This document shows positions 1-64,000 of a DNA stretch of 64,000 nt, one piece after another. This DNA is from Alphaproteobacteria bacterium (GTDB lineage Bacteria; Pseudomonadota; Alphaproteobacteria; Caedimonadales; UBA1908), in assembly GCA_013911655.1 (NCBI GenBank), contig JACESU010000001.1, positions 1-64,000 of the forward strand, in the 5' to 3' direction. The notes beneath the pieces were generated by a model. That model worked only from the letters and a program-made list of their open reading frames with translations, did no database searches and had not been told where the DNA came from. Position numbers and translations under genes: made by a program. The stretch's first letter is position 1, and each line of letters starts with the position of its first letter.

Positions 1-95
1 GGGGTGGGGGCGGGCGGCGTGGCACAGCCATAAAGAAGAGCAACGCCCACAAGGGCGATTCTTCCTAAAAGTTCTCTAGTCTGATGAGGGATCAT
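1..95 (-). CDS. Start of an LppC/LpoA-type lipoprotein (partial)
   Basis: Only the first 31 codons lie in the window; the gene runs off the left edge. It starts at the ATG at 95-93 and encodes a lipoprotein signal peptide with a hydrophobic core and a lipobox reading LLYGC, followed by a proline-rich linker (ATPPAPTP). It diverges from rsmI. In many proteobacteria the penicillin-binding-protein activator LpoA/LppC is encoded divergently next to rsmI and near yraN and a BON lipoprotein, exactly the neighbours seen here. The identity rests on that synteny and the lipobox, because no mature domain is visible. Confidence 0.6.
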   Translation of the reverse strand, partial: MIPHQTRELLGRIALVGVALLYGCATPPAPT

Positions 96-119
96 TATAG
101 TACGTTCTCTCTTAAGATC

Positions 120-995
120 ATGTCATGGAAGCGTACTGTGGGAAACGAAAATTGTAAACAGCTGGGTGAGCTTTGTTTGGTGGCAACACCCATCGGCAAT
201 TTGCAAGACATCACCTTGCGGGCATTAGAGGCCTTAAAAGCAGCCCATATTGTCGTGTGTGAAGATACACGTGTAACGCGGGTGCTGCTTGGTCATTTTG
301 GCATTACGCCTCCTGTCCTGTGGACCTATCATGAGCACAATGCGGACCAACAGCGTCCTAAAATCATTGAGGCGGTCAAAAATGGTGCCAAAGTCGCCTT
401 GGTGAGTGATGCGGGAACCCCTCTTATTTCTGATCCCGGATACAAGCTTGTGCGGGCATTTCAAGAGGAGGGTCTTCCCCTCACTGCCCTGCCAGGTCCG
501 TGTGCGGCGGTGATGGCTCTTAGCCTGAGCGGTCTTCCCACGGATCAATTTTTCTTTGCAGGGTTTACCCCGCGTCGCTCGAACGCCCGGCAGACTTTTT
601 TTAAAGAGCTTTTAAACGTGCCGGGAACGCTCATCTTTTATGAGTCACCTAAGCGATTTATAGATATGCTTAAGGATATGGAGGCTGTTTTTGGAGAAAG
701 AGACGTCGCCTTTGCCCGCGAGCTGACCAAACGCTTTGAAGAGATCCGTAAGGACACGATTAAAGGGTTTTTAGAAATGCCAGGTCTTGATACGCTAAAG
801 GGTGAGCTTGTTGTACTTGTGGGACCAAAGCACCATGAAGCGCTTAAAGATGAAGACATCGACACCCTTTTGGCAACGCGTCTTGAGACGCTTTCCCTTA
901 AAGACGCCGTTCAAGAGGTGGCGTCTCGCTTTCATCTTTCCCGTCAAAAAGTTTATGCACGCGCTTTGGCGCTTCGGGGCGACGAAAAAGCATAG
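120..995 (+). CDS. rsmI: 16S rRNA (cytidine-2'-O)-methyltransferase RsmI
   Basis: RsmI uses S-adenosylmethionine to 2'-O-methylate C1402 of 16S rRNA in the decoding centre. The protein opens with the family signature VATPIGNLQDITLRALE and continues with CEDTR, SDAGTPLISDPGYKLVR and LPGPCAAVMALSLSGLP, the hallmarks of the tetrapyrrole-methylase fold; the C-terminal third is the usual helical extension. Length from the ATG at 120 is 291 aa, normal for the family. An in-frame ATG at 84 would overlap the start of the divergent lipoprotein gene, and a GTG at 138 follows a GGAAG ribosome site, so the exact start is open. It overlaps yraN by 41 bases. Confidence 0.95.
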   Translation: MSWKRTVGNENCKQLGELCLVATPIGNLQDITLRALEALKAAHIVVCEDTRVTRVLLGHFGITPPVLWTYHEHNADQQRPKIIEAVKNGAKVALVSDAGTPLISDPGYKLVRAFQEEGLPLTALPGPCAAVMALSLSGLPTDQFFFAGFTPRRSNARQTFFKELLNVPGTLIFYESPKRFIDMLKDMEAVFGERDVAFARELTKRFEEIRKDTIKGFLEMPGLDTLKGELVVLVGPKHHEALKDEDIDTLLATRLETLSLKDAVQEVASRFHLSRQKVYARALALRGDEKA

Positions 996-1353
996 AGCAT
1001 ATCAAAAGGGGCATGTGGCTGAAGGAATCGCCACACTTTGGCTGATGTTTAAGGGATACCGGATTCTCGAGCGGCGTTATCGCAGCCATGCAGGCGAAAT
1101 AGACTTGATCGTAAAAAAAGGCAACACCTTGATTGCTTGTGAGGTTAAACTTCGTGCGACAAAGGATAAAGCGCTGTTATGTCTGACAACACCTCAAAAA
1201 ACACGCATTATGAAGGCACTTATTTTTTATGTAGGAACAAGGCCTCATTTAGCTCAAGATGATCTACGTCTTGATTTTTTCTTGCTCACCCCCACCAGAA
1301 TGTGTCACATCAAAGGAGCGTGGGATACAATGCTGGGGGACCGCCTCAGTTAA
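955..1353 (+). CDS. yraN: YraN/UPF0102 family nuclease-like protein
   Basis: This 132-aa protein has the YraN core: an N-terminal helix (KGHVAEGIATLWLMFKGY), then RYRSHAGEIDLIVKKG and ACEVKLR. The Asp of GEIDLI and the ExK of CEVKLR are the residues that make UPF0102 a member of the restriction-endonuclease-like fold; the biochemical role remains unsettled, though Holliday-junction-resolvase relatives have been suggested. The ATG at 955 lies inside the end of rsmI, so translation is probably coupled. Upstream in-frame sequence back to 802 is an rsmI shadow and is not family-like. Clustering of rsmI, yraN and a BON lipoprotein matches the E. coli yraL-yraN-yraP order. Confidence 0.88.
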   Translation: MHALWRFGATKKHRAYQKGHVAEGIATLWLMFKGYRILERRYRSHAGEIDLIVKKGNTLIACEVKLRATKDKALLCLTTPQKTRIMKALIFYVGTRPHLAQDDLRLDFFLLTPTRMCHIKGAWDTMLGDRLS

Positions 1354-1374
1354 TCGAACTTAAAGAGGGTGATG

Positions 1375-2145
1375 ATGAAAAAAGTTCTTTTGGCCTCGGT
1401 CTGTGGGATAAGCCTTCTAACGCTTTCGGGCTGCGTGCCCATGGCGCTTGTGGGGGGGGGGAGTGCTGTTATGACATCCGCCACCGAAGAGCGCGGCGTC
1501 ACAGGGGTGGTCAGCGATGCAGACATTAAAACCAGAATTTCTTGGAAATTCAGTCAGCACGACGGCGAGATTTTTGCCAACATTAATATTGTGGTTCGCC
1601 AAGGACGTGTGCTTTTGACGGGAAGAGTCTCAACCGCCCAAAAACATATTGCGGCTGTACGCTACGCGTGGGAAGTGCGCGGTGTGAAAGAAGTCATGGA
1701 TCAGATCAAAACCGGTAAAGAACAAGAACTTGGCGATACGGCCAAGGATTCGTGGGTGACGACACAGCTAAACTCGCAACTTCTCTTCACTCGCGATATT
1801 AACTCGGTCAACTATAACATCCACACGGTAGACGGCGTTGTCTACGTCATGGGGATTGCCCAAGATAAAACCGAGCTGAACCGCGTGCTCCATGTCATTC
1901 GTAATACCAAGGACGTAAAGAAAGTCGTGAACTACGCCGTGATCAGAACGCAGATGCCCAAGATCCTTAAAGACGAAGATATGCCGGATGCCAAAACCCT
2001 CGAGCCCCGTGAGCCTGATCTACCAGTCCAAAATCAAGAACCCTTTGATCCTGTAGATACCCTTGAACCTGTAGAGGACACGACCCATGAAGGGCATGCC
2101 TCCATCGAAAGCGAATCCCTTGATACGCCTTCTGCTTTTGATTGA
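1375..2145 (+). CDS. BON-domain outer-membrane lipoprotein (DolP/YraP-like)
   Basis: The 256-aa product has a lipoprotein signal peptide with lipobox LSGC and then two BON domains (about residues 45-115 and 120-190). The first contains DADIKTRI and VLLTGRV, the second WVTTQLNSQLL and VYVMGIA. A proline- and acid-rich tail follows. In E. coli the two-BON lipoprotein DolP sits in the outer membrane and helps maintain envelope integrity. AGAGG at 1364-1368 best serves the ATG at 1375; the GTG at 1369 and ATG at 1372 are alternatives. The stop is TGA, followed at once by TAG. The acidic tail is longer than in DolP. Confidence 0.85.
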   Translation: MKKVLLASVCGISLLTLSGCVPMALVGGGSAVMTSATEERGVTGVVSDADIKTRISWKFSQHDGEIFANINIVVRQGRVLLTGRVSTAQKHIAAVRYAWEVRGVKEVMDQIKTGKEQELGDTAKDSWVTTQLNSQLLFTRDINSVNYNIHTVDGVVYVMGIAQDKTELNRVLHVIRNTKDVKKVVNYAVIRTQMPKILKDEDMPDAKTLEPREPDLPVQNQEPFDPVDTLEPVEDTTHEGHASIESESLDTPSAFD

Positions 2146-2156
2146 TAGGAAATACC

Positions 2157-3095
2157 GTGCGCGTCGCGTTTCAAGCAGATCCGTTAGACAGCCTTAATCC
2201 GGCTTCGGATACGTCTCTTTTGTTGATCAAAGAGGCGTGTGCCCGCGGGATGAAGGTTTTTTACTACGCCCCGTCCCATCTGCGCTGGCAAGAAAGAAGC
2301 GTGTACGCGACGGGTGCCTGGCTTTCATGGCAGGACGAAACCCCTCTTCCCCAAGTCCAAAGTCACGAAGACGTCTTGTTATCAGAAATGGATGTGCTCT
2401 GGATTCGCCAAAACCCTCCCTTTGACATGGCCTATCTGACACCGACCTATCTTCTAGAGACGCTTCCCCCTAAAACCCTTGTGCTCAATGATCCCAAAGG
2501 GTTGCGTGATAGTCCTGAAAAGCTATTGCCTCTTCTCTTTCCAGACTTAATGCCTCCCAGCCTTGTTACCCAAGATTTAGAGCAGGCAGTTTACTTCTTA
2601 AAAGAGCACGTCGACGTAGTCTTAAAGCCTCTGTATGAGTTTGCTGGGCGCGGGATCGTACGTTTTGAAAAGGAAAATGATCTTCGGGTGTGGTGGGAAG
2701 AAAGCAGCCATAAGCTGGCATCCCCGGTTTTGTTGCAGCAATTTCTGCCCGAGGTCTTTGACGGAGATCGGCGCCTATTCTTGATTGATGGTCAATTCGT
2801 GGGAGGTTTTAACAAAAGGCCAGCCCCTCAAGAATTTCGAGCCAATTTAGGGTTAGGCGGTATTGCTGAACCCCTAGTGCCGTCCCTCAAAGAACTTGCC
2901 ATTTGTGAGCGCATCGGGGAAGACCTCAGGCGTCGTGGCCTCTTTTTCGTGGGAATTGATGTGGTGGGGGGCTATCTTCTAGAAATTAATGCGACCTCTC
3001 CTACTGGTGTTCCTGCTTTTAACGCTTTGTATAAAAGAGCGCTGGAACAAGAACTTTGGGATGCTATAGTAAGACGCAAACAGGGAGCGCAATAA
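2157..3095 (+). CDS. gshB: Glutathione synthetase
   Basis: GshB joins gamma-glutamylcysteine and glycine with ATP to form glutathione. The 312-aa product starts RVAFQADPLDSLNPASD, the family's N-terminus, and has the ATP-grasp features VVLKPLYEFAGRGIVRF, the substrate/ATP segment QFLPEVFDGDRRLFLIDG, and the metal-binding IDVVGGYLLEINATSPTG near the C-terminus. The GTG at 2157 with AGGA upstream matches the family start; the TTG at 2142 overlaps the previous stop and is less likely. No gshA lies in the window. gshB following the rsmI/yraN group is common in alphaproteobacteria. Confidence 0.94.
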   Translation: MRVAFQADPLDSLNPASDTSLLLIKEACARGMKVFYYAPSHLRWQERSVYATGAWLSWQDETPLPQVQSHEDVLLSEMDVLWIRQNPPFDMAYLTPTYLLETLPPKTLVLNDPKGLRDSPEKLLPLLFPDLMPPSLVTQDLEQAVYFLKEHVDVVLKPLYEFAGRGIVRFEKENDLRVWWEESSHKLASPVLLQQFLPEVFDGDRRLFLIDGQFVGGFNKRPAPQEFRANLGLGGIAEPLVPSLKELAICERIGEDLRRRGLFFVGIDVVGGYLLEINATSPTGVPAFNALYKRALEQELWDAIVRRKQGAQ

Positions 3096-3110
3096 AAAGG
3101 AGAAAACGCC

Positions 3111-4631
3111 GTGGTTGCCCGTGTGCGGACGGTTGCTTTTCAAGGCATAGAAGCCCAAGAAATTGATGTTCAGGTTCATTTATCGTCCGGCCTGCCGGCC
3201 TTTCATGTGGTAGGGTTGCCAGACAAGGCCGTCGCCGAATCACGAGAACGCGTGCGCGCGGCCCTCCATGCCATCGGTCTTTCTCTTCCAACCAAACGCA
3301 TCACCGTGAACCTATCACCGGCGGACCTGCAAAAAGAGGGAAGCCATTATGATCTTCCCATCGCGCTGGGACTTTTGGTGGCCATGGGCGCCCTTCCCTC
3401 GGACGCGCTCGAGGCTTTTATTGCCATGGGAGAGCTTGCCCTTGACGGCGCTCTTTACGCGGTGCCGGGGGTGCTGCCAACGGCCCTTCATGCCTCTAGT
3501 AAAAATCTAAACCTCATTTGTCCTCAGGTCTGCGGCCAAGAAGCCCGGTGGGCCGCTGACGTGGATGTGGTGGCAGCGCCTTCTCTCTTACATCTTGTAA
3601 ACCATTTCAAGGGAACGCAAATTCTTTCTCAACCCGAGGTACGTCCTTTAGAGGCGCCAGCGCGCCTGTTAGATCTAGCCGATGTCAAAGGCCAAAAAAC
3701 CGCCAAACGTGCCCTAGAGATTGCGGCGGCAGGAGGGCATAACCTCTTAATGTTGGGCCCGCCAGGTTCTGGAAAATCTATGCTGGCGGCGCGCTTGCCA
3801 GGGATATTACCTCTGCTAACTCCCGAAGAAGCTCTTGAGGTCACCATGATTCACAGCATGTTTGGCCTTTTACCCCCTGATGGTCTTGTGCGTGTGCGTC
3901 CATACCGTGATCCCCACCATTCGGCGTCTCTCCCCTCTCTTGTGGGGGGCGGCATTCGGGCAAAGCCAGGCGAGGTGTCGCTGGCCCACCACGGTGTTTT
4001 GTTCTTAGACGAGCTTCCTGAGTTCGCGAGAAGTACGCTCGAGGCCCTGCGCGCGCCTTTGGAAAGCGGTCATGTCATGGTCGCCAGAGCCAACGCCCAT
4101 GTGACATATCCTGCGAAATTTCAGTTGGTGGCGGCCATGAACCCTTGCCGGTGCGGGTATCTTGCGGATCCGGCCCAGGCTTGCCGCAAGGCGCCCCTTT
4201 GCGGTCAAGATTATCAAAGCAAGATTTCGGGTCCTATCTTTGACCGCATTGATCTTGCTGTCTTTGTGCCCGAGGTTCCCTTGGTCGAGCTTGATCAAAA
4301 CAGTGCTGTCCGGGAAACGTCAGCAGAGGTGGGGGCCCGCGTTGAAAAGGCGCGCGGGGTGCAGCGCGCAAGATTTTTAGAGGAAGGGATGATGGGGGTC
4401 ACCCTCAATGCTCACGCCCAAGGTGAGGTCCTGGAAAAAATGTGCGCCCTTGGCGATGGCGCGCGGGCGCTTCTTCACCAGGCAGCAGATCATATGAAGC
4501 TCTCGGCAAGGGGCTATCACCGGGTGTTGCGTGTGGCGCGTACCATTGCAGATATGGAAGGGGTTGAGCGCATTGCCAGCGAACATATCGCCGAAGCGCT
4601 GTCCTTTCGTCCAACAAGGGTCGGAGCCTAA
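3111..4631 (+). CDS. comM: YifB/ComM family AAA+ Mg-chelatase-like ATPase
   Basis: This 506-aa protein has the three-part ComM layout. An N-terminal ChlI-like domain (KAVAESRERVRAAL, KRITVNLSPADLQKEGSHYDLP) precedes the AAA+ module with Walker A GPPGSGKSMLAARLPG and Walker B LFLDELPEF, then the C-terminal Mg-chelatase lid (KLSARGYHRVLRVARTIADM). ComM in Vibrio is a hexameric branch-migration helicase acting in natural transformation; elsewhere the protein is conserved without a tested role. A cysteine cluster (NPCRCGYLADPAQAC) typical of the family is present. The start is GTG with AAGGAG eight bases upstream. A hairpin follows the stop. Confidence 0.93.
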   Translation: MVARVRTVAFQGIEAQEIDVQVHLSSGLPAFHVVGLPDKAVAESRERVRAALHAIGLSLPTKRITVNLSPADLQKEGSHYDLPIALGLLVAMGALPSDALEAFIAMGELALDGALYAVPGVLPTALHASSKNLNLICPQVCGQEARWAADVDVVAAPSLLHLVNHFKGTQILSQPEVRPLEAPARLLDLADVKGQKTAKRALEIAAAGGHNLLMLGPPGSGKSMLAARLPGILPLLTPEEALEVTMIHSMFGLLPPDGLVRVRPYRDPHHSASLPSLVGGGIRAKPGEVSLAHHGVLFLDELPEFARSTLEALRAPLESGHVMVARANAHVTYPAKFQLVAAMNPCRCGYLADPAQACRKAPLCGQDYQSKISGPIFDRIDLAVFVPEVPLVELDQNSAVRETSAEVGARVEKARGVQRARFLEEGMMGVTLNAHAQGEVLEKMCALGDGARALLHQAADHMKLSARGYHRVLRVARTIADMEGVERIASEHIAEALSFRPTRVGA

Positions 4632-4635
4632 GAAG

Positions 4636-4665
4636 AAGCCCCAGTGCTTCTGGGGCTTGATTTTC
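4636..4665. terminator. Rho-independent terminator between comM and the ABC operon
   Basis: A 9-bp perfect stem (AAGCCCCAG / CTGGGGCTT) with a 5-base loop is followed by a short T-rich stretch. It lies between two convergent genes and can serve both strands, with A-rich sequence on the left and T-rich on the right. Confidence 0.8.
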
Positions 4666-4667
4666 CG

Positions 4668-5432
4668 TTAAGAGGGGTCAAGTTCTTCAAAAAGACGCAG
4701 AAGATCAGCCGAGGATAAATTGCGTCGCTCGGCCTCAGACAAATCATGTAAGACCCGTCCTGTATGCATCATCAGGGTTCTTGTCCCCACTTCTAAGGCT
4801 TGATGCATGCTGTGGGTGACCATGAGGACCGTCAGCTTCTTTTCTTCTACAAGGCTTTTTGTGAGCTGGATGATGGCAGCAGCCGTGCGCGGATCAAGGG
4901 CAGCTGTGTGCTCGTCCAGGACTAAAATCTCCATGGGGGAAAGGACCGCCATCATCAATGAAATGGACTGGCGCTGGCCGCCGGATAAAAGCCCGATAGG
5001 TTGGCGCAGACGATTTTCAAGACCAAGGCCAAGGCGGGCGAGTGTCTCGTGGAAGACCTCTCGGTTTTTTTTGTTAAGGGCCATGGAAAGTCCGCGTCTT
5101 TTTCCTCGCATGGCGGCAAGGGAAAGGTTTTCTTCGACGGTAAGGGCTCCACAAGTCCCTTCCAGCGGATCTTGAAAGACGCGCGCCACAAGGCTTGCAC
5201 GCTTTTCCACAGGCCACTTGGTGACATCTTGGTCCGCAATCATAACGCGTCCCTCGTTGGTCATGATATTGCCTGTCAGAACGTTCAAAAGAGTTGATTT
5301 GCCGGCACCGTTACTGCCAATCACGGTCACGAATTCTTCTTCCTTAATGGACAGCGACACATCTTGAAGAGCTTGACGTTCGAGGAGCGTACCCTTGTTA
5401 AACGTCACCCGGACATTTTCTAACTGGATCAT
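4668..5432 (-). CDS. ABC transporter ATP-binding protein
   Basis: The 254-aa ATPase has Walker A GSNGAGKSTLLN (about residue 38), signature LSGGQRQSISL, Walker B EILVLDEHTAALDP and switch histidine in MVTHS. The HTAALDP D-loop style and the partner permease are those of the family working with BPD_transp_2 permeases and periplasmic ABC_sub_bind proteins (TrpXYZ-like, aromatic amino acid or related uptake). It follows the permease by three bases on the minus strand, so the two form one operon. The substrate cannot be read from sequence. Confidence 0.85.
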   Translation of the reverse strand: MIQLENVRVTFNKGTLLERQALQDVSLSIKEEEFVTVIGSNGAGKSTLLNVLTGNIMTNEGRVMIADQDVTKWPVEKRASLVARVFQDPLEGTCGALTVEENLSLAAMRGKRRGLSMALNKKNREVFHETLARLGLGLENRLRQPIGLLSGGQRQSISLMMAVLSPMEILVLDEHTAALDPRTAAAIIQLTKSLVEEKKLTVLMVTHSMHQALEVGTRTLMMHTGRVLHDLSEAERRNLSSADLLRLFEELDPS

Positions 5433-5435
5433 GGG

Positions 5436-6323
5436 TTATCTCCTTGCACTTAGTTTTTTACCCCGCACCTGGGGCAGAATCATGGCAAGGGCCACAAGGG
5501 CAGCTGTCACAAGATTCAAGTCAGACGTTTGAAGGCCGACGGCGCTCGCATTCAGGGCCAACGCAACGGTCAAGCGGTAGAGGATGGATCCTACAAGGCA
5601 TCCCACGATGATCAGCGCCATACGCTTGGTGGGGAAAAAGACTTCTCCAATAATAACGGCTGCCAGGCCAAAGATAATGGTGCCAACACCTGTGGTGACG
5701 TCTGCAAAGCCTTGGCTTTGGGCAAACAGGGCCCCGGCCAGGGCAATCATGCCGTTGCTAAGTCCTACCCCAAGATAGGTTGCCCCTGCCGTATTAATAC
5801 CCTGAGCGCGTGCCATGCGGGGGTTGGCGCCGGTCGCACGTAGGGCAAGACCGCGCTCGGACACCATAAAGCGCCAGAAAAGAAACGCAATCACAGCGAC
5901 GATGAGGCCCATGAGCACAAGAACGCCCACCATGTGAGAGGAAAAAGCACGTTGGAACGCGGAGAAAACAGTTTCCTCGTCCAAAAGGGCGATATTGGGT
6001 CTGCCCATAATGCGTAGGTTGACCGAGTATAGGGCGGTCATGGTCAGGATGCTCGCCAAAAGATGAAGGATCTTCCATCGTAGATTAAGCCAGGCCGTGA
6101 CAAGGCCGGCCAAAACACCGCCTCCAAAGGCAAGAAAGGTTCCCATCCACGGTGACCAGCCAGCCACTAGGCACGTCGCCACAATGGCGCCGCCCAGGGG
6201 AAAGCTGCCGTCAGCTGTTAGGTCAGGAAAATCAAGAACCCGAAATGAAATATAAACGGCCAAGGCCACAATGGCGTAAATAAGCCCAATTTCCAGGGCG
6301 CCCCAAAACTGAATTAAACTCAT
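5436..6323 (-). CDS. ABC transporter permease (BPD_transp_2 / TrpY-like)
   Basis: A 295-aa very hydrophobic protein with about eight predicted membrane segments and the family motif region RATGANPRMARAQGINT, which contacts the ATPase. The N-terminus (GALEIGLIYAIVALAVYISFR, split by a VLDFPDLTADGSF loop) is characteristic of the permease subclass paired with ABC_sub_bind lipoproteins or periplasmic proteins. The ATG at 6323 has AGAGGA upstream. Its expected periplasmic binding protein, normally the first gene of the operon, is not present upstream in this window, so the importer may depend on a distant gene or be incomplete. Confidence 0.85.
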   Translation of the reverse strand: MSLIQFWGALEIGLIYAIVALAVYISFRVLDFPDLTADGSFPLGGAIVATCLVAGWSPWMGTFLAFGGGVLAGLVTAWLNLRWKILHLLASILTMTALYSVNLRIMGRPNIALLDEETVFSAFQRAFSSHMVGVLVLMGLIVAVIAFLFWRFMVSERGLALRATGANPRMARAQGINTAGATYLGVGLSNGMIALAGALFAQSQGFADVTTGVGTIIFGLAAVIIGEVFFPTKRMALIIVGCLVGSILYRLTVALALNASAVGLQTSDLNLVTAALVALAMILPQVRGKKLSARR

Positions 6324-6638
6324 TGAAAAAATCCTCTTAAAAAAATTGGCAAAATATTGAAAAGGCTTAAGCCCGGTGATGAGAGCGCCAATAATAGGAG
6401 TGAGGATAAGAAAACAGGATAAGAAGAAAGGAAACGAAAAGAGACGATGAAGACGTTAGCGTTTTGCAGGACATAGTACACCTATCAGTTGTTCTTTCGG
6501 AAAAAGACCAGTCACAAAGTGCCATACGTGGTAATAAGACATGGGGTTTCTCCTTATCGCAGTTATCGGGCCAAAACAGACTCTCTCTATTCTGGCTAAA
6601 AAAAAACCCCTTATCAAGACCCAAGTCTGTCAAAGAGG
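6324..6638. other. Intergenic stretch between ABC operon and tRNA-Phe
   Basis: I see no supported gene in these 315 bases. This is where a substrate-binding-protein gene would be expected. A short minus-strand ORF ending near 6367 begins with a hydrophobic, signal-like segment but stops at once and is too short to call. Nine A residues at 6598-6606 read as a T-run downstream of the minus-strand tRNA and may help end its transcript, although the hairpin before it is weak. Confidence 0.5.
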
Positions 6639-6714
<76 letters not shown>

Positions 6715-6778
6715 GTTAGGCCCCTTTATGACACACAACAAAGGGGCCTGTCTAGTAGGCTAGTTCAAAAAATAAGGA

Positions 6779-7513
6779 TTATTTTAGATCCAGCTCGTCG
6801 TCTGCGTCGAGGTCGTCACCAAACATGTGTTCGTGGGCATCATCCAGAGAGTTAATGATGGCCGTGCGGACGGAGGCAACCAGGGGCTTGTACGTAGGAG
6901 GGGCGTCCCACTCACCAATGACATTCTTAACGGCTTCGGCGTTGTAGTGGGCCATGAGGACGCCGTCTCTCAGGCGTACAAAGGAAACGGTAAAACGGGT
7001 CACGCCTTTGGGGGCTCCAAGAGGAATAAAACCATAATAAGGCCTTTCAACACCAAGTTGGTGGGGTTCGAGAAGAAGCGCGTATTCAACATGGTATTTA
7101 GTTGAAAGATTCCTTAGATCATAAATAGAAAATCCCTTTTCATTTTTTTCGTGATCTTTAAGGTCCTTTTTTGAAAGAGGTGTGTACTCTTTCACAACTT
7201 TATAACCTTTTTGAGCAAAGAATTTATCAAAGGGGTTATAATATCCTTTTTCCAAAAGAGGCTTTGTATTGATGCTTTCAACTTTTTCAATCAAGTCGCT
7301 GGCAATAGCAGAAATAATAACAGAATCCACAACACCTTGTTGTCCTGCTCTATAAAAGTTTGCCTTTTCAAAACCTTCTATGCGGGCGATGACAACACTG
7401 GAAGGGGCATCAAAACAGGTATGGTTGACGCGCATGTTTTCGCGGTGGGTGCTGCAGCCTGTTAAAAAAGCGCCACAAGCGGCGATCAGGGCGAGTTTCT
7501 TAATAATTGTCAT
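6779..7513 (-). CDS. Putative lipoprotein of unknown function
   Basis: The 244-aa product starts with a lipoprotein signal peptide (lipobox LTGC near residue 20), then a mixed alpha/beta region without a motif I recognise (VVIARIEGFEKANFYRAG, YALLLEPHQLGVERPYYG, VSFVRLRDGVLMAHYNAEA) and an acidic C-terminal tail rich in Asp and Glu. The phrase FVRLRDGVLMAHYNA suggests a beta-hairpin like those of periplasmic proteins that sum up or sense envelope components, but that is weak. It stands alone, with tRNA-Phe downstream and the M23 peptidase gene upstream. Confidence 0.75.
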   Translation of the reverse strand: MTIIKKLALIAACGAFLTGCSTHRENMRVNHTCFDAPSSVVIARIEGFEKANFYRAGQQGVVDSVIISAIASDLIEKVESINTKPLLEKGYYNPFDKFFAQKGYKVVKEYTPLSKKDLKDHEKNEKGFSIYDLRNLSTKYHVEYALLLEPHQLGVERPYYGFIPLGAPKGVTRFTVSFVRLRDGVLMAHYNAEAVKNVIGEWDAPPTYKPLVASVRTAIINSLDDAHEHMFGDDLDADDELDLK

Positions 7514-7626
7514 GGAAAATTCCTTAAATGATACTTTTTATTTAGGTTTGTAGGGTGATCCCTCAAGCGGGGTCACCCTACAAAAAAGCGCCGTTAAAAA
7601 GCAAGTTTTTTCTCATATGGGAAATT

Positions 7627-9135
7627 TTAGGAAGGGGCAGAGGTCGGTGCCCTTGAAATGTTGACAGGGGCAGGCGCAGGAGAAAGGGGGGGCGCTGGGT
7701 TTGCCACAGGGCCATCTGGGACCGGAGTCGGCATGTCTTGCTCGGCCTCGAGGGTCTTGGAGTCAACACTCTCGTCACCGTCCTCGCTTACGACCTCGTC
7801 TTCGGCTGAGATTTCGGTGACAGGCGGCACATAGCTTTCAAATTTTTGATTGAGGCTTGCGACATGCGCCTTGAAGGCTGTCAAATCGGCGCCCATAAGC
7901 TTGCCGGCTGGCATGGTTTTAATGTGCTTGGGATCTACTTGCTTGCCGTGCTTAAGAAGTTCGTAGTGAAGGTGAGGGCCGGTCGTGCGACCGGTCATCC
8001 CTATATATCCAATGACTTGGCCTTGGCGCACGCTTTTGCCAACGCGAAGGCCTGCGGCAAAACGGCTCATATGAGCGTAAGCCGTTGAAATTTCAGAATT
8101 GTGTCGCAGGCGAATATAGTTACCATAAGAACTAAAAGGACCCATTTTCTCCACAACCCCGTCACCCGCCGCCATAATAGGAGTACCCTTGGGGGCCGCA
8201 AAGTCAACGCCCTTATGCATTTTAGAAAAGCCTAACACAGGGTGGCGACGCATGCCAAACCCGGACGAAAGCCTGGCGCCGTCCACGGGGGTACGCAAAA
8301 GGCCCTTACGGACACTTGCACCACTCATGTCATAGAATCCAGGGTTTCCTTTTTTGGGCTTGAAGTAATACAGGCGTAACTCTTTATCTTTAAGACGCAG
8401 ATAAGCAAAGGCAAGTTCTCCCGGGACCTCTTTAAGGCTTTCGGGATCACGGTAGGTGTCGTAAATCAACCCGTACCCGTCGCCAGGATGAAAGCTGCGT
8501 TGAAAGTCCACGTCATAGCTGAAGGCTTTGATCATCTCGTGGAGGACTTTGGCCGGCACCCCTTGCTTGCCTGCATCCAGGTAAAGGCTGTCATGGATTT
8601 CGCCTTTGACAACCTCGGTCGTATGGGTCAGCTCTTTCGTTTCTTGGGTTGCCTTATAACGGCCATTTTCTTGCCGCTCAACGGTAATTTCTGTCTCGAG
8701 AGAGGGGCGAATATAGAGACTGGTGAGATCCCGCTCGAGAGGCGCGCCCTTCACAGGGATATAGGTAATGTAAATCTCGTGATCGGGGCGCAGGTCCCGG
8801 GGATTAAAAACAGATTTTAAGGCCTCGATCACGTCGTGGGCTTGGCCTGAGTCAATCTTGGCGCGCTCGAGAACACTAGACAGGGTGTCGCCGCGCATGA
8901 CTTGCAGGGTTTCGTCCACGGGACAAGGGTCACCGTCCTCATTGGTGCAAACATCCTCATCTGGCGTCCCTTCATCGGGGTGAGGAGCGGGTGGCATCTC
9001 TTGGGTGGACTCTTGCGGGACGCGTGCCGTCTCGTGATGTTCAAAATCTTTGAAAAAATCCATGAGAGCGATGGCCACCGCTGCCACAAGACAGAGCCCT
9101 CCAGAAATAAGACGAACATAGGTACGAACAGTCAC
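7627..9135 (-). CDS. M23 family murein metalloendopeptidase (MepM-like)
   Basis: A 502-aa envelope protein with an N-terminal membrane anchor (about residues 8-26), a proline/acid-rich linker, a LysM/OapA-like region (VMRGDTLSSVLERA), a central Csd3-type domain, and a C-terminal M23 domain. Zinc ligands are seen in GMRRHPVLGFSKMHKGVDF (HxxxxxxxHxxxD form) and in HLHYELLKHG; the catalytic AYAHMSRF segment lies between. M23 enzymes of this layout cut D,D peptide cross-links during peptidoglycan growth. A tail of about 90 residues rich in Pro, Ala and acidic residues follows the catalytic domain, longer than usual, and may bind partners or wall. The gene appears monocistronic. Confidence 0.92.
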   Translation of the reverse strand: MTVRTYVRLISGGLCLVAAVAIALMDFFKDFEHHETARVPQESTQEMPPAPHPDEGTPDEDVCTNEDGDPCPVDETLQVMRGDTLSSVLERAKIDSGQAHDVIEALKSVFNPRDLRPDHEIYITYIPVKGAPLERDLTSLYIRPSLETEITVERQENGRYKATQETKELTHTTEVVKGEIHDSLYLDAGKQGVPAKVLHEMIKAFSYDVDFQRSFHPGDGYGLIYDTYRDPESLKEVPGELAFAYLRLKDKELRLYYFKPKKGNPGFYDMSGASVRKGLLRTPVDGARLSSGFGMRRHPVLGFSKMHKGVDFAAPKGTPIMAAGDGVVEKMGPFSSYGNYIRLRHNSEISTAYAHMSRFAAGLRVGKSVRQGQVIGYIGMTGRTTGPHLHYELLKHGKQVDPKHIKTMPAGKLMGADLTAFKAHVASLNQKFESYVPPVTEISAEDEVVSEDGDESVDSKTLEAEQDMPTPVPDGPVANPAPPLSPAPAPVNISRAPTSAPS

Positions 9136-9297
9136 TGTGGCAGAAATCCTTTATGTTAACTTGGCATGCAAAACGTCAGCCTTTTGAGCAAAAGCGTATG
9201 CAAGCATCACACTGGCCAAACCTACCCAAGGTCAAAGGGAGTGTCCATATTTTTTTGAATTTTTGTGTGCTTTAAGAAAAATGCAGGACTTATCGGA

Positions 9298-9326
9298 TTG
9301 ATTCTGAAGGAAGAGAATTTTATACT
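9298..9326 (+). promoter_or_regulatory. Sigma-70-type promoter for the PAS gene
   Basis: TTGATT (9298-9303) and TATACT (9321-9326) are separated by exactly 17 bases, giving a transcript start near 9333 and a 25-base leader before the ATG at 9358. GGAG at 9346-9349 is the ribosome-binding site. Confidence 0.7.
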
Positions 9327-9357
9327 CGTTCAGCATGTGCGTTTCGGAGAATAAAAA

Positions 9358-11025
9358 ATGTACCCCCCATCAGAAGATGCCATGTCAGGGTTATCTTCTT
9401 TATCGTCTGTTCTTGGAGCGGGAATTCAGCATCATCTCACCTATGTTGTTGCAGGCTTTTGTTTTGTTTTTGCTGGGTTTTTGGTCATGACAGTCGCATA
9501 TATGCGTCTTGTAAAGAAAAACCGTGAACGCGATTTTCAAGAAAATCTTTGCGCGCAAATTAGTACGTACCTTCATCAAGGATGGCTTCGCTGGCAAGAA
9601 AGAGCGGAAACCTTCATTACGAGTGAGGGCTTGGCAAAAAATCTGGACATCCCCATTTCAGTTGCCAGTATCGAGGATTTTTTAGAACTATTAAGTGCCG
9701 ACGATCAAAAAAAGCTTAACGTCTTGATTAACCAAAAAGACAAAGTAGTGCAGGACGAGATTGTAGTACTGCCCACAAGGCAAGGCCCCCGCTTTTTTGA
9801 AGCCATTTTGGTCAGGCACGAAAATGAGGCACCTGGAACGCTGACCCTGTTTCTTCGAAACCAAGACGGCTGTCAACGCGCTCTGCAAGATTTAGAAGGC
9901 AAGGTGGCCTCAGAGCATGGTGAGCGTAGTCTCATGAAAGAAGTCTTGGAAAATCTTCCAAGTCCTTTGTGGGTGTTTGAAAAGAGCACCGGTAAAATCT
10001 CTTATTGTAACCAAGCTTACGCTGATGTTCTTGAAATGCCAAGACAGCAAGTGATTGAAAACTCGATTCACTTGGGGGTTCAGGATTCTGTAGAGGAATT
10101 TTGGCAAGAAGGGGGAAGTCTTAAATATCTCAACATTAAAGGGCAAAGACGCTGCTATGAGTTTAAAAAGGTCGCTATCGAAGATCAGGGAAGAATCCTT
10201 GCCTTTGCCTTTGACCGGAGTACCGAAGACTCGCTGGAGCGTAAGTTAAAGCGGCACCTTTCTCTTTACCGCGAAGTCCTTGAAACCTTGTCGGCAGGTG
10301 TAACAGTTTATGGGCCGGACCGAAAACTTCGCTTTTTCAACCATGCATATGCGCGTATGTTTGGCATGGACGAGAGTTGGCTTTCGAGCGAACCCACCAT
10401 GAGCGAAGTGTTGGATGATTTAAATCGGCGCCGTCTTCTTGTAGAGTACTCTGATTATCCCGCCTTTAAACGCCGGGAAATGAATATCCTTTCGGGCCTT
10501 TTAACCCCTATGCAAGAGCTTTGTTATTTACCCGACGGTCGCAATATTCGCAAGATTACCGCCCCTCATCCGTCCGGCGGGATTTTTTATATTTTTGAGG
10601 ATGTCACAAACTCTCTAGAACTTGAGCGTCGTTGTAATACCCAACTTGATGTCCAGCGTTCTACCCTTGATAACCTGTATGAAGGGATTGCCGTTTTTGG
10701 CAGTGATGCGCGCCTGCGTTTTACCAATCCCTCCTTTAGAAAGCTATGGAACTGGATGCCGGACGGAGACGCAGACAGACGTCATATCAGAGAGCTTATC
10801 GAGCATGTTCGGCCGTATCTGACCTTTGAAGAGGAGTGGGAACACTACAAAGAGCGGCTTATCTCGCGGGTTAGCGACCGTGTGCCTAAAAAGCGTCGCC
10901 TTCACCGAACTGACGGTATCATCATTGATTTTGCCTACGTGCCGCTTCCTGACGGGTCACACCTGCTTAGCTTTATTGATGTGACAGCGTCCTGTCGTAT
11001 GGAAGAGCTGATGGCCAAACACTAA
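9358..11025 (+). CDS. Membrane-anchored multi-PAS protein lacking an output domain
   Basis: The 555-aa protein has one membrane segment (about residues 27-48), a cytoplasmic coiled region, and three PAS units. The first begins LENLPSPLWVFEKSTGKISYCN, the second LETLSAGVTVYGPDRKLRFFN, and the third LDNLYEGIAVFGSDARLRFTN, each with the conserved asparagine and YAxxF/W neighbourhood. This is the sensory half of alphaproteobacterial PAS histidine kinases of the DivL/PAS_7 kind. The chain stops directly after the third PAS (MEELMAKH), exactly where HisKA and HATPase domains normally begin, and rpoH starts on the other strand 14 bases later. It may act as a scaffold or is a truncated kinase. Confidence 0.8.
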   Translation: MYPPSEDAMSGLSSLSSVLGAGIQHHLTYVVAGFCFVFAGFLVMTVAYMRLVKKNRERDFQENLCAQISTYLHQGWLRWQERAETFITSEGLAKNLDIPISVASIEDFLELLSADDQKKLNVLINQKDKVVQDEIVVLPTRQGPRFFEAILVRHENEAPGTLTLFLRNQDGCQRALQDLEGKVASEHGERSLMKEVLENLPSPLWVFEKSTGKISYCNQAYADVLEMPRQQVIENSIHLGVQDSVEEFWQEGGSLKYLNIKGQRRCYEFKKVAIEDQGRILAFAFDRSTEDSLERKLKRHLSLYREVLETLSAGVTVYGPDRKLRFFNHAYARMFGMDESWLSSEPTMSEVLDDLNRRRLLVEYSDYPAFKRREMNILSGLLTPMQELCYLPDGRNIRKITAPHPSGGIFYIFEDVTNSLELERRCNTQLDVQRSTLDNLYEGIAVFGSDARLRFTNPSFRKLWNWMPDGDADRRHIRELIEHVRPYLTFEEEWEHYKERLISRVSDRVPKKRRLHRTDGIIIDFAYVPLPDGSHLLSFIDVTASCRMEELMAKH

Positions 11026-11039
11026 AGAAAAGCGTTTTT

Positions 11040-11942
11040 TTACAACGAGTAAGAGCGCCGCCGATTAAATTCGTCATGGGCATGTTGGCGCATGCTTTTT
11101 TGTAGCTTTTCAAAAGCGCTTGCCTCGATCTGTCGTACGCGTTCTTTAGAAAGCTCTAGCTTTTCACCACAATCATCGAGGGTAAGAGGCGGCTCTAAAA
11201 GGCGTCTCCACGTGATGATTTGATGTTCTCGTTGATTGAGTCCCGAAAGGGCATCGGACAGAAATTTCTTTTGCTTGCGTATTTCGTGCTCGTGGGCGAC
11301 CTTTTGCGCGTGATTTTCATCGTCGGCAATCCAATCAAGCCATTCGCTTCCTTCCTCGGACGTATTAAGCGGGGCATTTAAAGAACTGTCCTGCCCTTGC
11401 AGGCGTAAAATCATATCCAGAACCTCGTCCAAAGGGACTTGCAAATGATCGGCGACTTTTTGAGCAATTTCTTCGTGGGAAAGGTTCATCCCTTGACGTT
11501 CAAAAGTTTCCATTAAAGAGCGCACCTTGAAAAAGAGCTTCTTTTGATTGGTCGTGGTCCCGATCCGCACAAGAGACCAATTTCTCATGACAAAATCTTT
11601 GATGCTGGCCTTAATCCACCAAAGGGCATAGGTCGAAAACCGAAAGCCTTTAGAGACGTCAAACTTGGCCAAGGCTTGCATCATGCCAATGTTACCTTCG
11701 GACACAAGATCTCCGATCGGAAGACCATAGCCCTTATATCCCTGAGCGACCTTTAGAACGAGTCGTTGATGCCGCTCGAGGATTTTTTGGCGAGCACGCT
11801 CGTCTTGAGCCTCGTGCCATTTTTTAACAAGCTGAATTTCCTCTTCAGCGGTGAGGGATGGCAAGCTTGCCACGCGCTTTAAGTGTACTTTAAGCCTATC
11901 TACATGGGGGGTCTCGTCTAGAGAGACTTTTTCGTCATCCAT
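11040..11942 (-). CDS. rpoH: RNA polymerase heat-shock sigma factor RpoH (sigma-32)
   Basis: A 300-aa sigma-70-family protein with region 2 (DLVSEGNIGMMQALAKFD, FRFSTYALWWIKASIKDFVM), the RpoH box (TNQKKLFFKVRSL) that distinguishes sigma-32 from sigma-70, and region 4 with LTLDDCGEKLELSKERVRQIEASAFEKL. RpoH directs transcription of chaperone and protease genes under heat or envelope stress. Length and the absence of region 1.1 fit the family. TATAAT can be read upstream on the minus strand, but its -35 partner is not convincing. GGAG precedes the ATG. Confidence 0.95.
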   Translation of the reverse strand: MDDEKVSLDETPHVDRLKVHLKRVASLPSLTAEEEIQLVKKWHEAQDERARQKILERHQRLVLKVAQGYKGYGLPIGDLVSEGNIGMMQALAKFDVSKGFRFSTYALWWIKASIKDFVMRNWSLVRIGTTTNQKKLFFKVRSLMETFERQGMNLSHEEIAQKVADHLQVPLDEVLDMILRLQGQDSSLNAPLNTSEEGSEWLDWIADDENHAQKVAHEHEIRKQKKFLSDALSGLNQREHQIITWRRLLEPPLTLDDCGEKLELSKERVRQIEASAFEKLQKSMRQHAHDEFNRRRSYSL

Positions 11943-12095
11943 GACGTCTCCTTAAAATTTTATATGTATTATAAAGATAAAGGAGTCTTTTTAGACAGAC
12001 AAGGATCTTGATGGGCAAAAGAGTCCTAAAAAGCTTGCCCTGTCCTTGGAAAGCAGGTTAAAAATAAACGGTTAACTTTTTACTTGGAGGCCTTT

Positions 12096-12692
12096 ATGTT
12101 ATTTACCCTACCAGAACTTCCCTACGCCATGAACGCGCTAGAGCCTTATATTTCTGAAAAGACCTTGTCTTTTCACTACGGCAAGCATCATCAAGCGTAT
12201 GTTACGAACCTGAATAATCTTTTGGCGGATAAACCCCTTGTCCATACGTCCTTAGAAGACGTGATCAAGATGAGTGCAGGTGATGCTAATCTTACTGGTG
12301 TATTTAACAACGCGGCTCAGGTGTGGAACCATACGTTCTATTGGCACTGCTTGTCACCCAGTGGCGGTGGCATGCCAAGTGAAAGGCTAGAGCGTCGCAT
12401 TCAAGAAGATTTCGGCAGTTTTGACGCGTTTAAAGACGCCTTTAAGGCCGCCGCCATTTCTCAGTTTGGCAGCGGGTGGGCCTGGCTTGTGGAAAAAGAC
12501 GGCAAACTTGCCATCATGAAGACTGCAAACGCTGATTTGCCCATGGTGCACGGAGCAAAGGCCCTTTTGACCTGTGACGTTTGGGAGCATGCGTATTATC
12601 TGGACTATCAAAATAGGCGCCCTGATTATGTGGACACGTTCTTGAACCACCTGGTGAATTGGGATTTCGTCCAAGGATGCCTTGAGGACTAA
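12096..12692 (+). CDS. sodB: Superoxide dismutase [Fe/Mn]
   Basis: The 198-aa enzyme converts superoxide to peroxide and oxygen. Metal ligands are visible: His in LSFHYGKHHQAYV, His in QVWNHTFYW, and the DVWEHAYYLDYQNRRPDYV block with Asp and His. The N-terminus FTLPELPYAMNALEPYISEKT is typical of Fe-SOD. The ATG at 12096 follows TTGGAGG; a TTG at 12084 lies inside that ribosome site and is rejected. Fe versus Mn use cannot be fixed by eye, but GSGWAWL and the AAISQFGSG region resemble Fe enzymes. A bidirectional terminator follows. Confidence 0.95.
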   Translation: MLFTLPELPYAMNALEPYISEKTLSFHYGKHHQAYVTNLNNLLADKPLVHTSLEDVIKMSAGDANLTGVFNNAAQVWNHTFYWHCLSPSGGGMPSERLERRIQEDFGSFDAFKDAFKAAAISQFGSGWAWLVEKDGKLAIMKTANADLPMVHGAKALLTCDVWEHAYYLDYQNRRPDYVDTFLNHLVNWDFVQGCLED

Positions 12693-12701
12693 AGCCTTAA
12701 T

Positions 12702-12738
12702 AAAAAAGCGGGAGTCTTAAAACTCCCGCTTGATCTTT
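12702..12738. terminator. Bidirectional terminator between sodB and the DASS gene
   Basis: A 10-bp stem (AAGCGGGAGT / ACTCCCGCTT) with six-base loop is preceded by six A residues and followed by a T-rich segment, placed between two convergent genes. Confidence 0.85.
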
Positions 12739-14188
12739 ACCAAAGACCAATGATTTTCCACCAAAGCCCCCCCACAACGGTCCAAATGCCTAAATAGACA
12801 AGACTCAAGATTCCGCCAAGACGCCACCATTCACTCACGCTGACGTAACCGGCCCCAAAGTACACAGGCGCGGTCCCTGTGCCGTAGTGGGTAAGGCAAG
12901 CGCAAAGACTCGATAAAACAGCAAGGCTCATGGCAGCAAGACCAGCGGGAGCGCCGGCGGCGATCATAACGACCAAAAACGCGCTATACATCGAGGAAAT
13001 ATGAGCGGTCGCGCTGGCAAAGAGGTAATGGGAATAAAAGTACACCAGACATAAAATACCAAACGACCAACCCCAAGAGAAATGGCCGACTGCACCGTGC
13101 ATTTGATGACTAAACCAAGTGATCATCCCAAGCTTGCTGAGCTGTGTGGCCATCATCAAAAGGGCGGCAAACCAAACAAGGATTTCCCACGCCGTTTTAT
13201 CATTTAAGACATCATTCCATGACAACACACCGGAAAAAAGAAAAAATCCCAGACCAAAAAGGGAGGCCGCTGTGGCTGGAATGCCGCAGGATTCTCCCAA
13301 AATCCAAAGAATAAGAGGCGAGAAAAAAGTCCCAACCATGAGCTTTTCATGGGAGGAAAGAGGACCCATGGCGGCGAGCTGCTTACGTCCCATATGCGGG
13401 GCATCGGGCGTACGTTTTGTTTGGGGCGGATAGAAAAGATACAAAAGCCACGACAGCACCAAAAGCTTCACAAGACCTGGTACAACAGCTGCGGTCATCC
13501 AACTGACCCATGTCATGGTCACGCCAAGCTCACCGGCAAGGCTGACAATAAGAGGATTTCCTGCAAGGGCCATCACAAACATGGCGCTTGTGATGATATT
13601 CGCTTGAAAGACAACTTTGATAAGATAAGCGCCAAAGTGTCGTCTGGTGCCATCATGGGGCTTACTTCCTTGTTCGATTCAGAGTGAGTTTACAATGGGA
13701 AAAAGGATGCCGGCTCCCCTTGCTGTATTGCTGGGGCCCACGGGGGCAAGGATCAAGTCGGAAAAGCACAGGGCATAGGAAAGGCCCAAGGTACTTGAGC
13801 CAAAGGTGCGAATAAAAAGATACGCAATACGGCTTCCGAGTCCTGTTTTGACAAAACCTCTTGCCATAAAAAAGGTCAAGAGCACAAGCCAAACAACGTG
13901 AGAGCTGCAACTGCTAAGGCTTTGCTCGAGGGCCAGGGTTTTTGTTGCCACACATGTACCCATGGCAATAATGGCAATCGCGCCCATGGGTAGAGGTTTT
14001 GCGATGACACCAAAAATGGTTGTTATAAAAATACCAAAAAGATGCCAGGTTTTAAGATCGAGGCCCGCGGGAGCCGGCCAAAGCCATAAAAAAGCACCCA
14101 GGCTTAGAACGGCAAGGGTGGGAAGGGGTTTGGCGCCTTTCCAGGCAGTGGTGGGTGTTGTGCTATGGGCAGCAGCGTGCGTTGTCAG
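12737..14188 (-). pseudogene. DASS-family dicarboxylate transporter interrupted by an in-frame TGA
   Basis: Reading one frame from 14188 to 12737 gives a full-length (483-codon) SLC13/DASS protein like plastidic or bacterial 2-oxoglutarate/malate translocators. It has WLWPAPAGLDLKTWHLFGIF, the signature LTFFMARGFVKTGLGSRIAY, DLILAPVGPSNTARGAG, then GTRRHFGAYLIKVVFQANI and FVMALAGNPL, and a C-terminal TALLMMATQLSK-like region. The only break is TGA at 13681-13679, after FPIVNSL. There is also no ATG at the proper N-terminus: the frame opens at a CTG (14188-14186) behind GAGAGGA. Two fragments starting at internal ATGs (13987 and 13582) would be membrane-protein pieces. Recent inactivation is the simplest reading. 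Confidence 0.85.
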
Positions 14189-14279
14189 GTAAATCCTCTC
14201 TTAGTTTTTTTATATGGATCTTTGGGAACCGTAGCAAGAAAATCAAAGGGGGGCAAAGAGAGAAGATAAAAGGCTTAGA

Positions 14280-14315
14280 TAAAAAGAAGACGCCCTGTAA
14301 AAACAGGGCGTCTTC
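14280..14315 (-). terminator. Terminator downstream of the glycine-zipper lipoprotein gene
   Basis: A perfect 13-bp stem (GAAGACGCCCTGT / ACAGGGCGTCTTC) with AAAA loop is followed on the minus strand by TTTTTAT, a textbook intrinsic terminator. Confidence 0.92.
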
Positions 14316-14333
14316 TTTAAATGAAAAGAACGA

Positions 14334-14918
14334 TCAATAGTCGTCTTCTTCAGCGTAGGAAGGGGCGTGTTTCACAACGACTTCACGGCGGTCAACGCCT
14401 TTACGCTTGGGCGCGCGGTTGCCCTTGTAGATGTGAGGGTTGTTATCAGCGACAAGACGAGAGCGACCTTTATCACCAATGATCAAAAGGGCGTCTTGAC
14501 CAACTTGGAGGGCGGGTGTTGGACCTTGAACAACGGTGCGAAGGCGACCGTTCTCAAGCTCGACAACGTATTCAGTCCCTTGTTGCTTTTCAAGTTCACC
14601 TTGAAGCAAAGATCCAGCCACAGCACCGGCAAGAGCACCGCCCACGATGGCCGCCGTATGACCGCGTCCCTTACCAAAGGCAGATCCGGCAAGACCGCCA
14701 CCAGCCGCGCCAAGAAGGCCGCCTGCTGCATTTTCCTCAAGCTTTTCCTTGCCGTGTACCTCAACCGTCCGGACGCTTACAACCGTACAACGATAGGTGC
14801 GGGATGTTTCACCAACGTGGGCTTCGGTATAAACACCAGGAGAGATCTGACGGGCACAGCCGCTAAGCATCAAGGTCGCCATGCTGGCACAGCCAATGAC
14901 GAGTAAAGTCTTTTTCAT
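14334..14918 (-). CDS. Glycine-zipper outer-membrane lipoprotein (SlyB-like)
   Basis: The 194-aa product has a lipoprotein signal peptide with lipobox LSGC. A beta segment (YRCTVVSVRTVEV) follows, then a glycine zipper (AAGGLLGAAGGGLAGSAFG, IVGGALAGAVAGSLL) of the 17 kDa-antigen/SlyB type that inserts in the outer membrane, then a second beta region (TEYVVELENGRLRTVVQG, QVGQDALLIIGDKGRSRLV) that resembles the C-terminal SlyB domain. The basic stretch PKRKGVDRREVVVKH near the C-terminus is unusual. Proteins of this class stabilise the outer membrane and are prominent surface antigens in rickettsia-like bacteria. Confidence 0.87.
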   Translation of the reverse strand: MKKTLLVIGCASMATLMLSGCARQISPGVYTEAHVGETSRTYRCTVVSVRTVEVHGKEKLEENAAGGLLGAAGGGLAGSAFGKGRGHTAAIVGGALAGAVAGSLLQGELEKQQGTEYVVELENGRLRTVVQGPTPALQVGQDALLIIGDKGRSRLVADNNPHIYKGNRAPKRKGVDRREVVVKHAPSYAEEDDY

Positions 14919-15124
14919 TTCAAGTACTCCTACACAAAACTTCAGATGGGATGCTGAGACGAATTAAGGAAAAAATCAAGAAAAAAGATAAGAGAGGTGT
15001 GATTTTTTTGCCAACTTCTTGAGGTTTGAAGGTTTTTATTTAAAGTGTTAAATGCCCATCTCCTTGAAAGACAAGAAATGACGCGCTAGACTCGTGAAAA
15101 AGAAGGCAAAAGAGGGGGCACGTT

Positions 15125-15652
15125 ATGTTAAAGAATACACACGAAACCTACGGGTGGCTTGCCAAGGTTTTTCATTGGGTCATGGCCCTTGCTATTATAG
15201 GGATGTTTGGGGTGGCTTATGTGATGATGGACATGGAAGGACCTGAGAAATTTGTGCTTTATGGGATTCATAAATCTGTGGGTGCCACGCTTCTCGTTCT
15301 TGTTGTGATGCGCTTTTTGTGGCGTCTGGCAAATGTGCAGCCGACCCTATCAGAGAGCGTACCAGTATGGCAGCGTTTTGGGGCGCACGCCAATATCCTC
15401 CTCCTTTACGCACTGATGTTCACTATGACGATCTCTGGGTTTCTTATGAGCTATTACACGTGGGGCGTGAATTGGTTTGGGCTTGTTAATTTTGCGGCGC
15501 CCGTCAAAAACAATGAGCTAGGAGACATTTTCAAAGAAATTCACGAGATTGCCTCCTACCTTTTGATTGCATCTGTCTCCTTGCATGTGATCGCTGCTCT
15601 TTACCACCATTTCTTCTTAAAAGATAACGTGCTGCGTCGTATGTGGCGCTAG
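15125..15652 (+). CDS. Cytochrome b561 (CybB-like)
   Basis: A 175-aa four-helix membrane protein. Haem-ligating histidines are visible in KVFHWVMAL (helix 1), GIHKSVGATLL (helix 2), IHEIASYLLIAS (helix 3-4 loop) and SLHVIAALYHHFF (helix 4), the pattern of Ni/Fe-hydrogenase-type b-cytochrome/CybB. It moves electrons between quinol and periplasmic acceptors; in E. coli CybB acts as a superoxide:ubiquinone oxidoreductase. The gene stands alone, 206 bases after the divergent lipoprotein gene. The ribosome site is weak (GGGGGCACGTT before the ATG). Confidence 0.9.
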   Translation: MLKNTHETYGWLAKVFHWVMALAIIGMFGVAYVMMDMEGPEKFVLYGIHKSVGATLLVLVVMRFLWRLANVQPTLSESVPVWQRFGAHANILLLYALMFTMTISGFLMSYYTWGVNWFGLVNFAAPVKNNELGDIFKEIHEIASYLLIASVSLHVIAALYHHFFLKDNVLRRMWR

Positions 15653-15724
15653 GACAAAGAAATTTATTTGGGAGAGAGCCCCTTTTTTGTTAGAAAAAAG
15701 GGTTGTGAGCAGACTGGAAAAATA

Positions 15725-16783
15725 ATGCCTGAAAAACTACGCGTGGTTCATATGATGGCGGGAGCCAAGGTTGGCGGCGCTGAGGCTTTTTTTATGCGTC
15801 TTGTGGGCGCCCTTGCCGAGCGCGGTCTCATGCAGCATGTTATTACCCGTGATTATCCGGATGTAATGGCTTTTTTTGATGACAAAGGCGTGCCTGTGAC
15901 AAAAGCGGCGTTTCGGGGTGTTCTTGATCTCAAAACCCGCCTTTGCATTAAAGAAACCCTTGCCCACTTTAAGCCTCATATCGTGATGACGTGGATGAGT
16001 CGTGCAACCCAGTTTTGCCCTAAAGGCGACTATACGGTGGCAGCACGCCTTGGGGGGTATTACGATTTAAAGTACTACCAAAAGGCTGATTACTTGATTG
16101 GAAATACCCAAGATTTACAAGATTATTTTCAGGCTCAAGGGTGGCCGTCGGATCATACAGCGTACCTTCCAAACTTTGTGAGCGAGCCTGATCAAAGTCC
16201 TGCGGCTGACAGACGCTATTATGATACGCCAAAGGATGTTCCCCTTTTCTTAACCTTTGGTCGTCTTCATACCCACAAGGCCTTTGATGTGCTGATCAGG
16301 GCGATGGCAAAGGTGCCGGATGCTTATTTATGGATTGGCGGTGAAGGGCCAGAAGAAAGCGCTCTTCGCACGCTGGTCGCAGAGTTGGGACTGACCCAGC
16401 GTGTGCGCTTTTTAGGATGGCAAAAAGAGACAAGCCCCTTTTATAAGGCGTGTGACGTCTACGTTTGCCCCTCACGGATAGAGCCCTTAGGGAACGTTAT
16501 TCTAGAGGCTTGGATTCATGAAAAACCTGTGGTGGCTGCTGAAAGCGCGGGTCCCTTGGGGCTGATCACCCCTGGCCAAAACGGTTTACTCGTACCGCTC
16601 GAAGATCACGCGGCCTTGTCCCAAGCATTGAGCGAAATGCTTACCCTTCCGGAACAAACAAAAGCCATAGCACACTCGGGGCGTCAAACCTACGACGCGC
16701 GGTTTAGCCAGGACGCGGTTGTGGCCCAGTACCTGGCGTTCTTTGAGCGTGTGAAGGGCACAAAACGCAGTGAGGGACGTTAA
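15725..16783 (+). CDS. GT4-family glycosyltransferase
   Basis: The 352-aa enzyme has the GT-B two-domain form. The N-terminal domain starts RVVHMMAGAKVGGAEAF, with the usual GGAE loop, and the C-terminal domain carries FLTFGRLHTHKAFDVLIRAM, GEGPEESALRTL, VRFLGW and the nucleotide-sugar motif CPSRIEPLGNVILEAW (EX7E form). The substrate is probably a lipopolysaccharide or surface glycan. The ATG at 15725 is chosen over TTG at 15668 because the family motif begins just after it. It overlaps the next gene by 14 bases, so the pair is translationally linked. Confidence 0.9.
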   Translation: MPEKLRVVHMMAGAKVGGAEAFFMRLVGALAERGLMQHVITRDYPDVMAFFDDKGVPVTKAAFRGVLDLKTRLCIKETLAHFKPHIVMTWMSRATQFCPKGDYTVAARLGGYYDLKYYQKADYLIGNTQDLQDYFQAQGWPSDHTAYLPNFVSEPDQSPAADRRYYDTPKDVPLFLTFGRLHTHKAFDVLIRAMAKVPDAYLWIGGEGPEESALRTLVAELGLTQRVRFLGWQKETSPFYKACDVYVCPSRIEPLGNVILEAWIHEKPVVAAESAGPLGLITPGQNGLLVPLEDHAALSQALSEMLTLPEQTKAIAHSGRQTYDARFSQDAVVAQYLAFFERVKGTKRSEGR

Positions 16784-18116
16784 GGGGAAAAACGTTCAAG
16801 GGCTCATAGGTCTTTGCTTAGCGCCTTCCCACACCTTGACATCCCAGGATCAAGAAGCCCTTGCGCGCGTGCTTGAGAAATACCATATGAAGACCCAGGT
16901 CTTAAAGGATCAAAGGACACTTCTTATTAGGGGAGGCGATGCTTTCAAAGGTCTGACTCAAAACACTCAAGAAAATGACCAGATCTTAGAAAATGGTTGG
17001 CAGGTGCTGCGTGAAACACAAGAACAGTATCCTCTATATGTCAAAGCGCTTCCAGATGGGCGCGGTGTGATCTTTGCCTCCCATAGTGGTCTTTTGATGA
17101 AATCAGGTCTTGTGACGCCGTGTCTGTTGCCAGCAGCGCGCGCGGCAGTCTTACAACAAGGCGTGTCGCCAGAAGGTGTAAGTCTTTTTGGCTTTGTGCG
17201 AGAGCTTTTACCGGGTGAGATCGCGTGCCTTCAAGACGGAGAGGCTGTGATTAAAAGAATGGACGAATTCAAGGATCCTCACAAAGGCTCCGGTAACGCG
17301 CTGCCCTTAAGATGTGGTCCATTGCCGCGGCCCCATGTCCCTCTTGGGTGTTATTTGGATCATCGAGATGTGTCCCAAGGGCTTTTAGAAGAATTAAAAC
17401 GCACCCATCAAGACGTGAGAGGGTACCGTCTCTTTTTTCCAGATCTGGATAAAGGAAGCAAAATAAATCAGCAAAAGCCCCCGATCAGCGCAGTCCCCCC
17501 ACCCTACGAGATGATCCCTTTTACAGGTAAAGATTTTTGGCGCCTAATGCCTGAAATGGCAAAAGCCTGTGACGAGCTCATTTGTGATCTGTCCGTGCTG
17601 GAGGCGTTTAAAATAGGAGAGGCTGCAGCCAAAGACGGTCGACCCTTAGTGATGGCGACCTCTGATTCTGAGGAAGTCCATGATTATCCTGCAAAAGGAT
17701 ATGTGGGGCGCTTGGAGCGCACAACCTATCACCTGGATCATGACGTGTCTCTTGCCAGTCGGAGCCGCCTGGTATCCCCGCGTGTTGAAGGTGTTTTAAA
17801 AATCTTACTGGCCCAAGGGGTGCCTTTGGTCTCGGTGATGCCCTTTTCTGCCCACAGAACAAAAGCGAACCCCTTTGAGGCGCTTTTGAAGCTCTGGATT
17901 CAAGAAAAAAACCATCGCCTGGCGAGTCTTATGGCACGCCAAGAGTGTATTCTTGAGTTGATGCCAAGAGAAGAAATCAAAGATCTTTTTGTCCAAAACG
18001 ATAAAAAGAGTCTTTTTGTCGCTTGGGAGTTGATCTTTTACGCATTATGGCATCAAATTTATATACAGGGACGTGATCCGATTCCAGATACGCTGGCGAT
18101 GCTGGCGCGCGCTTAA
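16770..18116 (+). CDS. Degenerate asparagine-synthetase (AsnB)-like protein
   Basis: The 448-aa product starts at GTG inside the end of the glycosyltransferase gene. I read it as a decayed AsnB-type fold. The glutaminase-like half has LYVKALPDGRGVIFASHSG and LFGFVRELLPGEIACLQDGE, matching the conserved AsnB beta-strands. The synthetase half has HVPLGCYLDHRDVSQGLLEE where AsnB has VPVGxxLSGGxDSS, and DLSVLEAFKIGEAAAKDGRP with ATSDSEEVHDYPAKGYVG where AsnB has SGDGADELFGGY. The N-terminal nucleophile Cys2 and the SGGxDSS pyrophosphate loop are both gone, so neither half should be catalytic. AsnB paralogues occur in surface-glycan clusters, consistent with the neighbour. The similarity is by eye. 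Confidence 0.6.
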   Translation: MRDVKGKNVQGLIGLCLAPSHTLTSQDQEALARVLEKYHMKTQVLKDQRTLLIRGGDAFKGLTQNTQENDQILENGWQVLRETQEQYPLYVKALPDGRGVIFASHSGLLMKSGLVTPCLLPAARAAVLQQGVSPEGVSLFGFVRELLPGEIACLQDGEAVIKRMDEFKDPHKGSGNALPLRCGPLPRPHVPLGCYLDHRDVSQGLLEELKRTHQDVRGYRLFFPDLDKGSKINQQKPPISAVPPPYEMIPFTGKDFWRLMPEMAKACDELICDLSVLEAFKIGEAAAKDGRPLVMATSDSEEVHDYPAKGYVGRLERTTYHLDHDVSLASRSRLVSPRVEGVLKILLAQGVPLVSVMPFSAHRTKANPFEALLKLWIQEKNHRLASLMARQECILELMPREEIKDLFVQNDKKSLFVAWELIFYALWHQIYIQGRDPIPDTLAMLARA

Positions 18117-18164
18117 AATCGGTTACGCCATCATACATAGAAACACCATAACAAGGGGACAACG

Positions 18165-19055
18165 ATGCTAGAGCGCTCTAACCTATCGCATTTAAAATAT
18201 TTTGTGGACGCAGCACATCTTGGTAGCGTCACAAAAGCGGCCCTGAAGAACCGTGTCAGCCAGTCAGCCGTTAGTCAGGCCATTGCAAGCCTCGAGCGCA
18301 TGACAGGGCAAACGCTGCTTGTTCACAGACGCAATAAGTTCTCGTTGTCGGGAGAAGGACGGCTTCTTTTTACCTTGCTGGTCCCTGTTTTGGAGGGTTT
18401 ACAAAAGGTAGAAGACAACTTTTTCTCACCCGATATGCAGCCCCAAGGGGACGTCGAAATCGTATGCCCGCGCAGTATTGCAATGTCCCTTTTAGCCCCA
18501 AAGCTCGTTGGCCTTAAGAAGAAGTATCCTCTTCTTGTGCCAAGACTTCGCATGTATACCCCAGATGTGGCAAGGGAAAGGCTTCTAAGTGCCAGCACAG
18601 AAATCGCTTTTCTTATTGATAACGTGGATTTGTCTGCTTTTGAAACTATTCTTGTGCATAAAGGGACTTTTCGGTTGTTCCGCTCGAAACACTATCCAAC
18701 TGTGCCCGAAACACAAGTCATGTTTACAGAAGAGCGGCGTGAGGTAAATCTCTTCAAACGTGCTTATTATGAGGCCTATGGCCATACGCTCGAGACCCAT
18801 TTAGAGGCAACATCTTGGGATGTGATTGCCAGGTTTGTGGATCAAGGGCTTGGGTGCGGGTTCTTGCCCGATTATGTGGCGCAGGCGTTTCCTGATCTCG
18901 AGCCCATTGAATTGAAGTTTCCGGGCCTTTCGTACTGTATTTACGCAACGGTAAGGTCTTTGGATCATTTGTCCCGAAACGCACGCGCCGTGCTTTCGTG
19001 TCTGTGTCCAGAAATGTCTCAAGAAATAGCAGTTCCTGTCCGGATGGCGGGATAA
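18165..19055 (+). CDS. LysR-family transcriptional regulator
   Basis: The 296-aa protein has the LysR winged helix at residues 5-65 (LSHLKYFVDAAHLGSVTKAA, VSQSAVSQAIASLERMTG, LLVHRRNKFSLSGEGRLLF), followed by a linker helix and a periplasmic-binding-like effector domain. The polyamine-type binding-protein gene follows 57 bases downstream on the same strand, which may or may not be its target. LysR genes often diverge from their targets, and that is not the case here. The effector domain lacks any family-specific signature I can use to name a ligand. Confidence 0.9.
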   Translation: MLERSNLSHLKYFVDAAHLGSVTKAALKNRVSQSAVSQAIASLERMTGQTLLVHRRNKFSLSGEGRLLFTLLVPVLEGLQKVEDNFFSPDMQPQGDVEIVCPRSIAMSLLAPKLVGLKKKYPLLVPRLRMYTPDVARERLLSASTEIAFLIDNVDLSAFETILVHKGTFRLFRSKHYPTVPETQVMFTEERREVNLFKRAYYEAYGHTLETHLEATSWDVIARFVDQGLGCGFLPDYVAQAFPDLEPIELKFPGLSYCIYATVRSLDHLSRNARAVLSCLCPEMSQEIAVPVRMAG

Positions 19056-19112
19056 TGCAAAAAAGCTTGTGCGAGGGGCTAGAGTCTTGCACTATGCGGC
19101 GATGAAGAACCG

Positions 19113-20231
19113 ATGGGAAACCTCCTTGTGAAACGATACAAGATCCTCCTTGGCCTCTTGATTTTGGGAAGCGTGCCTTTTTTAACGAAGGCAACCGCAA
19201 AGGATCAGCGTGTGGTGAATGTGTACCACTGGCACAACATGATTCCCCAAGATGTTTTGGACCAGTTTACAAAGGAAACTGGTATCAAAGTCCACATGGA
19301 CGTGTATGACAGTAATGACGTTCTGGAAACAAAGCTTCTTGTGGGTCACACGGGTTATGATGTGGTGGGGCCAAGTGCGCTTCCGTATGTGGCGCGTCAA
19401 GTGCCAGCAGGGATCTATTTGCCCCTTGATCAGGCAAAGTTGCCAATTTTAAAGGAACTGGATCCTAAGATTTTGACTTATCTTGAAAAAGCAGATCCAG
19501 GGAACAAGCACGCCCTTCCTTTTTTATGGGGACTTGTGGGGTTTGCCTATGACCAAGAAAAAATTAAGACTTTGATTCCCGATGCCCCCATAGACAGCTG
19601 GGCCATGATGTTTGATCCCAAAGTCATGGAAAAACTCTCACATTGCGGTGTTACGTATCTGACGGAATCAACGGATATTTTTGTCCCGGTTCAGCTTTAT
19701 TTGGGTTTAAAGCCTGATAGTCATGATCCTAAGGATTTGCAAGAAGTTGTGGGACAACTGGAAAAAGTGCGTCCCTATATCGAGCGGTTCGATGCCATAC
19801 GCCCCCCATCCGAATTGCTTGCGGGAGAGGTGTGTCTTAGCATGCTATGGGTTGGGGATATGGAGCGGGTGAAAGACGCGTTCGCGGACAAAGCGCGCGC
19901 GAACAAGATCAAGATTGTCATTCCCAAAGAGGGAACTGTGCTTTGGATTGATTGTCTTGCGATCCCTGTGGACGCCCCTCATCCCGAAGAAGCTTATGCC
20001 TTTATCAACTTTGTCATGCGCCCTGATATCATCGCGCGCATCACCAACAAGAATTACTTCGCGAATCCAGTGCCGGCGTCTTTGCCCTTTGTGAAAGAAT
20101 CCCTACGACAAAATCCGGCTTTTTTTCCAAACGCTTCGCAAAGCAAAAAGATTTTTATCAACGAGCCAACCCCACCAGGCGTTCAAAGGAAAATTAACCG
20201 TGCCATGACAAAGGTCAGGACAGGCCGTTGA
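19113..20231 (+). CDS. Periplasmic spermidine/putrescine-type binding protein (PotD/PotF-like)
   Basis: A 372-aa secreted protein with a signal peptide ending at ATAKD. The mature chain starts VVNVYHWHNMIPQDVLDQF, as PotD/PotF do (VxxYxWxxYIPxxxLxxF). Further signatures are TGYDVVGPSALPYVARQ, YDQEKIKTL, LLAGEVCLSMLWVGD and VIPKEGTVLWIDCLAIP, and the latter two line the polyamine pocket. The ATP-binding and permease genes (potA/B/C or potG/H/I) are absent nearby, so this is an orphan binding protein here. Stop codon is TGA. The ligand is inferred from the family only. Confidence 0.88.
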   Translation: MGNLLVKRYKILLGLLILGSVPFLTKATAKDQRVVNVYHWHNMIPQDVLDQFTKETGIKVHMDVYDSNDVLETKLLVGHTGYDVVGPSALPYVARQVPAGIYLPLDQAKLPILKELDPKILTYLEKADPGNKHALPFLWGLVGFAYDQEKIKTLIPDAPIDSWAMMFDPKVMEKLSHCGVTYLTESTDIFVPVQLYLGLKPDSHDPKDLQEVVGQLEKVRPYIERFDAIRPPSELLAGEVCLSMLWVGDMERVKDAFADKARANKIKIVIPKEGTVLWIDCLAIPVDAPHPEEAYAFINFVMRPDIIARITNKNYFANPVPASLPFVKESLRQNPAFFPNASQSKKIFINEPTPPGVQRKINRAMTKVRTGR

Positions 20232-20311
20232 AATTTTTTTTTAAATCCTTTTCTTGAAAAATGAACGTCTATGAAGTAATCTTATTTGTCATTTTTAAGA
20301 AAAAAACTGTC

Positions 20312-21196
20312 ATGAAAAAAATTATACTTCTACTTGCTGCGTTTTATGCGGGGGCTGCAGGGGCCTCTGTTTACTCCTTTGACTCACCTTATTTTTCCTA
20401 TGAAGAAGATGATTGCCGGTGCCTGTGCCTGTGCTTATCCTATCAAGGGGTCACTAAAAAAGGAGCGTCCTGGCGCCTTCGAAACCTTACGCCCCTCGAC
20501 GAAAAGACACTTTCTCACATTCAGGGGGACCCTCGGGTGATGATCCACTTCGCGGACGGCAAACCAAGAACGCCGGAACAGACAAATGAGCAGGTTACGC
20601 TGATTAGAAATAGATATCAAAGTGGCATCCCCAAAGGGGGGTGGGCTATTGATGTAGGGGGAGTGGGTGAGGAGCATATGGTGGGGCTCTTAACTTTGGG
20701 TGCGTCCAGTGCGCCCAAACCAGGGCGGGCAGAAATGGGTAGAAAGATTGCCTTTGAGGACCAAGGGACCGGGATTGGCACCAGCGTCATGGACGCGGTG
20801 GTCAAGGAGATGGGTCCTGAAATTCGTCGGTGGGGGCTTCAACAAGATTTGCCCCTTATCAAAGAAAGATTTACTTGTTACGAGGGACAGGCCTTATCTG
20901 AAATTTATGTGACCTCTGCGCCCGCCAATGTTGGATCGTGGTTGACTCAGGTGCGCAGTGGCTTTAAGCCCATGAAACGCGTCAAAGAAGAAGACCCTAT
21001 CGTCCTGCATTATGAGAGCTCTGGCATTGAGGATTTTGGGGCACTACAAAATGCTCTGCTAAATCGTTTTAAAGAGGACGACCTTGTCCCGGAAAAACCT
21101 TATAAGCTTTTTGATATCAAAGGGGATAAAAGAACTGTGTCGTACGTCGAAAAATATGACAGCGTGCGGTATCATTTTACTTATTCCTTTTCCTAA
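20312..21196 (+). CDS. GNAT-fold acetyltransferase-like protein with a signal peptide
   Basis: From the ATG at 20312 the 294-aa product begins with a classical Sec signal peptide (MKKIILLLAAFYAGAAGA), then a cysteine-rich spot (DDCRCLCLC). A GNAT domain of the RimJ/RimL kind spans about residues 50-175: WRLRNLTPLDEKTLSHIQGD, GGWAIDVGG, HMVGLLTLG, and motif A as EDQGTGIGTSVMDAVV with Q-x-x-G-x-G. The last 110 residues are unassigned. GNAT enzymes use cytosolic acetyl-CoA, so export suggests action in a host cell. The upstream ATG at 20261 would add a 17-residue hydrophobic extension and would obscure but not remove the signal. Confidence 0.65.
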   Translation: MKKIILLLAAFYAGAAGASVYSFDSPYFSYEEDDCRCLCLCLSYQGVTKKGASWRLRNLTPLDEKTLSHIQGDPRVMIHFADGKPRTPEQTNEQVTLIRNRYQSGIPKGGWAIDVGGVGEEHMVGLLTLGASSAPKPGRAEMGRKIAFEDQGTGIGTSVMDAVVKEMGPEIRRWGLQQDLPLIKERFTCYEGQALSEIYVTSAPANVGSWLTQVRSGFKPMKRVKEEDPIVLHYESSGIEDFGALQNALLNRFKEDDLVPEKPYKLFDIKGDKRTVSYVEKYDSVRYHFTYSFS

Positions 21197-21215
21197 CTGA
21201 AAGTCTTGAAAAACA

Positions 21216-21258
21216 AAAAACCCCTTTTGCGCGGCGGCAAAAGGGGTTTGTTATTATC
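21216..21258. terminator. Bidirectional terminator between the GNAT gene and rpoD
   Basis: A 13-bp perfect stem (AAACCCCTTTTGC / GCAAAAGGGGTTT) with six-base loop, flanked by A-rich and T-rich sequence, lies between convergent genes. Confidence 0.88.
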
Positions 21259-21264
21259 TGAAGT

Positions 21265-23295
21265 TTAGTTATCGAGGAAGCTTCGCAGCTTGCGAGAGCG
21301 GCTTGGATGCTTGAGCTTACGAAGAGCTTTGGCTTCAATCTGGCGAATACGTTCACGGGTGACCGAGAACTGTTGACCCACTTCCTCAAGGGTGTGGTCC
21401 GTATTCATGCCGATCCCAAAACGCATACGAAGGACACGCTCTTCACGGGGGGTAAGGCTTGCCAGCACCCTTGTTGTGGTTTCACGCAGGTTCGAGTTAA
21501 CGGCTGACTCAAGAGGCTGCACGGCGTTTTTATCCTCGATGAAATCACCCAGGGACCCGTCTTCCTCGTCCCCAATGGGCGTCTCAAGACTGATGGGCTC
21601 CTTAGCGATTTTCAGAACCTTTCGGACCTTATCAAGGGGCATCATCAGCTTTTTGGACAGCTCTTCTGGGGTGGGCTCGCGGCCAATCTCATGGAGCATT
21701 TGCCTGGACGTGCGCACAAGCTTGTTGATGGTTTCAATCATATGCACGGGAATACGAATGGTACGCGCCTGATCCGCGATGGACCTTGTAATGGCTTGGC
21801 GAATCCACCAGGTGGCATAGGTCGAAAATTTATAGCCGCGGCGATATTCAAACTTATCTACGGCTTTCATAAGACCAATGTTACCCTCTTGGATCAAATC
21901 CAAGAACTGAAGGCCGCGGTTGGTATATTTTTTAGCAATCGAGATCACAAGACGCAGGTTTGCTTCGATCATCTCTTTTTTAGCCTTGGCAGACATGCGG
22001 TCACCCTTTTGAACGGCGGTGACAATGCGGCGGAATTCCGCAATGTTCAGGCCAGATTCTACAGAGATTTCAGCAATACGCTCACGCAAAGTGATGACAC
22101 CGACAGCATGCTTTTCGACAAAATTACTCCAACCCTTGGTTGTCTTCTTTGCAATGGCTTCCATCCACTCAGGATCAAGTTCATTGCCAAAATAGCTCGT
22201 CAAAAACTCCTCACGCTTAATGCCAGAATCTTGGGCAAGGCGCAGCATTTTTCCTTCAAGACCCACAAGCTTTCGATTCAAGTTGTAAAGATCTTCGACT
22301 AAAATATCGATGCGGTAGCTGTTAAGGCGGACGCTGCTCATGAGACGCACAAGCGCTTCTTTCAAAGATTTGAACTTTGCTTCTTGTGGCAGGGACGTGG
22401 TTCCGCTCTCTTGAGAGGCCCGTAGACGCTCCACTTGAATTTCGTGGAACTGGGCGTAGGTCTCGGCAATGAGATTAAAAGTTTCAAGGATTTGGGGCTT
22501 AAGGCTTTCCTCAAGGGCTGCCAAAGACTGACCTGTTTCGTCTTCGTCTTCTTCGCTAACTTCTTCACCGGTCGCTTCGCCTTCGCTACCCTCTTCATCG
22601 CTTTTTGCTTTTTGAGGTTTTGGCTCGTCGCTTTCACTTGAGCCAGCTTCTTTGACGTCAGCAGGCAAAGCAAGAGGCGTGTCTAGGGGCACGTCTTCCG
22701 CTTCGGGATCTGCTTCAAAGGCGCTGTTGGCGTACATGTCTTCAAGATCCACCACGTCGCGTAAAAGAAGCTGATCTTCCAAAATTTGATCACGCCAGTT
22801 GATGATGGCGCGAATGGTAAGAGGGCTTTCACAGATGGCATCAATCATCTCCATGCGCCCCTCTTCGATGCGCTTGGCGATCTCGATTTCGCCTTCACGG
22901 GACAAAAGCTCGACGCGTCCCATTTCACGCAAGTAAAGGCGCACAGGGTCGTCGGTACGGCCTGCCGTATCCTCATCCTTGAGGTTCCCACTTTCGTCTT
23001 CTTCGTCCTCGTCTTCTTTATCAAGGCCGAGTTCTGAGGGACCCTCAACATCTTCTTCAGAGTCCACAATATCAATGCCCATATCTGTGATCACAGACAT
23101 GGCGTCTTCGATTTGTTCGGACGACATTTGTTCTTGGGGAAGCGCCTCATTAAGCTCGTCATAGGTCAAGTAGCCGCGCTCTTTTCCTTTTTCGATCAGC
23201 TTCTTAAGAAGATGCTTCAGATCACCTTTGCGTTTCAAGGCAGTCCCTTCACCGCTTTCTTCGGGTGTGTCCACTTTTTTTGATATGGCTGTCAT
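21265..23295 (-). CDS. rpoD: RNA polymerase primary sigma factor RpoD (sigma-70)
   Basis: The 676-aa protein has region 1.1 (about residues 25-80, with [12 protein letters not shown]), an acidic spacer, region 1.2 ([31 protein letters not shown]), the sigma-70 non-conserved region, and regions 2-4. These include [60 protein letters not shown] and [24 protein letters not shown]. Length and region 1.1 distinguish it from RpoH at 11-12 kb. The acidic insertion near residues 190-270 is lengthened with Glu/Ser repeats. It follows dnaG by two bases, the classic macromolecular-synthesis operon without rpsU. Confidence 0.97.
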
Positions 23296-23297
23296 CC

Positions 23298-25115
23298 TTA
23301 TTTTTCCATCCTCTCTTTTTCAGTACTTTGGCCGAGCTGTTGATAGTGCTCGTCCATGGAGGTGCGTAGGCGCTGCACCTTGGTCCAAACATCGGGGGTC
23401 ATATTTTTGGAGAGCGAGGTTTGCCACGCGCGCACCTCCGGAATCCCCTCTTCTAATAAGTGTCTGCTTTCTAAAAGGCCGTGCCATCCATCCGTTACAT
23501 CGTGGGCAGGCGTGGTCTTTTTGGCAAAGGGGGCGTGTGTATAAATATCTGGTTGCAAAATGGCGTCGAGCGCTTCCTCTAATCCCTTATCCTTTAGGTG
23601 GGCATTCAAAGCGTCTGCGTCAAGCTTTTTTCCCCCGTGAAGGGCGTCAAGAAGGTGAAGACGAATAGCCTCCGCCCCAGCAGACGGGAAGGTCAGGGTT
23701 AAAAAGATGTCGGCTTCATCTTGAAGCAGCAAAGGGTGATTTAAAAAGGTTACCAAAACAGCCCGCGCGCGAAGCCACGCGGCATTGGCACGTAAGGTCG
23801 AAAGCGTCGCCGTGCTTGAGGAGTTTTTGATCGGCCCTTTCCCTTTACGTTGAGGTCTAAAGTGATGAAAAAGCTTGTCTTGTAAAAAGCGGCGATAATG
23901 ACTCTTGAGGGTGTCGTCCTTAATGGGAGCGATGGCCTCAAAAATCTCTTTTTCCCATTTAGCCCGACGTTCGGGCGTTGAGACATCGCCTGCTTTTTCC
24001 GTCATCATGGACCACAGCATCTCAAGAAGAGGTTTTTTCAGGGAAAGGGCTTTTTTAAGGGCGCACCCGTCCCCGCGTTCAAGAAGGCTTGCAGGATCCT
24101 CTCCTTTGGGAAGGAGGCAAAAGTTCAAGGATTTGCCAGGTACCAAAAGAGGCAGGGCGCGCTCGAGGGCGCGAAGGGCCGCTTTTTGCCCCGCCGCATC
24201 CCCATCAAAGCACAAAACAGGCTCTGGGCTTAGGCGCCAAAGGCTTTCTAATTGTTGAGGTGTCAGCGCCGTCCCCAGGGGGGCAACGGCCTTTTTAAAA
24301 CCCGCTTGGAAAAGGGCAATGACATCCATATAGCCTTCACATACCAAAAGGTCGTCATTGGAAGATCTGCTTTTAGCGACTTCGGACTGGGCGTAGAGTT
24401 CATGGCCTTTATGAAAAAGGGGCGTTTCAGGAGAGTTCAAATATTTGGGCTCTCCGGGCCCCAAAAGACGTCCGCCAAAGGCAATGACGCGTCCTTGGCG
24501 ATCGAGGATGGGGAACATCACTCGGTCACGGAACCGACCTCGAGGCTCGCCCGTTTGGCCCACCACACTCAGACCCGCTTCTTGAAGCTCGGCGGGCGTA
24601 AACCCTTTTTTGTGAAGAAAAGTCAAAAGCTCTTGATGGGAGGGCGCGTATCCTAAACGAAAGCGTTGCCACGTATCTTCCTGAAGCGCGCGCTTGACAA
24701 GATAAGATCTCGCTCGCCACCCATTTGAACCGCGCAGCTCTCCTTCAAAAAAAGTGCATGCCGCCTCCATCACGGCGCGAAGGCGAGTGCGTTTTTGGGT
24801 ATCCTCTGTTTCCGTGGACGTCTCGCGGGGTAATTCCAACCCCACACTTTGGGCGAGGCGCTCGATGGTCTCGGCAAAGGAGAGGTTTTCGCTTAAACGT
24901 ACAAAGTCGATGGCGTCCCCATGTGCTTCGCAGCCAAAACAGTGATAATGCCCATCTTTTTCATACACATGGAAGGAGGGTGTTTTTTCTTGATGAAAAG
25001 GGCAGCACCCTTTTAAAGAGTGGCCAGAACGGATAAGTTTAACCCGACGACCAATGATGTCGGGGAGAGAAAGGCGTCCTCGCACCTCATCGACGAAACG
25101 ATCAGAAAAGCGCAT
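23298..25115 (-). CDS. dnaG: DNA primase DnaG
   Basis: The 605-aa primase makes RNA primers for replication forks. Residues 1-100 carry the CHC2 zinc-binding domain ([29 protein letters not shown]). The TOPRIM polymerase core has [18 protein letters not shown], the catalytic Glu, and [16 protein letters not shown], the DxD pair. The C-terminal part is the DnaB-interacting helical domain. Translation begins ATG CGC at 25115. Downstream rpoD almost touches its stop. The operon-head promoter probably lies in 25116-25140, but I see no clear -35. Confidence 0.96.
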
Positions 25116-25124
25116 TACTCATCC

Positions 25125-25165
25125 AGTTTTAAAAACGAACCAGCCCCGAAATGATTTCGGGGCGG
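25125..25165 (-). terminator. Terminator after the PCu(A)C copper chaperone gene
   Basis: On the minus strand a 9-bp stem (GCCCCGAAA / TTTCGGGGC) is followed by TGGTTCGTTTTT. It separates the copper chaperone gene from dnaG. Confidence 0.85.
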
Positions 25166-25213
25166 CCAACTTCATCATAAGCTTATTAACAATACGTTAA
25201 TAATGCTGGTTTT

Positions 25214-25675
25214 TTAGTCGTGGCAATGACATTCGGTCTTTTTGGCACATCCTTTAACGGGTAGGGTTAGCTCAAGGGTTTCACCCTTATTGGTTGCAAG
25301 TGTCAAGGCAAGTGTATCTTTTGTGGTGACGTCGCTATGAAGGCCAATCAGCATAATGTGATAGCTACCAGGACGCAGCACAAGGGTTTGACCAGGCTCA
25401 ATGGTCCAAGAGGCTTGTTGGCGCATCTTCATGACCCCGTCCTCATCCTTTGTTTCATGGAGTTGGACTTCTCTTGCCATGGTTGAAGACGCCGTTTGAA
25501 TCACGACAGCATGAGGATTGTTGTTCTTAAGCTCCATATAGGCGGCGGTTGTGCCATCTTTTGTCCCAGGTCTTGTCCAGGCTTCAATAACCTCTACACC
25601 TGTAAGGGGGGCTGCGCTTACGACAGAGACTGCAGACAAAAAACCTAGCATAATCAATGAAAGAATACGTGCCAT
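25214..25675 (-). CDS. Periplasmic copper chaperone PCu(A)C
   Basis: The 153-aa product has a signal peptide (MARILSLIMLGFLSAVSVVSA) and the PCu(A)C/DUF461 beta-barrel. The copper motif is visible as LHETKDEDGVMKM followed by YHIMLIGL, i.e. H-x9-M, then H-x-M. A His/Cys-rich tail ends CAKKTECHCHD, often a second copper site. The family delivers Cu(I) to the CuA centre of cytochrome oxidase together with Sco. GAGGA five bases upstream fixes the ATG at 25675; the in-frame extension to 25723 runs into the tRNA gene. No sco gene is adjacent. Confidence 0.92.
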   Translation of the reverse strand: MARILSLIMLGFLSAVSVVSAAPLTGVEVIEAWTRPGTKDGTTAAYMELKNNNPHAVVIQTASSTMAREVQLHETKDEDGVMKMRQQASWTIEPGQTLVLRPGSYHIMLIGLHSDVTTKDTLALTLATNKGETLELTLPVKGCAKKTECHCHD

Positions 25676-25711
25676 AACATCCTCGACTAAGCTTATCATT
25701 AAGATCAAAAA

Positions 25712-25786
25712 TGGTGGGCGCAACTGGGATTGAACCAGCGACCTCTACGATGTCAACGTAGCGCTCTCCCGCTGAGCTATGCGCCC
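25712..25786 (-). tRNA. tRNA-Val (GAC anticodon), CCA encoded
   Basis: On the minus strand, acceptor GGGCGCA pairs with TGCGCCC, the D-arm includes AGCTCAGCGGGAGAGC, the anticodon stem CTACG/CGTAG holds loop TTGACAT (anticodon GAC), and the T-arm contains GGTTCAATC. CCA is encoded at 25712-25714. The total of 75 bases fits. Confidence 0.97.
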
Positions 25787-25848
25787 ATTTCTATGGGGGT
25801 ATACACGCTCTTTCGTAAAAGTGCAACCCTTTGGACAAAAAACTATTA

Positions 25849-26208
25849 CTAGTGTGCCACCATGTCTTCACGGTTGGTGGGACAAATGCCGATAAGATCT
25901 ACACGCTCTTCATGGGCGCGTTGGACCGAGAACATTTGATAAGAATTGTAATGGTTGTAAATGGTGGGGGACAAGGGGTAGTGAGATACCGCCACTTTCG
26001 TTGTGTTGGAGGGTGTTTCATGATCGTACCCTATGCGACGATAGCAAACTTTAAAGTTGGCCTTAAGGGGTGCGACGAAAAGCGTCTTTCCCTCTAAAAA
26101 TTCATGAATATGCTCTTGAACGTAGCTAAGAGATAGCTCTTTTCCATATCCTTGAGACACGCCAAAAAAGGTAAGTGATAAGATCATATTTTTAACGAAA
26201 GTGCTCAT
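25849..26208 (-). CDS. Small secreted protein of unknown function
   Basis: A 119-aa product with a likely signal peptide (hydrophobic residues 7-20, ending near GYGKE) and no motif I recognise. Segments such as LSYVQEHIHEFLEGKTLFVAP and HEERVDLIGICPTNREDM give a mixed alpha/beta impression. There are only two cysteines. AAGGAGG seven bases before the ATG is an excellent ribosome site, which argues for a real gene. Neighbours are tRNA-Val downstream and a CDGSH protein gene upstream, neither functionally informative. Confidence 0.7.
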   Translation of the reverse strand: MSTFVKNMILSLTFFGVSQGYGKELSLSYVQEHIHEFLEGKTLFVAPLKANFKVCYRRIGYDHETPSNTTKVAVSHYPLSPTIYNHYNSYQMFSVQRAHEERVDLIGICPTNREDMVAH

Positions 26209-26255
26209 TTTTCCTCCTTATTTTTGTTTTCTTGTTTTAACGTCTTCGATAACAT

Positions 26256-26534
26256 TTAAGCATTATGACTCCCGTCGCAAAAAGGTGTTTTGCCGGTTCT
26301 TTTGCAGCCACACAAAAAGACTTTTTCGGTTTTAGGGGCAATCCACTTATGGGACCGATACCCTGTGCCTTTATGTTGTCCATCACAAAAGGGTTGGGTC
26401 AGGCTAAGTCCGCAGGTGCACCACGCATAAGTTTTTCCTTCTTCTACCTCAACGCAGTAAGGACTATTTTGTGGGCAGTGGGGCTTCTCCAAGGTCTCTT
26501 CCTCTTTACCAATGACGCCGTGTAAGGTAAGCAT
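26256..26534 (-). CDS. Dual CDGSH iron-sulfur protein
   Basis: The 92-aa product has two CDGSH-type motifs: CTCGLSLTQPFCDGQH (about residues 39-54) and CGCKRTGKTPFCDGSH (about 75-90), each with the three Cys and one His that bind a labile 2Fe-2S cluster. The layout is that of the Cisd3/MiNT class, which keeps both motifs in one chain rather than forming a mitoNEET dimer. Such proteins take part in iron-sulfur and redox homeostasis. It is divergent from rnhA with 36 bases between starts. Confidence 0.9.
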   Translation of the reverse strand: MLTLHGVIGKEEETLEKPHCPQNSPYCVEVEEGKTYAWCTCGLSLTQPFCDGQHKGTGYRSHKWIAPKTEKVFLCGCKRTGKTPFCDGSHNA

Positions 26535-26570
26535 AAAGCAGAGATAACATCAAGTAGGGGAGAAAGCCTC

Positions 26571-27047
26571 ATGAACACACACACCGCCATTGCGGAGCTT
26601 TTTACAGATGGGGCTTGCAGCGGAAACCCTGGTCCTGGTGGATGGGGCGTTATTGTGCGCACACATGAAGGCGAAAAAGAGCTATCTGGCAGCGAGGCGC
26701 ACACCACCAACAACCGTATGGAGATGATGGCCGCCATCGAGGGGCTTAAAACGCTTCCCGCGTCTTCCCACGTCAAGCTTTATACAGACAGTACCTATCT
26801 TAAGGACGGGATGACCTCTTGGGTGGAAAAATGGAAAAAAGGCGGGTGGCGTACGGCGTCCAACACGCCTGTGAAAAACCAGGACCTATGGCAGGAGCTT
26901 GATCAGCTTTGTGGGGAGCGCCAAGTGGAGTGGACTTGGGTCAAGGGACATAGCGGTCATCCTGAAAACGAGCGTGCCGACGTTTTAGCGCGTAACGCCA
27001 TCGTTCAAGAAATGATGCAGGCAACCCTTAAGCAAGTGCGTTCCTAG
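26571..27047 (+). CDS. rnhA: Ribonuclease HI
   Basis: RNase HI removes RNA from RNA-DNA hybrids. The 158-aa protein shows the catalytic set: Asp in LFTDGACSGNPGPGGWG, Glu in TTNNRMEMMAAIEGL, Asp in LYTDSTYLKDG, and Asp in NERADVLARNA, plus the basic protrusion WVEKWKKGGWRTASNTPVKNQ. Length is typical for the proteobacterial enzyme. The gene starts a tightly spaced operon with DUF192, dapD and an ArnT-type gene (gaps of 4, 12 and 10 bases). Confidence 0.96.
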   Translation: MNTHTAIAELFTDGACSGNPGPGGWGVIVRTHEGEKELSGSEAHTTNNRMEMMAAIEGLKTLPASSHVKLYTDSTYLKDGMTSWVEKWKKGGWRTASNTPVKNQDLWQELDQLCGERQVEWTWVKGHSGHPENERADVLARNAIVQEMMQATLKQVRS

Positions 27048-27051
27048 CTCT

Positions 27052-27492
27052 ATGAAAAAAATCGTATGGGGCGCTGTATGTTTATTATGGGGACTGATGG
27101 GGGGGCTTTGTGCCGCGTCATCCTTTGATCACCCTTTAAAGTTACAGGGAGAAACTTTTCAAGTAGCCTTGGCCTCGACCCCCAAAAGCCTCAAAAAAGG
27201 CCTTATGGGCGTGACGAATCTACCAAAAGATCACGGGATGCTTTTTATTTTTCCTAAAACCCGCGAGGTGACCTTTTGGATGAAAGATACCCCTCTTGAT
27301 CTTGATTTAGTTTATTTAGACCGCACGGGTAAAGTTTTGCAACTTGAAGAGCTAAAAGCAAACTCTTTGCGCCATGTTCCCTCTAAAATGCCTGTTCGGG
27401 CGGCCCTTGAGTTGCCGGCAGGGACCGTGAAACGGCTTCACCTTAAAGTTGGCGCATCCGTAAGCTGCGAGGCCCTTAAGGTCACATTTTAA
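27052..27492 (+). CDS. Secreted DUF192 family protein
   Basis: A 146-aa protein with a signal peptide (residues 1-22) and the DUF192 beta-barrel: FQVALASTPKSLKKGLMGVTNLP, HGMLFIFPKTREVTFWMKDTPLDLDLVYLD. The GLMGRTxLPxxxGMLFxF and FWMKNT motifs are nearly exact matches to the family. The role is unknown; many members are periplasmic. It sits four bases after rnhA and is presumably co-transcribed with it. Confidence 0.9.
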   Translation: MKKIVWGAVCLLWGLMGGLCAASSFDHPLKLQGETFQVALASTPKSLKKGLMGVTNLPKDHGMLFIFPKTREVTFWMKDTPLDLDLVYLDRTGKVLQLEELKANSLRHVPSKMPVRAALELPAGTVKRLHLKVGASVSCEALKVTF

Positions 27493-27504
27493 GGAGGTAG
27501 GCCC

Positions 27505-28314
27505 ATGCAACATTATAAGGCATTAATTGGGAAAGCATGGGACACTGCCTTTGATGCACACACATGCCAACAAGAAGGGCTGCCAAAGGTTCTTGATGAA
27601 ATCATTGAGGCCTTGGATACCGGGCGGGCGCGCGTGGCCGTTTACCAAGACGCTGTCTGGCAGGTGCAAGAGTGGCTGAAAAAAGCGCTCCTTTTGAATA
27701 TTCGCTTGCAAGAAAACAAACCTCTGACCTATCCGTGTCCAGGATATGACAAGATCCCCAGCAAGTTTGAGGGATGGGACGACGCACGGTTTAAAGAGGC
27801 ACGTCTTCGCGTAGTGCCGGGAGCGTTTGTGCGCAAAGGAAGCTATGTGGCGCCAGGGTGCGTATTGATGCCAAGCTTTATTAATTTTGGCACCTATGTG
27901 GGTGAAGAGACCATGATTGATATTGGGGCTGATGTTGGGTCGTGTGCGCAAATTGGCAAGCGCTGTCACGTGTCAGCCGGTGTTGTTATTGGCGGCGTCG
28001 TCGAGCCCTTGCAGGCAGCGCCTGTGATTCTAGAGGACCATGTTTTTGTGGGCGCGCAAAGTGCCATTGTTGAAGGCGTCCTTGTGCAAGAAGGGGCCGT
28101 CATTGGCATGGGGGTGAAACTTGGGGCAAGTACGCCGATTTTTGACCGTGCTTCGGGCAAGATTTCTTACGGTGTGATTCCGCCCCGTAGTGTGGTGGTG
28201 CCAGGATGTTTACCATCACAAGGCGGGGTCAGCCTTTACTGTGCTGTCATCATCAAGCAAGTGGACGCGAAAACTCGCGAAAAAACAGCCATTAATGATC
28301 TGTTGCGACCTTAA
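27505..28314 (+). CDS. dapD: 2,3,4,5-tetrahydropyridine-2,6-dicarboxylate N-succinyltransferase
   Basis: DapD transfers succinyl from succinyl-CoA in the lysine/diaminopimelate pathway, supplying peptidoglycan cross-links. The 269-aa chain has an N-terminal helical domain and a left-handed beta-helix of hexapeptide repeats (GSYVAPGCVLMPSFINFGTYVG, split here by meaning: VAPGCVLM, INFGTYVGEETMIDIG, SCAQIGKRCHVSAG, VIGGVVEPLQA). The C-terminal segment GVIPPRSVVVPGCLPS is characteristic. GGAGG precedes the ATG. Other dap genes are not in the window. Confidence 0.96.
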   Translation: MQHYKALIGKAWDTAFDAHTCQQEGLPKVLDEIIEALDTGRARVAVYQDAVWQVQEWLKKALLLNIRLQENKPLTYPCPGYDKIPSKFEGWDDARFKEARLRVVPGAFVRKGSYVAPGCVLMPSFINFGTYVGEETMIDIGADVGSCAQIGKRCHVSAGVVIGGVVEPLQAAPVILEDHVFVGAQSAIVEGVLVQEGAVIGMGVKLGASTPIFDRASGKISYGVIPPRSVVVPGCLPSQGGVSLYCAVIIKQVDAKTREKTAINDLLRP

Positions 28315-28324
28315 GAGGATTTGT

Positions 28325-29992
28325 ATGAAAAGGATTTCGCAAAATCCCAATTTCAAAAAAATGATTCCTTGGTTATTAGTGGGGACACTTGCCGCCTTCA
28401 TGTTCTTTTGGGATATCGGCAGCTACGCCCTTTTAAACAATAACGAGGGCATGTACGCGCAGATCGCAAAAGAGATGCTGTACTCTGGTAATTATGTGAT
28501 CCCCACACTCAATGGCCTGACTTACATTGAAAAGCCGCCTCTTCTTTACTGGATGATGGCCCTTTCCTTTAAAGTTTTTGGGGTGAATGAATGGGGCGCC
28601 CGGTTTGTCCCCGCACTTTTTGGCTTCATGACAGCCATGGGCGTGGGACTTTTTGCGGCCAGGCGCTTGGGGCAGAAATCAGGGCTTTATACCACTCTTA
28701 TCCTCAGTACCAGTCTTGGATTCGTTCTTTTTTTTCGTACAGTCTTCTTTGACGGCGTTTTTACGGCGTGGCTTACTTTTGCGCTGCTATGTTTTTTTTG
28801 TTGGACAGAAAATTTTACCAGGCGATTTCTTTTAGGGTTTTATGCCCTCATGGCGCTAGCGGTCATGACTAAGGGACTCATAGCCCTTGTGCTAGTAGGT
28901 CTTGTATGGGTCTTTTATTACACCTTTGTCATGCGAGCGCGGACGTCTTTTTTTGCGCCCCTTGATCCTTTGGGGATTCTTTTGTTTTTAGGGATGGCAG
29001 CACCCTGGCATGTGATGGCAACTCTTGAGAAGGTTGATTTTGCATGGTTCTACTTTGTAAATGAACACGTGTTAAGGTTTCTTGGTAAGCGGTTGCCAAA
29101 AGATTATTACGAAGGACCATTTTATTATTACCTGCCTCGTCTTTTGCTATATTTTTTGCCGTGGACTTTGTTTTTTCCAAAATTTGTCAAAGAAAAATTT
29201 AGTCGACAAGATCCTTTCAAGTTTTTTTTCTTGTGCTGGTTTGGCGTATTTTTTCTGTTTTTTTCGTTTTCCAGAGCAAAGGCTAATTATTACCTTGTCA
29301 CGGTGATGCCAGCCCTTGCTGTTTTATTGGCCCCTCTTGTGACGGGAGACGTTGGAAAAAATGTCGCTTTTTTTTGGGGCGCGCTGGTGGGCGTGTTGAT
29401 GCCTCTTGGGGTGTGGCTCGGATTAAAAGGGTTGATCCCCTTTCCGCCGCAGGCCAAAGACGTCGCCCTCTTTGCGGGGGAGACTTTTTATCTGGTTTGG
29501 AGCCTTGTGGGGGCGGTGGTTGCCACGCTTTGCTTTTTCTATCGCGATCGAATACTGGGAGTAAGACCTTTGCTGCTGGGGGGTGGAATGGCAACCCTTT
29601 TAGTCGTTGCGGGTACCCTCATGCCAGCCGCTGAAGATCAACTCTCTGGCAAAGCCATGGCCGAGTTTTTGAAGGCGTATGATATGCCGCTTTATTTGTA
29701 CCGAGATTACGAAAAAATATCAGCTTTTCCCTTTTACTGGGGTAAAACCGTGCGCATCGTTGCAAGCAAAAGCCAAGACTTGTGGCACGCCATGGATAAA
29801 GGGGAAAAGCCAGAGCGTTTCCCTTCAAAAACAACGTTCCAGCTTCATGGCGGCCTTATGGTTCTACACAAGGACCGCTTAAAAAAATTTTGTGCCGCCT
29901 TCCCAAGGGCTACACACCTTGGGACAAAGGGATGTCTTAGCCTTTATCTTGTGCCCCCTGATCAACTTTTAAGGGCGTCCAAGTTCTCATAG
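28325..29992 (+). CDS. ArnT/PMT-family membrane glycosyltransferase (GT83)
   Basis: The 555-aa protein has about 12 membrane helices and the family's first periplasmic loop (LLNNNEGMYAQIAKEML with the catalytic-type acidic residue, then YIEKPPLLYWMMALSFKVFG and GARFVPALFG). ArnT transfers aminoarabinose to lipid A; relatives transfer mannose or other sugars from polyprenyl phosphate, so the sugar is not determinable here. The ATG at 28325 follows AGAGGA. It ends in a 31-base tail-to-tail overlap with the acetoacetyl-CoA synthetase gene. No arnA-like genes are nearby. Confidence 0.88.
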   Translation: MKRISQNPNFKKMIPWLLVGTLAAFMFFWDIGSYALLNNNEGMYAQIAKEMLYSGNYVIPTLNGLTYIEKPPLLYWMMALSFKVFGVNEWGARFVPALFGFMTAMGVGLFAARRLGQKSGLYTTLILSTSLGFVLFFRTVFFDGVFTAWLTFALLCFFCWTENFTRRFLLGFYALMALAVMTKGLIALVLVGLVWVFYYTFVMRARTSFFAPLDPLGILLFLGMAAPWHVMATLEKVDFAWFYFVNEHVLRFLGKRLPKDYYEGPFYYYLPRLLLYFLPWTLFFPKFVKEKFSRQDPFKFFFLCWFGVFFLFFSFSRAKANYYLVTVMPALAVLLAPLVTGDVGKNVAFFWGALVGVLMPLGVWLGLKGLIPFPPQAKDVALFAGETFYLVWSLVGAVVATLCFFYRDRILGVRPLLLGGGMATLLVVAGTLMPAAEDQLSGKAMAEFLKAYDMPLYLYRDYEKISAFPFYWGKTVRIVASKSQDLWHAMDKGEKPERFPSKTTFQLHGGLMVLHKDRLKKFCAAFPRATHLGTKGCLSLYLVPPDQLLRASKFS

Positions 29993-31938
29993 TAAGAAAG
30001 CGCTTGGGGGTTAGCCAGGGCCTCTTTGTTAATGACAGGGCGTCCGTGAATGATGTCCGTCACGGCCATCTCGACGATTTTTCCTGTGGCTGTGCGCGGA
30101 ATATCAGGAACTTGAAGGATTTTTGCAGGCACGTGGCGGGGCGTCGTATTTTCCCGAATCTGAAGACGAATTTTTGTGCGAAGCTCATCAGTCAGTGTGT
30201 CGGTATCACGAAGTTTTACAAACAGGATGACTCGCACGTCCCCGTCCCATTGCTGGGCGACCACAAGGCTTTCCATGACCTCATCTAGCTGCTCAACTTG
30301 CCGGTAAATTTCCGCAGTCCCAATGCGAACCCCGCCTGGATTGAGAATCGTGTCCGAACGGCCATGGATAATAATGCCGTCATGGGAGGTCAATTCCACA
30401 AAGTCCCCGTGTCGCCAAATGCCAGGAAAGTGTTCGAAATAGGACTTGTGATATCTGGCGCCGTCTGAATCGTTCCAAAAGGAAACCGGCATACAAGGAA
30501 AAGGTTTTGTGCACACCAGTTCGCCTTTTTGACCGCGCACGGGCTTGCCTTCCGCGTCAAAGACATCCACCGCAAGACCAAGGCCTCTTGTTTGAAGCTC
30601 TCCTGGCCAAACGGGCGCCACAGGATTGCCAAGGGCAAAGCACGACACAATATCCGTACCGCCCGAAATCGACGCAAGACAAACGTTGGCAGAGATCTCT
30701 TTGTAGACATACGCAAAGCTCTCGGCGACTAGAGGGGAGCCTGTGGATAAAATCATGCGAAGGTGGCTAAGATCATGGGTTTTTCGAGGGCTCATCTCTG
30801 CTTTGTGAAGCGCGTCGATGTATTTGGCCGACGTACCAAAGTGTGTTGCTTTTTCTTGCTCGAGATAATCAAACAAAATGTTGGGGTTGGGATGAAACGG
30901 TGAGCCGTCATAAAGAAGGAGTGTCACCCCTGATCCCAAAGCGGAGACAAGCCAGTTCCACATCATCCAGCTAGTGGTGCTGTAATAAAAAAGACGGTCT
31001 CCGGGTTTTAGATCACAGTGCAGTTGATGCTCTTTAAGATGTTGCAAAAGAACGCCGCCATGTCCATGGACGATACATTTAGGTTTGCCGGTGGTCCCTG
31101 AAGAGAAAAGGATAAAAAGAGGATGATCGAAGGGGACTATTTCAAAGGTGATGTCACTGGGGGTAAAAGGTGCGACAAAATCGTGATAGGCACAGACTTT
31201 TCGGGGGAAAGAGGCCTCACTATTATCCAGGCTTGGCACCAGGATGATTTCCTCAAGGGTCGGGAGCTCTTTTTCAAGGGCGATAATTTTATCTGCAATA
31301 TCAAAAGAAACGCCCTTATAGATAAAGTCTTGACAAGCAATCAGGATCTTGGGCTCGATTTGCCCAAAACGGTCAACGATGCCAGGGACGCCAAAGTCGG
31401 GTGAGCACGAGGACCAAATGGCTCCAATGCTGGTGACCGCAAGCATGGCAATCACCATTTCAGGTCTATTGGGACCCACGGCCGCGATGCGGTCAAGGGG
31501 TTTTACACCGCTTTGGCGAAGGGCTTGGGAAAAGCGCGAGACGGCGTCGTAAAGATCGTTAAACGACATCTGGACGCGTGTTTTATTTTCTTGCCAAAAG
31601 ATAATAGCAGGCGCGTTTGTCCGTGTTCGCAGCATGTTTTCAGCGTAGTTAAGGCGTGCCTCAGGGAAAAATCGGCACTTTTCAAACGCAGCTTCTTGCT
31701 GGAAAGAGGTCTCGCCTTTTACAGAAGCTTTTACACGGCAAAAATCCCAGAAAAGCGACCAAAACTGAGCGTCTTGATCAACGGACCATTGATAAAAAGA
31801 GTGATATGAAGAAAAAACGCATCCCACGTGTGCTTCGACCTCACTGACGAACGCGGTAATGTTGGCGGCACGAATTTGTTCGGGGGATGGGGTCCACAGG
31901 GGGTGAGGGGTGTGGGTCAAAGTGCGCTCTCCTGTCAA
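29962..31938 (-). CDS. Acetoacetyl-CoA synthetase
   Basis: A 658-aa ANL-superfamily ligase that activates acetoacetate with ATP and CoA, tied to ketone-body or polyhydroxybutyrate turnover. The P-loop LFILFSSGTTGKPKCIVHGHGG, shortened here to its core SSGTTGKPKCIVHG, is clear. Further markers are YYSTTSWMMWNWLVSALGSG, GDFVELTSHDGIIIHGRSD (A8), and the C-terminal catalytic Lys in PRTATGKIVEMAVTD. The N-terminal ACAS_N segment YHSFYQWSVDQDAQFWSLFW places it with AacS rather than acetyl-CoA synthetase. Stop codon is TGA. No thiolase or phb genes are adjacent. Confidence 0.92.
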   Translation of the reverse strand: MTGERTLTHTPHPLWTPSPEQIRAANITAFVSEVEAHVGCVFSSYHSFYQWSVDQDAQFWSLFWDFCRVKASVKGETSFQQEAAFEKCRFFPEARLNYAENMLRTRTNAPAIIFWQENKTRVQMSFNDLYDAVSRFSQALRQSGVKPLDRIAAVGPNRPEMVIAMLAVTSIGAIWSSCSPDFGVPGIVDRFGQIEPKILIACQDFIYKGVSFDIADKIIALEKELPTLEEIILVPSLDNSEASFPRKVCAYHDFVAPFTPSDITFEIVPFDHPLFILFSSGTTGKPKCIVHGHGGVLLQHLKEHQLHCDLKPGDRLFYYSTTSWMMWNWLVSALGSGVTLLLYDGSPFHPNPNILFDYLEQEKATHFGTSAKYIDALHKAEMSPRKTHDLSHLRMILSTGSPLVAESFAYVYKEISANVCLASISGGTDIVSCFALGNPVAPVWPGELQTRGLGLAVDVFDAEGKPVRGQKGELVCTKPFPCMPVSFWNDSDGARYHKSYFEHFPGIWRHGDFVELTSHDGIIIHGRSDTILNPGGVRIGTAEIYRQVEQLDEVMESLVVAQQWDGDVRVILFVKLRDTDTLTDELRTKIRLQIRENTTPRHVPAKILQVPDIPRTATGKIVEMAVTDIIHGRPVINKEALANPQALSYYENLDALKS

Positions 31939-32017
31939 GTTTTTTTTGAATGGTATGACAGCTAAGGGTGGAAAACAAGATTGTTCGTGAGGGGAGATTT
32001 CTTTAAAGAAGGGCGAA

Positions 32018-32049
32018 GGAAAAACACTTTGAAGTAAAGCGTTTTTCCT
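32018..32049 (-). terminator. Terminator after the LptM-like lipoprotein gene
   Basis: On the minus strand a 13-bp stem with one mismatch (GGAAAAACGCTTT / AAAGTGTTTTTCC) has a five-base loop, and its 3' arm itself carries the T-run. It lies ten bases past the small gene's stop. Confidence 0.65.
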
Positions 32050-32058
32050 GATGAGGGG

Positions 32059-32217
32059 TTAATTCCCTGGTGTGTTATCCGGTGCGGGATAAGTGCGTGG
32101 ATAGACGTTTTGCTCGCCCTCAGGGGGAAGGGGTGCGCCTTTACGTCCGCAACCTGCTCCAAGCCCCGCCACACAAAAAATAACAACCCATAATGTGCTT
32201 TTTTCTATCGTACCCAT
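32059..32217 (-). CDS. LptM-like small lipoprotein
   Basis: A 52-aa gene, easily missed because of its size. It has a hydrophobic stretch followed by a lipobox ending GAGC, then the family-style CGRKGAPLPPEG and a short YPRTYPAP tail. The CGxKGxLxxP pattern defines the YifL/LptM lipoproteins, which in E. coli assist maturation of the LPS translocon LptD. In alphaproteobacteria a gene of this kind commonly sits between argH and lysA with a TlpA-type gene just upstream; here only the divergent TlpA neighbour remains, with argH and lysA absent. Confidence 0.8.
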   Translation of the reverse strand: MGTIEKSTLWVVIFCVAGLGAGCGRKGAPLPPEGEQNVYPRTYPAPDNTPGN

Positions 32218-32284
32218 TGTAATCCTGTATAACCCATTCTAGAACTATGCATTAGGCTATCAGAAATAAAGCGGAGGACAACCC

Positions 32285-32863
32285 ATGAGATACGTTTTAC
32301 GTTTTTTTGTTGCACTATGGTTGGTGATGGGGTTTAACGCAGCAAATGCCCAGTTGCTGCGTTACAAAACCGTTGATCCCACTCAAGTCATCGATTTCAC
32401 CATGCTGGACGCCGAGGGCAAGACGCACCGCATCAGTGATTACAAGGGAAAGATTGTTGTCATCAACTTTTGGGCGACGTGGTGCCCTCCTTGTGTGAAA
32501 GAAATGCCGTCCTTGAATAATTTGGCGCAGTCCTTTCCCGAAGATCAGTTCGTGGTGATTGCGGTGTGCAAAGATCCTCAAAACAAAGAAGCGGCGCTCA
32601 AGTTGTTCTCGAGCTATGATCAAACAAGACTGCCTCTATTTTTTGAGCATAAAGACGAAGGCAGTAGCCATGCCCTTGGGATCAAGGGGCTTCCCACGAC
32701 GTATGTTCTTGACCGCAAGGGTTATCTTGTGGGTCAGATGACGGGCGGCACGGAGTGGGATCACCATGAGGTTCTTGAAATGATGCAAGGTTATATTGAG
32801 GGGCGCACGCCTCAGCCTGCCTCGTGGTGGCAAAAGTTTAGGCAGTTTGTGGCCGGCGCCTAA
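32285..32863 (+). CDS. TlpA-type periplasmic thiol-disulfide oxidoreductase
   Basis: The 192-aa product has a signal peptide (to about ANAQ) and a thioredoxin fold with active site NFWATWCPPCVKEMPSL and cis-proline loop IKGLPTTYVLDRKG. The inserted strand-helix FTMLDAEGKTHRISDYKGK is typical of TlpA/ResA/CcmG redoxins, reductants for cytochrome c maturation or periplasmic metal sites. A His-rich loop (EWDHHEV) lies near the C-terminus. It is divergent from the LptM-like gene and is followed 23 bases later by the large unknown gene, probably in one transcript. Confidence 0.92.
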   Translation: MRYVLRFFVALWLVMGFNAANAQLLRYKTVDPTQVIDFTMLDAEGKTHRISDYKGKIVVINFWATWCPPCVKEMPSLNNLAQSFPEDQFVVIAVCKDPQNKEAALKLFSSYDQTRLPLFFEHKDEGSSHALGIKGLPTTYVLDRKGYLVGQMTGGTEWDHHEVLEMMQGYIEGRTPQPASWWQKFRQFVAGA

Positions 32864-32886
32864 GAGCAAGTCAGAAAGAGACGATC

Positions 32887-34791
32887 ATGCTAAAGATTGA
32901 AACCTTTGACAATCTCACGGGTGGCCAAAGCTTTTTTAAGGCTGTGGGGCATCCTTTGGCGGCCCCTAAGATCAAGGCCCTTTTAACCAAACTAGGGCGT
33001 TATGAAAAAGTGGCCTTGTATGATCCTCAAGGATGGCTTGTGCCCTTTAACGAGATTCATTCTTTAGCACGTCTCAACGTCAGTGATGTCTATGTGCAGA
33101 AATTTGAGACGATTGGCGCCCCCCTTTTAGGGCGCGCGGCAAGGCCTATCACGCAGCTGGGAGAAAACCCGCCTCAAGCACTTTTTATCCTCTCCTTTGA
33201 TGAAGAGGTATTGCTTTCTCATCTGACCCCTTTCTTACCGAGGAATGTTGCGGTGTATTCTTTGAGGGAGATGAAGGTTGACGACGCGCTTCTGACCAAT
33301 CCCAAAAAATACTTAGATCCCCTAAACTTTGCGACAAACTTTGCTTTTTTTCGAGACGAAGAGGGGCTTCATACGCGCCTTGCCACCGCCAACTACTGGA
33401 CAGGTTATAGCCAAAAGCCGGTCAAGATTTGGTGCCGCCTGTTTGACGCGGCCGGCGCCGAGATCGTGACCTGGGACGAGTCTCTTACGCATGCAGGAGA
33501 ATCGTTTGTGCTTGACAGCAAAGAGATCCGCACGCGTTTTGGATTGGGTGATTTCTGTGGCCAGGTCTTTTTGCATGTGGTGGGGGCCGCCGGACACGAT
33601 ATTGTGAAGTACGGCCTTGATATCTATAGCGATGATGGCAATGTTTTGTCATGTACCCATGACGCGAACGCTTGGCCAGCTGACTATTATGCAGGGCTTC
33701 CGGCACCAAGAGCCGATGAAGACGTAATTTTTTGGGTGCAAAACAGCCACCCGTGCCCCATCTCCAAGGGCGTCGTTAAATTCAACCCCATGGGTCGGGA
33801 CCAAGAAAGTGTGTCCTTGGACCAAGAAGTACCCCCTTTTGGCAGTGTGGGTGTTTCCATTAAGGCCTTAATGCCAACTTTGCACTGGCCAAGCCAAATC
33901 GAGATTTTCGCAGGCAAACACTTTGTGCGCCCCCGCTACGAGGTCATTCGCGGTACGTGTCGTCGTATTGCCCATGCCAATGTGGAGCGCACGAATCTTG
34001 CCCCTGACCCCGTTTTAAAAACGCTTTCGCCCCTCTTTGGAAAGGGATTTATTCTGCCGGCCCCTCTTTTACCGTGGCGTGAATGGCAAAGCGAGGTTCT
34101 GCCCACCCCTATGGCAAGGTCTCAGGTGACGCTGCCGGTGGCGCTTTTGATCTATGACGCGGACGGCCATGAAATGGCAGAACACCGCCTGGGGTGCCTC
34201 AAGCGTTCAGACAGTGTGGCGGTTGTGGTGAATCAGCTTTTGGCGGGTCTTCCGGACAAAGCGGGTCTGGGGTACGGTCACATGGAGCTTGTTTATGATT
34301 TTGAGGCAGGTGACGAGGCCGATGGATGGCTCCATGGCCTTTTTAGGTATGAAAATGCTGGTCACCAAACAGAAAGCTCGTTTGGGGGGCATATTTATAA
34401 TACGGCCCTGACCTATAAAAGTCAGCCCCATTCCTATCGAGGTGCCCCTCCAGGGCTGACAACTCGTCTTTTCTTGCCCACAGGCACGGATGGGACCATG
34501 GCCCTTTGCCATTTGATTTACCCTGCCTCAACGGTGTGGCATCCTATGTCAGAGACGTTTTTGACACTTCATAACGCACGCGGGGAAAGTGTTGCTACAG
34601 AAAAAATCGAAATTCCTTGTGGGGGATCAAGATTTTGGACGCTCAAAGATATTTTTTCCAGTGACCATCTACAAAAAGCTGGCAAAAATGCTTATGTTAT
34701 TATCAGAGATACAACATGTAGGCTCTTTGGGTATCACGGTCTTGTTGATACCCAAGGGCGTTTGTGTTTAGATCACATGTTTGGTTTTTAG
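32887..34791 (+). CDS. Large conserved-looking protein of unknown function
   Basis: The 634-aa product has no signal peptide, no membrane segment and no catalytic motif I recognise. It is rich in predicted beta-strands with several Trp/Tyr-rich stretches (FWVQNSHPCPISKGVV, KYGLDIYSDDGNVLSCTHDANA, GGHIYNTALTYKSQPHS). Repeated turns of the type FGGH, GYGHMELVYDFEAGDEADG and WLHGLFRYENAG hint at a carbohydrate-binding or jelly-roll architecture, but that is impression only. It lies between a TlpA-type redoxin and trxB, all on one strand with gaps of 23 and 14 bases, so the operon is redox-flavoured. It could not be assigned to a named family. Confidence 0.75.
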   Translation: MLKIETFDNLTGGQSFFKAVGHPLAAPKIKALLTKLGRYEKVALYDPQGWLVPFNEIHSLARLNVSDVYVQKFETIGAPLLGRAARPITQLGENPPQALFILSFDEEVLLSHLTPFLPRNVAVYSLREMKVDDALLTNPKKYLDPLNFATNFAFFRDEEGLHTRLATANYWTGYSQKPVKIWCRLFDAAGAEIVTWDESLTHAGESFVLDSKEIRTRFGLGDFCGQVFLHVVGAAGHDIVKYGLDIYSDDGNVLSCTHDANAWPADYYAGLPAPRADEDVIFWVQNSHPCPISKGVVKFNPMGRDQESVSLDQEVPPFGSVGVSIKALMPTLHWPSQIEIFAGKHFVRPRYEVIRGTCRRIAHANVERTNLAPDPVLKTLSPLFGKGFILPAPLLPWREWQSEVLPTPMARSQVTLPVALLIYDADGHEMAEHRLGCLKRSDSVAVVVNQLLAGLPDKAGLGYGHMELVYDFEAGDEADGWLHGLFRYENAGHQTESSFGGHIYNTALTYKSQPHSYRGAPPGLTTRLFLPTGTDGTMALCHLIYPASTVWHPMSETFLTLHNARGESVATEKIEIPCGGSRFWTLKDIFSSDHLQKAGKNAYVIIRDTTCRLFGYHGLVDTQGRLCLDHMFGF

Positions 34792-34805
34792 GTAAGGATC
34801 ACAAA

Positions 34806-35747
34806 ATGACTGAAGTGCACACGCGGTTGCTCATTATTGGCTCAGGACCTGCGGGGTATTCGACCGCCATTTACGCGGCGCGCGCCAATCTTCAACCCAT
34901 TCTTGTGGCGGGCATGACGCCAGGTGGTCAGCTGACGGTGACAACGGACGTTGAAAATTATCCGGGTTTTGCCCAAACGATCCAAGGCCCTTGGCTCATG
35001 GAGCAAATGCGAGACCAAGCCCACCATGTGGGGACAAAAATTGTCCACGACTATATCGTCGAGGTCAATTTCTCCAAAAGACCCTTTGTGTGTGTGGCCG
35101 CGTCCGGTGATCGGTATAGTGCTGACACCGTCGTGATTGCCACAGGCGCCCAGGCTCTTTGGTTAGGGCTTGAGAGCGAAACAAAATATCGCGGTTTTGG
35201 TGTTTCTGGGTGTGCCACCTGTGACGGATTCTTTTTTCGCGGAAAAGAAGTTGCCGTGATTGGGGGCGGGAACGCGGCCGTGGAAGAGGCGATCTATCTG
35301 ACCAACCACGCAAGTAAAGTATATCTGGTGCATCGCCGACAGACCCTGCGTGCCGAGAAAATCCTCCAAGAAAGACTATTTGAAAATCCCAAGATCGAGC
35401 TTGTTTGGGATCATGTTTTGGAAGAGGTGCAAGGAAAGGAAAATCCCCGTCAGGTTACGGGGGCAAGACTCCGCCATGTGACGACCGGCCAGGAAAAAGT
35501 TCTACCCGTTGAAGGAATCTTCGTGGCCATTGGACACAAGCCCGCTACAGACATCTTTAAGGGGCAACTTGATATGGACCAAGAAGGCTATATTCAGTGC
35601 CCTCCTGGCTCTGTTAAAACGAACGTTGAAGGTGTGTTTGCGGCCGGCGACGTTCAAGACAAGGTCTACCGACAAGCGGTGACGGCTGCAGGACAAGGAT
35701 GTATGGCGGCACTTGACGTCGTCCGCTTCCTTGAAAGCGGCGCGTAA
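34806..35747 (+). CDS. trxB: Thioredoxin reductase
   Basis: The 313-aa flavoenzyme passes electrons from NADPH to thioredoxin. FAD-binding GxGPAG is seen as IIGSGPAGYSTAIYAARAN, and GGQLTVTTDVENYPGF is characteristic. The redox pair is CATCDGFFF, the NADPH site is VIGGGNAAVEEAIYLTNHA with HRRQTLRAEKILQ, and the C-terminal FAD segment GVFAAGDVQDKVYRQAVTAAGQGCMAA completes the set in shortened form. AAGGA precedes the ATG at 34806. The phrase EVQGKENPRQVTGARL contains the usual variable loop. Confidence 0.96.
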   Translation: MTEVHTRLLIIGSGPAGYSTAIYAARANLQPILVAGMTPGGQLTVTTDVENYPGFAQTIQGPWLMEQMRDQAHHVGTKIVHDYIVEVNFSKRPFVCVAASGDRYSADTVVIATGAQALWLGLESETKYRGFGVSGCATCDGFFFRGKEVAVIGGGNAAVEEAIYLTNHASKVYLVHRRQTLRAEKILQERLFENPKIELVWDHVLEEVQGKENPRQVTGARLRHVTTGQEKVLPVEGIFVAIGHKPATDIFKGQLDMDQEGYIQCPPGSVKTNVEGVFAAGDVQDKVYRQAVTAAGQGCMAALDVVRFLESGA

Positions 35748-35771
35748 CTTTTAGCGCGGGCCCTTTTTCCC

Positions 35772-52847: not shown

Positions 52848-53273
52848 CTAAATCACCCCCAAGGCGGATAGTTCGCGCAGGACTGCTTCGGGAATGTCAG
52901 CTGTGTGCCTTGGCAAATCAGCGGGAATATCTTTTTCTTCAAAGTAGCGCCATCCTTGGAAGGGGCGCCGCGGTTGGGGGCTGACACGAATAAGGGTGGG
53001 TTCATAGACAATCCCACAATGAGGGACGCCTTGATAAAGCATAGAGCGCACGTCAAGAATGCGATTTCGCCCAGCAATCACTCCTTTGATCACCCAATAT
53101 ATAGAGCCACCGTTAAGAATTTCGTCGGCCCTTTTGGGAGTGTTGCGTGTGATGTGCATAAGCTCGGTGGTCTCGCTTTTTTCAGACTTTTCACAGACCG
53201 CGTGTTTTTGCCAATTTTCAAGATCATCAAAACTTTTGGGTCCAACAGCAAGCTTTATTAAGTGTGTGGTCAT
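52848..53273 (-). CDS. DUF1489 family protein
   Basis: The 141-aa protein fits DUF1489, a family of unknown function almost restricted to alphaproteobacteria: THLIKLAVGPKSFDDLENWQ, TRNTPKRADEILNGGSIYWVIKG shortened to RADEILNGGSIYWVIKG, and RPFQGWRYFEEKDIPADLP. It lacks a signal peptide and probably works in the cytosol. It is the last host-type gene before the mobile element and the best taxonomic marker in the right part of the window. Its promoter side faces the element. Confidence 0.9.
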   Translation of the reverse strand: MTTHLIKLAVGPKSFDDLENWQKHAVCEKSEKSETTELMHITRNTPKRADEILNGGSIYWVIKGVIAGRNRILDVRSMLYQGVPHCGIVYEPTLIRVSPQPRRPFQGWRYFEEKDIPADLPRHTADIPEAVLRELSALGVI

Positions 53274-53504
53274 GTTTATCCTTTTGCTGGGGACTGCGGT
53301 ATCTTATTTGGGTTTTTGGGGCCAATGTCTATAAGGTGTGTATGAGCTTGCCTTTACACAAAAATCTCAAATAAGTTTTTAAAAGCAGGAAAATGACAAT
53401 GAAAAAAATAGACGGCTGCTGGCGGAGGTTGGCATCCTTTAAAATAACCACCTCCAAACTGGGTGGGGAATGTCAACTTCACTGACTGCGATTCTAGCAG
53501 ATTT

Positions 53505-53634
53505 CGATAATAATGCTACCAGTTATCACCATTGGCGGTGATAAGAAATGGGGTTATTATCGATTTATATAATTTTCGACAATAGCTTGCATCCTTATTC
53601 TCATGAGTGGTGATAAGAAATGACGTTATTATCG
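53505..53634. repeat. Three-copy 26-bp operator-like repeat upstream of fic
   Basis: Copies II (53537-53562) and III (53609-53634) agree at 24 of 26 positions; each starts GGTGATAAGAAATG and ends GTTATTATCG. Copy I (53505-53530) lies in the opposite orientation and keeps both outer arms (CGATAATAA and TTATCACC). Each copy is an imperfect dyad, GATAA facing TTATC. Copy III ends five bases before the -35 box. Confidence 0.85.
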
Positions 53635-53638
53635 GATA

Positions 53639-53667
53639 TTGACTTTTTCGAGAATAAAGGTTATGAT
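53639..53667 (+). promoter_or_regulatory. Promoter of the Fic gene
   Basis: TTGACT (53639-53644) and TATGAT (53662-53667) with exactly 17 bases between them; the start of transcription is near 53674 and the ATG at 53697 has GAGAGG upstream. Its placement against repeat copy III suggests repression or activation by the array. Confidence 0.8.
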
Positions 53668-53696
53668 GTAAGCATAATCAAAGAGAGGTCAGTTAC

Positions 53697-54857
53697 ATGG
53701 ATATACAACAGTCCCCCGCAGGACAAATCGTTAAATCACCCAAAGGATATAATGCCTTTGTGCCCCATAGTTTGCCACCCAAACTAGAGTGGGATAATGC
53801 GGTGGTTAACAGCCTATCCCGTGCTGATTTCTTGCTTGGAAAATTAGCGCGCGAAGGAGTCAAGTTACCCAATCCTCACCTTTTAATGCGCCCATTCATC
53901 ACCCGAGAAGCGGTGCTGTCCAGCAAGATTGAAGGCACCCAAGCAACCCTAGGAGAAATCTTAGCCGCGAGCGCCGGTGCTCACGTAAAGCAAAATCCTG
54001 ACGATCTTCAAGAGGTGCAAAACTACATCAAGGCACTTGATTATGGGCTGGGTCGGTTAGCAGAGCTGCCATTATCGCTACGCCTTATCAAAGAAATCCA
54101 TGAGCACTTAATGCAAGGCGTTAGAGGATCTCATGCAACTCCAGGGGAATTTAGGCGCAGTCAGAATTGGATTGGATCTCCCGGCTGTACGCTGAACACA
54201 GCCAAGTTTGTGCCACCCCCACCTGATAATTTAATAGATTGCCTGGGAGAATTGGAAAACTTTTTGCATGATAGATCATTACCGCCCTTGATCCATATAG
54301 CCCTTTGTCATTATCAATTTGAAGCCATTCATCCCTTTTTAGATGGCAATGGGCGTGTTGGACGATTACTGATTATGTTGTTGCTGGTTGAACAAAGAAT
54401 GCTGCCTTCGCCTTTGCTCTATTTATCTGCATTTTTTGAAGCGACACGCGATGAATATTATAAACAGCTTTATAATGTCAGCTCAAAAGGCACTTGGCAT
54501 GAGTGGCTCATTTATTTTCTCAATGGCGTTGCTGTCCAATCGGAAGATGTTTTATCACGCGCTGAACGCATCAATGAATTATTAAATCAATGGAAAATTG
54601 ATGTTGCAAGCAGTGGCTCCCAGGTTCCTGTGGACCTGGTGCAACATTTGGCTGTGAATCCTTATTTCACCACTAGTAAAATTGCTGAAGACCTGGGTAT
54701 TGCCTACAGCACTGCCCAAAGAGGTGTTCAAAAACTTGAGGCTGCAGGCATTATCAAAAAGACGAATGATAATAAGCGGGACAAAGTCTACTGTGCTACC
54801 GCAATATTAAACATTCTAGAAGAACCTACGAAAATCAGGGCGGATGTTTATGAATAA
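53697..54857 (+). CDS. Fic-domain protein with inhibitory N-terminus and C-terminal winged helix
   Basis: The 386-aa protein has the DUF4172/Fic_N-type N-terminus carrying the autoinhibitory motif SSKIEGT (Ser75-Glu79-Gly80), then the Fic core with the active-site loop IHPFLDGNGRVGRL (His212, Asp216, Asn218, Arg220, Arg223). A C-terminal helix-turn-helix follows (about residues 325-365, TTSKIAEDLGIAYSTAQRGVQKLEAAG). Fic enzymes transfer AMP from ATP to target proteins; the intact HxFx(D/E)GNGRxxR motif predicts activity. The wHTH is the likely reader of the repeats upstream, giving self-regulation. No antitoxin gene (FicA/phd-like) is adjacent, because the inhibitory helix is built in. Confidence 0.92.
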   Translation: MDIQQSPAGQIVKSPKGYNAFVPHSLPPKLEWDNAVVNSLSRADFLLGKLAREGVKLPNPHLLMRPFITREAVLSSKIEGTQATLGEILAASAGAHVKQNPDDLQEVQNYIKALDYGLGRLAELPLSLRLIKEIHEHLMQGVRGSHATPGEFRRSQNWIGSPGCTLNTAKFVPPPPDNLIDCLGELENFLHDRSLPPLIHIALCHYQFEAIHPFLDGNGRVGRLLIMLLLVEQRMLPSPLLYLSAFFEATRDEYYKQLYNVSSKGTWHEWLIYFLNGVAVQSEDVLSRAERINELLNQWKIDVASSGSQVPVDLVQHLAVNPYFTTSKIAEDLGIAYSTAQRGVQKLEAAGIIKKTNDNKRDKVYCATAILNILEEPTKIRADVYE

Positions 54858-54897
54858 TCATCACTATTAATAAGATGCGCTCTATAAAAAACGCATC

Positions 54898-55338
54898 TTA
54901 TTGTTTATGAAAAACCTCAATGTTTTCGTTTGAACCAAGTACTTCCAATCCAAACACCTCTTGTTGCTCAGACCAAAGCACCGGCACATTATTCATTAGA
55001 TCAGCTAATTTCAAATGCCTTGGCTGCTCGCCAAATAAAATGGCCTCTTTCAGTTTGGGCGCCAAAAAATTCAAGCGTAAAATCAGTTGGGCGTACTTGG
55101 CGGTAACATCGTACCGCTCGCATAATTCTTTCATGCCACAGCACTTGCCTGATTTTAATTGACGTTGCCATAAATGGGCTTTCACCAAGGCTTTTAGCAA
55201 CGTGAGATCAACGCTGGAATCTTCTGATGCTGGTTGCACACCCTGTGGTGCTAATATCATTTTTCGTCCACCGCGTTTTTTAAGTTTAAGCGGTATAAAA
55301 ACAGATATCTCTCCCTCAATAGTACTTGTCTGGATCAT
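54898..55338 (-). CDS. HTH partner protein of the serine-recombinase module
   Basis: A 146-aa protein with a central helix-turn-helix (about residues 65-105: MKELCERYDVTAKYAQLILRLNFLAP) and a basic N-terminal part. The ATG at 55338 overlaps the TGA of the recombinase gene (ATGA). In alphaproteobacterial prophages and islands, a protein of this kind accompanies the DUF2924 and large serine recombinase genes; it may be a recombination-direction or DNA-binding accessory factor. That role is inference from repeated co-occurrence as I recall it. Confidence 0.7.
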   Translation of the reverse strand: MIQTSTIEGEISVFIPLKLKKRGGRKMILAPQGVQPASEDSSVDLTLLKALVKAHLWQRQLKSGKCCGMKELCERYDVTAKYAQLILRLNFLAPKLKEAILFGEQPRHLKLADLMNNVPVLWSEQQEVFGLEVLGSNENIEVFHKQ

Positions 55339-56636
55339 ACTGTTGCCTCATCTTGCGTTTCTAATAGCAGGCTTTGTAAGCCATTTTTGTTAATTCGTAC
55401 ATCGATCCCTTCGGTACTGACATACACAGCACGGATCAGCGTATGGATTATTTTTTGTTGCTCGATGGGGAATAAATTCTGCCATACCGCGTCGATGTCT
55501 TTGAGCAGATCAAATACTTGTGCTTTACCTAGCCCCGCATTTTCTAAAAGCAGGCTTGTTTGGGCAGCGACTTCAGGGGATTTTAAAACATGACGTACCT
55601 GCTGGATAACAAAATGTTCGACTTCCCCAGCAGCAAGATAGGAATTAATACCGTGACACTCGATACCTCGCAGCACGTTACTACAGGCGTAATAGCGATA
55701 TTGCCGGTTCTTTTTGGCCGTATAGGTTGGCGTCATGGGTATGTTGCAGGCTTGGCAATGAATAATGCCTTTGAGTAACACCGGTGATTTACAAAATGCT
55801 GAATTGCGTTTGGGGGCAGTTTTAAAAGTAGCTTGCGCGCGATCCCATAGATCTTGATCGATGATTCCCTCATGCAGCCCTTGAAACTCTTTCTCTTTAT
55901 GACGTATTTTACCAACATAAACGGGATTTGTGAGGATACGGCGTAATGAGGCCTTAGTAAATCTCGCCCCGCCGATGTCTTTGCCCGTTTTAGCAGTAAA
56001 TTGTTTGGAATGATAACCGTCGTTATTTAATTCTTTAGCCAAATGGGTGGCAGATGCCAGCACTAAAAACCGCGTAAAGATATGCTCAATTAATTTAGCT
56101 TCATGCACGTTAATTACCAATTTTCGATCAATAATATCGTAGCCAAGTGGCGGATTTCCACCCATCCACATGCCTTTTTGTTTGGAGGCAGCAAATTTAT
56201 CGCGGATGCGTTCACCGGTGAGTTCTCGTTCATATTGAGCGAAACTCAAAAGCACATTGAGCATCAAGCGCCCCATAGAGCTGGCGGTATTAAAGCTTTG
56301 CGTCACGGAGACAAATGTCACGCTGTGGCGATCAAATAAATCCACGATTTTAGTAAAATCAAGCAGTGAGCGCGATAGACGATCAATTTTATAAACGATA
56401 ACGCAATCAATAAGCCCTGCAGCGATGTCATCAAATAATTCTTTCAGCGCAGGCCGCTCTAAAGTCCCGCCAGAAAAACCACCATCATCATAGTATTTGG
56501 GCAACATCTGCCAACCTTCATGCTGTTGGCTTTTAATATAATTCTCAGCAGAGAGACGTTGCGCATCCAGGCTATTAAACTCCTGCTCTAATCCTTCTTC
56601 ATGGGATTTTCTTGTATAAATGGCACACCGGATCAT
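55335..56636 (-). CDS. Large serine recombinase (site-specific integrase)
   Basis: The 433-aa protein has an N-terminal resolvase domain with catalytic Ser11 in YTRKSHEEG, LDAQRLSAENYI, YKIDRLSRSLLDF and the FAQYERELTGERIRDK helix. The middle Recombinase domain is followed by a zinc ribbon (CQACNIPMTPTY and YYACSNVLRGIECHG) and a C-terminal coiled region. Such enzymes insert and excise phages and islands at att sites. It is the most direct evidence of a mobile element here. The gene follows DUF2924 by three bases and overlaps the HTH gene. Confidence 0.93.
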   Translation of the reverse strand: MIRCAIYTRKSHEEGLEQEFNSLDAQRLSAENYIKSQQHEGWQMLPKYYDDGGFSGGTLERPALKELFDDIAAGLIDCVIVYKIDRLSRSLLDFTKIVDLFDRHSVTFVSVTQSFNTASSMGRLMLNVLLSFAQYERELTGERIRDKFAASKQKGMWMGGNPPLGYDIIDRKLVINVHEAKLIEHIFTRFLVLASATHLAKELNNDGYHSKQFTAKTGKDIGGARFTKASLRRILTNPVYVGKIRHKEKEFQGLHEGIIDQDLWDRAQATFKTAPKRNSAFCKSPVLLKGIIHCQACNIPMTPTYTAKKNRQYRYYACSNVLRGIECHGINSYLAAGEVEHFVIQQVRHVLKSPEVAAQTSLLLENAGLGKAQVFDLLKDIDAVWQNLFPIEQQKIIHTLIRAVYVSTEGIDVRINKNGLQSLLLETQDEATV

Positions 56637-56639
56637 AAT

Positions 56640-57083
56640 TTATACCGCGCCTCTTGTTCTTAAACCAAAAAATAAAGGACCATTCCAACGGGTGCCTGTG
56701 ATCCGCCGTGCTATAGCCGAGAGAGATTTATAAGTTTGGCCACGATATACAAACCCGTTTTCAGCAACTAACACCTCATAATCCTCACCTTGAAATTCAC
56801 GAATTAATTTAGTCCCCACAGTGGGTCTGCCACTCAGCATTGGATTAGAAAATTTTTTGCCCTTTTCCATTTGATTGGCCAATTGATCTATGGTGTTTGC
56901 CGCCTTTTCAGATATGGGACCATACGCCAATTCCTGCAATCGATGGGCAAGCCGTGGCAGCAAATAGTTTTTTTGATACGGTGGTGCTGGTTCATCAAAC
57001 AGTTGTACCCACAACTGTTTTAATTCTTGGATTGACTGGTTTTGTAGGGCCAGAACCTGTTTAATAATTGACGTTTTCTTCAT
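56640..57083 (-). CDS. DUF2924 family protein
   Basis: The 147-aa protein shows the DUF2924 pattern: LKQLWVQLFDEPAPPYQKNYL with RLAHRLQELAYG, then the basic C-terminal half GTKLIREFQGEDYEVLV and YKSLSAIARRITGTRWNGPLFFGL. Its genes sit upstream of serine recombinases in many alphaproteobacterial elements; the basic tail suggests DNA binding and the family may help the integrase. No catalytic motif is evident. Confidence 0.88.
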   Translation of the reverse strand: MKKTSIIKQVLALQNQSIQELKQLWVQLFDEPAPPYQKNYLLPRLAHRLQELAYGPISEKAANTIDQLANQMEKGKKFSNPMLSGRPTVGTKLIREFQGEDYEVLVAENGFVYRGQTYKSLSAIARRITGTRWNGPLFFGLRTRGAV

Positions 57084-57125
57084 GATACCTCATTCAAATG
57101 CTTAAATTCGCTTCACAGTAACGCT

Positions 57126-57260
57126 TCATTTCGGAGATAAGTCCAGAGAAGAAGCGCTATTTGCCTGAGGTTTTTTCTTTTTCTCCAAACTAATCGCCCG
57201 AAGCAAGCTATCTGCCAATATTTGCGCAATAAATTTAATGGGGTGTTGATTTTTGGTCAT
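57126..57260 (-). CDS. Small basic protein of the integration module
   Basis: A 44-aa ORF, ATG at 57260 and stop TGA, in the 57-kb gap otherwise empty of genes. It encodes IKFIAQILADSLLRAISLEKKKKP, a helix with a basic tail. GGAGG lies 13 bases upstream, farther than ideal. Similarly sized genes occur between lexA-like and DUF2924 genes in related elements as I remember them. It has no known function and is called with reserve. Confidence 0.45.
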   Translation of the reverse strand: MTKNQHPIKFIAQILADSLLRAISLEKKKKPQANSASSLDLSPK

Positions 57261-57348
57261 AGGCTTCAAGTCCTCCGTGCACTATTGAGATATGGTTATT
57301 TACACGGTTCGGCCTTAAAACGTTCATCTGACAGTTGAAATTTCATGC

Positions 57349-57378
57349 TTGACTGCCCTAACATTTGTTAGGTATGAT
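57349..57378 (+). promoter_or_regulatory. lexA-like gene promoter with 16-bp palindromic operator
   Basis: TTGACT (57349-57354) and TATGAT (57373-57378) are 18 bases apart. The spacer holds the perfect inverted repeat CCTAACATTTGTTAGG (57357-57372). A dimeric repressor bound here would cover the whole core promoter, so the lexA-type gene should be self-regulated and DNA-damage inducible. AAAAGGA is the ribosome site. Confidence 0.85.
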
Positions 57379-57410
57379 AGGGTAACAAGCTGAGAAAAGG
57401 ATTTAGCTTC

Positions 57411-58094
57411 ATGACTAAACAAAAACGTATAAAACCAGGTCCAAAGCCGAAGAACGGATTGACGGATGCACAGCAAGATACATTGATGGTCATTCAAAAG
57501 TACCAGCAGGCGCATGGTATGTCGCCTACTGTGCGGGAGATTGCTGAGGTGCGCGGTATTAAGTCTGCCAGCGCTATTGAGGTGATCCAGCAATTAGAGA
57601 ATAAGGGGTACCTTAAGCGCGATAAAGGAAAGGCGCGGGCCATTGAAATGTTAGAGCGATCTGTACCCGTTAACCAGGTTACTCAGGTGGTGCCGGTGGA
57701 AGTATTAGGTAAAGTATCAGCGGGTCACCCGATTTTGGCGCTTGAGGAGCACATGGGTGAATTTTTAGTGGATAGTGGTGTTGCTAGAGGCCACTGTTTT
57801 GCGCTCGAGATTACCGGTGACAGCATGGTGGATGCGGGCATTAATGACGGGGATTTTGTCATTGTGCGCACACAAGAAACCGCGCTCAACGGTGAGGTGG
57901 TCATCGCATTATTGGATGACGAGGCAACCTGTAAAACATTTTACAGACGGACAAGCCACATCGAGTTAAAGCCAGAAAACGAGGCTTATCAGGTTATTAA
58001 GGTATCACCTGAGCAATCGTTTAAGATTTTAGGGAAAGTCATTGCAATTCGAAAAATGGAGGTTAAATATGCAAATGGGCGTTGTAAACAATAA
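57411..58094 (+). CDS. LexA/CI-like self-cleaving repressor
   Basis: The 227-aa protein has a LexA-type N-terminal winged helix (about residues 18-75, MVIQKYQQAHGMSPTVREIA, IKSASAIEVIQQLENKGYL) and an S24 peptidase domain. The cleavage bond is Ala104-Gly105 in GKVSAGHPILA, the nucleophile is Ser138 in ITGDSMVDAGI, and the base is Lys175 in ATCKTFYR, so RecA-dependent autocleavage is expected. It represses its own promoter palindrome and presumably the overlapping downstream gene. It is an element copy, distinct from a host LexA, which is not in the window. Confidence 0.92.
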   Translation: MTKQKRIKPGPKPKNGLTDAQQDTLMVIQKYQQAHGMSPTVREIAEVRGIKSASAIEVIQQLENKGYLKRDKGKARAIEMLERSVPVNQVTQVVPVEVLGKVSAGHPILALEEHMGEFLVDSGVARGHCFALEITGDSMVDAGINDGDFVIVRTQETALNGEVVIALLDDEATCKTFYRRTSHIELKPENEAYQVIKVSPEQSFKILGKVIAIRKMEVKYANGRCKQ

Positions 58095-59328
58095 CAGTAA
58101 ATTCAGGGTGACCTCAAACCGGAGGTTTTGGGAATATGATTTAGAGCTGCCCGTTGAGCGGCTCATGGATGAGTACAGTAATCCCAATTTGCGACAAAAT
58201 TGGCTTGAATCACTGTCACCACGACAAGTGACCATGCTGTATGCGGTGAACCAGGTAGAGGCGGATGTCAGTAAAGCTCTGCCGGTGGCGCAAATGCGCA
58301 AAACCCTCATGGAGCAATCCGATGATCTGTTCAACTATTATCTGGTGAATCGCTTTAATCATGCCAAATTAGAAACAGCCGTATCAGATATTGCCAAGAC
58401 AACCCTTAGCGATGATCTTCTGGAATTCTGCCTGGTCAAAAATAACAAATACGACAAAAAATCCTTGTTGTTTGCACTGTTTAATCAAAACCCGGATGCA
58501 CTCAAGAACATCTATCATTACGATAAAATTCATAAAAAGGGATTTGCGGCTTTCGTGCTACTAAACCCACCACGCCAACAAGCAAAAACCTTCGCTGACT
58601 TTATTTCTTCATACCCAATAGCTAAAATTTTAGAACAATACGATTTAAATTTAGGCGATGGCTTTGAGAGCCAATTACAAGATTCATTTGTTCATGACGG
58701 TAGAATCTATCTTTTTATTCGTCGCGCCAGTGACGAAGATGTGCTGCTAAGCAGTGATCAACTTCTGCATGGCCATAAACCCGAATGGACCATTATTGAT
58801 TTTTCTGAAAATGGCAAACAAGCGAATATCTGCGCCAAGTGCCCACAAAAATCAGCCTTTATCGCCAATGCCTTGATCAGCGAGTACTTTAACCAACCGA
58901 TCAGCTTTACTGATGCTGCGGATGTTAATTTTAAAAAACAGGTGGAGCGGTTCTTGCGTCTGTCCGCCAGCGAATCCGATCAAGAACTTAAACTTTTTGA
59001 AATCCGCTTTCGCTCACCTTACTTTCACAATAATACCGAAATTGCGATTAGCACCTGTCCTTACAACTCCATTGCTGAAGATTTAAAGGCAATGCAAGGC
59101 GCTGCTGGTGATGTCTTGGCTGATATTACCTGCGTGGATTCTATCAAAGTACTGTATCAAAACAAACGGATCACCCTGTATTTTCGCTGCCTGGATGAGG
59201 CATGTGATCATATTCGCATTTGTTACTCCGAGCATGTACTCGATAAAAATGCTCGGGAAATTTTTAAATCATGGATGAGAGACACCTATGGCCTTAAGAT
59301 CTTGCCAAAAGCCAAATGTTGCAACTGA
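58069..59328 (+). CDS. Unknown protein A of the LexA-controlled cassette
   Basis: The 419-aa product starts at ATG 58069, GGAGG six bases upstream, inside the end of the lexA-like gene. I recognise no catalytic family. It is alpha-helical in the first third (residues 20-200), then shows a beta-rich part with FIRRASDEDVLLSSDQLLHGHKPEW and a possible zinc site ANICAKCPQKSAF, and later CDEACDHIRICYSEH. Its overlap with the repressor and the following gene means it is co-expressed with them on derepression. It could be a defence or replication-control factor; nothing in the sequence decides. Confidence 0.75.
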   Translation: MQMGVVNNNSKFRVTSNRRFWEYDLELPVERLMDEYSNPNLRQNWLESLSPRQVTMLYAVNQVEADVSKALPVAQMRKTLMEQSDDLFNYYLVNRFNHAKLETAVSDIAKTTLSDDLLEFCLVKNNKYDKKSLLFALFNQNPDALKNIYHYDKIHKKGFAAFVLLNPPRQQAKTFADFISSYPIAKILEQYDLNLGDGFESQLQDSFVHDGRIYLFIRRASDEDVLLSSDQLLHGHKPEWTIIDFSENGKQANICAKCPQKSAFIANALISEYFNQPISFTDAADVNFKKQVERFLRLSASESDQELKLFEIRFRSPYFHNNTEIAISTCPYNSIAEDLKAMQGAAGDVLADITCVDSIKVLYQNKRITLYFRCLDEACDHIRICYSEHVLDKNAREIFKSWMRDTYGLKILPKAKCCN

Positions 59329-60427
59329 TGCGCTAAATGCCTTACTGACGCATCAAGGCTCATGGGTGGATTTGAATCAAGAGTATCAAAATGCGCTTAC
59401 TCTTTTGCAAAGAGAGCAGTTTGTACATCATACTTCCAAGCGTTTTATTAAGTGCTACAACCCAAAAGACGTGAAGGATAGTGCTGCCAATCCCGATTGC
59501 GATAATCAAATTTATATCGAGGATGATTTTGACGAGGACTGCGACGATCTTGTCTGTGATAATTGTGGACGTTATATTTTGCCGAATTCGCACAGCAAAA
59601 CCCGATGTTTAGAAAGCACCGTCCAGTTAAATTTCCCTAAAATCACGCAGTATCTAGAACGTCACCTAGGCGAGCAGCAATTGCACTTTTATCTTTTGAG
59701 CAAAGGCGTTTACACGGTAATGAGCCCATATGGCATCGTCACCTTGGTTTTGCTTGATATCTGCACAGATCATCGTCATTTGACGATTGATAAATTAAAA
59801 GCGATGCCTACCTTAATACTGAATGTACGCGCTAAAATCCCATCGATGATCATTGATGTCCCTATTATTTCAGTTGCCGATCTCATCCACGATCCATTGT
59901 TGCTAACGGACTTGATTAAACAAACCTGCCAAACCGGTGTGTGCGAACTGATCCCTAATTATTCAGCCAGCATTTTGCCTTTTCGCATGATCAGTTTAGC
60001 CGAACGAAAAATTGCGCCACAGGAAAAATATCTAGAAATTCGTATGGCAGATAACGGCGTGAGCATCAATGGCATTGTGGTAATTGGGCGGCAAGCTTCT
60101 TCTCGGTTGCTGATTTTTCGCTTGCTGCTTGAGCAATATTGGCAGGATTTTGAAGTAGCCAAACCATCAGCGCAACACACGTTTTTAAACATCAATCAAC
60201 TGGCTGATTTAATGGAGCCTCATGTGGGTATGATTGAAGATTTAGAACAGCAGATCAGACGTCCATTAAATAAAATGCAAAAGGTGATTCAAGACACGCT
60301 GGCAGAGCAATTAGGGTTGCCCATCAAACGCCATGATGTCATTGAAACCCATGGCTGGCCTGGTTGTAACAGCAAGCAGGAGTTTGGTTATCGATTAAAT
60401 CCAAACACCTTACTTTTTCGAAAATGA
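59288..60427 (+). CDS. Unknown protein B of the LexA-controlled cassette (zinc ribbon)
   Basis: The 379-aa product overlaps protein A by 41 bases at its start and the facing primase-helicase gene by 18 bases at its end. Residues 60-115 carry a strongly acidic patch (IEDDFDEDCDD) and a zinc-ribbon-like set LVCDNCGRYILPNSHSKTRC (CxxC...C). The C-terminal third contains a winged-helix-like segment with VSINGIVVIGRQASSRLLIFRL and INQLADLMEPHVG. Such a pairing suggests nucleic-acid binding. No known family recognised. Co-regulation with LexA makes a DNA-damage-triggered role likely. Confidence 0.75.
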   Translation: MALRSCQKPNVATDALNALLTHQGSWVDLNQEYQNALTLLQREQFVHHTSKRFIKCYNPKDVKDSAANPDCDNQIYIEDDFDEDCDDLVCDNCGRYILPNSHSKTRCLESTVQLNFPKITQYLERHLGEQQLHFYLLSKGVYTVMSPYGIVTLVLLDICTDHRHLTIDKLKAMPTLILNVRAKIPSMIIDVPIISVADLIHDPLLLTDLIKQTCQTGVCELIPNYSASILPFRMISLAERKIAPQEKYLEIRMADNGVSINGIVVIGRQASSRLLIFRLLLEQYWQDFEVAKPSAQHTFLNINQLADLMEPHVGMIEDLEQQIRRPLNKMQKVIQDTLAEQLGLPIKRHDVIETHGWPGCNSKQEFGYRLNPNTLLFRK

Positions 60428-62443
60428 TGGCGCGACAGTAAGACGTTTAGGCTCTTTGTTGTCGGCTCCGCCAGTTTTAATTAATTTTCCTTCCTCTAAT
60501 AATTCAGTCACCATATCCTCTAGCTTTTGGCGGCTTAAGGTATGAAATTCCACAGGTAATCGCGCACGTTGTTTGTAAACCCCAGGCTCACCTGTGTGAG
60601 AAAATGGTAGATCTTCGATAGCCGAATCTTCTATGGCTTTTATTAGGGCATTTTTTAAGTAGCTATTGGAAAATCCACCAGTGGGAACAAATACACCATT
60701 TTGCCATTCTAAATTGACTTCAGCTTGCATAGGACCATAGTTTGCCTTTTTTCTGCTTAAGATCCGGGTGTTACTATTTTCTTGATTGGAAGGCTTAGAA
60801 AAATACCAGCGAGAACGCACCGTGTTATTCCATGCGGTTGAGCCACCGGTGCCAGTTTTACGTTGAATACCAGAATCCGATGGATGCGCACAAATCAGCA
60901 CGGCACCATTTATGGCTCTTGCAATACGTGCACAGCAATTCTGGATAAACTGGCGCACCTGAGAGCGATTATTTTCATTACCTCCAAAGAGATCCGCCGC
61001 CGTATCTAAAATAACCAAATGCGGATTAAATTCTTTAATATCTGCTAAAAGCTCGTGATAAAATGGCGTGAGCTGGCCATTATCTTTGCCATCAAAGACC
61101 ATCAATAAGTTATCATCGCCAACACGAGAAATCATTCGTAAATGCTCAGCCAGATCAGCCATGTTAATATCAAAATATTGATTAATGGCATACTGCCTGC
61201 GCCATAACTCTTGCTCATCATCTTCACATAAAAGCGCATAGACTTTGCTTTGTTTGATTGGGAAATTTAACCAAGCTGAGCCCGTAGCCACAGCCGTCAT
61301 CAGCTGCTGTGCAAGCAGCGATTTTCCAACCCCACCATCACCATAAATAGCTGTGACATAACCCGTAGGTAACCAGCCATCAATCACCCAATCACGATTA
61401 GGGGGTAGTTTTTGCCAATTAAACAAATTAATCGGTACAATCGTCTGTCGTTTTAGAAAATCCTTTGGTGACTGGTTAATAAAATCCTGAAGTAGTAAAC
61501 CCTCTGCCTTAGCGTCAGCCGCGTCCCAGCCCTTATCTTTGTCAGAAGGTGGTTTTAAAATCGTGAGTGATGCAACCTGTGGCAACAAATATTCGGCTAA
61601 TTGTTTGGCATACTGAAAACCTGGCTCGTCATTATCAGGCCATATAACAATCTGTTTTTTATAAAGTGGAGACCAGTCTGTTTTATTCAGTGGCGCGTTG
61701 GCACCAAACATGGCTGTGGTTGCCGCAATGCCAGAGTGAATTAACGCGTCTGCTGATTTTTCACCTTCCACAATGATTATCGATCGGCTTTTGATAATAC
61801 CTGGAATATTATAAAGCGGGCGAATTTCCGGGGCGCGATGGCTGCAGCTTTTGACATCCCAAGGCCGGTATTGCTTGCCATACATGGTTTCATAGCGGTA
61901 GATGCAAGCGATAATCTTTTTGTTCTGATCGTAATAATCCCAGCGGGCAGTTGGATGGCCCAACAGATTATTACGGCATAAATCGTCTAAATCATGACTT
62001 TCATATTCTCGTAATTTTCCTTTGAGATCTTCGGTTTCTTCGTAATAGGTTCTAGATCGAATCCCAAGCCAATCTGAAATACCTTTGATCAGTTCTGGAA
62101 AATCATGACGCGTATCTCGGTTACTGACAGCAGCCCAAAGAGCAATGATATCGCCTCCTTCCGCGGTTGCAAAATCATGCCACATGCCAGCCTTATCACC
62201 GTCTAAATCAACGACCAAACTTTCGCCAGGATTTCCTTGTACGTCACCCACAAAAAATTTATTGCGGCGAAATACACCGCCTGGTAATAGGTATGATAAG
62301 ACACCGCGCAGATTTCCAAGCAGTCGCATCTTAATTTCTGATACCGGTGTGGAGGGTTCAGATTTGATTTCTTGCGATAAATGTTGCGGTGCTGCGGTAT
62401 TGAGGTTATACCAATCTTTTAAATCAATCACATTCTCAGCCAT
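60410..62443 (-). CDS. TOPRIM primase fused to a RecA-like (AAA_25) helicase
   Basis: The 677-aa protein has an N-terminal primase-like zone, then a TOPRIM domain with SIIIVEGEKSADAL (Glu226) and IVIWPDNDEPG (Asp270, Asp272). The ATPase follows with Walker A IYGDGGVGKSLLAQQL (367-378) and Walker B HLVILDTAADLFGG, and a C-terminal wing. It resembles RepA/gp4-like replication proteins of phages and plasmids and should unwind and prime element DNA. It is the main replication gene of the element, ending where protein B ends, tail to tail. Confidence 0.92.
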   Translation of the reverse strand: MAENVIDLKDWYNLNTAAPQHLSQEIKSEPSTPVSEIKMRLLGNLRGVLSYLLPGGVFRRNKFFVGDVQGNPGESLVVDLDGDKAGMWHDFATAEGGDIIALWAAVSNRDTRHDFPELIKGISDWLGIRSRTYYEETEDLKGKLREYESHDLDDLCRNNLLGHPTARWDYYDQNKKIIACIYRYETMYGKQYRPWDVKSCSHRAPEIRPLYNIPGIIKSRSIIIVEGEKSADALIHSGIAATTAMFGANAPLNKTDWSPLYKKQIVIWPDNDEPGFQYAKQLAEYLLPQVASLTILKPPSDKDKGWDAADAKAEGLLLQDFINQSPKDFLKRQTIVPINLFNWQKLPPNRDWVIDGWLPTGYVTAIYGDGGVGKSLLAQQLMTAVATGSAWLNFPIKQSKVYALLCEDDEQELWRRQYAINQYFDINMADLAEHLRMISRVGDDNLLMVFDGKDNGQLTPFYHELLADIKEFNPHLVILDTAADLFGGNENNRSQVRQFIQNCCARIARAINGAVLICAHPSDSGIQRKTGTGGSTAWNNTVRSRWYFSKPSNQENSNTRILSRKKANYGPMQAEVNLEWQNGVFVPTGGFSNSYLKNALIKAIEDSAIEDLPFSHTGEPGVYKQRARLPVEFHTLSRQKLEDMVTELLEEGKLIKTGGADNKEPKRLTVAPSFSKK

Positions 62444-62446
62444 ACG

Positions 62447-63142
62447 CTACCCATTCCAACATGTTTTTTGCCACCGACAGCTTTTGCATACAAAATAATT
62501 GGGATCTTTAGCTATTCGGGGAAGCCATTCACTTGCTTGGCACGCTTTAAGAATATGTGCTGCGCGATCAGAATAGCGCTGCGCAATAGCCGCATCGAAC
62601 TGGATCCATTCATGATGCAATTCTGAGGAGTCTTTGTTTAATATCGTCACAAGTGCCGGATGTTCATCGAGTTGCATATAGGCCATGTAAAGCTGTACTT
62701 GCACAAAATAATGGGGATGAGATAAGGCTAGGCCGCGAGTCACACAATCACGCCAATATTTTTGATTCATGGTTTTACATTCCCACAGCGCAGGATAAGA
62801 AAAGCCACTTGGACCTGAAAGCAATACGCCATCAATATGACCGGCTATTTTGCCACCTGCTATTTCAAAGCCGTATTGATCACCTTGCTTATTGCGCGTG
62901 CTTAATTCAAACCCTACCAGCTGCATCCATGAGATAATTAAATTCTCGAGCAAATGCCCCATGGCAAATGTTTTAAGTTGTTTGCCAGTAAATTCATGAT
63001 CTGCTTTTGTGCCTAGATATTGGTATTGAATGCGTCTATCGCAAGCATCTCCCAAACTTGATGCACCCAGGTAATTTCTCGGCGTTTTGCGGGATTCGGA
63101 TTGTTGCAAACCCTGCTCAATAAGTGCGTTAATATCTTGCAT
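62447..63142 (-). CDS. Cas4/YqaJ-type PD-(D/E)XK nuclease with four cysteines
   Basis: The 231-aa protein has the nuclease core with Asp104 in AGHIDGVLL and Glu121-x-Lys123 in LWECKTMNQKYW, preceded by His102. Cys34 together with Cys219, Cys222 and Cys228 (YFVCKSCRWQKTC) is the Fe-S cysteine set of Cas4 and AddB nucleases. The family trims 5' ends during phage or plasmid recombination. It overlaps the small upstream gene by 14 bases and stops four bases before the primase-helicase ATG, so all are co-expressed. Confidence 0.9.
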   Translation of the reverse strand: MQDINALIEQGLQQSESRKTPRNYLGASSLGDACDRRIQYQYLGTKADHEFTGKQLKTFAMGHLLENLIISWMQLVGFELSTRNKQGDQYGFEIAGGKIAGHIDGVLLSGPSGFSYPALWECKTMNQKYWRDCVTRGLALSHPHYFVQVQLYMAYMQLDEHPALVTILNKDSSELHHEWIQFDAAIAQRYSDRAAHILKACQASEWLPRIAKDPNYFVCKSCRWQKTCWNG

Positions 63143-63338
63143 GATGAAGCTCTTTGGTGATTTTCAATAAATCGCCGACGGTAATTTGACCAATGGCTTT
63201 ATCCAGCCCTAAATTCTGCAAGTGACGCATTAACTGACCTGCCAGATATAAATGCTCGCGATCACCGTCTTGTTGAATCACCTGTAAGCAGGGCTTGGCG
63301 TGTGATATAGTGTTCAATTGTATGCTGTTATTATTCAT
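63129..63338 (-). CDS. Small unknown protein of the replication operon
   Basis: The 69-aa product is helical with HLYLAGQLMRHLQNLGLDK followed by AIGQITVGDLLKITKEL. No motif recognised. It overlaps the nuclease gene by 14 bases and starts two bases after the stop of the LAGLIDADG frame, so coupling is likely. The gene is short, but position and start overlap support it. Confidence 0.65.
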   Translation of the reverse strand: MNNNSIQLNTISHAKPCLQVIQQDGDREHLYLAGQLMRHLQNLGLDKAIGQITVGDLLKITKELHHARY

Positions 63339-63340
63339 AA

Positions 63341-64000
63341 TTACCTCGTCAATCCTTCCATGACCATAAAATCTGATTTAAGAAAACGTGGGTTTTTCTC
63401 ATCAAAATACAGTTGCGCAATGGTTTTTTTGCCTACCGGATGCACAGTAAAACCTGTGCGTAATGCATCCCGCTTTTGGAGTCTGGGACCAGGGATTTTT
63501 CTGCCAATTTTGATTGGGATATCGCTAAAATCGCCGTAAATGCAAAAGCGATAATAGATTTGCCCATCGACTGTTTTTTCTTTAGGAAGCGCCATTAAGC
63601 CAAGGCTTTGAGCAATAAAGGCAACATCTAAAGCCAGTTGCTTGGAGGCGGTCGTATACTCAAAGGTTTTATGTAGCATGTAACCATCGGTATCGAGTAG
63701 TCCTGCAAGAATTTCAGAGCGCGTGGCTTTGTCGGCAATTTTGTAAATTTTTGGAATGAATTTTTCAGCCGACAATTTGTTGTACAAACCCAGCGCTTTT
63801 AATTTTTGCGTTAATGGATTAGCGGCACCAGGAGGTGTACTAAAATAATAACTGTTGGCTTGATTACCTGGGATTTGATGAATGCGTACTTGCAGCCCCA
63901 TCTTTTCTGAGATTGCAAAACAATAGGCGATGATTTCCGCATCGGGTGTTGTAATGCTTGGGGTTGCATTCTTAAAACACCCATCACCCAGTAACAATCC
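63341..64000 (-). CDS. LAGLIDADG endonuclease / degenerate intein segment (partial)
   Basis: The open frame enters the window from the right edge and ends at 63341. It contains two LAGLIDADG motifs, GLLLGDGCF at the very edge and ILAGLLDTDGYML near residue 95, the dodecapeptide pair of homing endonucleases. The C-terminal end, reading PRFLKSDFMVMEG, resembles the intein blocks F and G (xFLxxDFxVxHN) but has Glu-Gly where the splicing His-Asn should be, followed by LTR and stop. Splicing would therefore not work. The host protein (N-extein) lies beyond the window. Confidence 0.72.
   Translation of the reverse strand, partial: GLLLGDGCFKNATPSITTPDAEIIAYCFAISEKMGLQVRIHQIPGNQANSYYFSTPPGAANPLTQKLKALGLYNKLSAEKFIPKIYKIADKATRSEILAGLLDTDGYMLHKTFEYTTASKQLALDVAFIAQSLGLMALPKEKTVDGQIYYRFCIYGDFSDIPIKIGRKIPGPRLQKRDALRTGFTVHPVGKKTIAQLYFDEKNPRFLKSDFMVMEGLTR

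Follow-up and report, generated by a model that had tools for sequence, protein, structure and literature searches.

The window, i.e., the whole stretch of 64,000 nucleotides that was analysed, carries a run of three overlapping genes (lexA, A and B) within a prophage of the Wolbachia phage WO kind, and we put the chances at about even that this locus is the SOS switch of the prophage, in which LexA would be the sensor and would relay the signal through A and B. The features concerned are:

57349..57354, plus strand: -35 hexamer TTGACT, of which TTGAC is conserved in all six aligned lexA promoters
57357..57372, plus strand: putative LexA operator CCTAACA-TT-TGTTAGG, filling the promoter spacer (conservation across promoters)
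57373..57378, plus strand: -10 hexamer TATGAT, from which L004 and the decayed L043 deviate by at least one base
57411..58094, plus strand: phage LexA, DNA-binding domain and S24 autopeptidase (domain profiles, alignment)
58069..59328, plus strand: gene A (phrog_21102; WO gp10-like), 419 aa (profile match, alignments, low-confidence model)
59288..60427, plus strand: gene B (phrog_25990; WO gp9-like), 379 aa (profile match, alignments, model)
59453..59566, plus strand: Cys56/Cys71/Cys90/Cys93 of B, probable zinc site (alignment, 9 rows)
60029..60424, plus strand: C-terminal winged helix of B, residues 248–379
60410..62443, minus strand: RepA-like primase/helicase (Toprim and AAA_25), last gene of the leftward operon (profiles)
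62447..63142, minus strand: Cas4-domain exonuclease, same operon as the primase/helicase (phrog_1990, 2.4e-71)
56640..57083, minus strand: DUF2924 protein, divergent from lexA (profile match)
55335..56636, minus strand: large serine recombinase of the prophage (profile match)

Open reading frames and profile searches of the window place lexA, A and B in a single operon (57411–60427) behind a sigma70-type promoter (TTGACT, an 18-bp spacer and TATGAT; 57349–57378), the spacer of which is a conserved operator. The overlaps described in the initial annotation hold (26 bp for lexA/A, 41 bp for A/B), the sizes of A (419 aa, ATG at 58069) and B (379 aa) were reproduced on recomputation, and B indeed lies tail to tail with the replication operon, sharing 18 bp with the convergent primase/helicase gene (60410–62443). 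With dN/dS values of 0.05–0.08 (window vs. L002), LexA, A and B are all under strong purifying selection. The DUF2924 gene on the other side of the promoter is also found in L002, L004, L013, L017, L019 and the G417 copy. Adjoining DUF2924 and the recombinase there is a conserved stretch (57100–57160) with a short inverted repeat, CGCTTC...GAAGCG, partly retained in distant relatives and possibly a phage attachment site.

The palindrome was correctly located inside the promoter spacer of lexA (57357–57372), but it is not the perfect 16-bp palindrome that had been reported, as only its two 7-bp arms pair and the 2-bp centre, TT, does not. Symmetry alone is weak evidence, because nine palindromes of the same form occur in the 64-kb window; what lifts the operator above chance is that its arms are conserved across lexA promoters while the flanks diverge. 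Among the seven promoters compared (window, L002, L004, L013, L017, L019 and L043), the arms are exact in five and one base off in two, and the centre bases are variable. In the rest of the intergenic region, identity to the window is 90% for L002, 65% for L004 and 41% for both L013 and L017, and the last two nevertheless conserve 14 of 14 arm bases. The arms resemble the SOS box of Gram-positive bacteria, CGAAC-N4-GTTCG, from which each half differs by one base. There is one operator per locus in the relatives scanned, always at lexA, and neither the remainder of the window nor L040/L041 nor these relatives gave a further one at up to two mismatches; in the host's own genome (1.73 Mb), one site is exact, no site has a single mismatch and three sites have two, where a control pattern gave two sites at two mismatches. 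A decayed copy of the locus in L043 (G417:C68, 3863–6366) retains the lexA operator with one mismatch, its A is fragmented across several frames, no B was found in it by profile search, and an endolysin sequence follows soon after.

The product of lexA (57411–58094) matched LexA_DNA_bind (3.6e-16) and Peptidase_S24 (4.6e-33), both over the cut-off. When aligned with the LexA chain 7ocj, its SAGHP faces AAGEP, GDSM faces GMSM and ATCKTF faces VTVKRL, the 7ocj residues being those of the Ala-Gly cleavage site and the Ser/Lys dyad. It is thus, going by its sequence, complete and has the parts of a self-cleaving repressor, and operator conservation together with this intact LexA supports the earlier claim of a LexA-controlled operon. 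The host genome gave no LexA_DNA_bind match besides the prophage gene, so this is the only LexA of the cell recognisable by search; none of nine other genomes of the host order (one of them of the same genus) gave a match either, and the same search was positive in 12 of 27 genomes, the host's own included. RecA is present in the host genome, which is probably that of an alphaproteobacterium.

A and B had been described as fitting no family; they match phrog_21102 (1.1e-140) and phrog_25990 (1.1e-118), respectively, both of unknown function. A is about 42% identical to its WO counterpart, and a low-confidence model gives it a helical N-terminus and an alpha/beta middle. The zinc site proposed for A is unsupported, since the Wolbachia relatives no longer have the CxxC of A. 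B (34–38% identical to its WO counterpart) is built of a Cys4 cluster, a fast-evolving middle and a C-terminal winged helix, and here the acidic patch and the winged-helix-like C-terminus noted at first were supported, as was, for the zinc ribbon, a cysteine cluster (C56, C71, C90, C93). Cys71, Cys90 and Cys93 are invariant in nine of nine aligned rows and Cys56 in eight, missing only from the L004 row, a fragment without that part; together, the four residues would form a probable zinc site. The acidic patch is conserved except in L014. The C-terminus has the winged-helix fold of the OmpR/PhoB transcription factors; B matched neither the Trans_reg_C sequence profile of these factors nor the Pfam receiver domain.

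The surrounding element, about 39 kb long (roughly 54.9–93.6 kb of the contig, limits set by gene content), is a WO-like prophage with a terminase 72–73% identical to those of WO relatives, a baseplate V protein and a GH108 endolysin (PF05838, 6e-23; contig C1, 92973–93566). It is related to Wolbachia phage WO and of the Undavirus type, having a large serine recombinase, the GH108 endolysin and LexA. In the excerpted text of PMC9203015, Undavirus is a proposed genus (of the proposed Symbioviridae; Holospora, Tara prophage SP13) whose members encode LexA, YqaJ and GH108, of which LexA and YqaJ are generally absent from Wolbachia phages. Further marks of the proposed genus are a large serine recombinase, a PAAR gene and the lack of ankyrin or eukaryotic-association genes. 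The exonuclease at 62447–63142, which matched phrog_1990 (Cas4-domain exonuclease) and no Pfam family, is probably the YqaJ-type enzyme of undaviruses. L004, a contig of a MAG, is going by the isolate name SP13 probably the Tara prophage; it encodes both LexA and A, and its B is interrupted in that assembly. The leftward gene run begins beyond the window, where a sigma-70 region 2 match just under the cut-off was obtained (contig 66244–66876). Inside the replication operon of the window phage and of its undavirus relatives, there is also a gene for a LAGLIDADG/Hom_end protein (351 aa, of which 218 aa were scanned; 63341–63997 and on to contig 64396, minus strand), which was seen in none of the WO loci compared. 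Immediately beyond the prophage on its recombinase side, a gene (53697–54857) encodes a Fic-domain protein whose tail is winged-helix-like.

Conserved lexA-A-B trios in other genomes, by which the initial annotation had proposed to check its idea, were found: LexA lies directly 5' of A in eight of the ten non-WO-type loci with upstream DNA visible (window, L002, L003, L004, L013, L017, L019 and the decayed G417 copy). The other two are distant contigs of G033, where A and B stand without a LexA gene; in L014, just 524 bp of upstream sequence are visible. LexA precedes A in none of the five WO-type loci, i.e., those closest to WO (L008, L009, L010, L020 and L062; two are IMG/VR contigs). A is followed by B in 15 of 16 loci, B being short in L015. 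Matches were obtained in 3/93 relatives, 3/385 genomes of the class, 2/42 of the order of G029 and 1/9 of the order of G033 (overlapping sets), and among 50,697 phage records in those of Wolbachia phages only (three for A, six for B). On the G033 contigs (L014, 2710–3611; L015, 379–1293), where neither LexA nor phased repeats were found, the gene that directly follows A-B on its strand is sigma-like, so the pair is again linked to a sigma-like gene.

Upstream of the sigma-like gene of the window phage, there are three direct repeats, AAATAAGAC (contig 66922, about 66976 and 66997; the middle copy is degenerate), spaced by 52–55 and 21 bp, i.e., near whole helical turns, an arrangement that recurs in relatives. 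Repeats are present in 11 of the 13 contigs in which B is visible together with the sequence preceding the sigma-like gene (window, L048, L049, L050, L053, L054, L004, L055, L009, L010 and L046), the two distant G033 contigs being those in which they were not found. WOVitA1, which has only the C-terminal domain of B, has four copies, spaced by 32, 32 and 21 bp. L047, L051, L052 and L057 have repeats on contigs without B in view; neither repeats nor A or B were found in L058 and L059, nor in the partial views given by L056, L061, L063 and L064. L060 is an exception to the link between B and the repeats, with phased repeats and a RepA operon, yet no A/B in 20 kb. Residue 325 of B, in a long candidate recognition helix, is Arg where the repeats are AATAAGAC and Lys where they are AATAATAC, a covariation that probably goes back to one joint evolutionary event. 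The winged helix of B would thus be the strongest candidate for reading the phased repeats.

Further along, past the window end, an iteron-like array was observed (contig C1, 67131–67376; L040, 3131–3376), where nine of the ten CTTCCCG copies in 41 kb fall within 610 bp, beside an AT-rich stretch and a AAACCCTTGATATATA element. Other repeats occupy this position in relatives, namely ATGGAAA/GCTTTCC in L049 and L004 and AATCTAG in L050–L054, each of them above the maximum of 200 shuffles; in the WO loci L009 and L010, TTAGGAA reached six and five copies, not above shuffles, and L057 had none. The array is likely an origin with lineage-specific iterons.

In the proposed switch, LexA would repress its own operon only; upon DNA damage, the host RecA would trigger its self-cleavage, and A and B would rise together. 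This sensor half, in which LexA represses its own operon and damage frees A and B, we hold to be very probable. B would then bind DNA via the winged helix at its C-terminus; its most likely target would be the helically phased AAATAAGAC repeats immediately before the leftward sigma-like/AAA/exonuclease/primase operon (contig 66.92–67.01 kb), and together with A it may turn on early transcription and replication, B acting either by activation or by repression. For this relay half, in which B together with A starts early transcription and replication by acting at the phased repeats, our estimate was lowered because of the G033 result and now falls just short of an even chance. In this reading, LexA would be a sensor that signals through a relay and not a repressor of lytic promoters of the CI type. 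The damage-triggered replication control suggested at the outset is the reading that the evidence fits best.

A and B could instead be an origin-recognition pair that binds the lineage-specific iteron-like array, next to the AT-rich stretch of the intergenic region that also holds the phased repeats, and loads the primase/helicase, LexA serving to time replication. We regard this as unlikely, given that the window and L003 share 84% identity in the winged helix of B although their iterons are completely different, that the middle of B, which is variable (47%), likewise differs among phages sharing iterons (75–83%), and that WOVitA1 does without A and most of B. Rather less probable still is that LexA is a classical CI-like immunity repressor that silences lytic genes directly, with A and B as lysogenic passengers. 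Repressors are often located beside the recombinase and the replication module, and LexA adjoins both here; phages run by LexA-like or CI/LexA-domain repressors do exist, as PMC6182141 and PMC7924643 describe. However, in the window, L040/L041 and the relatives scanned, an operator within two mismatches was seen at the lexA promoter only, and A and B are strongly conserved and lie within the gene run.

The initial annotation had also considered a defence pair, and a damage-triggered defence or toxin system directed against other phages or the host would be one form of it. This gained no support, as A and B matched none of the PADLOC families at E 0.1, both similarities are on a par with common arrangements, and the pair was confined to Wolbachia phages in the phage records searched, while B occurred in no plasmid record; we consider it very improbable.

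Beyond the switch itself, we tentatively propose, with doubt outweighing confidence, a wider picture in which a phage of LexA-less bacteria brings the damage sensor whole, the LexA regulon comprises one promoter with A/B as its sole output, B signals to the phased repeats of the early promoter, and WO phages keep the same pair without LexA, under a promoter motif shared across the phage. We know of no clear account of how WO-type phages exit dormancy. With the proposal, a long-known "hypothetical" pair would gain a role that is concrete and testable, along with candidate target sites, and a way emerges in which a prophage may sense damage in hosts without the standard sensor; WO-type phages shape Wolbachia and other intracellular bacteria. 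Novelty is below the first estimate, because A and B belong to a known phage group and the LexA of that group is in print (PMC9203015).

With the Undavirus prophages of that publication, the window shares LexA, already reported for undaviruses, and GH108; its excerpted text describes neither an operator nor an operon logic, and it states neither whether the hosts have a LexA nor what the pair does. The same excerpts describe WO-PC1 as a conserved, unexplained pair between the recombinase and replication genes in sr1WO, and WOVitA1 as the sr2WO reference (PMC9203015). We found the pair between recombinase and replication genes in L009 and L010, whereas in WOVitA1 (L046) A is missing and B is reduced to a C-terminal fragment, which agrees with a pair present in sr1WO and absent from sr2WO. 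By position and by homology to WO gp10/gp9 (AB036666), A and B would accordingly be named WO-PC1 (hypothetical proteins WOCauB3 gp2-gp3; WO gp10/gp9), which is the same overlapping pair, convergent with RepA. The difference is that WO has no LexA 5' of A, and the promoter region of A there has a motif that recurs before other WO genes. By eye, this WO-type motif, resembling GGATTTGAAAAATTTTTGTCCAAAAAATC beside TATATATA, was seen upstream of A and of other phage genes (L008, 9778–9995; L026, 6570–6803 and 15979–16230; L009, 1633–1951 and 9325–10200); it occupies the place that the LexA operator has in undaviruses and is possibly a WO-wide promoter element.

Members of the LexA family also operate the switch of phage GIL01, where, according to PMC6182141, the host LexA is used together with gp7, and gp6 is a phage activator homologous to LexA. 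The window differs in that no host LexA was found and the LexA of the phage is full length. In SXT/R391, the self-cleaving repressor SetR governs the activator genes setCD that turn the element on, SetR being CI-like and SetCD FlhDC-like. The likeness is that of a self-cleaving repressor acting via dedicated regulators, but the proteins are unrelated, and here the sensor is a true LexA encoded by the first gene of the same run.
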